A stretch of DNA of 64,000 bases, from assembly GCA_028870665.1 (NCBI GenBank), contig JAGWPB010000007.1, positions 1 through 64,000 of the forward strand. Direction: 5' to 3'. Below are positions 1 to 64,000 of this stretch, piece after piece. How positions within the stretch are numbered: position 1 is the stretch's first letter; each line of letters opens with the position of its first letter. Below the pieces are notes generated by a model that saw only the letters and a program-made list of their open reading frames with translations, had not been told where the DNA came from and did not search any database. The stretch comes from Lysobacteraceae bacterium. GTDB taxonomy: Bacteria > Pseudomonadota > Gammaproteobacteria > Xanthomonadales > Rhodanobacteraceae. Position numbers and translations under genes: made by a program.

Positions 1-1199
1 TGTTTGCGGTGCTGTTTCTCGATCTCGACCGCTTCAAGGTGATCAACGACTCGGTCGGTCATCTGGTCGGCGACGATCTGCTGTTCCAGGCCGGCGGGCG
101 CATCCGCGCCTGCCTGAAAGCACAGGATGTCGTGGCTCGCCTCGGCGGTGACGAGTTTGCCGTGCTGGTCGAGGGGATCGCTGATGTCGGCGAGGCCGAG
201 CGCGTGGCTGACCGCATCATCACCGCGATGCGCGCACCGTTCCGGCTCGGCGCCAAGGAGATGTTCACTTCGACATCGATCGGCATCGCGCTGGCGGCAC
301 CGCACTACCGGCGCCCGGAGGAATTGCTCCGCGACGCCGACTCGGCCATGTACCGGGCCAAGGCCGAGGGCCGCCAGCGGTACGCGATCTTCGACGAGCG
401 CCTGCGCCGCGAGGCGGTCAGCCTGCTGGAGCTCGAAGTGGACCTGCGGCGTGCACTGGAGCGCGGCGAGTTCGAGCCGTTCTATCAGCCGATCGTGAGC
501 CTGGAGGACGGACGCGTCGCCGGCTTCGAGGCGCTACTGCGCTGGCGCCACCCGGCGCGCGGTGTGCTGGTGCCCGGCGACTTCCTCGGTGTCGCGGAAG
601 ACAACGGCTCGTCCGAGGCGATCGACTGGATGATGTTCGAACAGGTCGCGGCGCAGATCCCGCTGCTGACCGCGGAAGGCGGCTTCGTCAGCATCAATCT
701 GTCGGGACGGCACTTTCGCAGCGACGAGCTGGCACCGCGCCTGCTGGACCTGTTCGGCCGGCATCGAGTCCAGCCCGCGCGCGTACGCGTCGAGGTCACC
801 GAGCGCACCCTGCTGGAGAGTCCGGCCACGGTCAAATGCACGCTGGCCCTGCTGCGCGAACAGGGCATCGGCATCGCCCTGGACGATTTCGGTACCGGCT
901 ACTCCTCGCTCAGCTACCTGCACCAGTATCCGCTGCAGTCTCTGAAGATCGACCGCTCGTTCATCATCGGCCTGCCGGCACAGGGGAACGAGGGCGGCAC
1001 CCTGGTGGTCGTGCGCGCGATCCTCGCCTTGGCCCACTCGCTGGGCATGCAGGTCATCGCCGAGGGCATCGAGACGGAAGCGCAACGGCGCACGCTGGCC
1101 GCCCTGGGCTGCGTGTTCGGCCAGGGCTTCCTGTTCGCCGAACCGAAATCCGCCGAAACCTGGGGCGTCGCAACCGCGGCGGTTCCCGCCATCAGCTGA
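1..1199 (+). CDS. GGDEF-EAL domain protein (c-di-GMP turnover), 5' truncated by the window edge
   Basis: Open frame from base 3 (FAVLFLDLDRFKVINDSVGH...RLGGDEFAVL) followed by an EAL domain (EALLRWRHP, EVTERTLLE, DDFGTGYSSL, KIDRSFI, AEGIET). Confidence 0.9.
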   Translation, partial: FAVLFLDLDRFKVINDSVGHLVGDDLLFQAGGRIRACLKAQDVVARLGGDEFAVLVEGIADVGEAERVADRIITAMRAPFRLGAKEMFTSTSIGIALAAPHYRRPEELLRDADSAMYRAKAEGRQRYAIFDERLRREAVSLLELEVDLRRALERGEFEPFYQPIVSLEDGRVAGFEALLRWRHPARGVLVPGDFLGVAEDNGSSEAIDWMMFEQVAAQIPLLTAEGGFVSINLSGRHFRSDELAPRLLDLFGRHRVQPARVRVEVTERTLLESPATVKCTLALLREQGIGIALDDFGTGYSSLSYLHQYPLQSLKIDRSFIIGLPAQGNEGGTLVVVRAILALAHSLGMQVIAEGIETEAQRRTLAALGCVFGQGFLFAEPKSAETWGVATAAVPAIS

Positions 1200-1201
1200 A
1201 C

Positions 1202-2083
1202 TCAGTGCGGGGTGGCCGAGGCCGGAGCACTCGGATTGGCACTGGTCACCCGCGCCACGTCGACCGGATCGAACCGGTAGCGCGCGTCGCAGAATTCGCA
1301 GGTCACCTCGACCATGCCGCCGCTGGCCGCCAGAGCGGCCTCGACCTCCGCGCGCCCGAGCGCGCGCAGCACGGCCTCGACGCGGTCGCGTGAGCAGCCG
1401 CAGCCGAAACCGAGGGTCGAAACGTCGAGCAGGCGCGGTGCCTCCTGGTGATACAGCCGGCGCAGCAGCTCGGCGGCCGGCAACGTGAGCAATTCGGCTT
1501 CCGTCAGGGTGGCGGTGAGATGACCGACGCGATTCCAGGCATCATCGTCGCCGCGTGCCCCCGGCAACTGCTGCAACAGCAGCCCCGCAGCGCCATCGGC
1601 GCCACTAGCCAGCACGATCCGGGTCGGCAATTGCTCGGATTGCGCGAAATAGTCTTCGAGCAAGGCGGCAAAGGGGGCCGAACGCACACTGACCAGACCC
1701 TGGTAGCGGGTACCTTGCTCGACGCTGCCGAGCGTGATCGCCAGCAGCGCGCCGGGTTGCGCGCCGAGATCCAGCGGCTCGGGCAGCGGCGCCTGCCAAC
1801 GCGCGAGGCCGCGGATGCGGCCCGCATCGCTGCACTCGGCGAACAGCAGCCGCAACGGACCCTGGCTCTTGAGCTCGATCGACAGACTGCCCTGCAACTT
1901 GATGTGGGCCGTGAGCAGCGCGCTGGCCGCCAGTGCCTGGCCGAGCAGGTCGCGCAGCGGCTGCGGGTAATCGCCGCGCCCGGCTACTTCGCGCCAGGAC
2001 GGGCCCAGGTGCGCCACGGCGCCGCGCACGCCGGCGCGTTCGAGCAGGAAACGGTGCATCTGGTCGTTGGCGGCGATCGGCAT
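1202..2083 (-). CDS. hslO: Hsp33 redox-regulated chaperonin
   Basis: MPIAANDQMHRFLLERAGVRGAVAHL...; C-terminal CGCSRDRV and CEFCDARY zinc/redox cysteine motif. Start chosen at the internal Met at 2083. Confidence 0.9.
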   Translation of the reverse strand: MPIAANDQMHRFLLERAGVRGAVAHLGPSWREVAGRGDYPQPLRDLLGQALAASALLTAHIKLQGSLSIELKSQGPLRLLFAECSDAGRIRGLARWQAPLPEPLDLGAQPGALLAITLGSVEQGTRYQGLVSVRSAPFAALLEDYFAQSEQLPTRIVLASGADGAAGLLLQQLPGARGDDDAWNRVGHLTATLTEAELLTLPAAELLRRLYHQEAPRLLDVSTLGFGCGCSRDRVEAVLRALGRAEVEAALAASGGMVEVTCEFCDARYRFDPVDVARVTSANPSAPASATPH

Positions 2084-2193
2084 CGACAGGGCCCGGCTGG
2101 GAATCCGCCAAGGTGGGGACGCGGTCGATGAATCCAAGCCGGCGCGCGCCGGCCACCGCCTATACTTGCCGTGCCCCCGACTCGGTTGTCCGC

Positions 2194-2922
2194 ATGTCCG
2201 CCACCCGCTCCCCCGCCCCGCTGCGCTCACGCAGACGTCGCTGGCTGCGCGGTCTGATGATCGCCGCCCTGACCTGGCTGGCGGTCACCGAGCTGGCGGT
2301 GCTCGGCCTGCGCTTCGTGCCGCCGCTGACCAGCGCGTTCATGATCGAGCGCTGGCTCGGCGCGCAATGGCATGGCGAGCGCGGCTTCACCCTGCACTAC
2401 CACTGGGTGCCATGGCGCGCGGTGGCACCGGTGGTACCGTTGGCGATGGTCGCCAGCGAGGACCAGACCTTCCCCAGCAACTACGGCTTCGATTTCGGCG
2501 AAATCCGCGACGCCATCGACCAGGCCGAGGAAGGCGACCGCCTGCGCGGCGCCAGCACGATCACCCAGCAGACCGCGAAGAACCTGTTCCTGTGGAGCGG
2601 GCGCAGCTTCGTGCGCAAGGGCATCGAGGCCTATTTCACCATCCTGCTGGAGCTGAACCTGCCGAAGCGGCGCATCCTCGAGATTTACATGAACATCGCC
2701 GAGCTCGGCAATGGCATCTACGGCGTCGACGCCGCCAGCCGCATCGATTTCCACAAGCCGCCGGCGCGGCTGAATGAACACGAGGCGGCGCTGCTGGCTT
2801 CGGTCCTGCCGGACCCGCGCCGCTATCGCGCCGACCGCCCCTCGCGGTATGTGCTGCGCCACGCCGCCTGGGTCGAGCGGCAGATGCACCAGTTGGGCGG
2901 CGTGTCCTACCTGCCGAAATAG
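2194..2922 (+). CDS. mtgA: Monofunctional biosynthetic peptidoglycan transglycosylase
   Basis: ASEDQTFPSNYGFDFGEI...GASTITQQTAKNLFLWSGRSFVRKGIEAYFTILLE; single GT51 domain with an N-terminal TM segment. Confidence 0.88.
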   Translation: MSATRSPAPLRSRRRRWLRGLMIAALTWLAVTELAVLGLRFVPPLTSAFMIERWLGAQWHGERGFTLHYHWVPWRAVAPVVPLAMVASEDQTFPSNYGFDFGEIRDAIDQAEEGDRLRGASTITQQTAKNLFLWSGRSFVRKGIEAYFTILLELNLPKRRILEIYMNIAELGNGIYGVDAASRIDFHKPPARLNEHEAALLASVLPDPRRYRADRPSRYVLRHAAWVERQMHQLGGVSYLPK

Positions 2923-2948
2923 CCTGTCCTGCCTGCCGATACAAACCG

Positions 2949-4001
2949 TCAGCCGTGCGCCTCGTACCAGCCGCGGCTGGCATTGACCGCGGCGACCACT
3001 GCCAGCATCACCGGCACCTCGATCAGCACGCCGACCACCGTCGCCAGCGCCGCGCCGGAAGCGAAGCCGAACAGGCTGATCGCGGTCGCCACCGCCAGTT
3101 CGAAGAAGTTGCTGGCGCCGATCAGCGCCGAGGGACCGGCCACGCAGTGCGACTCGCCCAGTGCGCGGTTGAGCCCGTAGGCCAGCGCGCTGTTGAAGAT
3201 CACCTGGATCGCGATCGGCACCGCCAGCAGCAGGATCACCAGCGGTTGCCCGACGATCGTCACGCCCTGGAAGCCGAACAGCAGCACCAGCGTCGCCAGC
3301 AGCGCGAACAGCGACAGCGGCTTGCTGCGGGCGAGCGCACCTTCCAGCGTCATCGTGCCACGCCGCAGCAGCAGCGCGCGCAGGATCTGGGCAAGCAGCA
3401 AGGGCACCACGATGTAGAGCAGCACCGACAGCAGCAGCGTCGCCCACGGCACCCGGATCGCGGCCACGCCCAGCAGCAGCGCGACCAGCGGCGCGAAGGC
3501 GAACACCATCACGGTGTCGTTGAGCGCCACCTGGGTCAGGGTGAAGTTGGCCTCGCCGCGGGCGAGCTCGCTCCACACGAACACCATCGCCGTGCACGGC
3601 GCCGCCGCCAGCAGGATCAACCCGGCGATGTAGCTGTCGAGCTGGCCGGCCGGCAACCAGGGGGCGAACAGATGACGGATGAAGACCCAGCCCAGCAGCG
3701 CCATCGAGAAGGGTTTCACCGCCCAGTTGACGAACAACGTCACCCCGAAGCCGCGCCAGTGCCGGCGCACCGTGCCCAGCGTCGCGAAATCCACGCGCAT
3801 CAGCATCGGCACGATCATCGCCCAGATCAGCGCGCCGACCGGCAGGTTGATCGCGGCGACGGTGGCGCCGCCGAGGGCATGAAACACGGCGGGCAGCAGC
3901 CGGCCCAGCGTCACTCCCGCCGCGATGCACAGCGCCACCCACAGCGTCAGGTAGCGCTCGAATCCGCCGAGCGCGGGCCTCGTGGCGAGCGTCGCGCTCA
4001 T
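2949..4001 (-). CDS. acr3: ACR3-family arsenite efflux transporter
   Basis: MSATLATRPALGGFERYLTLWVALCIAAGVTLGRLLPAVF...NWAVKPFSMALLGWVFI...AAAPCTAMVFVWS; follows arsC. Confidence 0.9.
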   Translation of the reverse strand: MSATLATRPALGGFERYLTLWVALCIAAGVTLGRLLPAVFHALGGATVAAINLPVGALIWAMIVPMLMRVDFATLGTVRRHWRGFGVTLFVNWAVKPFSMALLGWVFIRHLFAPWLPAGQLDSYIAGLILLAAAPCTAMVFVWSELARGEANFTLTQVALNDTVMVFAFAPLVALLLGVAAIRVPWATLLLSVLLYIVVPLLLAQILRALLLRRGTMTLEGALARSKPLSLFALLATLVLLFGFQGVTIVGQPLVILLLAVPIAIQVIFNSALAYGLNRALGESHCVAGPSALIGASNFFELAVATAISLFGFASGAALATVVGVLIEVPVMLAVVAAVNASRGWYEAHG

Positions 4002-4492
4002 CGCGTCGCCTCGGCGATCGCCTGCAGCGATGCGCGCGCGGTCAATCCGTCGAGCCTGGCGTCCGGCAACGCGATCAGCAGTTCGACGCGGCGCCGCAAC
4101 GTCAGCAGAGCGGCGCGGAACGCTGCGTGGCGGGCGACCTCGTCGCCCGTGACCGTCACCGGATCGGGCACCCCCCAGTGCGCGGTGGCGGGATGACCCG
4201 GCCACAGCGGGCAGCTCTCGCCCGCGGCGCTGTCGCAGACGGTGATGATGAAATCCATCGCCGGTGCGCCGGGCACGGCAAACTCGTCCCACGACTTGCT
4301 GCGCAGGCGCGAGATGTCACAGCCGAGTTCGGCGGCGATCTCCGCCGCCAGCGGTTGCACCTGCCCGCTCGGGTGGCTGCCGGCGCTGTAGGCGACGAAG
4401 CGGCCGCCGCCGAGGGCATTCAGCAGCGTCTCGGCCAGAATGCTGCGCGCCGAATTGCCCGTGCACAGGAACAGGACGTGATAGGGGCGCAT
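3998..4492 (-). CDS. arsC: Arsenate reductase, low-MW phosphatase/ArsC type
   Basis: VLFLCTGNSARSILAE P-loop; DFIITVCDSAAGESCPLWPG; overlaps the acr3 start by 4 nt. Confidence 0.9.
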   Translation of the reverse strand: MRPYHVLFLCTGNSARSILAETLLNALGGGRFVAYSAGSHPSGQVQPLAAEIAAELGCDISRLRSKSWDEFAVPGAPAMDFIITVCDSAAGESCPLWPGHPATAHWGVPDPVTVTGDEVARHAAFRAALLTLRRRVELLIALPDARLDGLTARASLQAIAEATR

Positions 4493-4503
4493 GGCCTGCC
4501 CGC

Positions 4504-5019
4504 TCACGCGCAGCCGCCGCCGCAACACGCCGTTGCCGCAGCCGTTCCGGCGCCCGGCGCCGCCGCATCGCTGCCGGGTGCCGCACAGGCCGCACCCGGG
4601 CCGCAACAGGCCGTCGCATCCACGGCCGGCGGTGCTGCATGCGGCGCGTCGTACGTGGTCGCCGCACCGTGGGTCAGGAAGCTCTCCCAGCGGATGCCCT
4701 GCGGGTCTTCGGCCCAGTACTTGTCGGAATGCGCGTAGCAGCACGTCGTGCCGTTCTCGGCCAGAACGACCGCGTCGGCCGCCTTCAGGCGGTCGCCGAT
4801 CGCTTCGAGTTCGGCGGCGTCTTCCGCCTGCAGGCCGAGGTGGTCGACACCGGGCGCGCGGGCGCGCTGCGAGATCGCGAAGTTGATGCGTGGATCCGCG
4901 AGCATCCATTTCGCATAGTCGGGTTGCACCACGCTGGGTCCGGTGCCGAACAGCCGGGCGTAGAAGCGGATGCTGGCATCGAGATCGCGCACGTTGACAT
5001 GGACATGAAAGCGTTTCAT
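4504..5019 (-). CDS. arsI: VOC-family ArsI/CadI-type metalloenzyme (putative C-As lyase) with Cys-rich C-terminus
   Basis: MKRFHVHVNVRDLDASIRFYARLFG...NGTTCCYAHSDKYWAEDPQGIRWE; vicinal Cys pair; tail ...ATACCGPGAACAA...TACCGGGCA. Confidence 0.82.
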   Translation of the reverse strand: MKRFHVHVNVRDLDASIRFYARLFGTGPSVVQPDYAKWMLADPRINFAISQRARAPGVDHLGLQAEDAAELEAIGDRLKAADAVVLAENGTTCCYAHSDKYWAEDPQGIRWESFLTHGAATTYDAPHAAPPAVDATACCGPGAACAAPGSDAAAPGAGTAAATACCGGGCA

Positions 5020-5360
5020 GGACGTCTGCTCCGGGGCTTGGGCACACAGGTGGGCGCGGCCGCACAGGCGCTCGTGTCGCCCGCGCAGCAGTTTTCGGTC
5101 AGGAAGGCGAGCAGCGCGTCCATGCGCGCGTAGTCGGCGCGACAGCGGATCACTCGGCCTTCGCGGACGTCGCGCACCAAACCGGCCGCGCGCAGCACGT
5201 TGAGGTGGTTGCTGAGCGTGGCGCCGGGCAAGCCCAGGCGCTCGCCCAGCACCCCCACCGGCATGCCCTCGCCCCCCGCCTGCACCAGCAGCCGATACAG
5301 CGCCAGGCGGTGCTCCTGGGCCAGTGCCTTGAGCGATTCGAGTGCGGATGATGTATTCAT
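5016..5360 (-). CDS. arsR: ArsR-family metalloregulator
   Basis: wHTH MNTSSALESLKALAQEHRLALYRLLVQAG...LGLPGATLSNHLNVLRAAGLV; C-terminal CCAGDTSACAAAPTC; ATGA overlap with arsI. Confidence 0.88.
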   Translation of the reverse strand: MNTSSALESLKALAQEHRLALYRLLVQAGGEGMPVGVLGERLGLPGATLSNHLNVLRAAGLVRDVREGRVIRCRADYARMDALLAFLTENCCAGDTSACAAAPTCVPKPRSRRP

Positions 5361-5362
5361 AA

Positions 5363-5382
5363 TTCCGGAACTATAGAACTAT
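5363..5382. promoter_or_regulatory. Candidate ars operator (TTCCGGAA palindrome and GAACTAT-A-GAACTAT direct repeat)
   Basis: TTCCGGAA at 5363-5370; GAACTAT at 5368-5374 and 5376-5382, immediately upstream of the arsR start (5360). Confidence 0.5.
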
Positions 5383-5484
5383 TTTCGCGCAAGGCAAGCG
5401 CATGCTGCGGCGCACACGCCATGCTCCGGCCACGGCGCTAGACTGCCCCGAGGCCGGCTACCGGGGACCGGCAACGGAGGCCGC

Positions 5485-5913
5485 ATGCTACTGGTCAAGC
5501 ATCTGCTGGAAACCAAGGGCGCGCAGGTTCACGCCATTGCCCCGGACGAGCCGGTGCTGGCAGCGATCAGGCGTATGGCCGAACGTCAGGTCGGCGCGCT
5601 GCTGGTGATGCGCGGCGACACCCTGCTCGGCATCGTTTCCGAGCGCGACTACGCGCGCAAGGTGATCCTGCACGGACGCGCGTCGGCGGACACGCCGGTG
5701 GCCGAGATCATGTCGTCGCCGGTACTGACGGTGGGCCCTGACGACAGTATCGAGGCCTGCATGCGCCTGTGCACCGACAGCCGCGTGCGCCATCTGCCGG
5801 TGCAGGAGCGCGGCAAGGTGGTCGGCGTGATCTCGATCGGCGATCTGGTCAAGGCGACCATCGACGAGCAGGCGCAGCAGATCGAGCAGCTGCAGCGCTA
5901 TATCGTCGGCTAA
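5485..5913 (+). CDS. CBS-domain-pair protein
   Basis: Two CBS motifs: GDTLLGIVSERDYARKVI and GKVVGVISIGDLVK; about 142 aa stand-alone. Confidence 0.85.
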   Translation: MLLVKHLLETKGAQVHAIAPDEPVLAAIRRMAERQVGALLVMRGDTLLGIVSERDYARKVILHGRASADTPVAEIMSSPVLTVGPDDSIEACMRLCTDSRVRHLPVQERGKVVGVISIGDLVKATIDEQAQQIEQLQRYIVG

Positions 5914-7199
5914 GCGCGGCGCCCGGACCGAGGCAGCGCTTCCGGCGCCAGATCCTCCGAATGCGCAGCGCGATAGCCGATGCGTGCCGCCGCCGCCGCG
6001 CCCAGTCCGCTCAGCAGCGCCAGTCCGGCGAGACCCACGCCCAGCCCGCGCAGCGCGTTGAGAGTGGTGGTCACTGCCACGTCGCCGAAGCGCCAGACCG
6101 TGGTCTCGATGAAGTTCTTGCCCTTGTAACGGGCCTCGCGCGCCACCCTCGTGTACAGCGCGTTGATCGCCGGCGTCAGCATGCCGTAGGTGAATCCGCG
6201 GGTAAGGATCTGCAACAGAGCCAGCAGCGGTACGCCGACCCAGACCAGAGGCATCCCGGCCGTGAGGTCCAGCCATGGCAGCGGCAGGGCCACCGGGCCC
6301 AATACCGCGATTGCTCCCAGCACGGCGACGTTGACCAGCGCCGGCAGCACCAGGCCCCATGTCGGTCCCGGGCGCCGCGCCAGCAGCCAGGAGCTCACGC
6401 CCGACTGCAGCACCACCACCAGCAGATTGGTGGCGAGGTCCATGTGCGCATAGAACGCCGTGCGTGCCGCCGCGCCGGCCAGATGCGTCTTGACATAATC
6501 GGCCACCAGCGCATAGGCGACGGTGCCGACTCCATCGCCCAGCAGCATCAGCAGCGCCATCCGGCGCAGGAAAGGCTCGCTGAAGACCTGCCGCAGCCCA
6601 GCCCAGAGACTGCCGCCCAGCGCCAGCCCGTCGGCCGGACGCGCACCGGCGCCGCGGCCGATGCGCAACATCAGCGCCAACGCCAGCAACAGCAACCCCG
6701 CGGAAACCACCAGCAGCGGTGCGACACCGATCACGCCGACCAGCAGCGAGGTCAGCAGCGGCCCCGTCAACGCACCGGCGGTGCCACCCAGCGCGATGCG
6801 CGGAAACAGCCGGCGCGCGCTGGCGCTGACGAACACATCGGCCATGAAGCTCCAGAACAGCGACACCACGAACAGGTTGAACACGCTGACCCAAACGAAG
6901 AACACCACGCCCAGCGTGAACGCACCGATCCGCGCCTGCGCGGCAAAGGCCGGCGCGAACGCCAGCAGACAGAGGACAAAGAAACCGTAGGTCCAGGTCA
7001 GCAGGCGTCGGCGTGGCAGCCGCGCAGCGAGGCCGCCGAATACCGGCGTCAGAACCAGCGTGGCCACGAAGGTCGCGCCATAGAACCACGGCAGTGCCAC
7101 GGCGCCGACAGCGCCACCCAGCTGGTCGCGGACCGGACGCAACACGAAATACGCCGCCAGCAGGCAGAAGAAGGCGAGAAAGGCCTGGATCGCAGCCAT
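5910..7199 (-). CDS. Multi-TM transporter, MFS/NTT (nucleotide-transporter)-like
   Basis: MAAIQAFLAFFCLLAAYFVLRPVRDQLG...; many hydrophobic segments. Stop overlaps the CBS gene stop (convergent). Confidence 0.65.
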   Translation of the reverse strand: MAAIQAFLAFFCLLAAYFVLRPVRDQLGGAVGAVALPWFYGATFVATLVLTPVFGGLAARLPRRRLLTWTYGFFVLCLLAFAPAFAAQARIGAFTLGVVFFVWVSVFNLFVVSLFWSFMADVFVSASARRLFPRIALGGTAGALTGPLLTSLLVGVIGVAPLLVVSAGLLLLALALMLRIGRGAGARPADGLALGGSLWAGLRQVFSEPFLRRMALLMLLGDGVGTVAYALVADYVKTHLAGAAARTAFYAHMDLATNLLVVVLQSGVSSWLLARRPGPTWGLVLPALVNVAVLGAIAVLGPVALPLPWLDLTAGMPLVWVGVPLLALLQILTRGFTYGMLTPAINALYTRVAREARYKGKNFIETTVWRFGDVAVTTTLNALRGLGVGLAGLALLSGLGAAAAARIGYRAAHSEDLAPEALPRSGRRA

Positions 7200-7408
7200 C
7201 AGTTCGCTGCGGCGATTGGCAGTCGATGCAATCACGCGAGTGTCGGAAGCCGAAAGTCGAAGCACCCTAGCATGCGTCCACGCATGCAGACTGCTGCGCC
7301 CCGGCGGCATCAGGCACGCTCCCACGTCGGCCAAGCGAGATGCCGCCGCGCAGGCTTGCAAGCCCTCCGCAGCTGTCGCACCGTGTGAAGCAGTCACGAG
7401 GGGGCCGC

Positions 7409-8992
7409 ATGGACTTCGACCACATCATCATCGGCGCCGGGTCGTCCGGTTGTGTGCTGGCCAACCGGCTGTCGGCCGACGCACACCGCCGCGTGCTGTT
7501 GCTCGAAGCCGGCGGCCGCGACTGGCATCCTCTCATTCACATGCCCGCGGGCCTGGCCAAACTGGTCGGGCGCAAGGGCATCAACTGGGACTACACGACC
7601 GAGCCCGAGCCGCACCTCGACGGCCGCCGGCTGTGGTGGCCGCGCGGCAAGGTGCTGGGCGGTTCCAGCTCGATCAACGCCATGTGCTACGTCCGCGGCG
7701 TGCCGGCCGACTACGACCGCTGGGCGCGATTGGCTGGCGATCCGCGCTGGAGCTGGGACCGCGCGCTGCCGTATTTCCGCCGCGCCGAGGACAATACGCG
7801 CGGCGCCGACGCCCTGCACGGCGCCGGCGGACCGCTGGGCGTGGCGGATCTGCGTCACGTCAACCCGCTCAGCCGCGTTTTCATCGAAGCCGCCGTCGGC
7901 ACCGGCTTCGCCCGCAACGAGGATTTCAACGGGCTGCAACAGGAAGGCTTCGGCTGCTACCAGGTGACCCAGCGCAACGGTGCGCGCTGTTCGACCGCGA
8001 CCGCGTACCTGAAGCCGGCACGCGGGCGTGAAAATCTCAGCGTGCAGACCGGCGCGCTGGTCGAGCGCGTGCTGATCGAGGATCACCGCGCCGTCGGCGT
8101 GATCCTGCGCGGCGGACGTCGCATCGAGGCCGGCGAAGTGCTGCTGGCCGGCGGCGCGCTGAACTCGCCGCAGCTGCTGATGCTGTCGGGTGTCGGGCCG
8201 GCCGAACAGCTGCGCGCACACGGCATCGAAGTGCGCGTCGATGCCGCCGACGTCGGCGGCAACCTGCAGGACCACCTCGATATCTGCACCCTGGTGACCA
8301 CGCCGCAGAAGATCACTTATGACCGCACCAACGATCTGGCGGTCGCGCTCGAGTTCCTGCTCAAGCGTCAGGGCATCGGCACCTCCAACATCGCCGAGGC
8401 CGGCGGCTTCGTGCGCACACGTCACGCCACCGGCCCGGAGTGCGACATGCAGTTTCACTTCGTGCCGGCCCAGCTCGATGATCACGGCCGCCATCGGCTG
8501 CCCGGTTGCGGCTATACCCTGCACGCCTGCGCCCTGCACCCGCGGAGTCGCGGCCGACTGCGGCTGGCCTCGCGCGACCCCGCGGCGAAGGTACGCATCC
8601 ACGCCAACTACCTCAGCGACGCCGAAGCGCATGATCTGAAGATGCTGATCGAGGGCGTGCACCTGTCGCGGCGGATCCTTGCCGCGACGCCCTTCGATCC
8701 CTTCCGCGGCAGCGAGATCTTCCCCGGCCCCGGCGTGCAGGATGACGCGGCGATCGCGGCATTCGTGCGGCGCAAGGCGGAGACCATCTACCACCCCGTC
8801 GGTACCTGCCGCATGGGCGCCGACGACCGCGCCGTGGTGGACAGCGAGCTGCGCGTGCGCGGCATCGACGGCCTGCGCGTGATCGACGCTTCGGTGATGC
8901 CCGATCTGCCCGGCGGCAACACCAATGCCCCGACGATCATGATCGCCGAACAGGCGGCCGACCTGATTCTCGGTCACGTCACGACCGCCTGA
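7409..8992 (+). CDS. GMC-family FAD oxidoreductase (choline/alcohol dehydrogenase-like)
   Basis: FDHIIIGAGSSGCVLANRLSAD...GGSSSINAMCYVRG...VDSELRVRGIDGLRVIDASVMPDLPGGNTNAPTIMIAEQAAD. Confidence 0.9.
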   Translation: MDFDHIIIGAGSSGCVLANRLSADAHRRVLLLEAGGRDWHPLIHMPAGLAKLVGRKGINWDYTTEPEPHLDGRRLWWPRGKVLGGSSSINAMCYVRGVPADYDRWARLAGDPRWSWDRALPYFRRAEDNTRGADALHGAGGPLGVADLRHVNPLSRVFIEAAVGTGFARNEDFNGLQQEGFGCYQVTQRNGARCSTATAYLKPARGRENLSVQTGALVERVLIEDHRAVGVILRGGRRIEAGEVLLAGGALNSPQLLMLSGVGPAEQLRAHGIEVRVDAADVGGNLQDHLDICTLVTTPQKITYDRTNDLAVALEFLLKRQGIGTSNIAEAGGFVRTRHATGPECDMQFHFVPAQLDDHGRHRLPGCGYTLHACALHPRSRGRLRLASRDPAAKVRIHANYLSDAEAHDLKMLIEGVHLSRRILAATPFDPFRGSEIFPGPGVQDDAAIAAFVRRKAETIYHPVGTCRMGADDRAVVDSELRVRGIDGLRVIDASVMPDLPGGNTNAPTIMIAEQAADLILGHVTTA

Positions 8993-9104
8993 AATCCGGG
9001 CTTCCGGCCCGGTACCTTTCACCACTCGCGGCTGAAGCAGGCCGCTGCGGGATCCGCAACGGGCATGGGCGAGAGGCAGGCGCCTCGAAAGCGCTGATCC
9101 GGCT

Positions 9105-11099
9105 TCAGTCGCTGCCGTCGAGCTTGAGCGGCAGCGGGCAGTGCATCGCGGCGCAGATCACGCGCAACAGCTCGGCCTCGGCGACGCGCACCTGGCCATC
9201 CTCGCGGATCGCGCGGGTAAGCCCGCGCACCACCAGTTCCTTGCCGGCCGGATTGAGACGATCGAACTGCGCCAGCGCGTCATCGAGGCGCGCCGGCCAG
9301 TCCGCTGGCGGTGCGTAGGCCAGCGTGCGGCCTGGCAACGCCTCCTGCACGGCGAGCTGGAACGCGCGTTGCGCGCCGGCTGCGTCATCGTGACCGAACT
9401 CGGCCACCAGCGCTGCCACCAGCGCGAAAGCATCGCGACAGTCATCCAGCTTCAGCGAGCCGGCGACGAAACCGCGGGCAGGATCGAGCGCGTCCAGGAC
9501 CTGCGTGCGCACCAGCGCGGACAGGCAGTATTCCTCGATCTCGACTCCGCCGTCGGCGTGCGCCAGCGTGTCCAGGATCTGCACCAGCGCCGCCAGCTGC
9601 GCGCGCGGCCGCCGCCGCAGCACCGGAAACACGAGCGCCGCCAGCGGCAGCCGTTGCAGCGGGTGCAACGTGCGCGTCCGTGTCGCGAGCGTCTCGGCTG
9701 CTGCAGCCAGCTCGGAACCCAGCGCCTGGGTGATCTGCGCATGCTGCGCGCTGCGCTGGCCGTCATCCGCGGACAAGGCCAGCGCCAGCACCAGCGCCGG
9801 TGCCTGGGTCGGATCGCGCGCGGCGGCCAGCAGATCGGACGGAATGCCCGCCTGCACCTGTGCGGCATGCGCGTAGTCGCCGGCATCGGCCTGGCCCACC
9901 TGGGCGGCCACCGCCGCCGGCGCCAGCGCGGCGCGCGCGGCGACGGCCGGCAGACCCGGTGCCGCCGGAGCCGCGCCGGGGCTGGCCACGGTCGCCGCCA
10001 GTACGGTCGGCAGCAGACCGGTCAGGCTGGCGCGCGGATCGGCGGGGTTGGCAGCGCGACGCACGTCGGACCAGTCGCGAGCGACCTGCTCGAGTTCACG
10101 CGGGTCGAACTGCGGCTCGAGTGCACGGATGCGCTCGACCAGCGGCGGATGGGTGGCGAACAGCGCCGAATAGGCGCCGGCCTCGCCGAACAGCATGTGC
10201 GAGACCTCTTCGCCGTGGGTATCGGTGAATTGCGAACCGGCCTCGAGCGCGGCGATCTTCTTCAGTGCGCCGGCGATACCGCTGGTCTGGCGCGTGTACT
10301 GCACCGCCGAGGCATCGGCCAGCGATTCGCGCGAACGCGACACGCTGGCCTTGATCAGGCGCCCGAAAAACACGCCGATGCCGCCGACCACCAGCAGGCC
10401 GATGCCGATGAAAACGATCGCGCCGCCGTTGTTGTCGCGGCGCCCGCGCGAGGAGCCGCCCGAGACGCCGCCCCAGTAGCCGGCATAGAGCAGCTGGCGG
10501 CCGATCACGCTCAGCGCAAGGATGCCGAACAGCAGTCCCATCAGGCGGATGTTGATGCGCATGTCGCCGTTGAGCACGTGACTGAACTCGTGCGCGATCA
10601 CGCCCTGCAATTCGTCGCGATTGAGCTGCTGCAGGCAGCCATGGGTCACGCAGACGGCGGCGTCGGCGGGGCTGAAACCGGCGGCGAAGGCATTGATGCC
10701 CGGCTCGTGCTCGAGGATGTAGATCTCCGGCACGGGCACCCCGGAGGCGATCGCCACTTCCTCGATCACGTTGCGCAGGCGGCGCAGGGCGGGATCGGTG
10801 GTGTCCGCGGGCACCAGAGTGGCGCCGACGCCGCGCGCCACCGCTCCGCCGCCGCCGCCAAGACTGGCGGTGCGGTACAACGAGGCCAGCCCGATCACTG
10901 CCAGCACCGCCGCGCTGACACCCGCCAGCGCGCCGATCGGCAGCGCGGTGCCGCCATCGGGACGCTGCGACATCAGCCCGAGAGCGACCACGACCAACGC
11001 GTCCACGGCGACGACGATCGCCAGCACCGCGAGCACGAACAAGGCGACCATGCGACGCGTGTGCCGCCGGGCCCGGTCTTGATGCGCGAAGAAGTCCAT
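9105..11099 (-). CDS. M48-family membrane zinc metalloprotease (HtpX/Ste24-like)
   Basis: GVIAHEFSHVLNGDMRINIRLMG (HExxH), SRESLADASAVQYTR (downstream Glu ligand). Confidence 0.9.
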   Translation of the reverse strand: MDFFAHQDRARRHTRRMVALFVLAVLAIVVAVDALVVVALGLMSQRPDGGTALPIGALAGVSAAVLAVIGLASLYRTASLGGGGGAVARGVGATLVPADTTDPALRRLRNVIEEVAIASGVPVPEIYILEHEPGINAFAAGFSPADAAVCVTHGCLQQLNRDELQGVIAHEFSHVLNGDMRINIRLMGLLFGILALSVIGRQLLYAGYWGGVSGGSSRGRRDNNGGAIVFIGIGLLVVGGIGVFFGRLIKASVSRSRESLADASAVQYTRQTSGIAGALKKIAALEAGSQFTDTHGEEVSHMLFGEAGAYSALFATHPPLVERIRALEPQFDPRELEQVARDWSDVRRAANPADPRASLTGLLPTVLAATVASPGAAPAAPGLPAVAARAALAPAAVAAQVGQADAGDYAHAAQVQAGIPSDLLAAARDPTQAPALVLALALSADDGQRSAQHAQITQALGSELAAAAETLATRTRTLHPLQRLPLAALVFPVLRRRPRAQLAALVQILDTLAHADGGVEIEEYCLSALVRTQVLDALDPARGFVAGSLKLDDCRDAFALVAALVAEFGHDDAAGAQRAFQLAVQEALPGRTLAYAPPADWPARLDDALAQFDRLNPAGKELVVRGLTRAIREDGQVRVAEAELLRVICAAMHCPLPLKLDGSD

Positions 11100-11115
11100 G
11101 CGGTGCCGCCGGTGA

Positions 11116-11703
11116 TCAGCTGAACGAGACCTTCGGCGCCTCGCGCTTGGCCGGATCGTCCATCTCCAGCGGCTGTGCCGGCTGGAAGCCGAAGCTGTTG
11201 GCGACGAACGACGATGGAAACACCTGGCAGCGGTTGTTGTAGTTCATCACGCTGTCGTTGTAGGCCTGGCGTGCGAAGGCGACACGATTCTCGGTGGAGC
11301 TGAGCTCCTCCGACAGTTGCATCATGTTCTGGTTCGCCTTGAGGTCGGGATAGGCCTCGGCGACCGCGAACAGGCGGCCGACGGCCTGGGTCAGCTGGTT
11401 CTCGCTGCCGGCCAGCTGCTGCATCGCCTGCGGGTCACCCGGTTGCGCCTTGGCGCCGGCGAGGCCGTTGACCGCCGCGGTGCGCGCCTGGGTGACCGCT
11501 TCGAGCGTGCCGCGCTCGTGTGCGATGTAGCCCTTGGCGACCTCGACCAGATTCGGAATCAGGTCGTGCCGGCGCGTCAACTGCACGTCGATCTGCGCGA
11601 AGGCGTTCTTGTAGCCGTTTCGCGCGGTCACCAGTCCGTTGTAGATGCCGACAAAGTACAAGACAATCGCAACGATGACGATCAGCACGATGATCGTGGC
11701 CAT
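11116..11703 (-). CDS. lemA: LemA family protein
   Basis: MATIIVLIVIVAIVLYFVGIYNGLVTARNGYKNAFAQIDVQLTRRHDLIPNLVEVAKGY; same strand and adjacent to the M48 protease. Confidence 0.9.
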   Translation of the reverse strand: MATIIVLIVIVAIVLYFVGIYNGLVTARNGYKNAFAQIDVQLTRRHDLIPNLVEVAKGYIAHERGTLEAVTQARTAAVNGLAGAKAQPGDPQAMQQLAGSENQLTQAVGRLFAVAEAYPDLKANQNMMQLSEELSSTENRVAFARQAYNDSVMNYNNRCQVFPSSFVANSFGFQPAQPLEMDDPAKREAPKVSFS

Positions 11704-11773
11704 GTCCACACCCTCCCGCACTCGACGCGACGGCCCATCGCCGCGGCGCGAGCATAGCAGCCGCCCTGCGCGC

Positions 11774-13033
11774 ATGCTGGCGCTGCTGCTGGCATGCTGT
11801 GTGCCGCTTCCGGTTGCGGCGGCACAAGCGCGTCCTGCAGCGGGTGCGCGCGGCGCACCCGTGTCCGCTCCGCTGATGCCGCGACGCGACACGCTGCCCG
11901 CGGCACGCGTGAACTCGGCGATCGCCGACTACAACCGCTGGCTCGACGAGATCGCCGCCAAGAATGACGTCGCCGGCCTCGCCACCGCGATCGTGGTCGA
12001 CGGCAAGGTGCGCTACCAGCGCACGCTCGGTTATGCCGACAGTGCCACCGGCGCCAGGGTCACGCCCGCAACCGTGTTCCGCCTGGCTTCGCTGTCGAAG
12101 GCGTTTGCCAGCGCGCTGACCGGCCTGCTGGTGCAGGATGGCCTACTCAAATGGAATACCCGCATCAGCCAGGCGGTGCCGTTCTTCATGCTCAAGAACG
12201 CCACGGATGCGCGCGAGGCCACCGTGGCCGACATCCTCAGCCAGCGCAGCGGACTGCCGCGCAACACCTACGACAACCTGCTCGAGGACAACCAGCCCTA
12301 CCAGGAACTGGCGCGCAAGCTGGACGAGGTCGACATGATCTGTCCGGTCGGTGCCTGCTACAGCTACCAGAACATCGCCTTCGCGCTGATCGGCGACGTG
12401 GTGTACGCGGCGACCGGCGACTTCTTCTATCACCAGGTCGAGAAGCGACTGTTCCTGCCGCTGGGCATGAAAACCGCGACCTACGGCCGCGACGCGCTCG
12501 AGCACAGCGCCAGCTGGGCGCGCCCGCATTACCGCCGTGGCGATCACTGGGTACCGTTCCTGCCCAAGGAAGCCTTTTACCGCGTGCCGCCCGCAGCGGG
12601 CGTCAATGCCAGCCTCGACGACATGGAAAAATGGCTGATCGCGCAGATGGGCTACCGCCCCGGGGTGCTGTCGCCGCAGCTGCTGGCAACCCTGCACACC
12701 CCGCTGGTGGAAACGCCGAGTGAACGCTGGGCCACACCCTGGCGGCGCGCGCGCCTGAAGAACGCGCAGTATGCACTGGGCTGGCGGGTCTACGACTATG
12801 CCGGCGACACCCTGGTCTTCCACGCTGGCGCGGTACAGGGATATCGCGCGATGATCGGCTTCCTGCCGCGTTACGGCATCGGCATGGTGATCCTTTGGAA
12901 CTGCGACAGCCCGACACCGGCAGGACTGATGCCCATGCTGCTCGATCGCCTGCTCGGCCTGCCGCACGAGGACTGGGCCGGACTGCATGCGCGCCCGGCC
13001 CCGCGCTTCCGGCGCCTGCACCATCGCCGCTGA
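11774..13033 (+). CDS. Serine beta-lactamase/penicillin-binding-like hydrolase (class C fold), secreted
   Basis: Signal-like N-terminus; FRLASLSKAFAS (SxxK), YSYQNIAF (YxN), HAGAVQG; start placed at ATG 11774. Confidence 0.83.
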   Translation: MLALLLACCVPLPVAAAQARPAAGARGAPVSAPLMPRRDTLPAARVNSAIADYNRWLDEIAAKNDVAGLATAIVVDGKVRYQRTLGYADSATGARVTPATVFRLASLSKAFASALTGLLVQDGLLKWNTRISQAVPFFMLKNATDAREATVADILSQRSGLPRNTYDNLLEDNQPYQELARKLDEVDMICPVGACYSYQNIAFALIGDVVYAATGDFFYHQVEKRLFLPLGMKTATYGRDALEHSASWARPHYRRGDHWVPFLPKEAFYRVPPAAGVNASLDDMEKWLIAQMGYRPGVLSPQLLATLHTPLVETPSERWATPWRRARLKNAQYALGWRVYDYAGDTLVFHAGAVQGYRAMIGFLPRYGIGMVILWNCDSPTPAGLMPMLLDRLLGLPHEDWAGLHARPAPRFRRLHHRR

Positions 13034-13037
13034 TGCC

Positions 13038-13658
13038 GTGCTGATCACCGAGACCCTGCTGCTGCTGGGCCTTGACCCGCGCCGCGGGGTGCTGGCCGTG
13101 CAACGCCGCGGTGTCGGCATGCAGGGCCTGTCCGCAGCCGCCTTGCTGGCCGACCTGATCGTGCTCGACCGCCTGCGCCCGGCGGGACGTGGCGATCTCG
13201 TGGCGGAATCCGCGGTGCCCGCGGCACATGTCCTGCTGACCGAGGCCTTGCAACGCCTCGGCACCCGCAGCCTGACGCCGGCGCAGGCGCTGCTGCGAGT
13301 CGGACAGGGCATCCATCGGCTGCCGCAACGCGTGCTGGACGGACTGGCACGACGCGACCTGCTGCATCGGATACCCAACGTGAGGGGATTTCCGGCGCTG
13401 GGCGTGCGCTATCCGCTGCGTTCGGTGCAGGCGCGCCAGGATGCCGAGCAAGTGGCACGATCAGCCGCCGGGGCGCCGACCACGGTACGGTCACTGGCAC
13501 TGCTGCAGCTGCTGGACACCGCGGGCCTGCTCACGACTTTCCTCGACGCCGGACTCCACGAGCGCGCCACTCGCGCCCTGCTCGGCATCGAGTCAGCGGA
13601 CCCGCAGGATCCCGGCCTGCTCGCCCTGGCACGACTGCGCCGCGCGCTGCTCGACTGA
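13038..13658 (+). CDS. GPP34/GOLPH3-like family protein (tentative)
   Basis: VLITETLLLLGLDPRRGVL...LSAAALLADLIVLDRLR...; pattern resembles bacterial GPP34 proteins; GTG start likely. Confidence 0.5.
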   Translation: MLITETLLLLGLDPRRGVLAVQRRGVGMQGLSAAALLADLIVLDRLRPAGRGDLVAESAVPAAHVLLTEALQRLGTRSLTPAQALLRVGQGIHRLPQRVLDGLARRDLLHRIPNVRGFPALGVRYPLRSVQARQDAEQVARSAAGAPTTVRSLALLQLLDTAGLLTTFLDAGLHERATRALLGIESADPQDPGLLALARLRRALLD

Positions 13659-13792
13659 CGAGCCGGATCCGTCAGCGGTACCGTCCGTCCGATCCGTACC
13701 TCGCGCATGCGCCGGCGTTCGCGCCGAGACAACCGCAGCTGCACCGGACCGATGTCCGGCATGCCCGCCGGGCAGCCTGACGAGATTCGCGA

Positions 13793-14797
13793 TCAGCCTC
13801 CACCGAGCTTGAACTCGAGTTTGCGCTTGAGTACGACGGCGGTCGGCGTGCCGTTGATCAGCGCCGGTTTGAACTGCCAGCGTGCAACCGCCTCGGTTGC
13901 CGCACGATCGAAGATCCGCCGCGGCTGCGAGTCGACCACGTGCGCATTGGACACGCTGCCGTCGGCGGTAACGGTGAACTCGACCTCGACCCAGCCCTGC
14001 TCGTTGTCGCGCGCCGCCTGCATCGGGTACTTCGGCGGCACCATGCGGGTGATCTGCGCGTCGCGATTCTGGGCGGCAACCGGAGCTGCCGGCTTCACCA
14101 CGGCCGCTGGAGCCGGAGCCGGATGCGCCGCCTCGGGCGCGGGTTTCGGCGCTGCTTCCGATGCCTGGCTGGCGGCCTGTGCCTTCTGCGCCGCCTGCTG
14201 CGCGGCGAGCAACTGCTGTTGCTGTACGGCTTGCTGCTTGGCCAATTCCTGCTGCTTCGCCTGCTGGGCGCTGGACGCAAGCTTGCGCGCCGCATCGAGC
14301 TTTGCGCGCAGAATGGTCAGCGTGTAGTTGTTGGGATCGGCCTTGGCCAGCAGGTCGATCTCGCGCTGGGCCTCGTCCAGGTTGCCCTGGTTGACCGCCT
14401 GCTCGACGACCGGTTCGGCAAAGGGAAAGATCTCGCGCAGTGCGCCCTGCGCGTCTCGGTTCTTCGGGTCCTTGGCCAGCACGCTGACGTAGTATTCCAC
14501 CGCATTGTCGCCGGCGGGCGCGACCAGACGTTGTGCGGCCAGCGCCTTGCGCGCTTCGGCCAGCAGTTGGTCGACGCTCATCGTCTCGAGCCGATTGGCG
14601 CTGACGGCCGGTGCCGCCGCAGCGGTGGCCGGTGTCTTGGCTGCCTGCGTCGGCGCCGGCGCCGCGTGCTGCGGCGGCCTGAGAATCAGGAACCATGCCG
14701 CGGCGGCAAGCAGGATCACGATCACCAGGATCGCGATTGCGGTGGTGGTGGTGGCGCCGCGCTGACTGCGGCGAATCGAGCGGATATGCAGGGCCAT
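13793..14797 (-). CDS. TonB-family energy transducer-like protein with Gln/Ala-rich linker
   Basis: One N-terminal TM; C-terminal PPKYPMQAARDNEQGWVEVEFTVTADGSVSNAHVVDSQP...FDRAATEAVARWQFKPA (TonB_C). Confidence 0.82.
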   Translation of the reverse strand: MALHIRSIRRSQRGATTTTAIAILVIVILLAAAAWFLILRPPQHAAPAPTQAAKTPATAAAAPAVSANRLETMSVDQLLAEARKALAAQRLVAPAGDNAVEYYVSVLAKDPKNRDAQGALREIFPFAEPVVEQAVNQGNLDEAQREIDLLAKADPNNYTLTILRAKLDAARKLASSAQQAKQQELAKQQAVQQQQLLAAQQAAQKAQAASQASEAAPKPAPEAAHPAPAPAAVVKPAAPVAAQNRDAQITRMVPPKYPMQAARDNEQGWVEVEFTVTADGSVSNAHVVDSQPRRIFDRAATEAVARWQFKPALINGTPTAVVLKRKLEFKLGGG

Positions 14798-14950
14798 GGC
14801 CGGAACCGTCGTGTGGATGCGGGAAACCGCGCCCCCCGTTGTCCCCCTTCGGAACAGGCGGGCATCAGCCCGCCACGGCGCGATCGCGATCACGTTACCG
14901 ACAACCGCCGTCTCCGGCAATCGCAAAAAGTCCGAAGACACAAAATGAAA

Positions 14951-14971
14951 CGCCCCGCATGGAGCGGGGCG
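14951..14971. terminator. Hairpin 1 of array (CGCCCCGC-ATGGA-GCGGGGCG)
   Basis: 8-bp perfect inverted repeat between convergent-facing ends/starts of the TonB-like and MetJ-H1 genes. Confidence 0.55.
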
Positions 14972-14989
14972 CACCTCGCTGGGCGAGGC

Positions 14990-15020
14990 CTCCCCCTGCG
15001 CTGGGCAGTCGCAGGGGGAG
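14990..15020. terminator. Hairpin 3 of array (CTCCCCCTGCG-N9-CGCAGGGGGAG)
   Basis: 11-bp perfect stem; likely transcription terminator of the minus-strand MetJ-H1 gene. Confidence 0.55.
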
Positions 15021-15120
15021 CGAGCAGGAGTGAAACACGATCTTATTGGTTGTGCGCCTTTCTCTTGAGAATGCCAAGGTGGCGCGAGCCACCCTGGCAG
15101 CGGTCGCCTGTACAGGCTTC

Positions 15121-15546
15121 CTACTTGGCAGCCTTTTTCGCTGCCGGCTTCTTCGCGGCGGCCTTCCTGGCCGGCTTCTTCGCCGCTGCGGTCTTGCGCG
15201 CAGTGGTGGCCTTGGCCTTGACGGTCTTCTTCACGGCCTTCTTTGCAGTTGACTTCTTCGCGGCCGGTTTCTTGGCAGCGGGTTTCTTTGCAGCTTTCTT
15301 GGTCATAGCCATAGTTCGTCTCAGCTCCTCGTCAGTTGGCAGTGGTTGCCCAGTAAAAGCGTGCAGGAACGCCTCACACAGCAAGTCGCTGTTCGTGGCG
15401 TGCCGAAGATTGTTGACTTGGCGACGCGTGCGCTCGTCAGCGAGCAGACGCAGCACGTGCACCGGGACGGAAACGGTGACCTTGCGGACCGCACCCGCCT
15501 TGCTGCCGTGCTCGATGTAGGGATCGATGAATCGATTGGCCGCCAT
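15121..15546 (-). CDS. metJ: MetJ-type ribbon-helix-helix methionine repressor fused to a histone H1-like Lys/Ala-rich tail
   Basis: Residues 1-78 [78 protein letters not shown] match the MetJ core; residues 79-141 [25 protein letters not shown]... are H1-like. Junction re-read on the nucleotide sequence and in frame. Confidence 0.88.
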
Positions 15547-15577
15547 GATTTTTTATATCGCGCGCTTTCGGGCGCAA

Positions 15578-15606
15578 AAGCTATTCCGGTCTTTCACACG
15601 TGTCAA
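15578..15606 (-). promoter_or_regulatory. Candidate sigma70 promoter of the MetJ-H1 gene
   Basis: Minus strand TTGACA-N17-TAGCTT about 35 nt upstream of the ATG. Confidence 0.5.
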
Positions 15607-15702
15607 TGGATATTGTGCGGCGATTCACCGGGGGATCGTCGGCGACCACGATGGCGCGACAGCCCGGCCGCCTTTCCGGATCGACTTCCGATTTAGTCAA
15701 AT

Positions 15703-15726
15703 GGACGTCTATACGTCTTTATGTCC
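15703..15726. promoter_or_regulatory. Tandem met boxes (MetJ operator)
   Basis: Contiguous 8-mers GGACGTCT|ATACGTCT|TTATGTCC; the first two match AGACGTCT at 7/8 each; enclosed by inverted repeat AAATGGAC (15699-15706) / GTCCATTT (15723-15730). Confidence 0.75.
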
Positions 15727-15891
15727 ATTTACTTTCACCGGACACGAATCGCCGAAAGCCTTGCGGCACAAGCGATCCGGGGCATCCGCAGGCGATCGCG
15801 GAAAGGCGATGCGAGCGCACCTCGACCCGGGGCCGGCCTGGCCTCGGAGCGCCCGACGGATCCGCTCCGGGCCGCCGGGAGGCGTCGGGGA

Positions 15892-17247
15892 TCAGTTCGC
15901 CGCGATGGTCAGCGCGGCGGCAAAACGGTCAAGGTCGGCAGCCGTTTTGGTCTCGGTCGCGCAAACCAGCAGCGCATCACCGAGTTGCGGATAGTCTTCG
16001 CCGAGCGCGACGCCGGCGATGATGTTGTCGCGTGCGAGGCGATCGATGATCGCGCTTGCCGGCTGTGCAAACAGCAGCGCCAGCTCGTGGAAGAACGGGC
16101 GCGTGAACAGCACGCGCACACCGGGGATCGCGATCAGGCGGTCGCGCAACGCGCGGGTGTTGCGCATCGAATGCGCGGCGACGCGCTGCAGTCCCTGCGG
16201 CCCCAGCAGCGCCATGTGGATGGTCGCCGCGGTGACCAGCAGACCCTGGTTGGTGCAGATATTGGAGGTGGCCTTGGCACGCCGGATATGCTGCTCGCGC
16301 GCCTGCAGGGTGAGCGCGAAGCCTGCGCGCCCGTCGACGTCGGTGGTGCGCCCGACAATGCGCCCGGGCATCTGGCGCACGAACTCCTGCTTGCAGGCGA
16401 GGATGCCGAAGTAGGGGCCGCCGGAACTCAGCGGCACACCGAGCGGCTGGCCATCGCCGCAAGCGATGTCGGCACCGGTCGTCCCCCACTGACCGGGCGC
16501 CTTCAGCACCGCCAGCGCCAGCGGATTGACCACCGCGATCACCAGCGCGCCGAGCGCATGGGCCCAGTCGGTCAGCGCATCGACGTCCTCGAGCACGCCG
16601 AAGAAGTTGGGCTGCGGGATCACCAGCGCGGTGAAAGCGCCGAAATCCTGCGCCTTCAGCCACGCCGGATCGAGCGCGCCCCCGCGCGCGGCGACCTCGA
16701 GTTCGATCACCTCGATACCCTGCAGGCCGACGATGGTCCGCAGCGTCTTGCGGTAGGCCGGATGCACGCTGTCGGGCACCAGCACACGGCGCGGACCCTT
16801 CCTGGCGCAGCGCTCGGCCATCAGCACGGCCTCGGCGACCGCGGTCGCACCGTCATACAGCGAGGCATTGCTGACGTCGAGCCCGGTCAGCCGCGTCATC
16901 ATCGTCTGGTATTCGTAGATCAGCTGCAGCGTGCCCTGGCTTGCCTCGGCCTGGTAAGGCGTATAGGCCGAGTAGAACTCGCCGCGGGTGACGATCGGCC
17001 AAACCGCAGCCGGGATGTGGTGCTCGTAGGCGCCGGCACCGGCGAAATTGAGCGGCGTGCCATCCCGCGCCGCGCGTTCCCGCATCAGCCGCGTGGCGTC
17101 CATCTCCGACAGGCCCGGCGGCACCTGTCTGAGCGCATCGATGCGCAGGGTCGCGGGAATCTCGTCGAACAGGTCCTCGATGTCGGCGACGCCGATGGTC
17201 TTGAGCATCGCGCGGACGTCGGCTTCGGTGTGCGGAATGAACGGCAT
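15892..17247 (-). CDS. gcvPA: Glycine dehydrogenase (decarboxylating) subunit 1
   Basis: [31 protein letters not shown]...[30 protein letters not shown]; length and start typical of the split P-protein N-terminal subunit. Confidence 0.92.
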
Positions 17248-17521
17248 GGGGCGGCAGTCGTTAGTGAGGAGCGGGAAGGGGAAGTGAGGGGGCGGGAGCT
17301 GGCGGCAAGGAACAGAAAAAAGCTAGCTGTGATCCTGAGGGCACAGCCCGAAGGCTCTGGCCAGCAACGGGCGCGGGACGAGGGCCATCGGCAGCAGACC
17401 TCCATGCGCCGGCGCCCCCGGCCACATCTTCCCTGGCGTGGCGTTCGTGGGCGGGCAGCGCCCCGCTCTTTCGCTTCGCTGCGGATGCCCGCCTGCTCTC
17501 CCCACTCCCGGCGCCCTGCGT

Positions 17522-17917
17522 CTAGTGCTCTTCGCTGTCGAGCAGTTCGGCGTAGGCGTCGGGGTCGAGCAGATCCTCAAGCTCGTCCTTGTTGGACGGC
17601 CGCACGGCGAAGATCCAGCCCTCGCCGTAGGCATCCTCGTTGATCGTCTCGGGCTTGTCGCCGAGCGCCGCGTTGACTTCGACCACCTCGCCGGACACCG
17701 GCGCGTAGACGTCCGACGCCGCCTTGACCGACTCGACCACCGCGCACGCGTTGCCGGCCTGCACGCTGTCGCCCACGGTGGGCAGCTCGACGTAGACGAG
17801 ATCGCCGAGCAGGCCCTGGGCGTGATCGGAAATGCCGACGCGGATCAGGCCGTCGTCTTCGACGCGGGCCCACTCGTGGGACTTCATGAATTTGAGGTCG
17901 CCCGGAATCTCGCTCAT
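17522..17917 (-). CDS. gcvH: Glycine cleavage system H protein
   Basis: [46 protein letters not shown]...[20 protein letters not shown] (lipoyl-Lys). Confidence 0.95.
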
Positions 17918-17993
17918 GACTTCAATCCTGTGCAGGTCGCCCGGTCATTCTAACCAAGGCCGTGGGTGAATGCGGCGTGTGCGGCGTTGCGGC

Positions 17994-19079
17994 TCAAATG
18001 CCGGGACAGGCCCGGCCGTCGCGCACGAAGGGGTATTTGACCACGCGCACCGGCAGCTCGCGGCCGCGGATGTCAACGCGCACGGCGCCCGGATCCCCGG
18101 CAGGAACGCGTGCGAAGGCAATCGCCTTGCCCAGCGTCGGCGAGTAGGTCCCGGAGAGGATCTCGCCCTCGCCTTGCGCCGTCAGCACCTTCTGGCCATG
18201 GCGCAGCACGCCCTTGTCGTCCAGAACCAGCCCGACCAGCTGTCGCGGCACGCCGGCGTCCCGCTGCGCCTCCAGCACGGCACGTCCGGTGAAATCGCGG
18301 TCAGCGTCCAGCGCCACGGTCCAGGCCAGGCCGGCCTCATAGGGCGTGACCGTCTCGTCCATGTCCTGGCCGTAGAGATTCATGCCGGCCTCGAGACGCA
18401 GGGTATCGCGTGCGCCCAATCCGGCAGGAGCGACCCCGCCCTCGCGCAGCCGGTTCCAGAAGGCCACCGCGGTGGTCCCGGGAACCATGATCTCGAAGCC
18501 GTCCTCGCCGGTGTAGCCGGTGCGGGCGATGAACAGCCCGTCGCCCTCGCAGGCGGCGAACTTGCCGAGCGCACCGGCAGCGGCGCGCGCAGCCGGCGAC
18601 AGCAGCGCCAGCACCCTGGCACGCGCCTGCGGTCCCTGCACGGCGATCATCGCGAGATCGCGGCGTTCGCCCAGGCTCACGCCGAACGGCACTGCCTGCG
18701 CGGCGATCCAGGCCATGTCCTTGTCGCGCGTCGCGGCGTTGACCACGATGCGGAAAAATTCCTCGTCGAGGTAATAAACGATCAGATCGTCGATCACCCC
18801 GCCTTCGGCGTTGAGCATGCAGGTGTAGAGCGCCTTGCCGGATACCTTGAGCTTGTCGACGCTGTTGGCGACCAGCCGGCGCAGGAACGGCCGCACCCCG
18901 GTTCCGCGCAGATCGACCACGGTCATGTGCGAGACGTCGAACATGCCCGCATCGCGGCGCACGGCGTGATGCTCCTCGATCTGCGAGCCGTAATTGAGCG
19001 GCATGTCCCAACCGCCGAAATCCACCATCTTCGCGCCGAGTGCGCGATGGGTGGCGTTGAGGATCGTGCTCTTGCTCAT
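17994..19079 (-). CDS. gcvT: Glycine cleavage system aminomethyltransferase T
   Basis: [49 protein letters not shown]...[12 protein letters not shown]. Confidence 0.95.
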
Positions 19080-19215
19080 GGATGAGTCCGTGGCGGTGAG
19101 GCGGGCATTATCCGCTGCCCGAGTGCGCTCACCAAGCGCTGCGGCGCGGCTCGCCCAGGCCGCCGACCACACGCTTCTGCACGTCATCGCAACAGGCAGC
19201 TGGTAGCCTTGGAGC

Positions 19216-20367
19216 ATGGATCAGGCAGGCGCCCAGGGCCGCGTCGAATTGTCTGCAGCGCCGGATGGCACCGCCACGGTGCGCATCACCGGCTCCTGGA
19301 CGCTGCAGCATTTCGCCGAGATCGAACGCTCGATACAGCCGGTCAGGGTCGCGCTGCCGGCACAGGCTCGACTCGACCTCGACGGACTGGGTGCCCTGGA
19401 TACCGCCGGCGCCGGCCTGCTCAGCGTGCTGCTGGGACCGGAGCGCCTGCACGCAATGCTGGATGCCCTGCCCGATCTCGCGCCGGAGCGACGCGCCCTG
19501 CTCGAAACCGTCGGCGGCGCGGTACACGACATCTTCGCGCATCCGCCGACGCCACCGAGCAATCACGGTTTCATCGACCTGCTCGCGCAGACCGGCCGCG
19601 CGGTGCAGGCGATCTGGTGCCAGTCCCGCCTGCTGCTCGGCTTCGTCGGACTGACCCTGGAGACCCTCGCGCGCAACCTGCTGCGGCCGCACCGCTGGCG
19701 CATGGCCGCACTGGTGAAGCAGATCGAGCAGACCACGCTCGACGCGCTGCCGATCGTTTCACTGCTGTCGTTCATGGTCGGCGCGGTGATCGCCTTCCTC
19801 GGCGCGACCGTGCTCAGGGACTACGGCGCCAGCGTGTTCACCGTGGACCTGGTGTCGTTCGCCTTCCTGCGCGAGTTCGGCGTGCTGCTGGCGGCGATCC
19901 TGCTGGCCGGACGCACTGCCAGCGCGTTTACCGCCCAGCTCGGCGCGATGCAGGCACACGAGGAAATCGACGCCATCCGCACGCTGGGGCTGGACCCGAT
20001 CGAGGTGCTGGTGCTGCCGCGCGTGCTGGCGCTGATGCTGGGCCTGCCGATGCTGACCTTCGTGGCAATGCTCGCGGGCATCCTCGGGGGCGCGCTGGTG
20101 TGCGTGCTGGCGATCGGCATCCCGCCGGCGATGTTCCTGTCGCTGTTCCACGCCGACACACCGCTGCGCTACTTCTGGGTGGGCATGAGCAAGGCGCCGG
20201 TGCTGGCATTCCTGATTGCGATCATCGGCTGTCTCGAGGGCTTCAAGGTCACCGGCAGCGCCGAGTCGGTGGGCGAGCGCACCACCTCCAGCGTGGTGCA
20301 GGCGATCTTCGTGGTGATTCTGGTCGATGCGCTGGCGGCGCTGTTTTTCATGGAGATGGGCTGGTGA
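19216..20367 (+). CDS. MlaE/YrbE-family ABC permease with N-terminal STAS-like domain
   Basis: N-terminal [11 protein letters not shown]...[17 protein letters not shown] (STAS-like), then [32 protein letters not shown]...[25 protein letters not shown]. Confidence 0.88.
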
Positions 20368-21179
20368 GCGCGATCCCCGCCGTGACCGCGCCCGCTGCCG
20401 CGCCGGTCATCACGGTGCAGGACATGACCACCCGGTTCGGCACGCAGACGGTCCACGAGCACCTCGACCTCGACGTGCCACGGGGCGTCATCCTCGGCGT
20501 GGTCGGCGGCTCCGGCACCGGCAAATCGGTGCTGCTGCGCACGATCATCGGGCTGCGCCGGCCCGATGCGGGCCGCGTCTGTGTGCTGGGCGAGGACGTC
20601 TATGCGACGCCGGCGGCGCAGCGCATTGCGGTCGAGCGTCGCATCGGTGTGCTGTTCCAGGACGGAGCGCTGTTCTCCTCGATGACCGTGACCGAGAACA
20701 TTTGCGTGCCGTTGCTCGAACACACCACGCTCGGCCAGCGCGATGCGCGTCGGCTGGCGACACTGAAGATCGCCCTCGCCGGACTGCCGCAGGACGCGCG
20801 CGACAAGTACCCTTCGGAACTGTCCGGCGGCATGCGCAAGCGCGTCGCGCTGGCGCGTGCGCTGGCGCTGGACCCCGAGATCCTCTTCCTCGACGAGCCG
20901 ACTTCGGGCCTGGATCCGATCACCGCCGCCGGCTTCGATCGTCTGCTGCGCACCCTGCGCGACGCGCTGGGACTGACGGTCTACATGAACACCCACGATC
21001 TCGATTCGATCCACGCCGTCTGCGACCGTGTCGCCGTTCTGGCTGACCGCCGTGTACTGGTTGCGGCCGACCTGGCCACGGTCGAGCGCTACGATCATCC
21101 CTGGGTACGGGATTACTTTCGCGGCCCGCGCGGACGCGCCGCCGGCGCGGCCTACGCCGAAACCGCTCCGGAGGTCTGA
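20364..21179 (+). CDS. ABC transporter ATP-binding protein, MlaF type
   Basis: Walker A GGSGTGKSVLL, signature ELSGGMRKRVALARALALDPEILFLDEPTSGLDP; GTG start overlapping the permease stop. Confidence 0.9.
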   Translation: MSAIPAVTAPAAAPVITVQDMTTRFGTQTVHEHLDLDVPRGVILGVVGGSGTGKSVLLRTIIGLRRPDAGRVCVLGEDVYATPAAQRIAVERRIGVLFQDGALFSSMTVTENICVPLLEHTTLGQRDARRLATLKIALAGLPQDARDKYPSELSGGMRKRVALARALALDPEILFLDEPTSGLDPITAAGFDRLLRTLRDALGLTVYMNTHDLDSIHAVCDRVAVLADRRVLVAADLATVERYDHPWVRDYFRGPRGRAAGAAYAETAPEV

Positions 21180-21180
21180 G

Positions 21181-22125
21181 ATGGAAACCCGCGCGCATCA
21201 CGTGCTGATCGGCGCCTTCACCCTGGTGGTGGTGCTGGCCGCTCTGCTGTTCGTGCTTTGGCTGGGCAAGTCCAGTGTCGATCACGCCTACAGCTACTAC
21301 GACGTGGTCTTCAACGAATCGGTTACCGGACTCTCCAAGGGCGGCATGGTGCAATACAACGGCATCAAGGTCGGCCAGGTCGCCGAACTGAAGCTGGACC
21401 CGCGCGATCCGCGCAAGGTGATCGCGCGCATCCAGGTCGAGGGGGACACACCGGTCAAGCAGGACACCCGCGCCAGGCTCGGCCTGCTGGGCCTGACCGG
21501 GATCGCCTTCATCCAGCTCAGCGGCGGCTCGCCCGGCAGTCCGCCGCTGCGCTCCCGCGACGACGGGCATGTGCCGGTGATTGTTGCCGACAACTCCGAG
21601 TTGTCCAAGCTGCTCAATTCCAGCGCGGACATCGCCACCAGCGCCAACGAGATCCTGCAGCGCATCGAAACCCTGCTTTCCGAGCGGAACGTGGCACATA
21701 TCAGCGCCACGCTCAGGCATCTTGATGAAACCACGTCGGCGATCGCTGGCGAGCGCACGCAGATGCAGCAGGCGATCGTGCAGCTCGCCGCCTCGAGTGC
21801 CAAGCTTAACGACGCGCTGACCAGGGTCGATCATCTCGCCGCCAGTACCGATGCACTGGTCAACGACCAGGGCCGTGCCACGCTCGACAGCGCGCGTGCC
21901 AGTCTGGCCTCGTTCCAGCAGATGAGCGCCCAGTTGCAGTCGCTGATCGCGGAGAATCGCGGCGCCCTGGCCGCCGGCAGCCAGGGCGCGGCTGAACTCG
22001 GCCCGACGCTGCGCCAGCTGCAGGACACGCTGCGCAGCATCAACGCTCTCAGCGAGCGTCTGCAGCACGCCCCCGCGGCCTACCTGCTCGGTCGCGACGC
22101 ACCCAAGGAGTACCAGCCGCGATGA
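21181..22125 (+). CDS. MlaD/MCE-domain substrate-binding protein
   Basis: METRAHHVLIGAFTLVVVLAALLFVLWLG...VVFNESVTGLSKGGMVQYNGIKVGQV. Confidence 0.9.
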   Translation: METRAHHVLIGAFTLVVVLAALLFVLWLGKSSVDHAYSYYDVVFNESVTGLSKGGMVQYNGIKVGQVAELKLDPRDPRKVIARIQVEGDTPVKQDTRARLGLLGLTGIAFIQLSGGSPGSPPLRSRDDGHVPVIVADNSELSKLLNSSADIATSANEILQRIETLLSERNVAHISATLRHLDETTSAIAGERTQMQQAIVQLAASSAKLNDALTRVDHLAASTDALVNDQGRATLDSARASLASFQQMSAQLQSLIAENRGALAAGSQGAAELGPTLRQLQDTLRSINALSERLQHAPAAYLLGRDAPKEYQPR

Positions 22126-22739
22126 AACGCCTGCCCCTGTTGCTCGTGGCGCTGCTGAGCGGCTGCGCGTCGCTGATCGCGCCGCCCGGCCACGAAGACG
22201 TGTTCCTGTTGCCCGCAGCGCCTGCTCCGACGCAGATGGCGACAGCCGTACCGCTGCCGTGGTCGCTGACGCTGACGACGCCGTCCGCGTCCGGGCCCCT
22301 GGCCAGTCGCGCGCTGCTGGTCAGCCCGCAGCCGGATCAGGTGCAGGTGTATGCAGGCGCACGCTGGGCCGAGCCGCCACCGACGCTGTTGCGGCAACGC
22401 CTGGTTGCCGCATTCGCCGCCGACGGACGCGTGCCGCGCGTGGTGCCGGACAGCGTTGGCGCGCTGACGCGCTACACGCTGAGCAGCGATCTCGACGATT
22501 TTCGTGTGCTCGTCAGCGGCGGACAGGCGCGGGTACGCGTCATGCTGACCGTGCGCCTGCTCGACAACCCTACCCGCCAGCTGCTGGCGCAGCGGTCCTT
22601 CACGATCGAGGAGCCCGCCGCCGGCCGCAACGCGCCGCAGGTGGTCGCTGCCTTCGGCGCAGCGTGCAACCGGCTCGCGCCGCAGGTGGTGGACTGGACG
22701 ATCGCCAGCGCCGGCGCGCCGGCCCCCGTTGCTCACTGA
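22122..22739 (+). CDS. ABC-type transport auxiliary lipoprotein (PqiC-like)
   Basis: Lipobox LLSGCASL; sits at the end of the MCE operon; ALLVSPQPDQVQVYAGARWAEPPPTLLRQRLV. Confidence 0.8.
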   Translation: MKRLPLLLVALLSGCASLIAPPGHEDVFLLPAAPAPTQMATAVPLPWSLTLTTPSASGPLASRALLVSPQPDQVQVYAGARWAEPPPTLLRQRLVAAFAADGRVPRVVPDSVGALTRYTLSSDLDDFRVLVSGGQARVRVMLTVRLLDNPTRQLLAQRSFTIEEPAAGRNAPQVVAAFGAACNRLAPQVVDWTIASAGAPAPVAH

Positions 22740-22862
22740 TCCGCCGCGCACGCGCCGGCAGGCATTGCCCAGCATGGCGGATGGCTGCGCGTGGCCGGGC
22801 CTGCACGGACTGGCTCGCGAGCGCTCTCCGCGCACGCCGCGGCCAGCCGGCGTTGCAACCTC

Positions 22863-24200
22863 TCAGAGGTTGTATCCGCGCTCGTCATGCAGGGCGAGAT
22901 CGAGGCCCTCGGTCTCGGCCTCGGCGCCGACGCGCAGCGGCACGATGCGGCCGACCAGCCAAAGCAACGCCGCGCTCATCAGCGCCCCGTAAGCCAGCAC
23001 CACGATCACGCCCAGCGCCTGCCGGCCGACCTGGTCGAGCACGCTGACGCCCGCGGCCAGGCCCGTGCCGCCCAGCGTGGCATCGACGAACACCCCGGTC
23101 AGCAGCGCACCGATGATCCCTCCGATGCCGTGCACGCCGAACACGTCCAGCGCATCGTCGTAGCCGAAGCGGCGCTTCAGCCGCGACGAGGCGAAAAAGC
23201 ACACCACGCCGGCGACGGCACCGATCGCGATCGCGCCCAGCGGCCCGCAGGTGCCGGCCGCCGGCGTGATCGCCACCAGGCCGGCCACCGCACCCGAGGC
23301 GATGCCGAGCACCGAGGGCTTGCGGTGCGTCCACCATTCCACGCCCATCCATGCCAGCGCCGCGGCCGCGGCGGCGATGTGCGTGACCAGCAGCGCCATC
23401 CCGGCGATGCCGTCGGCGCCCAGTTCGGAGCCGGCATTGAAGCCGAACCAGCCCACCCATACCAGCGCAGCACCGGTGACGGTGTAGCCGAGGTTGTGCG
23501 GCGGCATCGGCTGCTGCGGCCAGCCGCGGCGGCGTCCGACCATCAGGCAGGCGACCAGGCCGGCGATGCCGGCGTTGATGTGCACCACGGTGCCGCCAGC
23601 GAAATCGAGCACGCCGTGATCGGCCAGGAACGCACCCGGCCCGCCCCAGACCATGTGCGCCACCGGCAGGTACACCAGGGTGAACCAGCCGGCGACGAAC
23701 AGCAGCAGCGCCGAGAAGCGCATGCGCTCGGCGAAGGCGCCCACGATCAACGCCGGGGTGATCACCGCGAAGGTCATCTGGAAGGCCGCATAGACCGTCT
23801 CGGGAATGCCGCCGACCAGCGCCGATCGCCCGACCGCAACCAATCCGGCCTTGCCCAGACCACCGATGAAAGCGTGCAGGCCGACCGTGCCGGGCACCAT
23901 GCCGGTGCTGTCGAAGGCGAGGCTGTAGCCGTACAGCACCCACAGCACGCTGACCAGCGCGACGATGGCCAGGCATTGCGCCATCACCGACAGCACGTTC
24001 TTGGCGCGCACCATGCCGGCGTAGAACAGCGCCAGGCCGGGCAGCGTCATCAGCAGCACCAGCGCGGTCGAGGTCAGCATCCACGCCGTATCGCCGCGAT
24101 CGAGTGTGCCCGGCGCGGCCTGCGCTGCGCCGGGCAGCAGGGCGATCGCGGCGATCGCCAGCGCGGGAAGTCGGCGACGGCGGCGAGCGGTGGTGGGCAT
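22863..24200 (-). CDS. amt: Ammonium transporter
   Basis: LDRGDTAWMLTSTALVLLMTLPGLALFYAGMVRAKNVLS...DFAGGTVVHINAGIAGL...GYDDALDVFGVHGIGGIIGALLTGVF. Confidence 0.95.
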   Translation of the reverse strand: MPTTARRRRRLPALAIAAIALLPGAAQAAPGTLDRGDTAWMLTSTALVLLMTLPGLALFYAGMVRAKNVLSVMAQCLAIVALVSVLWVLYGYSLAFDSTGMVPGTVGLHAFIGGLGKAGLVAVGRSALVGGIPETVYAAFQMTFAVITPALIVGAFAERMRFSALLLFVAGWFTLVYLPVAHMVWGGPGAFLADHGVLDFAGGTVVHINAGIAGLVACLMVGRRRGWPQQPMPPHNLGYTVTGAALVWVGWFGFNAGSELGADGIAGMALLVTHIAAAAAALAWMGVEWWTHRKPSVLGIASGAVAGLVAITPAAGTCGPLGAIAIGAVAGVVCFFASSRLKRRFGYDDALDVFGVHGIGGIIGALLTGVFVDATLGGTGLAAGVSVLDQVGRQALGVIVVLAYGALMSAALLWLVGRIVPLRVGAEAETEGLDLALHDERGYNL

Positions 24201-24287
24201 GACGGCATCCCCGGTGCGGAGGCCCGAGCATGCCGCATTTGCACCGGTTGATCACTCGCGGCGGTCATGGTCTTATCGACGGCCGGA

Positions 24288-24935
24288 TCAGCCCTGCGCA
24301 ACCGACGCCCACCGGGCCGATTCGCGCACGCCGTGGACGTGGCGGAAGGTGAGGTTGATCCGCGGCGCGACCGCCGCCCGCGTTTTCGGCAGATCATGGC
24401 GGTAGAGACGTTGGGTCGCCCCGGCCATCAGCAGCAGGCTGCCGTGCGCCAGTTCCAGCTCGACTCCCGCGCCGCCGTCACGCGCGCGCAAGCGGAAGCG
24501 CCGCGCACCGCCCAGACTGATGCTCGCGATCAAGGGCTCGGCGCCCAGCTCGGGCTCGTCATCGCTGTGCCAGCCCATCGAATCGCGGCCGTCGCGATAG
24601 AGATTGGCAAGCACGCTGTTGAAGCGTGCTGCGCAGGCGATTTCCAGGCGCGCGCGCAGGGTCGCCAGTGCCGGCGGCCACGGGCGCGGCTCGAAACGCA
24701 CGCGCGAATAGGTATAGGCCGCACCGGGATCGCCGATCCAGCACGACAGTCGTGGCGCGTCGATCTCGCGCCCGAACAGACGCAGGCGATGCCGCTCCCA
24801 GGGAATCGACGAGGCCAGCGCTGCGAACAGCGCATCGGCCGCGGCCACCGGCAGCCAGTCCGCCCGATAACGCAACTGCGCTCCGGGCAGCGGGAGCGTC
24901 GTGGCGGTCAGGGACGTACGGGCTGCTGGGCTCAT
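24288..24935 (-). CDS. AlkB-like Fe(II)/2-oxoglutarate dioxygenase (alkylated DNA repair)
   Basis: FNSVLANLYRDGRDSMGWHSDDEPELG...SISLGGARRFRLR...RINLTFRHV (HxD, H, RxNxTFR). Confidence 0.9.
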   Translation of the reverse strand: MSPAARTSLTATTLPLPGAQLRYRADWLPVAAADALFAALASSIPWERHRLRLFGREIDAPRLSCWIGDPGAAYTYSRVRFEPRPWPPALATLRARLEIACAARFNSVLANLYRDGRDSMGWHSDDEPELGAEPLIASISLGGARRFRLRARDGGAGVELELAHGSLLLMAGATQRLYRHDLPKTRAAVAPRINLTFRHVHGVRESARWASVAQG

Positions 24936-25100
24936 GGCGATCCTGGCGCGCGGTCAGCGGGCGGCGCTGCGATCATGCCTCCGATGTGCATGCACTGACG
25001 CATGGCCGGTATCCGATCCGCAGCGATCACGGAACGAGCTTCGCTGCCAGGAGGTGAACATCACGCCCGCGACGGCTTTTCGTCCGCACAGGTGCCGGGC

Positions 25101-25134
25101 CACCCCTGCCGCCGCGAACGCGGCGACAGGGGTG
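25101..25134 (-). terminator. Probable terminator of rnpB
   Basis: CACCCCTG-c-CGCCGC-GAAC-GCGGCG-a-CAGGGGTG hairpin directly 3' of RNase P RNA on the minus strand. Confidence 0.65.
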
Positions 25135-25143
25135 TCGGAAGAG

Positions 25144-25494
25144 GAGGAGCCGGCCCGTAAGCCGGGTTCTGTTCTAGACAGTCATTCCTCTAGGCCCGCC
25201 GTCACCGGCGGGCTCCAGCAGCCAACCCGGGAGCGACGCGGGCCACGCCATGGCTCCCCTATTTGGCCTTGCTCCAGGTGGGGTTTGCCGTGCCGCGTGG
25301 CGTTGTCCCCACGCGCGGTGCGCTCTTACCGCACCGTTTCACCCTTGCCTGATCCCCTTGCGGGGCCATCGGCGGTCTGTTTTCTGTTGCACTGTCCGTC
25401 GGCTCGCGCCGCCCAGGCGTTACCTGGCACCTTGCCCTGCGGAGCCCGGACTTTCCTCGCCGCTTGCGCGCCGCGACTGCCCGGCCGACTCCGC
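25144..25494 (-). ncRNA. rnpB: RNase P RNA, bacterial class A
   Basis: Reverse complement carries GAGGAAAGTCCGGGCTCC, ACAGAAAACAGACCGCC, GGTAAGAGCGCACCG and AACCCGGCTTACGGGCCGGCTCC; ends approximate. Confidence 0.93.
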
Positions 25495-25534
25495 CGTCGA
25501 TTCTACGCGAGTGCGCGCGACGCCGCTGGCGACC

Positions 25535-25735
25535 TCAGCCGCCGCCGACCGCGTGGATGATCTCGACGCGATCACCCGCAGCCAGCACGCGCCGGCATTG
25601 CTCGCTGCGCGGCACGATCTCGTGATTGACCTCGACCGCCATCCGGCGCTGCGCGTGGCCGGTTTCGGCCAGCAGCGCAGCCAGTGTGCTGCCGGCGACG
25701 CAATCAAGGGGCTGGCCATTGAGGATGATCTGCAT
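25535..25735 (-). CDS. thiS: Sulfur carrier protein ThiS
   Basis: MQIILNGQPLDCVAGSTLAALLAETG...VEVNHEIVPRSEQCRRVLAAGDRVEIIHAVGGG (C-terminal GG). Confidence 0.9.
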   Translation of the reverse strand: MQIILNGQPLDCVAGSTLAALLAETGHAQRRMAVEVNHEIVPRSEQCRRVLAAGDRVEIIHAVGGG

Positions 25736-25785
25736 CGGACTATTCTAGCGGCGAGGCGCGTGCTGAGTGCGTCGGGAGGGGTGCC

Positions 25786-26364
25786 GTGGACGCAAGCCAA
25801 TCGGTCACGTTGAGCGGACGCACACTGGCGGGCGTCGCGACGGAAGCGGCATGGCCGCGGATCGCCGCGTTGCTGCGCATGAGCGCCGCGGATTTTTCCG
25901 CGCGCGTGCAGCCGCGGCTGCCGCTGACACTGAAGGCGACCACGGCGGAATCCGCGCGGCGCCAGGAGCAGGCACTGCGCCGGATCGGCATCGAGGCGAT
26001 CGCGCTGTCGGCGGACGGGCCATGCGTGCTGTTGCGCGACGGCGAGGCTCTGCGCGGCCCGGTCAGCAGGGCCTGGCTGCGACATGCGCTGGCAACCGGA
26101 AGCATCCAGCCCGGCGCCGAGGTGCGCAGCGACGATGCGCCGGAATGGCAGCGCGCCGACGTCTGGCTGGCGACCGGAGATATCGCGTGCGATTCCGAGG
26201 ATGGGACCCGGGATTCCGCGGTCGAGCCCGCCACGCTGACCGTGCCGGAGTCTGTCGCGGTCATCCCGTCCGCAAGCGCCGCTCCGCCACCGTTCCAGGC
26301 ACCCTCAGTCTCGCCAGCCGGCTTCTGGCGCCGGCTGGCGGCACGCATGATCCGCGCACGCTAG
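25786..26364 (+). CDS. Hypothetical protein, possibly GYF_2-like C-terminal segment
   Basis: Intact ORF; LLRDGEALRGPVSRAWLRHALATGSIQPGAEVRSDDAPEWQRADVW loosely resembles GYF_2. Confidence 0.5.
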   Translation: MDASQSVTLSGRTLAGVATEAAWPRIAALLRMSAADFSARVQPRLPLTLKATTAESARRQEQALRRIGIEAIALSADGPCVLLRDGEALRGPVSRAWLRHALATGSIQPGAEVRSDDAPEWQRADVWLATGDIACDSEDGTRDSAVEPATLTVPESVAVIPSASAAPPPFQAPSVSPAGFWRRLAARMIRAR

Positions 26365-26366
26365 CA

Positions 26367-26399
26367 CCTCCCGGCCGGCGCCAAGGGGCGGCTGGGAGG
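26367..26399. terminator. Possible bidirectional terminator between convergent genes
   Basis: CCTCCCGGCCG...CGGCTGGGAGG imperfect hairpin. Confidence 0.4.
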
Positions 26400-26403
26400 C
26401 GCG

Positions 26404-28635
26404 TCAGTTGCCGTGCATGCCGCCGCCGCCGTCATGATGATCGACCGGCCGCGCTGCAGATCGCGAAGGCGCGGCGTGCGGGGCCGGGGCCGGGCGAGCA
26501 GCCGGTTGCGGTGCATACGCCGGTGCGGGGCGATACGACGGCCGGGCCGGCTCCGGACGGTAGGCCGGTTGCGGCGCATACGCCGGTTCGGGACGGTAGA
26601 CCGGAGCCGGTTGCGAGGGTGCGCGCCCACTGTCGGTGCTTCCGTAGGTCGGCCGGTAAGTCGGGACGTGCGGATACGACGGTTCGGAACGCGACTGCGG
26701 CGGTGCATCGATCGGCTCGGGCCGGCCACTCATCGACGGGTTGCCGCGCCACGACGACGATGACGGGCGCTCCGGTCGCATCGTCGGGCGGCCATCGCCC
26801 GCAGACGGCCGCGATGGTGCCGCCGACGGTCGGCCGATGATCTGGTCGGGCGCCGGACGCCCGTGCCCGGACTGCCAGGCATGCGGCGCCCAGCGCGCCG
26901 ACGGCACGGCACCCGCCGGCAGGCCGGCGTCATGTGTCGACGATCCGCTCGCGCGCCCCGTGAACCGCTCGACCGGCTGCAGGCGCGGCGCTTGCGGCAA
27001 CGTCCCCGGCGCGCGCTGAAACGACGGCTGCGCTCGCGCCGCATGCGCCATGTCGACGCCACCCAGCACATGCACATTGCTCGCGGCATGATCTTGCGGC
27101 CGCAATGCGACCGGTTCACTCGGCCGCGCGCCGCCGCGCCCCGCAGCGAAGGCGCCGCCCGCGGGCAAGCCAGCCTGGAATGCAGGCGGTGCCCGATGCG
27201 CCAGCACCTGGCGCTCGAACAGCCCCTGCGGCACCCGCGGCACGGAATGACTCGCGGCGCCGATCAGGCTGACCGGCAGCGGCCGTGGCGGTGCCATCCC
27301 GTGCAGCGAACCGCGATCCGCGGTATTCAGCAGTCGGTCACCGCGCAGCACGTGACCGGCCACCGGTCGCGCACCGACGAACACATCGCGCGGGACCGCG
27401 GTCAGCCCGCGCGGAGGGATGGGCCGATCGCCATGCCCGAAGCCCGGTCCGGCATGCGGCGGGCGGCCGTGACGATAATCCTGGTAGTCACGATCGACCC
27501 GCTGGATGACCGTCTGGTTGACGATCCGGATATTGGTGATGTTGACCTGCTGGAAGTAGCGTGGGCCGCCGTAATACCAGGGACGGTAGATATCGTCGGG
27601 CCCCAGCGGATACCAGCCGATCGGCGGGCCTCCGATGCTGACACCGACACTCCAGCCGCCACCGCCGACAAACGCCACCAGTGCCGGCGCGTAGCAGGGG
27701 CGCACGAACCGTGGTCCCGGCATCCAGCCCCAGGCACCGCCGGCCCACACCCAGCGGCCATAGTGGAACGGCGCGAAGCCCCACGGTGCATCATCCACCC
27801 AGGTCCAGCCCCACGGCGCGACGTAGACCCAGTGTCCGTCGCGATAGGGAGCCCAACCCACCGGCACGTCGCTCGGATACCAGACGTTGCCGTAGTCATT
27901 GACGCTCTGCCAGTTGCCGTACTCGTCGAGATCGGCAGCGCCGATCACTCCCTCGGGGACATAGCTGTCGGCGAGCGCGCGGTCGAGCCGGCGGTCGCGG
28001 GTAAAGCACCAGCGATCGAAGCCGTCTTCCTGCGGCATGCCGAAGGTCTCGACGCTGGCCAGCGAGCTGTCCGCGAAGCGATAGCTCTGCCCGGCATAGA
28101 GTGTCTGCTGGGTCTGGTCGCGTCCGTACACGCGCGCCTCGCCGCGATAGACCGTCACCTGCGTGCCGTGGCCGCCGGGGCCGATGTCGATGCGGAACTC
28201 GCCGGTCCGGTCGGAGACGAATGCCAGTGTCGGGGTATCGATTTCGTAGCTCTGCCCCTGATACAGGCGGCGTATACGCAGGTTGAGCGTGCCCTGGGTC
28301 AGCTGCGCCTGTGCATGGTCGTTGCCGAGGTCGAGAAAGCTGAAGCCGCTGTCGCCGTCGAGACGGATCTCGGCCCCCCCGAGCTCCAGCTCGGCACGGG
28401 CATCGGCAGGGACCCACAGGCGATCGCCGGTGGTCAGCGGGCGATTCAGCTGGGCCTGCGTCCAGCCTTGCGTACCGGCCGGCTGCAGGCCGACGTCGCC
28501 GTCGACCACGCTCATCCGCGCAACACGATCGGGAGGGTCATTTTCGGCGCGCGCGACGGCCGGCGCACCCGCAATCCACAATGAAAAGGCACCGAGGAGG
28601 ACGGCGCCAAGCAGGGCATCACGTGTGCTGCGCAT
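26404..28635 (-). CDS. Secreted FecR-domain protein with Trp/Gly-rich central region and Pro-rich repetitive C-terminus
   Basis: Signal peptide; FecR-like [16 protein letters not shown]...[47 protein letters not shown]-terminal [18 protein letters not shown] repeats. Confidence 0.75.
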
Positions 28636-28765
28636 GGATCGGCTCCCGGGCCCGGGTCGGTGCCGCCGCGATGGTGGCGCCGGACGTGTGGCGGCCTCAG
28701 GCCCGCCGCCGCACGGTTTCATTCTGCCTACCCTACCCCTGAACCCGCACTGGACGCACGCGGCG

Positions 28766-28794
28766 TTGCCTGTCAACCGATCGCTGGCTAGGAT
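28766..28794 (+). promoter_or_regulatory. Candidate sigma70 promoter for tRNA-Gly
   Basis: TTGCCT-N17-TAGGAT 12 nt upstream of the tRNA. Confidence 0.45.
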
Positions 28795-28806
28795 GGCGAC
28801 GCCGTC

Positions 28807-28880
28807 GCGGGTGTCGTCTAGTGGCAAGACAACAGCTTCCCAAGCTGTGAATGTGGGTTCGATTCCCATCACCCGCTCCA
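28807..28880 (+). tRNA. tRNA-Gly(CCC)
   Basis: GCGGGTG acceptor pairs with CACCCGC-T-CCA; anticodon arm ACAGC-TTCCCAA-GCTGT; T arm GTGGGTTCGATTCCCAT. Confidence 0.95.
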
Positions 28881-28939
28881 CCCCGCATCCGTTGAGCGCC
28901 GAGGGGCCGGCCGGCAGGCGCCCCGCGCGGTCCCGGCGC

Positions 28940-29851
28940 ATGAAACTCGCGATCCTGTCGCGCAATCTCCGTCTCTATTCCACGCGCCGCCTGGTCGAGG
29001 CCGCGCGCAGGCGCGGCCATACGGTGCGCGTGCTCGATCCCTTGCGCTGCTACATGCGCATCGCGCCTGGCGGTTTCGCCCTGCATTACCGCGGCCGGGC
29101 GCTCAGCGGATTCGACGCGGTGATCCCGCGCATCGGCGCATCGATCAGCTTCTACGGCACCGCGGTGCTGCGCCAGTTCGAGCTGATGGGCGTGGTCACG
29201 GCATCACCATCCGACGCCGTGTTGCGCGCACGCGACAAGCTGCGCTGCCTGCAACTGCTGGCCGGCGCCGGCGTGCCGATGCCGCAGACGGTGTTCGGCG
29301 ACAACCCCGACGACACCGCCGACCTGCTGGCGATGCTGGGCGACGCGCCGCACGTGATCAAGCTCAACGAGGGCGCGCAGGGCCAGGGCGTGGTGCTGGT
29401 CGAAAAGCGCGCGGCGACCCAGAGCGTGATCGAGGCCTTCCGCGGCCTGTATGCCAACTTCCTGGTGCAGGAGTTCATCGCCGAGGCCGACGGCCGCGAT
29501 CTGCGCTGCTTCGTGGTCGGCGAGCGGGTGGTCGCGGCGATGGAACGCTGTGCCGTCAGCGGCGATTTCCGTGCCAACCTGCATCGTGGCGGCAGCGCGA
29601 GCGCCGTGCGGCTGAGCGCTGCCGAGCGCCGCCTTGCCGTGCGTGCCGCCAAGGTGCTTGGGCTCGGCGTCGCCGGGGTCGATCTGCTGCGCTCGGCACG
29701 CGGCCCGCTGCTGCTCGAGGTCAACGCCTCGCCGGGACTGGAGGGCATCGAGGCCGCCAGCGGCATCGACGTGGCGACAACGATCATCCGCCATGTCGAA
29801 GGCCTGGCGCGTGATCGTCGCAAACCACCCGCAAAAGCACGAAAACCATAG
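28940..29851 (+). CDS. rimK: RimK-type ATP-grasp ligase
   Basis: [27 protein letters not shown]...[22 protein letters not shown]...[19 protein letters not shown]...[15 protein letters not shown]. Confidence 0.92.
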
Positions 29852-29865
29852 TACGAAGGATTTCG

Positions 29866-29895
29866 TTGACAATGGCTGCCGAAGCCTTCTAGGAT
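29866..29895 (+). promoter_or_regulatory. Candidate sigma70 promoter
   Basis: Consensus -35 TTGACA, 18-nt spacer, TAGGAT; upstream of the 29959 ORF. Confidence 0.5.
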
Positions 29896-29958
29896 CGGCG
29901 CACACACGGCAAGCGCGCCAGATCGGCGCCGACGCCAATCCGGAAGGGGACTTGGATC

Positions 29959-30462
29959 ATGACTCGATCGCATCACGGCAAGGGCTGGGCGCTGGCATTG
30001 ACGATCCTGCTCGGCGCGTTCGCGCTGACGGCACAGGCGGACACACCCGAGCCCCCGATCACCCAGCCGCAGACCAAGGACCAGTTCGCGGCCGTCGTGG
30101 CCGCCATCCAACAGCAGATGGACAAGGGTGGCCACTATCAGTACGTACGCCCGGACGAACGCACCACCGTGCAGGGCAAGCTGGCCGACATGCAGTCGAT
30201 CTTCGACAAATTCGGCACCGTCGCGCAAATGGATACCGCGTCGAAGACCCAGCTCTACAATGACCAGGAACAGGTCAATTCGATCCTGACCCACAACGAC
30301 AGCCGGCGCGTCATCTGCCAGCGCGAAATGCCCACGGGCTCGCATCTGCCAAAAACCGTATGCCGTACGTTCGGGCAATTGATGCAGGACCGGGCGAACG
30401 CCCAGTACACCATGGATACACTCAATACCGGGAACCGTGTCCAGACCAAGGGCGGCGGTTGA
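29959..30462 (+). CDS. Hypothetical secreted protein
   Basis: Signal peptide MTRSHHGKGWALALTILLGAFALTAQA; two Cys (VICQREMPTGSHLPKTVCRT); good promoter upstream. Confidence 0.7.
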   Translation: MTRSHHGKGWALALTILLGAFALTAQADTPEPPITQPQTKDQFAAVVAAIQQQMDKGGHYQYVRPDERTTVQGKLADMQSIFDKFGTVAQMDTASKTQLYNDQEQVNSILTHNDSRRVICQREMPTGSHLPKTVCRTFGQLMQDRANAQYTMDTLNTGNRVQTKGGG

Positions 30463-30529
30463 TGATCCAAACCGGCGCGAGCCGGCCCCGGCTGGCCGGC
30501 TCGCGACGCCTCCGCGGCACCCGAGCCCG

Positions 30530-30925
30530 ATGACCAAACGACCCGACCCGACCCGGCCGACCGAGGCCGAGCTCGAAATCCTCCACGTGCTGTGGGCACG
30601 CGGCCCCAGCACGGTGCGCGACGTGCATGCCGCGCTCTATCGCGAACAGGGCGGCGGCTATACCAACGCACTCAAGCTGCTGCAGGTGATGCATGCCAAG
30701 GGCCTCGTCGTGCGCGACGATGCGCAGCGCGCGCATATCTATCGCGCCGCCCACAGCAAGGGGCGGACGCAGCGCCGCTTCCTCAACGATCTGGTCGCGC
30801 GCGTGTTCGACGGCTCGCGCGCCGATCTCGTGCTGCAGGCACTGGGTGGACAGCGGGCGAACCGCGATGAAATCGACGCCATCCGAGCCTTGCTTGACCG
30901 CCTCGACGCGGAGTCGCCGCCATGA
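30530..30925 (+). CDS. BlaI/MecI/CopY-family transcriptional repressor
   Basis: PTEAELEILHVLWARGPSTVRDVHAAL...GYTNALKLLQVMHAKGLVVRDD; overlaps the M56 gene start. Confidence 0.88.
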   Translation: MTKRPDPTRPTEAELEILHVLWARGPSTVRDVHAALYREQGGGYTNALKLLQVMHAKGLVVRDDAQRAHIYRAAHSKGRTQRRFLNDLVARVFDGSRADLVLQALGGQRANRDEIDAIRALLDRLDAESPP

Positions 30926-32679
30926 ACACCGCGCCGGCAGTGCTCGCCATCGCGATCCAAGTCTGCGGTTGGACCTTGCTGCACTCGCTGTGGCAAGGGG
31001 CGCTGGTCGCGGCAGCCTACGCCGCATTGCGTAGCAGCATGCCGCGCGGGAACGCGCGTTACGCACTGGGCCTGGCCGCGCTGCTCGCGCTTGCGTTGAT
31101 CCCGTTGTGGACGGCGTGGCAACTGGCGACGACGGCCCTGCCGAAGGGCGCCCCCAGCCTGCTGGCGGCCATGGGCAGGACGGCGATGGCAGCCACCACC
31201 CCCGGCGGCCACCCGTCGCTCGCGGCGGCGATGAATGCCGCATTGCCCTGGCTGGTGCTGACTTGGTGGCTCGGTGTCAGCTTGCAGGCATGGCGCGCGC
31301 TGCGCGAGTGGCGGCGTCTGCGCGCGCTGCTGCGGCACGCGGTGCCGCTGCCGGCTTGGCAGGCACGATTCGTGTCGCTGCAGCAACGGCTCGGCCTGCG
31401 CGGCGAGGCTCTCCTGCTCGGATCCGGAGCTTCCATCGCGCCGCTCGTGGTCGGCTGGCTGCGTCCGGTCGTGCTGCTGCCGCTGGCGGTGGCGAGCGGG
31501 TTCCCGCCGGCCGAGGTCGAGCTGATCCTGGCCCACGAGCTGGCGCATATCCGTCGCTTCGACCCTCTGGTCAATCTGCTGCAGGTTGCCTTGGAAACAC
31601 TGCAGTTCTATCACCCCGCGGTGCATTGGATCTCGCGCGACGTGCGCCGCGAGCGCGAGGTCTGCTGCGATGCGCTGGCCCTGGCTGCCAGCGGCGACGC
31701 GCGCCGCGACTATCTCGCCGCCCTGTTGCGGCTCGAGCAGTCTCAAAGCACGCCGCTGGTGCTCGCCGCCAGCGGCGGCGTGCTGCTCGATCGCGCGCAA
31801 CTGATCGCCGGCTTCAGCGAGTCCAGGCGGACTCCCGGTGCTTCGCTGCGCATGGTGCTGCCGCTGCTGATCCTGCTGACCGCGGCTGCAGTCGTGCAAT
31901 GGCCGCATGATCGACAGATCGCGCAAGCCGGCATCGCCGTCCCGGCCGCGCTGAGCGCACCTCCACGGCCAGTCTGGACCTGGCCAAGCGTCCGCATGGC
32001 GCCGACACTGCCGCCGCGACTGCACCTGCATGCAACCCTGCTCGCGACCGTGGCAGCGCCCGCTGCCGCGATGCCGGCGCCGATGCCCGCGGCATCGTCC
32101 AAGCCCGCGGCCAGCACCGAAATCGCATCAACACCGCCATCGCCACCGGCAATGCCCGCATCAGCGCCGGAAAGCATCATGTCGTCGCCGATTGCGCAGG
32201 CGGGCACGACGACGCCCGCCAGCGCCGCACCGGCAGCCCCACCGCGTGTGCTGCACGTGCAGCAGCCGGTCTACCCGGACCTCGCCGCGCGCCGCGGCAT
32301 CCAGGGCAGAGTGCTGCTGGAATTCGCGCTCGGAGCGGATGGTCGTGTCCGCGACGCGCGCATTGTCAGCGCCGATCCGGCCGGAGTGTTCGATGCCGCG
32401 GCACTGGCCGCGCTGCGCGGCTGGCGTTTCGCCCCTCCGACGGCTGCCGCAATGCACGAGCGCTACCGTCAGACCCTCGAATTCGCCCTGACTCCGGCCC
32501 GCGCGGGCGCGCAGCACACGCTGCCGGCCGTAGCGAACTGCCGCATCGTGACCGGATCGCACATCTGCCGGTCGCCCGAAGCCGATACCGATGCCGGCCT
32601 GGCGCCGGGCTCGCAAATCCGCGAGCCCAGCTGGCGAGATCGAACGCAAGCGCTTAACACCGGCCTGAAGCCCCTTTAA
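30922..32679 (+). CDS. M56 (BlaR1/MecR1-like) membrane metallopeptidase with C-terminal TonB domain
   Basis: LILAHELAHIRRFDPLVNLLQ (HExxH); C-terminal HVQQPVYPDLAARRGIQGRVLLEFALGADGRVRDARIVSADPAGVFDAAALAALRGWRF (TonB_C). Confidence 0.88.
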   Translation: MNTAPAVLAIAIQVCGWTLLHSLWQGALVAAAYAALRSSMPRGNARYALGLAALLALALIPLWTAWQLATTALPKGAPSLLAAMGRTAMAATTPGGHPSLAAAMNAALPWLVLTWWLGVSLQAWRALREWRRLRALLRHAVPLPAWQARFVSLQQRLGLRGEALLLGSGASIAPLVVGWLRPVVLLPLAVASGFPPAEVELILAHELAHIRRFDPLVNLLQVALETLQFYHPAVHWISRDVRREREVCCDALALAASGDARRDYLAALLRLEQSQSTPLVLAASGGVLLDRAQLIAGFSESRRTPGASLRMVLPLLILLTAAAVVQWPHDRQIAQAGIAVPAALSAPPRPVWTWPSVRMAPTLPPRLHLHATLLATVAAPAAAMPAPMPAASSKPAASTEIASTPPSPPAMPASAPESIMSSPIAQAGTTTPASAAPAAPPRVLHVQQPVYPDLAARRGIQGRVLLEFALGADGRVRDARIVSADPAGVFDAAALAALRGWRFAPPTAAAMHERYRQTLEFALTPARAGAQHTLPAVANCRIVTGSHICRSPEADTDAGLAPGSQIREPSWRDRTQALNTGLKPL

Positions 32680-32690
32680 CGTCCATTTAA
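32654..32690. promoter_or_regulatory. Candidate OmpR/PhoP-family half-sites
   Basis: TTAA cores at 32654, 32676 and 32687 (spacings 22 and 11 bp) within CTTAAC / CTTTAAC / ATTTAAA. Confidence 0.4.
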
Positions 32691-32712
32691 AGGGCGCCGG
32701 GTTACAACATCG

Positions 32713-32830
32713 GCACTGTAGTCGTGCAGCTCGAGTCCTGCTCAGGTCTGGTGTCTGGCTGATTACGGTAATCGGGGCAGTAGCTTGAGCCCGGCGCGGT
32801 CGTCCCCCACGGTCCCGCCGGGCTTTTTCT
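32713..32830 (+). ncRNA. Candidate small RNA or attenuator leader ending in an intrinsic terminator
   Basis: Non-coding interval with internal hairpins (GATTAcggTAATC, CCTGctCAGG) ending in terminator 32789-32830; 5' end estimated. Confidence 0.4.
32789..32830 (+). terminator. Rho-independent terminator
   Basis: GCCCGGCG-N19-CGCCGGGC followed by TTTTTCTT. Confidence 0.8.
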
Positions 32831-32927
32831 TGCCTGCGATGCGCACCGCGCACGCCGCCGCCCCCGGCGCCGTCGATAATCGCTACTCTTGCGCTGGCGC
32901 GGCCTGGCTGCCGTGCGGAGATCTCTC

Positions 32928-33617
32928 ATGCGTGTACTCGTGATCGAGGATCACAACGACATCGCCACCAACATCGGCGACTACCTCGAGGATCGCGGCC
33001 ACCTGGTGGACTTCGCCGGCGACGGCGTCACCGGCCTGCATCTCGCCGTGGTCCACGACTTCGACGTGATCGTGCTCGACCTGACCCTGCCCGGCATGGA
33101 CGGGCTCGAGGTCTGCCGCAAGTTGCGCCTGGAGGCGCACAAGCAGACGCCGGTGCTGATGCTGACCGCGCGCGATGCGCTCGAGCAGAAGCTGACCGGC
33201 TTCGAGTCCGGCGCCGACGACTACATGACCAAGCCGTTCGCGCTGCAGGAACTCAGTGCCCGCCTCGAGGTGCTGGCTCGCCGCGGCAAGGGACCGCAGA
33301 GCCGCGTGCTCAAGGTCGTCGATCTCACCTACAACCTCGACACCCTCACGGTCAGCCGCGCCGGCAAGTCCATCCAGCTCAACCCGATCGGCCTGAAGCT
33401 GCTGCAGGCGCTGATGGAGGCCAGTCCTTCCGTGGTCACCCGCCACGATCTCGAGCAGCGCGTCTGGGGCGAGGAGCTTCCCGACAGCGACTCGCTGCGC
33501 GTGCACATCCACGGCCTGCGTGCCGTCATCGACAAGCCGTTCGAGAAGCCGCTGATCCACACCCGGCACGGCATCGGCTACCGCATGGGCGACCTGGATG
33601 CAGACCTCACGGCGTAA
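32928..33617 (+). CDS. OmpR/PhoP-family response regulator
   Basis: MRVLVIEDHNDIATNIGDYLEDRGH...VIVLDLTLPGMDGLEVCRKLR...TKPFALQELSARLEVLARR; winged-helix C-terminus. Confidence 0.92.
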   Translation: MRVLVIEDHNDIATNIGDYLEDRGHLVDFAGDGVTGLHLAVVHDFDVIVLDLTLPGMDGLEVCRKLRLEAHKQTPVLMLTARDALEQKLTGFESGADDYMTKPFALQELSARLEVLARRGKGPQSRVLKVVDLTYNLDTLTVSRAGKSIQLNPIGLKLLQALMEASPSVVTRHDLEQRVWGEELPDSDSLRVHIHGLRAVIDKPFEKPLIHTRHGIGYRMGDLDADLTA

Positions 33618-34914
33618 GCTGCGCAGCCGCATCTTCATCTCGTTCGCGGTGTTTGGAATCGCCCTGACGTCGCTGTTTGCAGCGAGTGCGATCTATTTGC
33701 GCGATCGCCTGGAGAACCAGCTGCTGGGCAATTCGCTGGAGCGCAATCTCAACGGCTATGCCAAGGCGTTTTACGCCGACCCGGACGTGCCGATCCAGCT
33801 GCCGCTGGACAAGGTCAGCGGCATGGTCTACAGCCAGCGCAAGTTCTCCAATGTCCCGTTCGCGTGGCGCGATCTGGGCAACGGTGTTCACGACATCACT
33901 GAAACACGGCCGAACGGCAGCATCGAGGAATACAAGCTGGGTGTCCGCAAGGACCCGCATTACTGGTTTTTCGTCAAGTACGACAGCTCACAGCTGCTGA
34001 AAAGCCAAGAGCGCCTCAAGTATGCGTTGATCGCGGTAGTCATCGCATTCGCCGCACTCTCGGTGCTCATCGGCGCCTGGCTGTCGATGCGCGTGATCAG
34101 TCCGGTCACCAATCTGGCCAAGCGCCTGCGTGCCTCGCGTCGCAGCGGTGCGCTGCAGCCGCTGGCGCCGCACTTTGCCGATGACGAGGTCGGCGAGCTG
34201 GCGCGCGCGCTGGACGACTACGCCGCGCGGCTGACCGGACTGGTGCAGCGCGACCGCGAGTTCAATGCCGACGTCAGCCACGAGTTGCGCACGCCGCTGG
34301 CGGTGATCGCCAGCACGGTCGAACTGATGCTGTCCTCGCCCGACCTGAGCGACAAGCTGCGCGAGCGCCTGCGGCGCATCGAGCGCGCATCACGGCAGGC
34401 GGCGGAGATGATCGAGGCACTGCTGCTGCTGTCGCGTGCCGAGCGCCAGGGTCCGGTGAACGGCGAAACCACCGACGTCGCCCGGGTGGCCGCCGACGTG
34501 ATCGAGCTGCAGCGCCCGCAGCTGGGCAGCAAGGCCGTGCACGTGCGCTTCGAGATCGAGGCGCCGTTGGCGGTCAACGCGCCTTCCTCGGTGGTTTCGG
34601 TGGCACTGGCCAACCTGATCGGCAATGCCTTCAAGTACACCCAGGCCGGCGACGTGCGGGTTCGCGTCCAGGCCGAGCGCGTGCTGGTCGAGGACTCCGG
34701 CCCCGGCATCAAGGCCGAGGACGCCGACCGCCTGTTCGAGCGCGGTGTGCGCGGTGAGGCGGCCGCCGGCAAGGGCGCGGGTCTCGGACTCGCCATCGTG
34801 CGCCGTCTCTGCGATCTCTATGGCTGGGGCGTGCGGTTGGCGCCACGGCCGGAAGGCGGCGCGGTGGCGATCCTCGACTTTGTTCCGGCTCCCGCAGCCG
34901 CGCGCGGCCCTTAG
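33598..34914 (+). CDS. Sensor histidine kinase
   Basis: DVSHELRTPLAVIASTVELM (H-box), ANLIGNAFKYTQ, VEDSGPGIK, GAGLGLAIV; start overlaps the RR end. Confidence 0.92.
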   Translation: MQTSRRKLRSRIFISFAVFGIALTSLFAASAIYLRDRLENQLLGNSLERNLNGYAKAFYADPDVPIQLPLDKVSGMVYSQRKFSNVPFAWRDLGNGVHDITETRPNGSIEEYKLGVRKDPHYWFFVKYDSSQLLKSQERLKYALIAVVIAFAALSVLIGAWLSMRVISPVTNLAKRLRASRRSGALQPLAPHFADDEVGELARALDDYAARLTGLVQRDREFNADVSHELRTPLAVIASTVELMLSSPDLSDKLRERLRRIERASRQAAEMIEALLLLSRAERQGPVNGETTDVARVAADVIELQRPQLGSKAVHVRFEIEAPLAVNAPSSVVSVALANLIGNAFKYTQAGDVRVRVQAERVLVEDSGPGIKAEDADRLFERGVRGEAAAGKGAGLGLAIVRRLCDLYGWGVRLAPRPEGGAVAILDFVPAPAAARGP

Positions 34915-34918
34915 CGCG

Positions 34919-35842
34919 TCATGGAGCCACCGGCTCCAGCCAGCCCCAGCGATCCTCGGTACGGCCGTCGAACAGCCCGAAGTACAACGCCTGCAACTGC
35001 CGCGTCAGCGGGCCGGCCTTGCCCGCGCCGATGGTCTTGCCGTCCACCGACCGGATCGGCGTGATCTCGGCTGCGGTGCCGCACATGAACACTTCATCGG
35101 CGAGGTAGAGATATTCGCGCGGCAGGTCGCGCTCGACGACCTTGATCCCGGCCCGTTCGGCCAGCGTCATCAGCGTGTGACGGGTGATCCCGTTGAGGAT
35201 CGCCGCGCTGACCGGCGAGGTGTGCAGCGCGCCATCGATCACCAGAAACAGGTTCTCGCCGGCACCTTCGCTGAGCAGCCCGGTCGAGGCGAGCGCGATG
35301 CCCTCGCCAAAACCGAGGCGGCGCGCCTCGCGCGCGATCAGCTGACCGGAAAGGTAATTGCCGCCGGCCTTGGCGCCGGCCGGAATGGTGTTGGGCGCGA
35401 ACCGCTGCCAGCTCGACACGCAGGCGTCGATGCCCTGCTCCAGAACGTCGTCGCCGAGATAGGCACCCATCGGCCAGGCGGCGACCGCGACATCGGTCGG
35501 GCATTCGGCGGACAGTCCGAAGCCACCCAGGCCGCGGAAGGCCACCGGGCGGATGTAAGCGGCACCGAGGCCGTTGGCCCGGATCACCGCGCGGCAGGCG
35601 CCGGCGATGTCTTCGCGCGAATACGGCATCGGGATATCGTAGATGCGCGCCGAGTTGAACAGGCGCTTCACGTGTTCGGTCAGGCGGAAGATCATCGGCC
35701 CGCGCGGCGTGGCGTAACTGCGGATCCCCTCGAACACCGACGAGCCGTAATGCAACGCGTGCGCCATCACATGGGTGGTGGCCGCGGCCCAGGGCTTGAT
35801 CACGCCGTTGTGCCAGATGTGCTCGGGATACTGCTGGGCCAT
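34919..35842 (-). CDS. ilvE: Branched-chain amino acid aminotransferase
   Basis: MAQQYPEHIWHNGVIKPWAAATTHVMAHALHYGSSVFEGIRSY...GAKAGGNYLSGQLIAREARRLGF...DEVFMCGTAAEITPI. Confidence 0.93.
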   Translation of the reverse strand: MAQQYPEHIWHNGVIKPWAAATTHVMAHALHYGSSVFEGIRSYATPRGPMIFRLTEHVKRLFNSARIYDIPMPYSREDIAGACRAVIRANGLGAAYIRPVAFRGLGGFGLSAECPTDVAVAAWPMGAYLGDDVLEQGIDACVSSWQRFAPNTIPAGAKAGGNYLSGQLIAREARRLGFGEGIALASTGLLSEGAGENLFLVIDGALHTSPVSAAILNGITRHTLMTLAERAGIKVVERDLPREYLYLADEVFMCGTAAEITPIRSVDGKTIGAGKAGPLTRQLQALYFGLFDGRTEDRWGWLEPVAP

Positions 35843-36039
35843 GGTCCGTGCTCCGCGGAAAACGCGCCATGATAGCGGCTCGCCGGGCGCTGAGCGGATC
35901 GCGTCCGCAGGCGTGCGGCCGGCGCGCGAACGTTCCTCCCGAGTCGCGCGCTGCCGGAACCATCCCGGGTGGGCGGCATCGATCCGGGCCGGCCTGGCCG
36001 AGTGCTCCCCGGCGCGCGCCGAATCCCGCGCTCCGGCCA

Positions 36040-36606
36040 TCAGGACTGCAGCCACCAGCAGCCGCCGCTGTCGCTGAGTGCGAAGACCGTGCTGCTGCCG
36101 TCTTCGGCGGTGATACTCAGTTGCAGCGGGCCGCCGGCGACGCTGGCCATGCGCGCGGGCGCGGTCACGCTTGCCGACGCCGGGACGTCCGCGGAGGCGG
36201 GCGCCAATGCAAGACCGTCGACCGGTTGCCGCACCAAGGCCGCCAAGCGGCGCAGGACATCGACCGCGTCGTGCTGGGTATCTCCGTTCCACAGCATCAG
36301 GCCGGCGAGTTTGTTGACGTCGCGCTCCTGCAGCGCCAGGGCGACGCGGTCACGCAACGCCTGCGGCGACTGCGGGCACACGTGCATGGAGGGTCCCGCA
36401 GGCGCCGCCGACCCCGCCAACGCCGGCGCCATCACCAGTGACTCGTCGGCGCAGGGCTTGGCGGTGAACACCGGTTCGCCATCGCGGCCGATGCAGCGAT
36501 GGATCGACTGCGGCTGCGGTTGCACCGTCGCAGCCATTGCCTTCGGCGACCGGGACGGGATTGCCACGAGACTGACGATGAACAGGACGGCAGGCAGCGC
36601 GCGCAT
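36040..36606 (-). CDS. Hypothetical secreted protein, DUF4124-like N-terminus
   Basis: Signal peptide; IHRCIGRDGEPVFTAKPC pattern. Confidence 0.6.
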   Translation of the reverse strand: MRALPAVLFIVSLVAIPSRSPKAMAATVQPQPQSIHRCIGRDGEPVFTAKPCADESLVMAPALAGSAAPAGPSMHVCPQSPQALRDRVALALQERDVNKLAGLMLWNGDTQHDAVDVLRRLAALVRQPVDGLALAPASADVPASASVTAPARMASVAGGPLQLSITAEDGSSTVFALSDSGGCWWLQS

Positions 36607-36643
36607 GCCGGGAGCTTAGCCGGCCGGCCGCCGTGTGGCACGC

Positions 36644-37468
36644 TCAGCGCAGGCGCTGCAAGACCGCTTCGGTCGGCCTGGCGAGATTCAAGGTGTAGAA
36701 GTGCAGCTCCGGCGCGCCGCCATCGAGCAGGCGGCGGCACATGGCGGCGACCACATCGGCGGCGAACGACCGGATCGATGCGCCGTCATCGCCCCAGGCC
36801 TGCATGCGGCGCACGATCCAGCGCGGGATCTCGGCGCCGCACTGCTCGGAAAAGCGGCGCAGCTGGGTGAAGTTCGAGATCGGCATGATGCCGGGCACGA
36901 TCGGCACGTTGACGCCCATGTCTCGCGCCTCGTCGACGAAACGGAAATAGGCATCGGCGTTGAAGAAATACTGCGTGATCGCTCCGTCGGCGCCGGCCTC
37001 GACCTTGGCCTTGAAGTGGCGCAGATCGATGCGTGCATCGTCGGCCTGGGGATGGGTTTCGGGATAAGCCGCAACCTCGATGCGGAAATGCCGGCCATGC
37101 TCGGCTCGGATGAAACGCACCAGGTCGGCGGCGTAGCGGAAATCGCCGCTGGTGGCCATGCCCGAGGGCAGATCGCCGCGCAGCGCGACGACCCGGGTGC
37201 AGCCGGCCGCGCGATAGCGCGCCAGCAGGTCGGCGATCTCGAGCCGCGACCCGCCCATGCACGACAGGTGCGGCACTGCATCGAGACCGTGCTGTTCGCG
37301 CAGCAGGCGCACGGTGTCCGGCGTGTAGCTCAGCGTCGAGCCGCCGGCACCGAAGGTCACCGACACGAATCCCGGCGCATGCGCCTTCAATCGCGCGACC
37401 GCACGCTCGAGCTGCTGCCGCTGCTCGTCGGTCTTGGGGGGGTAGAACTCGAAGGAAAGCCGGATCAT
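36644..37468 (-). CDS. metF: Methylenetetrahydrofolate reductase
   Basis: MIRLSFEFYPPKTDEQRQQL...FVSVTFGAGGST...VVALRGDLPSG...VEAGADGAITQYFFNADAYFRF...FYTLNLARPT. Confidence 0.95.
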   Translation of the reverse strand: MIRLSFEFYPPKTDEQRQQLERAVARLKAHAPGFVSVTFGAGGSTLSYTPDTVRLLREQHGLDAVPHLSCMGGSRLEIADLLARYRAAGCTRVVALRGDLPSGMATSGDFRYAADLVRFIRAEHGRHFRIEVAAYPETHPQADDARIDLRHFKAKVEAGADGAITQYFFNADAYFRFVDEARDMGVNVPIVPGIMPISNFTQLRRFSEQCGAEIPRWIVRRMQAWGDDGASIRSFAADVVAAMCRRLLDGGAPELHFYTLNLARPTEAVLQRLR

Positions 37469-38136
37469 GGATCGTTCCCCGAAGTGCGCACCGCAGCGAG
37501 AAATGCAGTCAGCTTGTATTCGTCCAGGCGACCATCGGTGCGTACGCCGGTGCAGAGGTCAAGCCCGAACGGGCGCACCGCGGCGATCGCGGAGGACACG
37601 TTGCCCGCGTGCAGGCCGCCTGCGAGAAAGACCGGCCTGGCACAGGTGCCCGCGATGCGCCGACTCAGGCTCCAGTCGTGCACGCGGCCGGTGCCGCCCA
37701 GCTCCCGGACCGGCAGCGAGGGATCGCCCGAATCGAGCAGCAGTGCATCCACATACGCGGCTGCGGCATGCGCTTGGACGATCTCTTCCTCGGTGCGTAC
37801 ATGGATGACCTGGACCAGCGCGATGCCGGGCAGCGCCCTGCGCAGAATCGGGTAGGCGGCGACCGGCACCGCATCGACCATCTGCACCGTGTTGCAGCCA
37901 CAGCGCCGCTGCTGATCGATGATCGCTTCGGCGTCGCGCAGCGCGGTCAGCAGAAACGTCGCCACGCCGGGTGGCACGTCCGCGGCGATAGCCGCGATGG
38001 CATCTTCGTCGAGCACGCCCGGGCCGCTGGGCATTGCCGAGACCAGTCCCAGCGCGGAGACGCCATGGCGAACGGCGATCCGTGCTTCGTCGCGGTCGCG
38101 GATGCAGCAGACTTTCACGCGCGGCAACGGCTGCAT
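37465..38136 (-). CDS. Phosphoribosylanthranilate isomerase (TrpF)-like protein
   Basis: VKVCCIRDRDEARIAVRHGVSALGLV...LLLDSGDPSLPVRELGGTGRVHDWSLSRRI...PVFLAGGLHAGNVSSAI; ATGA overlap with metF. Confidence 0.82.
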   Translation of the reverse strand: MQPLPRVKVCCIRDRDEARIAVRHGVSALGLVSAMPSGPGVLDEDAIAAIAADVPPGVATFLLTALRDAEAIIDQQRRCGCNTVQMVDAVPVAAYPILRRALPGIALVQVIHVRTEEEIVQAHAAAAYVDALLLDSGDPSLPVRELGGTGRVHDWSLSRRIAGTCARPVFLAGGLHAGNVSSAIAAVRPFGLDLCTGVRTDGRLDEYKLTAFLAAVRTSGNDP

Positions 38137-38185
38137 CGAGCACCTCGCATGCGGATGCGGGCGCATCGCCGCGCTCGCCATGGTC

Positions 38186-39619
38186 TCAATACCGGTAATG
38201 CCCGGGCTTGTACGGCCCTTCGATCGGCACGCCGAGATAGGCGGCCTGCGCGGCGCTGAGCGTGGTCAGCTTGACGCCGATCTTCTCCAGGTGCAGGCGC
38301 GCGACTTCCTCGTCCAGTTTCTTGGGCAGGATGTAGACCTTCGCTTCATAGCGATCCCTGTTCGCCCACAGGTCGATCTGCGCCAGCGTCTGGTTGGAGA
38401 ACGAGTTCGACATCACGAAGCTGGGATGGCCGGTCGCGCAGCCCAGATTGACCAGGCGGCCCTCGGCCAGCAGGAAGATCGAGTTGCCCTTGGCGAACGT
38501 GTACTTGTCCACCTGCGGCTTGATGTTGAGCCGGGTGGCACCCGAGTTGTTGAGCCGGTCGACCTGGATCTCGTTGTCGAAGTGGCCGATGTTGCAGACG
38601 ATCGCCTGATCCTTCATCGCCTGCAGGTGCTCCAGCGTCAGCACGTCCTTGTTGCCGGTGGTGGTGACGTAGATGTCGCCGCGGCCCAGCGTGCTCTCGA
38701 CGGTGTTGACCTCAAAGCCCTCCATCGCCGCCTGCAGCGCGTTGATCGGATCGATTTCGGTGACCACCACGCGCGAGCCGTAAGCACGCAACGAGTGCGC
38801 GCAGCCCTTGCCGACATCGCCGTAACCGCAGACCACGGCGACCTTGCCGGCCAGCATCACGTCCATCGCGCGCTTGAGGCCGTCGGCCAGCGACTCGCGG
38901 CAGCCGTAGAGGTTGTCGAACTTGCTCTTGGTCACCGAGTCGTTGACATTGATCGCCGGCACCAGCAGCGAGCCGGCCTCGGCCAGCTGGTACAGACGAT
39001 GCACGCCGGTGGTGGTCTCTTCCGAGACGCCCTTCCAGTCCTTGACCACGGCGTGCCAGTAGCCCGGGCGCTCGGCGGCGACGCGCTTGAGCAGGTTCTT
39101 GATCACCTGCTCCTCGTGGCTGCCCGACGGCGTGTTGACCCAATCGCTGCCGTTTTCCAGCTCGTAGCCCTTGTGGATCAGCAGGGTCACGTCGCCCCCG
39201 TCATCCACCACCAGCTGCGGGCCCTGCGTGCCGCCGGCAAAGCTCAGCGCATCGAGCGTGCAATCCCAGTATTCCTCCAGCGTCTCGCCCTTCCAGGCGA
39301 ACACCGGCGTGCCGCTGGCGGCGATCGCCGCGGCGGCATGGTCCTGGGTGCTGAAGATGTTGCAGCTCGCCCAGCGCACCTCGGCGCCGAGATCCTTCAG
39401 CGTCTCGATCAGCACCGCGGTCTGGATCGTCATGTGCAGGCTGCCGGTCACGCGCACGCTCTTCAGCGGTCGCGCGGCGGCGTATTTCTTGCGAATCGCC
39501 ATCAGCCCGGGCATTTCCTGTTCGGCGATGTCGATTTCCTTGCGCCCGAAATCGGCCAGGGAAAGGTCGGCGACCTTGAAGTCCTGACCACTGGAGGGTG
39601 TTGTCTTGACGGCATGCAT
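38186..39619 (-). CDS. ahcY: Adenosylhomocysteinase
   Basis: [62 protein letters not shown]...[40 protein letters not shown]. Confidence 0.97.
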
Positions 39620-39685
39620 GGCGGGTCTCCGGTGAAATGGGGCGCCCGCCCCGGGGGGCGGACGGCGGCGAGGAACTCGCCTCAA

Positions 39686-39761
39686 CCGGGCGCCGTTGCA
39701 GTCGGGCGTCCGCCGAGCCTGGCTCCGGCTTGCACGGAGTCGCAGCGCCCCTCGGCGGGCG
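39686..39761 (-). promoter_or_regulatory. SAH riboswitch
   Basis: Reverse complement CCCGCCGAGGGGCGCTGCGACTCCGTGCAAGCCGGAGCCAGGCTCGGCGGACGCCCGACTGCAACGGCGCCCGG matches the SAH riboswitch core (GAGG.GCGCUGC, GCCAGGCUCGG, GCAACGGCGC). Confidence 0.93.
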
Positions 39762-39799
39762 CGGTGCGGCAGACGCAAGCGCGGCTGCCGCGTGCAGCG

Positions 39800-41014
39800 T
39801 TACTTGCGTCGCGTGAGGCCGGCGTCCGCGCGCAGCGCGTCGGCGCGATCGGTCTTCTCCCAGGAGAACGCGGTATAGGTCTCGCCGTTGGCGAGCTTGA
39901 CCTCGTAGGGTGCGCGGCCGAAGTGGCCGTAGGACGCGGTGGCCTGGTACATCGGATGCACGAGATCGAGCATCCGGATGATGCCGTAGGGACGCAGGTC
40001 GAAGTGCTTGCGGATCAGCTTCTCGATCTTTTCATCGCTGATCTTGCCGGTGCCGAAGGTGGTCACCGAGATCGAGGTCGGGTGGGCGACACCGATGGCA
40101 TAGCTGACCTGGATCTCGCAGCGCTCGGCAATGCCGGCGGCAACGAGATTCTTGGCGACGTAGCGCGCGGCATAGGCCGCCGAGCGATCGACCTTGGACG
40201 GGTCCTTGCCGGAGAACGCGCCGCCACCGTGGCGCGCCCAGCCGCCGTAGCTGTCGACGATGATCTTGCGGCCGGTCAGGCCGCAGTCGCCTACCGGTCC
40301 GCCGATCACGAACTTGCCGGTCGGATTGACATGGATACGCCTGGCCGGAACCTCGTCCAGCCAGACCTTGGGCAGCACCGGTTTGAGGATGTGCTCGCGT
40401 ACCGCCTCGACCAGATCCTTGTGCCTGACCGACGGATCGTGCTGGGTCGAGAGCACGACCGCGTCGATGCCCACGGCCTTCTCGTTTTCGTAACGCAGCG
40501 TGACCTGGCTCTTGGCATCCGGGCGCAGCCACGGCAGCGGCGACTTCTTCGCCTTGCGCACCCTGGCCTGCTGTTCGACCAGGCGGTGCGCGTAGTAGAT
40601 CGCCGCCGGCATCAGCTCCTTGGTCTCGTTGCAGGCGTAGCCGAACATCAGGCCCTGGTCGCCCGCACCCTGCTCTTCCGGCTTCTTGCGATCGACGCCC
40701 TGGTTGATGTCGGGCGACTGCTTGCCGATCAGATTGAGGATGCCGCAGGTGGCGCCATCGAAACCGACATCGCTGGAGTCGTAGCCGATATCGACGATCA
40801 CCTTGCGCGTCAGCGATTCCAGGTCCACCCAGGCGCTGGTGGTCACCTCGCCGGCGACGATCGCCACGCCGGTCTTGACCATCGTCTCGCAGGCCACGCG
40901 CGCGCGCTTGTCCTGCGCCAGGATGGCGTCGAGGACGGCGTCGGAGATCTGGTCGGCGACCTTGTCCGGGTGACCTTCGGACACCGATTCGGAGGTGAAG
41001 AGGTAGCTGCTCAT
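39800..41014 (-). CDS. metK: S-adenosylmethionine synthetase
   Basis: [32 protein letters not shown]...[16 protein letters not shown]...[22 protein letters not shown]. Confidence 0.97.
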
Positions 41015-41114
41015 GGGCGGGTTATATCCTTCGATGCGGATGAAGGGATGAATTGGAGGCGCGCATGATACACCGCGCATTTCGAGGCTGCAGGGTGGTC
41101 GCGTGGCGCACCGT

Positions 41115-42110
41115 TCAGGCGGCGGACCGCGCGTGCGCCACCCCGGCCGCCAGCGCGTCGAAATAGTCGCGAGTCAGGCGCCACTGCTCCTGCCCGCTCA
41201 CGGCGACGTTGACGACCGCGCGAAAGGCAGCGTTTTCCGCGCGGTCCCGCGCGTACCAGCCGAGATGCTTGCGGGCAATGCGCAAGCCTTGCTGCTCGCC
41301 ATGGAATGCGTACAGCGCCTCGAGGTGGCCAAGCAGGATGTCGCGGATCTCGCGCGGTGAAGGCTCGGGCAACCGCGTACCGATGGCGAGGAAGTGCGCG
41401 ATCTGGCGCAAGATCCACGGCCGCCCCTGCGCGGCACGGCCGATCATCACCGCGTCCGCGCCGGTGACGGCAAGTACCGCGCGCGCCTTCTCCGGCGAGT
41501 CGATGTCGCCGTTGGCGATGACCGGAATGCGGACCGTGGCCTTGACTGCAGCGATCGTGGCGTATTCGGCCTCGCCCTCGTAGCGGTCGGCGCGAGTGCG
41601 TCCGTGCACGGCCAGCGCGGCGATGCCGGCATCCTCGGCGATGCGTGCGATGCGCACGGCATTGCGATGTTCGCGGTCCCAGCCGGTGCGGATCTTCAGC
41701 GTCACCGGCACCGGCACCGCCGCGACCACGGTCGCGAGGATGCGCGCCACCAGCGGCTCGTCCTGCAGCAGCGCCGAACCGGCCCAGACGTTGCACACCT
41801 TCTTCGCCGGACAGCCCATATTGATGTCGATGAGATCGGCGCCATGCTCGACGTTGTAGCGCGCCGCGGCGGCCAGCAGCGCCGGATCGTGACCGGCGAT
41901 CTGCACGCTCACCGGCTCGGGCTCCCCGACATGGTCCATGCGCCGGAGCGACTTGGCCGTGCCCCACAGGCGCGCGTCGGCGCTGGTCATCTCCGACACG
42001 GCCAATCCTGCGCCCAGCCGCTTGCACAGCTGACGAAAAGGCTTGTCGGTGACACCGGCCATCGGAGCCAGAACGACCGGCGGATCGATGCGGTAAGGGC
42101 CGATCAGCAT
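41115..42110 (-). CDS. dusB: tRNA-dihydrouridine synthase (DusB-like)
   Basis: [40 protein letters not shown]...[21 protein letters not shown]. Confidence 0.9.
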
Positions 42111-42387
42111 ATGCCCAGTGTAAGCGAGCACGCCGGGCAGGTCTGCGCGCAAGACCACCCCGGCGGTCCGCGGAGCGGATAGAGCGGGTGGTAAAAACCC
42201 CGCTGCGGCCCGGGTTATCGCGACGGCACCGAGGGTTGCGACGACCGGGTCACGTGCCGGCCCCCGCCCCGCCCCGGCATGACGGCTGCAAACAATGGTG
42301 CCCCCGACTCTCCGCGGATCGGTTTCGGTCGCTGTTTCCTGCACACTACGCGGACCGGCCCGTGCTCGCTGACTGCACGCACCGGCG

Positions 42388-44256
42388 TTGTCGGCCATCG
42401 GGCATGCCATCCGGCGTCGGATGTCGGCTGCGGTGTCTCATCCGCTGCGCGGTCATGGGGTTGTGCGCGTGCTCCGATCCACGCTGGTCTTCGCTATCGG
42501 TCTGGCTGCCGTGGGCACGACCCATGCCGCCACAGCATTCGACCGCGCCTTGTTCCGTCGCGAGGTGGTCGCCAACCCGGCGCAGGCGCTTGCCCAGGGC
42601 CGGAAGCTGCTCGACAGCAATGGGCTGGCACAACATCCCGGCCAGGAGCGCGAGCTGCTGTGGCTGATGGGCCGCGCGGCGCTGCTGAAGGCCGACGATG
42701 CCGCCCTGGCCGAGGTCAACCTGCGTCTTGGCAGCCTGGCCGAGGTGCGCCATGACGACCTGGCAAGGGCCTATGCCGGTTTTCTGCGCGCGTGGCTGCT
42801 GCTCGACCGCGGCAAGACCGACGCCGGGCTCGGCGATGCGCTGCGCGCCGCCGCGCTGCTGCAGGATCGCAGCGATCCGGCCACGCGCGGCCTGGTCGCC
42901 TATCAACTATGCAACGCCTACTCCGAGGCCGGCGACTATCACCGCGCGCAAGCCCAGTGCGACCACGCGCTTGACGCCTACAGCGATCTGCACGATTCCG
43001 AGCGCATCGCCGGCGCGGAGAATCTCAAGGCCGAGGTGCTCTACAACCTCGGCCAGATCCAGGCCAGCATTGCCCTGCTGGAGGATGCGCGCCAGCGTTA
43101 CCACGCGGCGCACGACGCGCCGCGAGCCGGAATCATCGATGACAATCTGGCGCGCCTGGACCTCGAACAGGGCAAGGCCGCGGCGGCGATCCGCCTCTCG
43201 CGCCGCTCGCTGGCCGAGGCGGAACATGCCGGACGTGTCAGTCATGTGATCCTGGCCCGCGCCAACATCGCCCGCGCCGAGTCGGCGCTGGGCCAGCATG
43301 CGGCCGCGCTCGCCGACATCAGCGCCGATGTCGCCGCCGCGCGCCAACATCACCTGGCCGGACTGCTGCCGGATCTGCTCGACACCGAAAGCCGCATCGC
43401 CGAGGCCGCCGGTCGGCTCAAGCAGGCCCTGCATGCCGCGCGCGCCGAGGCAAATGAAATATCGAGCCAGCAGGCCACGATGGATACCGGCGCCGATGTC
43501 GCCGCGCTCGAGGCACGCTTCGCCACGCGCGAAAAGGAACTGCGCATCGGCGAGCTCGAACGCGCCAATCGCATCAAAGCGCTCGAGCTGGTGACCGCGC
43601 AGGCGGACGCGGCCAAGCACCAGGCCCAACTGGCGCGCCAGCAGCTGAAGTTCGCTTTTGCCAGCCTGCTGGCGGTCGGCGCCGGGCTGATCGCGCTGAC
43701 TCTGTTCCTGCTGCTGCGCGGCCAGCGCCAGCATGGCGCGCAGTACCGCGAGCAGGCACTGCGCGATCCGCTGACCGGACTGGAAAACCGCCGCGCCTTC
43801 TTCAGCCGGCTGCAGGCACTGGTCAGCGGGCAGGTCGGCGAGCCACCGCATGCCCTGCTGCTGCTCGACCTCGACCACTTCAAGCAGATCAACGATCGTG
43901 GCGGCCATCCACTGGGCGACATCGTGCTGGTCAGCGTCGCCCGTTGCCTGGAGGAGACGCTGGCCGGAGCCGGCCAGCTGGCGCGCATCGGCGGCGAGGA
44001 GTTCGGTGTGCTGTGCAGCGGACGCGATCCGTCATCTGCACTGACCCTGGGCGAGCGCCTGCGCGCCGCGGTCGCCGGACTGCGGGTGCCGACCGCCGAT
44101 GCGCCCGATCTGACCATCACGCTGAGCGTCGGCGTCGCCGTGCTGGACACCCTCGGCGAGGATGCCGACGCCTGGATCCGGCGCGCCGATCGCGCCCTCT
44201 ATGCGGCCAAGGCGCGCGGCCGCAATACCGTGGTCGAGGCGGCGCCGGCGACCTGA
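42388..44256 (+). CDS. TPR-repeat sensor diguanylate cyclase (GGEEF)
   Basis: TPR-like repeats, TM segment (FAFASLLAVGAGLIALTLFLLL), GGDEF domain RDPLTGLENRRAFF...ARIGGEEFGVL; exact start uncertain. Confidence 0.87.
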   Translation: MSAIGHAIRRRMSAAVSHPLRGHGVVRVLRSTLVFAIGLAAVGTTHAATAFDRALFRREVVANPAQALAQGRKLLDSNGLAQHPGQERELLWLMGRAALLKADDAALAEVNLRLGSLAEVRHDDLARAYAGFLRAWLLLDRGKTDAGLGDALRAAALLQDRSDPATRGLVAYQLCNAYSEAGDYHRAQAQCDHALDAYSDLHDSERIAGAENLKAEVLYNLGQIQASIALLEDARQRYHAAHDAPRAGIIDDNLARLDLEQGKAAAAIRLSRRSLAEAEHAGRVSHVILARANIARAESALGQHAAALADISADVAAARQHHLAGLLPDLLDTESRIAEAAGRLKQALHAARAEANEISSQQATMDTGADVAALEARFATREKELRIGELERANRIKALELVTAQADAAKHQAQLARQQLKFAFASLLAVGAGLIALTLFLLLRGQRQHGAQYREQALRDPLTGLENRRAFFSRLQALVSGQVGEPPHALLLLDLDHFKQINDRGGHPLGDIVLVSVARCLEETLAGAGQLARIGGEEFGVLCSGRDPSSALTLGERLRAAVAGLRVPTADAPDLTITLSVGVAVLDTLGEDADAWIRRADRALYAAKARGRNTVVEAAPAT

Positions 44257-44385
44257 CGGCAACCCGGGCTGCCGCAATCGGCAACGCGGGGGTCACTGCC
44301 ATCCGGCCGAAACGGCGGCATGCCTGCCGCGGGACCGCGATGCCGGGGCCCGGTCCCGGAATCACGATCCGCGGCAAACTCCGGA

Positions 44386-45030
44386 TCAGAGCGTCTTGGT
44401 GCAGAAAAACCAGTCCGCGCACTCGTAACCTTCGTGCATCCGCTGCTCGGCAGCGGCGGTCGTCTGCGGCGGCGGAACGATCACCCTGTCGCCCGGCTGC
44501 CAGCCCTCGGGCGTGGCCACGCCATGCTTGTCGGAGGTCTGCAGCGCGGCGACCAGACGCAGGAACTCGGGAATCGAGCGGCCATTGCTCATCGGGTAGT
44601 AGACCATCGCCCGCAGCACGCCCTTGTCGTCGATGATGAAGGTGGCGCGCACTGCCGAGGTGTCGGAGGCGCCAGGCTGGATCATGCCGTAGGCGTGGGC
44701 CACGCGCATCGACAGGTCCTCGATGATCGGGAACGGGATCTCGATGCCGAACTTGTCCTTGATCGCGCGCGCCCAGGCGATGTGCGCGTAGTTGCTGTCG
44801 ATCGACAGGCCCAGCAGCTCGGTTCCCAGCTTGCGGAAGGCCGGATACGCCTTGGCAAAGGCGATGAACTCGGTGGTACAGACCGGGGTGAAGTCGGCCG
44901 GGTGCGAAAACAGCACCAGCCACTGGCCACGGTAGTCCGAGAGCTTCTTCTCGCCGTGGGTGGTCTTGGCGCTGAAGTCGGGGGCGGGCTCGTTGAGGCG
45001 CGGCAGGCCGGCCGTGGGGGTCTCAGTCAT
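44386..45030 (-). CDS. Peroxiredoxin (1-Cys/Prx6 family)
   Basis: LVLFSHPADFTPVCTTEFIAFAK; C-terminal Prx6-like extension. Confidence 0.92.
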   Translation of the reverse strand: MTETPTAGLPRLNEPAPDFSAKTTHGEKKLSDYRGQWLVLFSHPADFTPVCTTEFIAFAKAYPAFRKLGTELLGLSIDSNYAHIAWARAIKDKFGIEIPFPIIEDLSMRVAHAYGMIQPGASDTSAVRATFIIDDKGVLRAMVYYPMSNGRSIPEFLRLVAALQTSDKHGVATPEGWQPGDRVIVPPPQTTAAAEQRMHEGYECADWFFCTKTL

Positions 45031-45057
45031 TGGATACTCCTGGGCAGCAATGGAATT

Positions 45058-45080
45058 GATATTTCTACATTAGAAATATC
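45058..45080. promoter_or_regulatory. 23-bp perfect palindrome operator upstream of peroxiredoxin
   Basis: GATATTTCTA-CAT-TAGAAATATC, 28 bp upstream of the start codon, AT-rich in a GC-rich context. Confidence 0.65.
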
Positions 45081-45149
45081 TAAACTTATAATACGGATCG
45101 AGCTGCAGCGCTCCCAATCGACACTTGCAATGGCCGCGATCGCCGCCGG

Positions 45150-46139
45150 CTATGGATGCACAGACGTCGCGTGTCGACGTGCGGCAACCTCGTCCCGGGT
45201 CGGCATCGCCGAGGCGGCACCGACACGCTCGGTGCTCAGCCCGGCCGCCGCGCTGGCCCATGCCACCGCCATCGCGAACGTTCCACCTGCAGCGCGTGCC
45301 AGTTCAGCGGCCAGCGCGCCACTGAACGCGTCACCGGCGCCGCTGCTGTCGACGCTGCGCGCCGGAAACGCCGGCACCCGATAAGCCACCGCATCCGCGC
45401 CGCGCAGGCGGGCACTTCCAGCATGCGAGACGAAACAGCCGCGCGCACCCAGGGTGATCACCACCGTCGGCACCGGCAGCCGGCGCGCCAGCGCATGCAG
45501 TTCCGCATCGGTGCCGTCGGCCAGCACACCCGGATCGAGGCACGTGCCGTCGAGGCGGGACAGCAGCGCCACGAACTCGGTTTCATTGGGCGTGACGAGA
45601 TCGCAGGAAGCCAGCAGCATGTGATCAAGTTCGGCGTGAACGGGAGCGGGGTTGAGCAGCGCCAGCGCACCGTGATCCCGCGCAAGACACAACGCCGCTC
45701 GCACCGGCGCGATCCCGGTCTCAAGCTGTGCCAGCACCACGCGGGCCGAGGCGAAATCCGCGCGTGCCGCGCGCACAAACGCCGCATCGAGACGCTCGTT
45801 GGCGGCCAGATGCACGAGGATCCGGTTCTGGCCGTCGGCATCGATCAGCACGCAGGCGCTGCCGGTGGCTGCGCCGGTGACGATCTGCCAGCGGCAGGCC
45901 AGTCCCTCGTGCTCCGCATGGTGTCGCGCGAGGCCGGCGAGCGTGTCGTCGCCGAGCGCGGCAATCAGACAGGTGGGTACACCTTGGCGATGACAGGCCA
46001 TGGCCTGGTTGTAGCCCTTGCCACCCGGCCCGGTCGCGAAACCCAGCGCGCGCCGCGTCTCGCCCGGCTGCGGCAGGCAGTCGCTGCGCCAGGCATAGTC
46101 CTGGTTGTAGCTGCCGACGACGACGACGGCGGGATGCAT
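45150..46139 (-). CDS. rbsK: Ribokinase (PfkB family)
   Basis: VVVVGSYNQDYAWRSDCLPQPGETRRALGFATGPGGKGYNQAMA...DSSGAGDAFSGALAAELA. Confidence 0.9.
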   Translation of the reverse strand: MHPAVVVVGSYNQDYAWRSDCLPQPGETRRALGFATGPGGKGYNQAMACHRQGVPTCLIAALGDDTLAGLARHHAEHEGLACRWQIVTGAATGSACVLIDADGQNRILVHLAANERLDAAFVRAARADFASARVVLAQLETGIAPVRAALCLARDHGALALLNPAPVHAELDHMLLASCDLVTPNETEFVALLSRLDGTCLDPGVLADGTDAELHALARRLPVPTVVITLGARGCFVSHAGSARLRGADAVAYRVPAFPARSVDSSGAGDAFSGALAAELARAAGGTFAMAVAWASAAAGLSTERVGAASAMPTRDEVAARRHATSVHP

Positions 46140-46145
46140 GGTCGT

Positions 46146-47468
46146 CTACAGCGCGTGCAGCACGCCGGCGATGGTGGCGGTCATGAACGTCGCCAGCGAT
46201 CCGCCCAGTACCGCGCGCAGGCCGAAGCGCGCCAGGTCCTGGCGCCGCCCCGGCGCGATGCCACCGATGCCGCCGATCTGGATCGCGATCGAGGAGAAGT
46301 TGGCGAAGCCGCACAGCGCATAGGTGGCGATCAGGCGGCTCTGCGGCAGCAGTTGGCCGAGGTGCTTGGACATGTCGACGTAGGCGACGAACTCGTTGAT
46401 TACCACTTTCTCGCCGATGAAGCTGCCGACCAGCGGCGCGTCGTGCCAGGGCACGCCGATCAGCCACGCCACCGGCGCCAGCACCCAGCCGAAGATCGTC
46501 TGCATGCTCAGCTGCACGTCGCGACCCGAAGTCTGCGACAACCAGTGGTTGATGGTGCCGGCGGGGTCGGCGCCCCAGGCATGCGCGCCCAGCCACTGGA
46601 TCGGCGCATTGAGCAGCGCGATCAGGGCGATGAAGGCCAGCAGCATCGCACCGACGTTGAGCGCCAACTTGAGCCCGTCGCCGGCGCCGGTGGCGGCGGC
46701 GTCGATCACATTGGCGGTGCTGCGCTCGACCTGCATCCTGACCGTGCCGCGGGTCAGCGGCTCGCCAGTCTCGGGAATAAGGATCTTGGCCAGCATCAGC
46801 GTCGCCGGCGCGGCCATGATCGAGGCGGTGAGAAAGTGCTTGGCGTAGAACTCCATCTGCGCCGGATCGTTGTGCCCCAGCAGGCCGACATAGGCCGCCA
46901 TCACCGAGCCGGCGATATGCGCCATGCCGCCGATCATCACCGTCATCAGCTCCGACTCGGTCATGCGCTCGATGTAGGGCTTGATCGTCAGCGGCGCCTC
47001 GGTCTGGCCGATGAACACCGAAGCGCAGACGCTGGTGGTCTCGGCGCCGGACACGCGCATCACCTTGGTGATCACCCAGGCCATGCCGCGCACGATGCGC
47101 TGCATCACGCCGAGGTGATAGAGCACGCCGGTCAGTGCGGCGAAGAACACGATCGTCGGCAGCACCTGCAGAGCGAACACGTAGCCGATGTTCGGATTGG
47201 CGGCGTCGACCAGATTGCCGAAGATGAAGCTGGAGCCGACACTGACGTAGCTCATCAGCCGGACGAAGCCGATCGCCAGCGCATTGAAGATGTCGCGCCC
47301 AAGCGGCACCTTCAGCACGAAGCTGGCAAACACGATCTGCAGGGCGACGCCGGTCGCGACCAGTCTCCAGTCGATCGCGCGGCGGTTGTTCGAAAACATC
47401 GCGGCAATCGACAGCAGCACGGCCAGGCCAAACAGGCCGAACAGGATGCGGCCCAGGACGTCGAGCAT
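46146..47468 (-). CDS. NupC/CNT-family nucleoside transporter
   Basis: GSSFIFGNLVDAANPNIGYVFALQVLPTIVFFAALTGVLYHLGVMQ...SVFIGQTEAPLTIKPYI...KVVINEFVAYVD. Confidence 0.92.
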   Translation of the reverse strand: MLDVLGRILFGLFGLAVLLSIAAMFSNNRRAIDWRLVATGVALQIVFASFVLKVPLGRDIFNALAIGFVRLMSYVSVGSSFIFGNLVDAANPNIGYVFALQVLPTIVFFAALTGVLYHLGVMQRIVRGMAWVITKVMRVSGAETTSVCASVFIGQTEAPLTIKPYIERMTESELMTVMIGGMAHIAGSVMAAYVGLLGHNDPAQMEFYAKHFLTASIMAAPATLMLAKILIPETGEPLTRGTVRMQVERSTANVIDAAATGAGDGLKLALNVGAMLLAFIALIALLNAPIQWLGAHAWGADPAGTINHWLSQTSGRDVQLSMQTIFGWVLAPVAWLIGVPWHDAPLVGSFIGEKVVINEFVAYVDMSKHLGQLLPQSRLIATYALCGFANFSSIAIQIGGIGGIAPGRRQDLARFGLRAVLGGSLATFMTATIAGVLHAL

Positions 47469-47592
47469 GCAGAATCCCCTCTTGCAGCCGGCGGCCGAGA
47501 TCCCGCGCCGGAATGCGCCGCAGCGTAGAGCATCGCGGCGCGCAGCGGCAAGGCATGCGGGACCTGGCCCGGCGTCGCGGCGCGGCGTCGAT

Positions 47593-48975
47593 TCAGGGCA
47601 GCAGCTTGCCGGGGTTGAGGATGCCGTCGGGGTCGAATGCGGCCTTGATACCGTGCATCAGCCCCAGCGCGCCGGGATCGAGTGCGCGGGTCATGAACTC
47701 GCGCTTGGCCAGTCCGATGCCATGCTCGCCCGACAGCGTGCCGTCGAGGCGGATCACCGCGTCGAACAACGCCGCCAGACAGGGCTCGGCGGCAGCCTGC
47801 TCGCGCGCGTCACGCGGCAGCAGGTTGACGTGCAGGTTGCCGTTGCCGGCGTGGCCGAAGCAGACGATCGGCAGCCCATGTCGCGCGGACAGCGCCTTGG
47901 CCGCGGCCACCAGCTCGGGCACGCGGCTGACCGGCACCACCACGTCCTCGTTGATCTTCTGCGGCGACAGGTTGCGCAACGCCGGCGACAGCGCCTTGCG
48001 CACCGCCCACAGCGCCTCGGCCTCGGCGGCCTCGGCGGCAACGCGCAATTCGAGCAGGCCGTCGCCGCGTGCGGCGCGACTGACCGCCGCCACGGCAGCG
48101 GCAAGGGTCTCGGGAGCGCCGTCGACCTCGATCAGCAGCAGCGCACCGGCCTCCGGAACGGCGGCGCCGTCGCGATGCGCGCGCGCCAGCGCCAGCGAGG
48201 TGTCATCGAGAAACTCCAGTGCACAGGGCGTGACCGGCTGCGCCATGATCCGCGCCACGGCATGCGCTGCCGCATCGACATCGACATAGGCAGCGCGCAG
48301 GGTCGCCACGGCCTCGGGTTTCGGCATCAGCCGGAGCGTGGCCTCACTGATCAGCGCCAGCGTGCCCTCGGAGCCGACCAGCAGCCGCACCAGGTCGTAA
48401 CCGGTGGCGCCCTTGGTGGTCGGCGTGCCGCAGCGCAGTTCGGAGCCGCTGCCGGCGACCGCGCGCAATGCCAGCACGTTCTCGCGGGTGGCGCCATATT
48501 TCACCGTGCGCGGGCCGCCGGCGTTGCAGGCGAGATTGCCACCGACCGTGCAGTACGGTGCCGAAGTCGGGTCCGGCGGCCAGAAGAAGCCAAGTTCCGC
48601 CAGCGCGCGCTGCAGATCGCCGTTGAGCAGCCCGGGCTCGACTACCGCGATGCGGTCCTCCGGCACGATGCGCAGGATACGGTTCATGCGCTCGAACGAC
48701 ACCACCACGCCGCCCGCGGTCGGCACCGTGGCACCCGTGGTGTTGGTGCCGCGACCGCGCGCGATCACCGGCACCCGGTGCGTGCGGCAGGCCTGCACCA
48801 GGGCGACGATCTGCTCGTGCCGGTGTGGAAACACCACGGCATCGGCAGCTGCCGAGCGCCGCGAATTGTCGTAGCCGTAGGTCAGCCGGGTCGCCGCGTC
48901 GCAACGCAATGCGGCGCCGGGAAAAATCGCGGCGAGCGCTTCGAACAGCGCCGCAGGCAGGGTGCCGGATGACAT
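47593..48975 (-). CDS. FAD-linked oxidase (GlcD/D-lactate dehydrogenase type)
   Basis: VIARGRGTNTTGATVPTAGGVVVSFERMNRIL...GNLACNAGGPRTVKYGATRENVL...FGHAGNGNLHVNLLP...GTLSGEHGIGLAKREFM. Confidence 0.9.
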   Translation of the reverse strand: MSSGTLPAALFEALAAIFPGAALRCDAATRLTYGYDNSRRSAAADAVVFPHRHEQIVALVQACRTHRVPVIARGRGTNTTGATVPTAGGVVVSFERMNRILRIVPEDRIAVVEPGLLNGDLQRALAELGFFWPPDPTSAPYCTVGGNLACNAGGPRTVKYGATRENVLALRAVAGSGSELRCGTPTTKGATGYDLVRLLVGSEGTLALISEATLRLMPKPEAVATLRAAYVDVDAAAHAVARIMAQPVTPCALEFLDDTSLALARAHRDGAAVPEAGALLLIEVDGAPETLAAAVAAVSRAARGDGLLELRVAAEAAEAEALWAVRKALSPALRNLSPQKINEDVVVPVSRVPELVAAAKALSARHGLPIVCFGHAGNGNLHVNLLPRDAREQAAAEPCLAALFDAVIRLDGTLSGEHGIGLAKREFMTRALDPGALGLMHGIKAAFDPDGILNPGKLLP

Positions 48976-48980
48976 CGCGC

Positions 48981-49346
48981 TCACGTCGCCGCGTCCGCTT
49001 CGAAGGCATGCCGCAGCCATCGTGCGGGCGCCGAGGCCGCCGCGCCGTCAAAGGCGACCACATCGAACCGGCAGGGACGATCCGCCAGCGCCGGATGCGC
49101 CTGCAGGTACAGCGCGGCGGCACGGATCAGGCGTGCACGCTTGCCGGCGCCGACCGAAGCCGCGGCGCCGCCCTGGGCGGAGCAGCCGCGATAGCGCACC
49201 TCGACGAAGACCATGCAGCCATCGTCGCGCATCACCAGGTCGATCTCGCCGTAGCGGGTGCCGTAGTTGCGCTCCAGCAGGATCAGGCCCGCCCGTTGCA
49301 GCAGCCCGAGCGCGCGCGTTTCGAAGTCGTCGCCGACGGCGCGCAT
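48981..49346 (-). CDS. yraN: YraN/UPF0102 family protein
   Basis: [46 protein letters not shown]. Confidence 0.92.
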
Positions 49347-49350
49347 GCGC

Positions 49351-51135
49351 TCAGGGCTCCGTGCCGCCACCGGCCGGCGGACTGAGCTGCAGGCCGCCGG
49401 CCAGCGGCCGCGCCAGCCCGTTGTCGAAACGCAGCCACAGCGGCACGCGCTGGATGTGTCCTTGCGCGTCCGCGGTCAGCTGGCCGGTCGCGCCCGCGAC
49501 ATAGCTGCCCGGATGCGCGCGCAGCCAGTCGAGATAGGGCACCAGCGCCCAGGCATCCATGCCGAACGCGAACAAGCGCGCGGCGCGCCCGTCGACATCG
49601 GGCAACTGGCCGGACAGCTCGCTGCGCGAGGGCAATCCCGGCTGGGCATCGAACAGCCACGGCGCGTCGCCGAACTCGATGCCATCGAGGTCGCGATCGG
49701 CATTGGGGTCATCGCGCAGACCGTACACCGACGCGGTGGCGTAAGCCGGTTGACGCAGCCGTGCCACGCGCAATTGCGGCAGCAGCAAGCGCCCCTGCTC
49801 GGGACGTACCGCCATGAAGATGCCGGTGTTGGCCGGCACGCCGCCGGCGATCGCGCTGCGGATCGCACTGGCGTAGTTGACGCTGCCCACCGGCAGCTGC
49901 GCGCTGCCGATCACGGTGCCGCCGCCGGCCTCGAACTGCGCGGCGAAAGCGCGCGCCGCGCGCACCGCGGCGTCATCGTCACCATGGAACACCAGTGCGT
50001 TGCGCAGGCCGTCGGCAAGCATCCGCGCCGCGGTCTGGGCGCCCTCGCTCTCCGGCATCAGCGCGAACTCGGCGCTGCCGGGCGGCGGCGAGGTGCCGTT
50101 GTCCGGATGATTGAGGGCCAGCAGCGGCACCGGCAACGGCTGCGCGAACAGCGCGGCGACGCCCTCGCGCGCCAGCGGACCGACCACCAGCTGGGCGCCG
50201 TCTGCAACAGCCTGCCGGTAAGCCGTCACCGCGCCGGCGGCGGTACCCTGGCTATCGTAGAAACGCACCAGCGGTCGCGGCTGGCCGTCGCGCGCCGACT
50301 CGAAGTAGTCAGTCAGAAATCCGTCGCGCACGGCACGGCCGGCAGCCGCCAGCGGCCCGCTCTGCGGCAACAGCACCGCGATTCGCTGATAGGCACGGTA
50401 ACCTTCGCGCAGCGCGCCCTGACCCTGCGCCACCTGGGTGCCCACCGGACTGGCCAGTTCGGGCAGGGACCGCGGCAGGGCGGTACCCAGCTTCGCCAAG
50501 GCGCGCCCGATCCATGGCAGCATGGGATCGCTCGCCGGCAGTGCGGCCGCACGCTGCTTGAGCGGACCCGCGCCCAACCCCGCCAGCAGCGACACCAGGG
50601 CCCTCTGGTTGGCCGTCGCAGCCGCGCCGCGCAGGCCGGACTCCATCCGTACCCGCGCGACGGCGGCGGCCCAGCGATCGCCGATCGCCGCCGAGGCCAG
50701 CGCCTGGACGCGTTGCGCACGCAGGGTTTCGTCCGGCGACAGCCCGGCCGGCAGTCCCGCGACCAGTCGCAACGCATGCTGCGGATCCTTGCGCGCCAGC
50801 GCCCGTTCGGCGGACAGCAGATCGAAACGGGCGCGATCGCCGGCACCGAGCCGGCTGCGGTGCACCAAGGTCAGCTCGGCATCGGCGCGGCCACCCAGGC
50901 CTCCGGCCTGCAGCGCCTCGGCGGCGCGCAGGCGATAGCCGTCACCGGCTGCACCGCCCTGTGCCGCAAGGTCGAGCCATCCACGGGCCGCTCCGGCGTA
51001 ATCCCCGCGCGCATCCAGCGCCTGCGCCTGAGCCGCCTGCGCCTGCTGCGCGGGCGTCGGTCCGCCGAGGCTGGCACAGCCGGCCAGCAGCAGGACCGCG
51101 ATAACGGGAAGCAACAGGGCGCGCAGGCGATGCAT
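49351..51135 (-). CDS. lpoA: LpoA-type penicillin-binding protein activator lipoprotein
   Basis: Lipobox [35 protein letters not shown]...[12 protein letters not shown]; adjacent to yraN and rsmI. Confidence 0.88.
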
Positions 51136-51214
51136 GCGAATTCCTTGATGCCGGCAGGGACGATTGCGCGATGATAGCGAATCGCGCCGCCTCGCCGTGG
51201 CGCCGGAGACAGGC

Positions 51215-52048
51215 ATGCATCCGCCCCCGGGCACGCTATGGGTGGTGGCGACCCCGATCGGCCACCTCGACGACCTCAGCCCGCGCGCCGTGGACACGCT
51301 GCGGCGGGCCGCGCTGATCGCCGCCGAGGACACCCGCCACAGCCGGCCGCTGCTCGCCCACTACGGCATCGCCACTGCGCTGACCGCGCTGCACGAGCAC
51401 AACGAACGCGAAGCCGCCGCCGCGCTGCTGGCGCGCCTGGCCAGCGGCGACGATGTCGCGCTGATCGCCGATGCCGGAACGCCGCTGATCAGCGATCCCG
51501 GTTACCGGCTGGTGCGCGCCGCCCGCGCCGCCGGCTTGCGGGTATCGCCTGTGCCGGGCGCCTGCGCGGCGATCGCCGCGCTGTCGGTCGCGGGCCTGGC
51601 CAGCGACCGTTTCGTGTTCGAGGGCTTCCTGCCCGCCAGGCCAGCCGCGCGACGCGCCCGCCTGCAGACACTGGCCGGCGAGCCGCGCACGCTGGTGCTC
51701 TACGAATCCGCGCACCGCATCGAGGAGTCGCTGGCCGACCTCGCCGATGTGTTCGGCATCGACCGCGAGGCGGTGCTCGCGCGCGAGCTGACCAAGCGCT
51801 TCGAGACCGTGCTGACACTGCCGTTGGGCGAACTCGCCGCACGCGTCGCCGCCGATGCCGATCAGCGCCGCGGCGAATTCGTGCTGCTGGTCGCGGGCCA
51901 TGCCGAAGCGGAAGACGCGTGCCTGCCGGAAGGCCGCCGCGTATACGCCCTGCTGCGCGAGGAGCTGCCGCCGGCACGCGCCGCGCGCCTCGCCGCCGCG
52001 ATCACCGGTGCGCCGCGGCGGGCGCTGTACGCCGGCAACGAGACCTGA
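51215..52048 (+). CDS. rsmI: 16S rRNA (cytidine1402-2'-O)-methyltransferase
   Basis: GTLWVVATPIGHLDDLSPRAVDTLRRAALIAAEDTRHSRPLLAHYGI...LIADAGTPLISDPGYRLV. Confidence 0.95.
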   Translation: MHPPPGTLWVVATPIGHLDDLSPRAVDTLRRAALIAAEDTRHSRPLLAHYGIATALTALHEHNEREAAAALLARLASGDDVALIADAGTPLISDPGYRLVRAARAAGLRVSPVPGACAAIAALSVAGLASDRFVFEGFLPARPAARRARLQTLAGEPRTLVLYESAHRIEESLADLADVFGIDREAVLARELTKRFETVLTLPLGELAARVAADADQRRGEFVLLVAGHAEAEDACLPEGRRVYALLREELPPARAARLAAAITGAPRRALYAGNET

Positions 52049-52117
52049 AAGACGCTGCCGCCGGGGATCGCGCCGGCAGCCGCAGCGCGCGACAATGGCC
52101 CGTTCCGGGAGGCCCGC

Positions 52118-52912
52118 ATGTCCAACCCAACTTACGGCGATCCGCTGCGGATCGCCGGCCGCAGCTTCCATTCGCGTCTGCTGACCGGCACCGGCAAGTA
52201 CCGGGATTTCGACGAGACCCGCCGCGCCACCGAAGCCGCGGGCGCAGAGATCGTCACCGTCGCGATCCGCCGCATGAACCTGGGTCAGGATCCGGGCCAG
52301 CCCAGCCTGCTCGACGTGCTGCCGCCGGAGCGTTACACGATCCTGCCCAACACCGCCGGCTGCTACACCGCCGAGGACGCCGTGCGCACCTGCCGGCTGG
52401 CGCGCGAGCTGCTGGACGGCCACGCCCTGGTCAAGCTGGAGGTGCTGGGCGACGCACGCACGCTGTATCCCGACGTGGTGCAGACATTGAAAGCCGCCGA
52501 GATGCTGGTCGGCGAGGGTTTCGAGGTCATGGTCTATACCAGCGACGACCCGATCCTGGCGCGTCAGCTGGAGCAGATCGGCTGTGTCGCGGTGATGCCG
52601 CTGGCGGCGCCGATCGGCTCCGGACTGGGCATCCAGAATCGCTACACCCTGCTCGAGATCATCGAGAACGCCAAGGTGCCGATCATCGTCGATGCCGGCG
52701 TCGGCACCGCCTCGGATGCCGCGATCGCGATGGAACTGGGCTGCGACGGCGTGCTGATGAACACCGCGATCGCCGGCGCGCGCGACCCGGTGCGCATGGC
52801 GCAGGCGATGAAGCTGGCGGTCGAGGCCGGGCGCGCGGCATTCCAGGCCGGCCGCATCCCGCGCAAACGCTGCGCCTCGGCGTCCAGCCCGCTCGACGGC
52901 ACCCTGGCCTGA
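52118..52912 (+). CDS. thiG: Thiazole synthase
   Basis: [46 protein letters not shown]...[22 protein letters not shown]...[28 protein letters not shown]. Confidence 0.96.
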
Positions 52913-53105
52913 GCCATGACCGCCGCGACGACGGATGCCCTTCCCCATCGCCTCGCAGCGCCCCGTCCGCAGCTTCGTGCCGCGGGACGGGCGAGCCGGG
53001 ATGTGTCCGATGCCTTGAAGGGCAGCGCGCGCCGGCGGGGCCCGGCCATGGGCGGTCGGGCCGGCACCACGCAGCAGGGGCGGTTGGCATGCCCGACGAG
53101 GCCTG

Positions 53106-53804
53106 ATGATCACCGACAACGCTAACCCGCCGCCGCACCGCCCCGTCCGCAGCTTCGTGTTGCGGGAGGGCCGGATCACCCGCGCCCAGCAGCGCGCCTT
53201 CGACGAACACTGGCAGCGCTACGGCCTCGATTACACCGGGTCGCGACGCGACTTCGCTGCGGTGTTCGGTCGCCAGGCAGCGCGCGTGCTGGAGATCGGT
53301 TTCGGCAACGGCGAGGCGCTGGCATGGGCGGCCGCGCATGAGCCCGAACGCGATTTCATCGGCATCGAGGTACACCGGCCGGGCGTCGGCCGGCTGATCA
53401 ACGCGCTGGCGGCGCAGGGCAGCGGCAACGTGCGCGTCTATCGCCACGATGCGGTCGAGGTGCTGCGCGACGAAATCGCCCCTGCCAGCCTGGCCGAGGT
53501 GCGCCTCTGGTTCCCCGACCCCTGGCCCAAGCTGCGTCATCACAAGCGACGCCTGATCCAGCCGGCATTCGCGACGCTGCTGGCCAGTCGAGTCGTGCCC
53601 GGCGGACTCTTGCATCTGGCGACCGACTGGGCGGACTATGCGCGGCACATGCAGGAGGTGCTGGACGCGGCCCCGGAGTGGCGCAATCGGCTGGGGCCCG
53701 GCGGCATCTCGCCGCGTCCGGCCTGGCGCATCGCCACCCACTTCGAGCAGCGTGGAGTGCGCCTTGGTCACGACGTGGCTGATTTCCTCTACGACCGCCG
53801 CTGA
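53106..53804 (+). CDS. trmB: tRNA (guanine46-N7)-methyltransferase
   Basis: [30 protein letters not shown]...[15 protein letters not shown]...[20 protein letters not shown]. Confidence 0.95.
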
Positions 53805-53828
53805 GCGCACCGGAGCACCCCGCCCCCG

Positions 53829-55685
53829 ATGGACGGAACACCCCTGACGCTCACCACCGACATGGTGCTCGTGCTCGGGCTGGTCGTGTTCACCGTGGTG
53901 ATGCTGGCGCTGGAGTGGATCCGCTCGGACATCACCGCGCTGCTGGTCCTGGCCGTGCTGGGCGTCAGCGGCATCATCGGCTCGCACCAGATCTACGACG
54001 GGTTCGCCAACTCCGGCGTGCAGGCGATCATCGCGGTGATGATCATGGGCGTCGGCCTCGACCGCACCGGCGCCCTGAATGCGGTCGCCAGCCTGATCAT
54101 GCGTGCCGCGCGCGGCGCCGAGTGGCGACTCGGCATCGTGGTCAACGGCGTCACCACGGCACTGAGCTCGATCATCCCGAGCCAGGCTCTTGCCGCACTG
54201 ATGATCCCGGTAGCCGGCCGCGTCTCCTCGCGCAGCGGCGTGCCGTTGTCGAAGCTGCTGCTGCCGATGGCCTGCGTGATTCTCACCGGCACCAATACCA
54301 CGCTGATCGCCAATACCCCGCTGATCATCCTCAACGGCCTGATCGCCAGCGCCAACCGCAACCTGCCGCCGGGCGCCAACACGATCCCCGAGTTCGGCAT
54401 GTACACGGTGACACCGATCGGCGTGATCCTGGCCGTGGTCGGCGTGGCATTCTTCGCGCTCTTCACCGATCGCCTGTTCAAGCACGCTCCGGAGGACAGC
54501 GGCAAGGTCACGCCGGGCCGCACCGAGAGCTATTTTGCCGAGACCTACGGCATCGCCGGCGACGTGGTCGAGATGACCGTCGGCGCCGACAGCCCGCTGG
54601 TGGGCATGAGCATTCTCGAGGCCGAACAGCTGCCCGATGCGCCCCTGATCCTGGCCCTGAAGACCGGCAACGAGTCGCGCCTTGCCCCGCCGGCCGACCA
54701 GATGATCTGGGTCGGCACGGTGCTGGGGGTGATGGGCGGCCAGGACCAGCTCGCGCGCTTCGCCGAATCGCAGAACTGCCGCCTGTCGACGCGCCTGCGC
54801 AATCTCGGCGACATGTTCAACCCGGCGCGCGCAGGCATTTCCGAGGCCGTGCTGCCGCCGAGCTCGCACTTTCTCAAGCAGACCGTGGGCGATCTGCATC
54901 TGCGCAAGCGCTTCGGCATCTCGGTGCTGGCGGTCAATCGCGGTGACGAGGTCTTCCGCGAGGACCTGCGCAAGGTCGCCCTGCGGGCCGGCGACACCCT
55001 CGTGCTGCACAGCGCCTGGGGCGACCTCAAGACCCCGCGCGAGGAGCACGATCTGGTGCTGGTCACCGACGTGCCGAAGGAGGAGGCCCGGCCCGGCAAG
55101 ATCCGCCAGGCGCTGTTTTTCTTCCTGCTGGCCAAGGGTCTGGCGCTCTCCGAACTGCTGCCGCTGCCCGTCGCATTCTGGGTCGGCGCCGTCGGCATGC
55201 TGCTGTCGGGGGTGATCACTCCCGACGAGGTCTATCGCTCGATCAACTGGAAAACGATCTTCATCACCGCGAGCCTGATGCCGCTGGGCTGGGCCATGGA
55301 CCAGACCGGCGCCGGTCCGTGGATCGGCCAGGAGCTGATGGTGCATATCGGCGGGCTGCCGCAGTGGACGATCCAGGCCAGCGTCGCGCTGCTCGCGCTG
55401 TCGCTCTCGCAGGTGATGCAGAACGTCGGCGCGACCGTGGTGATGGTGCCGATCGCGGTCAACATCGCGCTCGCCACCGGCGGCAATCCCACCGCCTACA
55501 TCCTGATCGTGGCGATGTCGGTATCCAACACCTTCCTGATCTCTTCGGCGCATCCGGCACTGACGATGGTCGCCGGCCCGGGCGGCTACCGCGGCAAGGA
55601 CTTCCTGCGCGTGGGTCTGCCGCTGACACTGGTGTACATGATCACCGTGATCGTGGGCGTGGACCTGCTCTATCACGCCGGTTGA
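53829..55685 (+). CDS. SLC13/DASS-family permease with TrkA-C domains
   Basis: Hydrophobic N-terminus ...ALLVLAVLGVSGIIGSHQIYDGFANSGVQAIIAVMIMG; two RCK_C-like segments; ...FLISSAHPALTMVAGPGGYRGKDFLRVGLPLTL. Confidence 0.88.
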   Translation: MDGTPLTLTTDMVLVLGLVVFTVVMLALEWIRSDITALLVLAVLGVSGIIGSHQIYDGFANSGVQAIIAVMIMGVGLDRTGALNAVASLIMRAARGAEWRLGIVVNGVTTALSSIIPSQALAALMIPVAGRVSSRSGVPLSKLLLPMACVILTGTNTTLIANTPLIILNGLIASANRNLPPGANTIPEFGMYTVTPIGVILAVVGVAFFALFTDRLFKHAPEDSGKVTPGRTESYFAETYGIAGDVVEMTVGADSPLVGMSILEAEQLPDAPLILALKTGNESRLAPPADQMIWVGTVLGVMGGQDQLARFAESQNCRLSTRLRNLGDMFNPARAGISEAVLPPSSHFLKQTVGDLHLRKRFGISVLAVNRGDEVFREDLRKVALRAGDTLVLHSAWGDLKTPREEHDLVLVTDVPKEEARPGKIRQALFFFLLAKGLALSELLPLPVAFWVGAVGMLLSGVITPDEVYRSINWKTIFITASLMPLGWAMDQTGAGPWIGQELMVHIGGLPQWTIQASVALLALSLSQVMQNVGATVVMVPIAVNIALATGGNPTAYILIVAMSVSNTFLISSAHPALTMVAGPGGYRGKDFLRVGLPLTLVYMITVIVGVDLLYHAG

Positions 55686-55694
55686 GCCGGGCCC

Positions 55695-56030
55695 TCACTC
55701 CGGCACGCGCCGCACCTCGCCTTCCACCACACGCAGGCCGATGGCGCGCAGACCGTCACCGCGGCAGGGCCCGCCCAGGCAGGCTCCGCTGAGTGCCGCG
55801 AAGCTGGCGCCGTGCGCCGCGCACACCAGCACGCCGTCGCGGATCAGGAACTTGCCCGGCGCCCAGTCGAGACGCTGCCCCGCGTGCGGGCAGACATTGT
55901 GGAAGGCGCTGACCGCGTCGCCGCAGCGGGTCAGCAGCAGGTCGTCGTCGCCGTCGGTCAGAGCCAGCGCACCGCCGTCGGGCACGTCGTCAACGCGGCA
56001 CAGCCGCCGTTCATGCGCAGGGTGGAGCAT
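55695..56030 (-). CDS. Rieske [2Fe-2S] domain protein
   Basis: NVCPHAGQRLDW...VLVCAAHGASFAALSGACLGGPC (CxH...CxxH). Confidence 0.85.
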   Translation of the reverse strand: MLHPAHERRLCRVDDVPDGGALALTDGDDDLLLTRCGDAVSAFHNVCPHAGQRLDWAPGKFLIRDGVLVCAAHGASFAALSGACLGGPCRGDGLRAIGLRVVEGEVRRVPE

Positions 56031-56094
56031 AGGCAGGTGCATCCGCGGCGGATTCGCCGCATGCTGGACGCGCGATTCTGCCACGAGCTGCCCG

Positions 56095-56382
56095 ATGCGC
56101 ATCGAACTGCCGCCTTTCCGTCGCTCCCCGCATCCGCTGCTGCGCATGCTCGGCGCGCTGCTGGGCGTGGCGGCACTGATCGTGCTGCTGGCCTTCGGCG
56201 CATTCGCGCTGCTGCTGGCGCTGCTGGTCGTGAGCGTGGTCTTCGTCGCCCGCCAGGTGATGCGGCCGCGGGTCGCGGCCCGTCACGACGAGCCCGGCGC
56301 GCCACCTGCGCCCGCGCCACCGCAGGGCGTGATCGAAGGCGAGTTCGTGATCGTGCGCGAGACCCGCGAGCCGCCGCGCTAG
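56095..56382 (+). CDS. Small membrane protein, hypothetical
   Basis: MRIELPPFRRSPHPLLRMLGALLGVAALIVLLAFGAFALLLALLVVSVVFVARQVM; Pro-rich cytosolic tail. Confidence 0.6.
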   Translation: MRIELPPFRRSPHPLLRMLGALLGVAALIVLLAFGAFALLLALLVVSVVFVARQVMRPRVAARHDEPGAPPAPAPPQGVIEGEFVIVRETREPPR

Positions 56383-56533
56383 CCAGGCGCTTGAAAAACA
56401 GGCTGCCAGGCGGGACCCGAATGCCCGCCGTTGGTGAAAGGCTGGAAATCGCTCTCGGGATCCTCTCCGGTGCGCCCGAATCAGGCGCACAAACCGGATG
56501 GCGGCGCAATCCAGCCGCGGCTAGTCTGGCGCC

Positions 56534-57436
56534 ATGCCCGCACCCATTTCGAACCCATCCGCCCTGCCCGACGACGCGCTGGAACGCGTGCGTCGGGCCC
56601 TGGAAACCGAGGAGCCGACGCCACCGCTGGCGACCCTCGCCGCCACCGTCGGCCTGAGCCGCGCCCATCTCGCCCGCGCCTTCCGCCAGCGCTACGGCCT
56701 GCCGCCCGCGGCCTATGCGCGGGCGCAGCGTTTCCGGCGCCTGCGCGCCGGCCTGGCCCGGGCGGATTCGGTCAGCGCCGCGGTTGCCGATGCCGGCTTC
56801 GGCTCCGACAGCCGCGTCTACGAGCGCAGCGATGCCCTGCTCGGCATGAGCCCGGCGCGTTGGCGCCAGGGCGGGGCAGGCATCGCGATCCGCTATACCA
56901 CGCTGGAAACACCCTACGGCCGCGTACTGGTGGCGGCGACCGCGCGCGGCCTGTGCGCGGTCGAGATCGGCGACGACGACACGGCCTTGATCGCCGATCT
57001 GGGTGCCGCCTTTCCGCGGGCCATGCTCAGCCGTGAAGACGATGGCCGCGATGCCTGGCTGGCGCCGGCACTGCTGCGCATCGCCGGCGAACTCGCCGGC
57101 AGCGAAACACCCGCGCCAGCGGTCGACATCACCGGCACCGCGTTTCAATGGCGCGTGTGGCAAGCACTGACGCGCATCCCGCGCGGCACGACGGTCAGCT
57201 ATGCCGCACTGGCGGCCATGGTCGGCGCGCCGAAGGCCGCGCGCGCGGTCGGCAGCGCCTGCGGCAGCAACCGGCTGGCGTTGGTCGTGCCTTGCCATCG
57301 CGTGATCCGCGAGGATGGCAGCCTCGGCGGCTGGCGCTGGGGCCTGGAGCGCAAACGCGTCGTGCTCGAAGCCGAGCGGGCCACGGCCAGCGCGCCGCCC
57401 GTCGCGCGCCCGTCGCGCGCCCGCCGGGGCCGCTAA
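56534..57436 (+). CDS. AraC-HTH plus O6-alkylguanine-DNA alkyltransferase fusion (Ada-like without N-terminal zinc domain)
   Basis: AraC HTH TLAATVGLSRAHLARAFRQRYGLPPAAYARAQR; Ogt domain FQWRVWQALTRIPRGTTVSYAALA...NRLALVVPCHRVIREDGSLGGWRWG. Confidence 0.88.
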   Translation: MPAPISNPSALPDDALERVRRALETEEPTPPLATLAATVGLSRAHLARAFRQRYGLPPAAYARAQRFRRLRAGLARADSVSAAVADAGFGSDSRVYERSDALLGMSPARWRQGGAGIAIRYTTLETPYGRVLVAATARGLCAVEIGDDDTALIADLGAAFPRAMLSREDDGRDAWLAPALLRIAGELAGSETPAPAVDITGTAFQWRVWQALTRIPRGTTVSYAALAAMVGAPKAARAVGSACGSNRLALVVPCHRVIREDGSLGGWRWGLERKRVVLEAERATASAPPVARPSRARRGR

Positions 57437-57467
57437 GCTACGCGACCCATCCCCCGCGAACCTCCCG

Positions 57468-58355
57468 ATGACCGCCGCGCCGACCGCCGAGGCCGCATCC
57501 CGCCCGACCGTATTCGCCGCGCTGGCCGCGGTGTACCTGGTATGGGGCTCGACCTACTTCGCCATCCGCATCGCGCTGGAAGGCTTCCCGCCGTTCGCGC
57601 TGGCGGCGATCCGTTTCCTGATCGCCGGCGGCGGCCTGTACGCGTTCCTGCGCCTGCGTGGCGCACCCGCTCCTACCCGTACGCAGTGGCGCAATGCTGC
57701 GCTCACCGGCGTACTGCTGCTGGGCCTCGGCAACGGCCTGGTCTGCTACGCCGAGCAGAGTGTCGCCTCCGGCATCGCCGCGGTCGCCGTGGCCAGCGTG
57801 ACCCTGTTCGCGGCGGTGTTCTCGGCGCTCTACGGCGACTGGCCCCGGCGCTCGGAATGGCTGGGCGTGCTGGTCGGTCTGGCCGGCGTGCTGATCCTGA
57901 ACTTCGGTGGCGACCTGCGCGCCGCGCCGCTCGGTGCCGCGGCACTGGTGATCGCCGCCTGCGCTTGGGCCTTCGGCTCGGTGTGGAGCCGGCGCCGCGA
58001 GATGCCGCAGGGCGCCATGAGCACCGCGGCGCAGATGCTCACCGGCGGAGCGGCGCTGGCGCTGATGGCCCTGCTCGCCGGCGAACGCTTCACGGCCATG
58101 CCGGGCGCGCGCGCCTGGGGCGCGTTCGCCTATCTGGTCGTGTTCGGCTCCATCGTCGGCTTCAGCGCCTACATCTACCTGCTGCGCCGCGTGCGCCCTG
58201 CGCTCGCCACCAGTTACGCCTACGTCAACCCGCCGGTGGCGGTGCTGATCGGCGTCGCGCTGGGCGGCGAGCATCCCGGGCCGCGCGAATGGCTCGGCAT
58301 GGCGGTGATCCTCGCCGGAGTCGCCTTCATCACCCTGGCGCGACAGCGGCGCTGA
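57468..58355 (+). CDS. EamA/DMT-family transporter
   Basis: AAVYLVWGSTYFAIRIALEGFPPFALAAIRFLIAG...; ten predicted hydrophobic segments. Confidence 0.88.
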   Translation: MTAAPTAEAASRPTVFAALAAVYLVWGSTYFAIRIALEGFPPFALAAIRFLIAGGGLYAFLRLRGAPAPTRTQWRNAALTGVLLLGLGNGLVCYAEQSVASGIAAVAVASVTLFAAVFSALYGDWPRRSEWLGVLVGLAGVLILNFGGDLRAAPLGAAALVIAACAWAFGSVWSRRREMPQGAMSTAAQMLTGGAALALMALLAGERFTAMPGARAWGAFAYLVVFGSIVGFSAYIYLLRRVRPALATSYAYVNPPVAVLIGVALGGEHPGPREWLGMAVILAGVAFITLARQRR

Positions 58356-58457
58356 GTCTCGTGCGCCTTGTCTCTCCAAGTGCGCTGGCGAAGAGGGTCA
58401 TGGGGCCACGCCGCGATGTTCGATCAGATCGCCGGAATACCGCTTGATTCCAATCGG

Positions 58458-59042
58458 TCAGTACACCCCGGGCAGCAGCGCCCAACTTGCTCGGCGATAG
58501 TCCGCGTAGGCGGCACCGAAGTGCTCCAGCATCAAGCATTCCTCGCGTCGTAGCTTGACCACCAGCGCCTCCAGGACCAGCAGCATGGCAAGCAATCCTC
58601 GCCACTGACCCAGCGCCAACGCGCTGCCGGCGAAGGCAAGCAACAAGCCGGTGTAGATCGGATGGCGCACATATCGATAAGGGCCGCTCCGAATCAAGCT
58701 GTGATCGTGTTTGAGCGAGACGATGGCGCTCCAGTTGGCACCCAGATGCCTGCGCGCTTGAGCGGTGAAGCCAAGACCCAGCACGACCAGAGTCAAACCG
58801 ATGCTGTAACCGACCCAACTGCGTGCGATGAAGGGCGCAGCCAGTATGCCGAGTGGCCGGGCGGGCAGAAGGAACAACAACGCGGCAAACACCATCGGGA
58901 TGTCATGACTGGCACGTTGCAGACGCGATTCGCGACGCTCCACCGCCTTCAACGGTCCAGCGCCCAACCACCAGTACGCGAGCCATACCAGCCAGAACAG
59001 CGGGATCAGATTGGCCAGCAGCAGGTGCAGCGATGGATGCAT
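58458..59042 (-). CDS. Isoprenylcysteine carboxyl methyltransferase (ICMT)-like membrane protein
   Basis: LIRSGPYRYVRHPIYTGLLLAFAGSALALG...REECLMLEHFGAAYADYRR. Confidence 0.85.
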   Translation of the reverse strand: MHPSLHLLLANLIPLFWLVWLAYWWLGAGPLKAVERRESRLQRASHDIPMVFAALLFLLPARPLGILAAPFIARSWVGYSIGLTLVVLGLGFTAQARRHLGANWSAIVSLKHDHSLIRSGPYRYVRHPIYTGLLLAFAGSALALGQWRGLLAMLLVLEALVVKLRREECLMLEHFGAAYADYRRASWALLPGVY

Positions 59043-59148
59043 GGAATCCTCCGACGGATTGATGATGTACCGCCCTCAAGCCAACCGTGCGGAACCGACG
59101 TCATGAAACGGACGCAGGGCACGCGCGCTGCGCCTGCCCGCAAAGAAT

Positions 59149-60453
59149 CTACAACTCCCGTAGTGCCGTCGTCACCGGCAGGCGCGCGGCGCGCAACGCC
59201 GGAAACAGCCCGCCGACGAAGCCGATCGCCAGCGCCCACTTCAGTCCGGCGATCAGCAGCGCCGGCGTGACGCGAAACTGGAACACCACCTGGCTGAAGT
59301 TCTGACCCAGCGTCGAGACGGTGTAGTTGTTGAAGATCAGCCAGGCGGTCGCACCGCCGAGCAGGCCGCCCAGCAGGGCCAGCAGCATGGTTTCCAGCAG
59401 CACCGAAACGACCACCGGCAGGCCGCCGAAGCCGATCGCGCGCAAGGTGGCGATCTCGCGGGCACGCGCCGCGACCGCGGCGTACATGGTGTTGAGCGCG
59501 CCGAAGACGGCGCCGATCGCCATGATCACCGCCACGGTGATGCCGACCGCGCGGATCACCCGGGTCAGTCCGGCCGACTGCTTGGCGTAATAGCTGCGCG
59601 TGGTCTCGACATCGACCTTGAGCTGCGGGTTGCTGAGCAGCGCGGCCTTGAAACGCGCGAAATCCGCGGGACCGGCGAGGCGCACGCTGACCGACTGGAA
59701 GCCGTTGCGGCGATAGGCCGAGGCCACGGTCTCGCTGTCGCCCCAGAGTTCCGAATCGTGCGCATCGCCGGCGTCGAACTCGCCGACCACGGTCCAGGGC
59801 TGGCGCCCCAGCAGGACCTTGCTGCCGATGCCGAGTCCGGCGAATTGGGCCTCGGCGCCCTTCCCCACCACCAGCTCGCGCAGGCCCGGGGTGAACCGTC
59901 GGCCCTCGATGATCCTGAGGCGCGGATACAGGGCCCAGGCCTCGGGGCCGACGCCGCGCAATTGCACGTTGGCCGTGGTACCGGTGCTCTTCTTGGGCAG
60001 ATTGACAATCACCACCAGCTCCGGCGAGGCGATCGGATGGCCCTGCGCGTCCTTGGCGATGCCGGGCGCCTGCGCGATCAGCGTGGTGCCGGCGCGGTCG
60101 ATGCCGGAGGACAGCTCGTTGTTGGAGCCCGCGCGCAGGACGATCGCGGTGTCGTTGCTGCCGCTGGCCCTGAGCGTGGTCTGGAAACCCTCCGCCATCG
60201 CCAGCAGCGCGACCAGCACGCCGACGACGCCGGCGATGCCGACCAGGATCACCGAGGACGAGCCCAGCCGCTGCGGCAGGGTCGCCACACCGACCCGCGT
60301 CACCTGCAGCGCCTGGCGTCCGCGCCGCGTCAGCAGCATCGCCACACCCAGCAGAGTCAAAACCGCCAAGAGCACGAACCAGGGCAGCGCGATCCAGGCC
60401 GCCAGCGCGACGGCCAGCACGACGACGGTCAGCACACCGGTGAGTAACCGCAT
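59149..60453 (-). CDS. ABC transporter permease (FtsX/MacB-like)
   Basis: C-terminal FtsX domain VGITVAVIMAIGAVFGALNTMYAAVAARAREIATLRAIGFGGLPVVVSVLLE. Confidence 0.9.
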   Translation of the reverse strand: MRLLTGVLTVVVLAVALAAWIALPWFVLLAVLTLLGVAMLLTRRGRQALQVTRVGVATLPQRLGSSSVILVGIAGVVGVLVALLAMAEGFQTTLRASGSNDTAIVLRAGSNNELSSGIDRAGTTLIAQAPGIAKDAQGHPIASPELVVIVNLPKKSTGTTANVQLRGVGPEAWALYPRLRIIEGRRFTPGLRELVVGKGAEAQFAGLGIGSKVLLGRQPWTVVGEFDAGDAHDSELWGDSETVASAYRRNGFQSVSVRLAGPADFARFKAALLSNPQLKVDVETTRSYYAKQSAGLTRVIRAVGITVAVIMAIGAVFGALNTMYAAVAARAREIATLRAIGFGGLPVVVSVLLETMLLALLGGLLGGATAWLIFNNYTVSTLGQNFSQVVFQFRVTPALLIAGLKWALAIGFVGGLFPALRAARLPVTTALREL

Positions 60454-60462
60454 ACGTCCCCC

Positions 60463-61623
60463 TCAGCGCCCTGCAAGCGCATCGACGATGTTGAGACGCA
60501 TGCCGCGCAGCGCCGGCAGCGCACCGACCACCAGGCCGATCAGCAGCATCAGCGCGATGCCCAGCGTCCACGTGGCCAGGCCCACCGGCGGCAGCACGAT
60601 CTGCCCGCCCGCCGCGGCGTTGACCGCCGGCAGCAGCAGCGCGGCCAGACCCAGCCCCAGCACCCCGCCCAGCGCGACCAGAAGCACCGACTCGGCCAGC
60701 ACCAGCAGCAGCACGACGCGATTGGAGAATCCCAGCGTCTTCAGCACCGCGAGCTCGGGGACGCGTTCGCGCACCGCCTGCGCCATGGTGTTGCCGGTCA
60801 GCAGCAGCAAGGTGAAGAACACCGCGGCCATGATGCCGCCGACGATCAGGCCGATGTCGCCGATCTGCTTGGCGAAGGCGAGCTGAAAGGCCTGCTCGGT
60901 CTCGGTCCGGGTCTCGTGGTCGGAGTTTTGCGACAGCCGGTCGATGGCCTGCGCGATGCGATCCGACTGCGCCGGATCGGCCACCTTGACGATGTACCAG
61001 CCGACCTGGTTGCGGTAGTAGGCATTGGCCTCATCGAAGTATTTCCAGTGAAACAGCATCTGCTGTTCGAGCCCGGCCTCGCGGGCATCTCGCGCCTTGA
61101 AGATGCCCACCAGATCGAAGGTCCACGTGCTGTCGCCGTCACGCTTGGGAAAGATCGATCCGATCAGCGGAATCCGGTCGCCGATCTTCCAACCGAAGCG
61201 CTTGGCCAGCGTGGCGCCGACCACGGCGCCGGTACGGGTGGCGTCGAAGGCCTTGCGCTCGGCCGGCGGCAGCACGATGTCCGGATACAGGTCGAGGTAG
61301 TTGGGGCTGATCGCGAAATTGGGAAAGAAATTCTTCGGGTCCTGGTAGGTGCCGCCGAACCAGTTGGCATAGGCGACGGCCTTGACCCCGGGTACGGTCT
61401 CGATCTGGCTCAGCAGGCTGTAGGGCAGCGGCTGGATGATCGAGAATCGCGACGAGACGATCATGCGGTCCGCGCCGGCGGCATTGGTGCCGGCGTCGAA
61501 CGCGGTGCGTACCGCGTCGAGCATGCCGAACAGCAGAAACGCCGCCAGCACCGACAGCAGCGTGAACGCGGTGCGCGTCTTGCGCCGCAACAGCGCGGCC
61601 CAGACCAGATGCAGGTATTTCAT
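60463..61623 (-). CDS. ABC transporter permease (FtsX/MacB-like)
   Basis: [35 protein letters not shown]...[38 protein letters not shown]. Confidence 0.9.
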
Positions 61624-61651
61624 CGTCGTCTCTCCCGGGCCGCGCCCGCGC

Positions 61652-62344
61652 TCAGTGCGCCATCGCCGCGGTTTCCACCAGCTCGCCCTTGTCGAGATGC
61701 AGGGTGTGCGTGGCGTGCTCGGCCGCCTTGGGGTCGTGGGTGACCATGACGATGGTCTTGCCATGCTCGCGATTGAGCCGCCGCAGCAGGGTCAGGACCT
61801 CCTCGGCGGACTGGCGGTCGAGATCGCCGGTCGGCTCATCGCAGACCAGCAGGGCGGGATCGGAGACGAACGCGCGCGCGATCGCCACGCGCTGCTGCTG
61901 ACCGCCGGAGAGTTCGGTCGGTTTGTGCGTGGCGCGATCCTGCAGTCCCACCAGTTGCAGCGCGATGGCGGCGTTCTTGCGCCGCTGCGCCGCCGACAGC
62001 CGCGTCAACAGCAGCGGCAGCTCGACGTTCTTCTGCGCGCTCAGCATCGGCAGCAGGTTGTAGAACTGGAACACGAAACCGACGTGGCTGGCCCGCCAGC
62101 GGGCCAGTGCACCGGAGCCGAGCTGGTCGATGCGCTGGCCGCCGACCGTGATGCTTCCGGCACTGGGCGTGTCGAGCCCGCCGATCAGGTTGAGCAGGGT
62201 CGTCTTGCCCGAACCCGAAGGCCCCATCAGCGCCAGGAAGTCGCCGGCGGCGATGTCGAGATCGACGCCGTGCAGCACCTCCACCTTCTGCTTGCCGCGC
62301 ACATAGGTCTTGCTGAGCTTGCGGATTTCGACCAGTGCAGTCAT
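61652..62344 (-). CDS. ABC transporter ATP-binding protein (MacB/LolD-like)
   Basis: [24 protein letters not shown]...[33 protein letters not shown]. Confidence 0.94.
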
Positions 62345-62381
62345 GGCGTGGTCCTCGGTTGCGGAACGTATCGGGATCTGC

Positions 62382-63623
62382 TCACTCGGGAGCCGTGACA
62401 GCCTTCACGCGCGCGCCGTCGGCCAGATCCGACGGCGGCTTGGCGACCACGCGCGCGCCGACCGCGAGCCCGGATGTGACCAGGCGCAGATCGCCGTAAC
62501 TCGGACCCGCCGTCACCGGCGTCAGCCGTGCGCGGTCACCCGTGACCACGAACACCGCTGCACTGCCCTCGCGCCGGACCAGCGCGGTCGCCGGCACCAG
62601 CGCGCCCTTGGGCGACGCGAATCCGGCCTTGGGCGCCTGCTCGAGAAAGCTCACGCGCACACCCATGTCCGGCAGGATGCGCGGATCCTTCGATTCCAGT
62701 GCCACGCGCACCTTGACCGTGGCCTTGCTCTTGTCGGCGGTCGGCACGATGGCGATCACGTGCGCGGGGATCTTCCAGTCCGGATAGGCGTCGAGCACGG
62801 CCTCGGCGGGCTGGTCGGGGCGGATGCGGGCGATGTAGGCCTCGTTGACGTCGACATCGACCTCGAGCGAGTTCATGTCGACGATGGTGGCGACGCCGGT
62901 GCGGGTAAAGCCGCCGCCGGCCGAGAAGGGTGACACGATTTCGCCCACCTGAGCGGCCTTGTCGACGATCACGCCGGCGAAGGGCGCGCGCACGAAGGTG
63001 TAGTCGAAGTTGACCCTGGCCTCGTCGAGCTGGGCACGGGCCACCTGCACCTGGCGCTCGGCGCCCAGCAGGGCGGCATCGGCTGCGTCGGCCCCGGACC
63101 GGGCCTGGTCGTAGCTCTGCCTTGGCGTCAATCCGCGCGCCACCAGTTCGCGCTGCCGGACCAGCGTCTGTCGTGCCAAGACGTCCTGCGCGCGGGACTG
63201 GCCGACCGCCGCCTGCGCGGAGGCCAGCTGCGCGCGCGCCAGATCCAGCGCGGCCTTGGCCTGGGCGTCGTCCAGGCGTGCCAGCAGCTGGCCCTGGGCA
63301 ACGTGCTCGCCCTCCTCGATATGCACCTCGGTCAGGCGCCCGGTGATCTGCGCCGAGACCGTAGCCTTCCGGCGCGCCGTGACGTAGCCCGTGGCCTGCA
63401 GCACGGCACCGCTGACGCTGCCTGCCGCGGGCGCTTCGGCGGTAGCGATCTCGACGGCCACCCCGCCCGTGCCGTGCAGCACCCATGCGACGCCGGCCAG
63501 CACGACGCCGAGCGCGATCACGGCCGCGGCGACCCACGGCCAGCGCGGACGCGCCGCCCCCTCGTCGCGCTGTTCCCTGCCGATGCGCAGTTGCTTGAGC
63601 AGGTCGGTCTGGTCCACGAACAT
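62382..63623 (-). CDS. Efflux periplasmic adaptor subunit (MacA/HlyD family)
   Basis: One TM near the N-terminus; ATGYVTARRKATVSAQITGRLTEVHIEEGEHVAQGQLLARLDDAQ; hairpin coiled coil; same operon as ABC genes. Confidence 0.9.
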   Translation of the reverse strand: MFVDQTDLLKQLRIGREQRDEGAARPRWPWVAAAVIALGVVLAGVAWVLHGTGGVAVEIATAEAPAAGSVSGAVLQATGYVTARRKATVSAQITGRLTEVHIEEGEHVAQGQLLARLDDAQAKAALDLARAQLASAQAAVGQSRAQDVLARQTLVRQRELVARGLTPRQSYDQARSGADAADAALLGAERQVQVARAQLDEARVNFDYTFVRAPFAGVIVDKAAQVGEIVSPFSAGGGFTRTGVATIVDMNSLEVDVDVNEAYIARIRPDQPAEAVLDAYPDWKIPAHVIAIVPTADKSKATVKVRVALESKDPRILPDMGVRVSFLEQAPKAGFASPKGALVPATALVRREGSAAVFVVTGDRARLTPVTAGPSYGDLRLVTSGLAVGARVVAKPPSDLADGARVKAVTAPE

Positions 63624-63708
63624 TCCCCGATGACGGCGCCGCAGCAGTCTGCCATAGCGTGACGGCAAGCCTGCAAGCCTGCCGAGAGGCAGGGATCAGG
63701 CATCGTTG

Positions 63709-63880
63709 CTGACAGCTGTCAGACTCGGGGCTCGGGGCTCGGATTCACGCTTCTCGCCCTGGGCGTGCGAAGGGTCTGTCTCGCCGGCACGCGGGCGGAC
63801 TGTGCCGAGACGTGTCCGTGCGGAAAGATCCTTCGCTTCGCTCGGGATGACAGCCTGCTCTTCCCGCTCACCGCTCACGG
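63709..63880. repeat. Intergenic interspersed repeat remnant (VIPSEAKDLS type)
   Basis: CTGACAGCTGTCAG palindrome, tandem CTCGGGG, and GATCCTTCGCTTCGCTCGGGATGAC; the reverse strand spells VIPSEAKDLS, a peptide string I recognise from spurious ORFs over interspersed repeats. Confidence 0.55.
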
Positions 63881-63937
63881 CGTACTACCATCGTGCGGTC
63901 CGCAACTCGCGCGGTCCGCAACGAGCGCTGCCCGATC

Positions 63938-64000
63938 ATGAGCCATCTGTTCGCACTGCCTGCCCCTTCGAGCCTGCCGATCGCCGGCCGGAGCGCGCGC
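63938..64000 (+). CDS. 5' end of a CDS, possibly fumarylacetoacetate hydrolase family (truncated by the window)
   Basis: MSHLFALPAPSSLPIAGRSAR... resembles FAH-family N-termini; only 21 codons visible. Confidence 0.35.
   Translation, partial: MSHLFALPAPSSLPIAGRSAR

Follow-up and report, generated by a model that had tools for sequence, protein, structure and literature searches.

The stretch of DNA analysed here (the window, 64,000 nucleotides) carries two neighbouring genes on its minus strand: gcvPA (glycine decarboxylase; 15892..17247, PF02347 E=1e-119) and, downstream of it, metJ-H1, coding for a 141-aa protein that consists of a MetJ ribbon-helix-helix (RHH) domain (15304..15546, minus strand) and a histone-H1/HC2-like lysine-alanine tail (15121..15303, minus strand). 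Between the two genes lies a putative MetJ operator (15699..15730, no strand assigned) in which tandem met boxes are set within an inverted repeat. As both genes are on the same strand, there is no divergent gene to compete for the operator; gcv genes are also found upstream of metJ in most of the named relatives examined.

The RHH half, which a sequence-only reading of this DNA had taken for a functional MetJ, scores well above the curated cut-offs of both Pfam (PF01340, E=2e-38, 130.7 bits, cut-off 25) and NCBIfam (NF003622 MetJ equivalog, 133.7 bits, cut-off 110), which identifies it as a MetJ. The E. coli MetJ structures 1cma and 1mj2 align to the protein across residues 4–81, and the lysine-alanine repeat resembling HC2/H1 begins after residue 81, its match to PF07382 (HC2, E=1.5e-5) being below that family's cut-off. 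In an alignment of 11 sequences the beta-strand residues K22 and T24 (alignment numbering) are invariant; these correspond to K23 and T25 in E. coli numbering, the DNA-contacting Lys and Thr of MetJ. Similar tails are found in the Rhodanobacteraceae genera examined. The genome that carries the operator thus encodes the cognate MetJ, as do all of the sampled genomes of the family (77/77), and elsewhere in the order MetJ was limited, among the sampled genomes, to families f9 and f12 and one f8 genome. In proteomics of Rhodanobacter R12, MetJ goes up and four methionine-synthesis enzymes go down, a correlation only, and the authors term MetJ a putative repressor (PMC12146267).

Architecture and conservation of the probable operator

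The operator sequence, AAATGGACGTCTATACGTCTTTATGTCCATTT, contains two contiguous met boxes, GGACGTCT (15703..15710, plus strand) and ATACGTCT (15711..15718, plus strand), each matching the E. coli met box, AGACGTCT, at 7/8 positions, which is the contiguous arrangement expected of a MetJ operator and agrees with the earlier description. The third unit of that description, TTATGTCC (15719..15726, plus strand), is present, but with 4/8 matches to AGACGTCT by a by-eye count it is a weak box. The flanking inverted repeat is as had been described, the arms AAATGGAC (15699–15706) and GTCCATTT (15723–15730) being complementary at 8/8 positions. The 16-bp double box matches AGACGTCTAGACGTCT at 14/16 positions (2 mismatches); with up to 3 mismatches allowed it is the sole match to AGACGTCTAGACGTCT in the window, as compared to 0.05 expected from dinucleotide shuffles.

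The phased repeats, on whose conservation in close relatives the sequence-only reading had staked its case, are indeed retained: tandem boxes match at p<=0.01 in 44/50 Rhodanobacteraceae metJ loci, and three flanking control windows of the same size at the 50 loci yielded no match scoring 14 or more. In the loci with a match the boxes nearly always lie 165–190 bp before the metJ start codon. The main exceptions among the 50 loci come from genus g9 (Luteibacter), in the four examined genomes of which the boxes before metJ fall short of significance and those at the met operon are intact; the same holds for 1/4 genomes of g7. This combination indicates that control of metJ itself is dispensable.

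The metJ promoter, TTGACA-17-TAGCTT, has its -35 at 15601..15606 and its -10 at 15578..15583 (both minus strand). Both elements are strikingly conserved, with TTGACA-17-TA(G/A)NTT kept in 50/50 relatives, 55–65 bp ahead of the start codon. The operator lies clear of this promoter: from the box edge to the -35 we measured 96 bp, close to the roughly 90 bp noted earlier, and the distance is 94–110 bp at nearly all loci of relatives with recognisable boxes. Overlapping or abutting the promoter is not a strict requirement for a MetJ operator. A separation of 94–110 bp from the sole conserved metJ promoter argues against simple occlusion, and the constancy of the spacing, combined with little conservation of its sequence, suggests a geometric constraint. 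Directly upstream of the metJ -35, several genera (loci L094, L095, L105–L107, L118 and L130) carry a separate inverted repeat, TTGATTT-N8-AAATCAA, possibly the site of another regulator.

As a MetJ operator, the boxes could instead act on a second promoter, or on a short, unannotated transcript that begins there, rather than on the conserved metJ promoter, a possibility for which the sequence-only reading had left room. The 96 bp between the boxes and the conserved promoter fit such an arrangement, as do the TTGACT found immediately after the boxes on the metJ strand of the window and the weak promoter scores near the boxes (median about 3–4, as compared to 10.4 for the main promoter). However, sigma-70 scoring of the metJ loci of relatives picked out a single strong, conserved promoter at 138 bp from the box start, with no -35/-10 pair recurring at the boxes. 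Furthermore, the spacer between boxes and promoter has no conserved fold (alifold consensus energy 0), an Rfam search returned nothing between the boxes and the metJ promoter, and the near-constant spacing would be needless for a free-standing transcript. An automated promoter scan reported none in 15000–16000 but also misses the conserved metJ promoter, and is hence uninformative. The relatives thus lend no backing to a second promoter or hidden transcript at the boxes, which we consider unlikely, if worth keeping in mind.

Met boxes and a SAM-I riboswitch on the metX operon

A met-box scan of the whole 2.6-Mb genome, which the sequence-only reading had proposed, located a second strong array at the met operon. 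The query RGACGTCTANACGTCT with up to 1 mismatch is found in 4 places, two of them the promoters of metJ and of the met operon; the remaining two strong matches (C61:27518 and C101:14884) lie inside coding frames and were treated as chance. The second array, AGACGTATAAACGTCTAGATGTCT (C49:18804–18827), is one base away from a TTGACA and is followed by a SAM-I riboswitch (RF00162, 82.7 bits, gathering threshold 44.4) and then by a MetX-family gene.

The SAM-I riboswitch is present in 77/77 sampled Rhodanobacteraceae genomes, and in all of the leaders of the family that could be read automatically (47/47) tandem met boxes adjoin the -35 of the SAM-I metX operon, either directly or at a distance of a few bases. 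We detected no tandem met boxes at the met-operon leaders of other families (0/37; 19 from f2 and 18 others). As MetJ and SAM-I hardly coexist in the sampled genomes of f9 and f12, having both on one operon sets Rhodanobacteraceae apart among the families sampled; here two sensors of one metabolite, MetJ and SAM-I, are apparently stacked in series. In genus g44 of f9 the MetJ-bearing and the SAM-I-bearing genomes form separate sets, and in f12 MetJ occurs without SAM-I. The pattern in these two families suggests that MetJ and SAM-I can replace each other. The window itself also holds an SAH riboswitch aptamer (RF01057, 58 bits; 39681–39759, minus strand), a further RNA control element of the SAM cycle, about 24 kb from metJ.

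A wider candidate regulon

Exact matches to RGACGTNTRNACGTCY are present in 85/88 Rhodanobacteraceae genomes, with the reversed control nearly empty, and in 0/25 genomes of the MetJ-less family f2, which is probably Xanthomonadaceae. Outside coding sequence, sites recur upstream of metJ, the metX operon, aspartokinase genes, cysJ, the divergent cysG/cysB pair, gltB and purH, with target family names checked on one example each. In the genus of the window a site also recurs at cysK, where in the genome under study (contig C37) GGACGGCTAAACGTCC lies about 195 bp upstream of the start. The predicted targets thus recur in sulfur and aspartate-family metabolism. The regulon scan consists of pattern searches, by which degenerate sites may be missed. 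Many matches to GGACGTCTGGACGTCC lie inside open frames; those at cysJ and purH in fact precede the true start and others look coding, and given this mixture we give no regulon size.

Some sites lie elsewhere. Just past the 3' end of a cell-wall-hydrolase-like gene, and adjacent to a hairpin, there is a met-box palindrome (L048, G000:C48:39–70; L053, G000:C56:5–20); in two other genera (L349 near 1777 and L396 near 1501) it also lies just past the 3' end of a convergent lipoprotein gene. It is kept in three genera, has no obvious promoter, and two contigs of the genome under study (C48 and C56) break inside it. Another contig, C55, carries a perfect 13-bp inverted repeat, ACGGACGTCTGGA-CA-TCCAGACGTCCGT, built of met boxes (L049 near 2862, G000:C55:13861–13884); it sits immediately behind a stop codon, in the gap between convergent genes, and is followed by a terminator-like hairpin.

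A counter-point to reading the boxes as operators comes from those strong sites that sit between convergent genes and offer a repressor no obvious target. Such very similar palindromes in several genomes, including the one under study (C48/C56 and C55), would be expected if the site belonged to a family of intergenic, REP-like or structural palindromes that resemble met boxes by accident. Yet the sites are fixed at orthologous promoters at set distances, the sequence outside the boxes differs from site to site, and the pattern is absent from the 25 MetJ-less f2 genomes. Given the anchoring to orthologous promoters and the absence from genomes lacking MetJ, we reject a palindrome family as the main explanation and regard it as highly improbable.

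A probable SamR palindrome in Rhodanobacteraceae and related families

A SamR motif has been reported for Xanthomonadales (Leyn et al. 2014, PMC4239095). In our analysis a 24-bp ATC...GAT palindrome accompanies the met-operon -35 in 17/19 leaders of f2 and in 4/4 of f4–f6, and is found beside it in 0/47 Rhodanobacteraceae leaders. We assign this palindrome, which is consistent with the reported SamR motif, to SamR. A SamR-like gene of the ArsR family adjoins metH in the genome under study and in relatives from both families, and the palindrome is present at samR-metH in most genomes checked, Rhodanobacteraceae and f2 alike. The most economical history would have MetJ boxes take the place of a SamR operator at the met-operon promoter alone, with SamR keeping metH. 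In one Rhodanobacteraceae genome (G238, L192 near 1501) a SamR-like palindrome lies upstream of metE, so that some methionine genes of the family may still be under SamR-type control.

That the boxes at metJ are instead the site of a different factor, such as the ArsR-type SamR encoded next to metH in this genome and its relatives, is extremely improbable, since the 24-bp palindrome that we assign to SamR has another sequence and occupies the met operon solely outside Rhodanobacteraceae.

Discussion

We propose, with a probability of about 0.88, that 15699–15730 is a genuine operator for the SAM-responsive RHH repressor MetJ-H1 encoded alongside it. The proposal draws on the retention of the boxes at 44/50 metJ loci and on their placement at the SAM-I met operon in 47/47 leaders, and it accords with the sequence-only reading of the site as a MetJ operator. 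Chance occurrence of the boxes is ruled out by the expectation of 0.05 in the window, the 44/50 metJ loci and the 85/88 versus 0/25 genomes.

From what is established, namely the sequence, its conservation, the genomic positions and the co-occurrence with metJ, we infer binding, SAM dependence, the direction of regulation and a role for the tail. At high SAM, MetJ-H1 dimers would bind contiguous 8-bp boxes cooperatively. On the metX-metB-type operon, where the boxes abut the -35, bound MetJ would block RNA polymerase, and a transcript escaping MetJ would then meet the SAM-I riboswitch. At metJ, autoregulation, if real, would act at a distance through bending, looping or spreading, with the lysine-rich tail perhaps helping; alternatively, MetJ may act there via an unrecognised upstream promoter. 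More speculatively, and in our estimation doubtful, MetJ-H1 might be both a SAM-dependent repressor and a DNA-bridging protein, the tails of which connect operators with promoters some 98 bp distant and with further operators, those between convergent genes included. If true, the SAM level would alter not just transcription but also the local architecture of the chromosome.

Leyn et al. 2014 reconstructed the MetJ regulon for six groups of gammaproteobacteria, reported no MetJ in their four Xanthomonadales genomes, and put the origin of MetJ in other orders (PMC4239095). With MetJ in none of those Xanthomonadales genomes, the Rhodanobacteraceae MetJ regulon, with its repressor bearing an H1-like tail, appears undescribed. 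In the open-access literature we found no description of MetJ operators in Rhodanobacteraceae and none of MetJ together with a SAM riboswitch on one operon, which is weak evidence of absence. Our analysis would extend MetJ control to this family, the genera of which include Dyella, Rhodanobacter, Luteibacter, Frateuria, Dokdonella, Tahibacter and Mizugakiibacter. The metX operon is an apparent case of unrelated SAM sensors, repressor and then riboswitch, acting in series; and the presence of one riboswitch operon under two types of repressor site in related families offers a natural comparison for circuit swapping. The H1-like tail, in turn, makes MetJ-H1 a candidate repressor with a nucleoid-protein extension.

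As compared to the MetJ regulons of Enterobacterales, Vibrionales and other groups (PMC4239095), the Rhodanobacteraceae system shares the contiguous 8-bp AGACGTCT boxes and the targeting of metJ and methionine-pathway genes, but its predicted targets extend to cysteine synthesis, gltB and purH, and its main methionine target also carries a SAM-I riboswitch. The H1-like tail of MetJ-H1 replaces the C-terminal segment of E. coli MetJ; its lysine-alanine-proline repeats, such as AKKPAAKK, are common to the histone H1-like proteins HC2 of Chlamydia and AlgP of Pseudomonas, although in MetJ-H1 the repeat is a tail on a sequence-specific repressor. The SAM-I met operon of Xanthomonas campestris (PMC6230763, PMC7270179) is of the same kind, with a homoserine acyltransferase as the first gene and a SAM-I leader. 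For X. campestris, however, a lack of metJ is reported, along with a met promoter unresponsive to methionine (PMC6230763), whereas in Rhodanobacteraceae the met-operon promoter carries MetJ boxes. Finally, relative to the SamR regulon of Xanthomonadales, Rhodanobacteraceae retain samR-metH and usually its palindrome, but at the met operon MetJ boxes hold the position that the palindrome occupies in f2, f4, f5 and f6.
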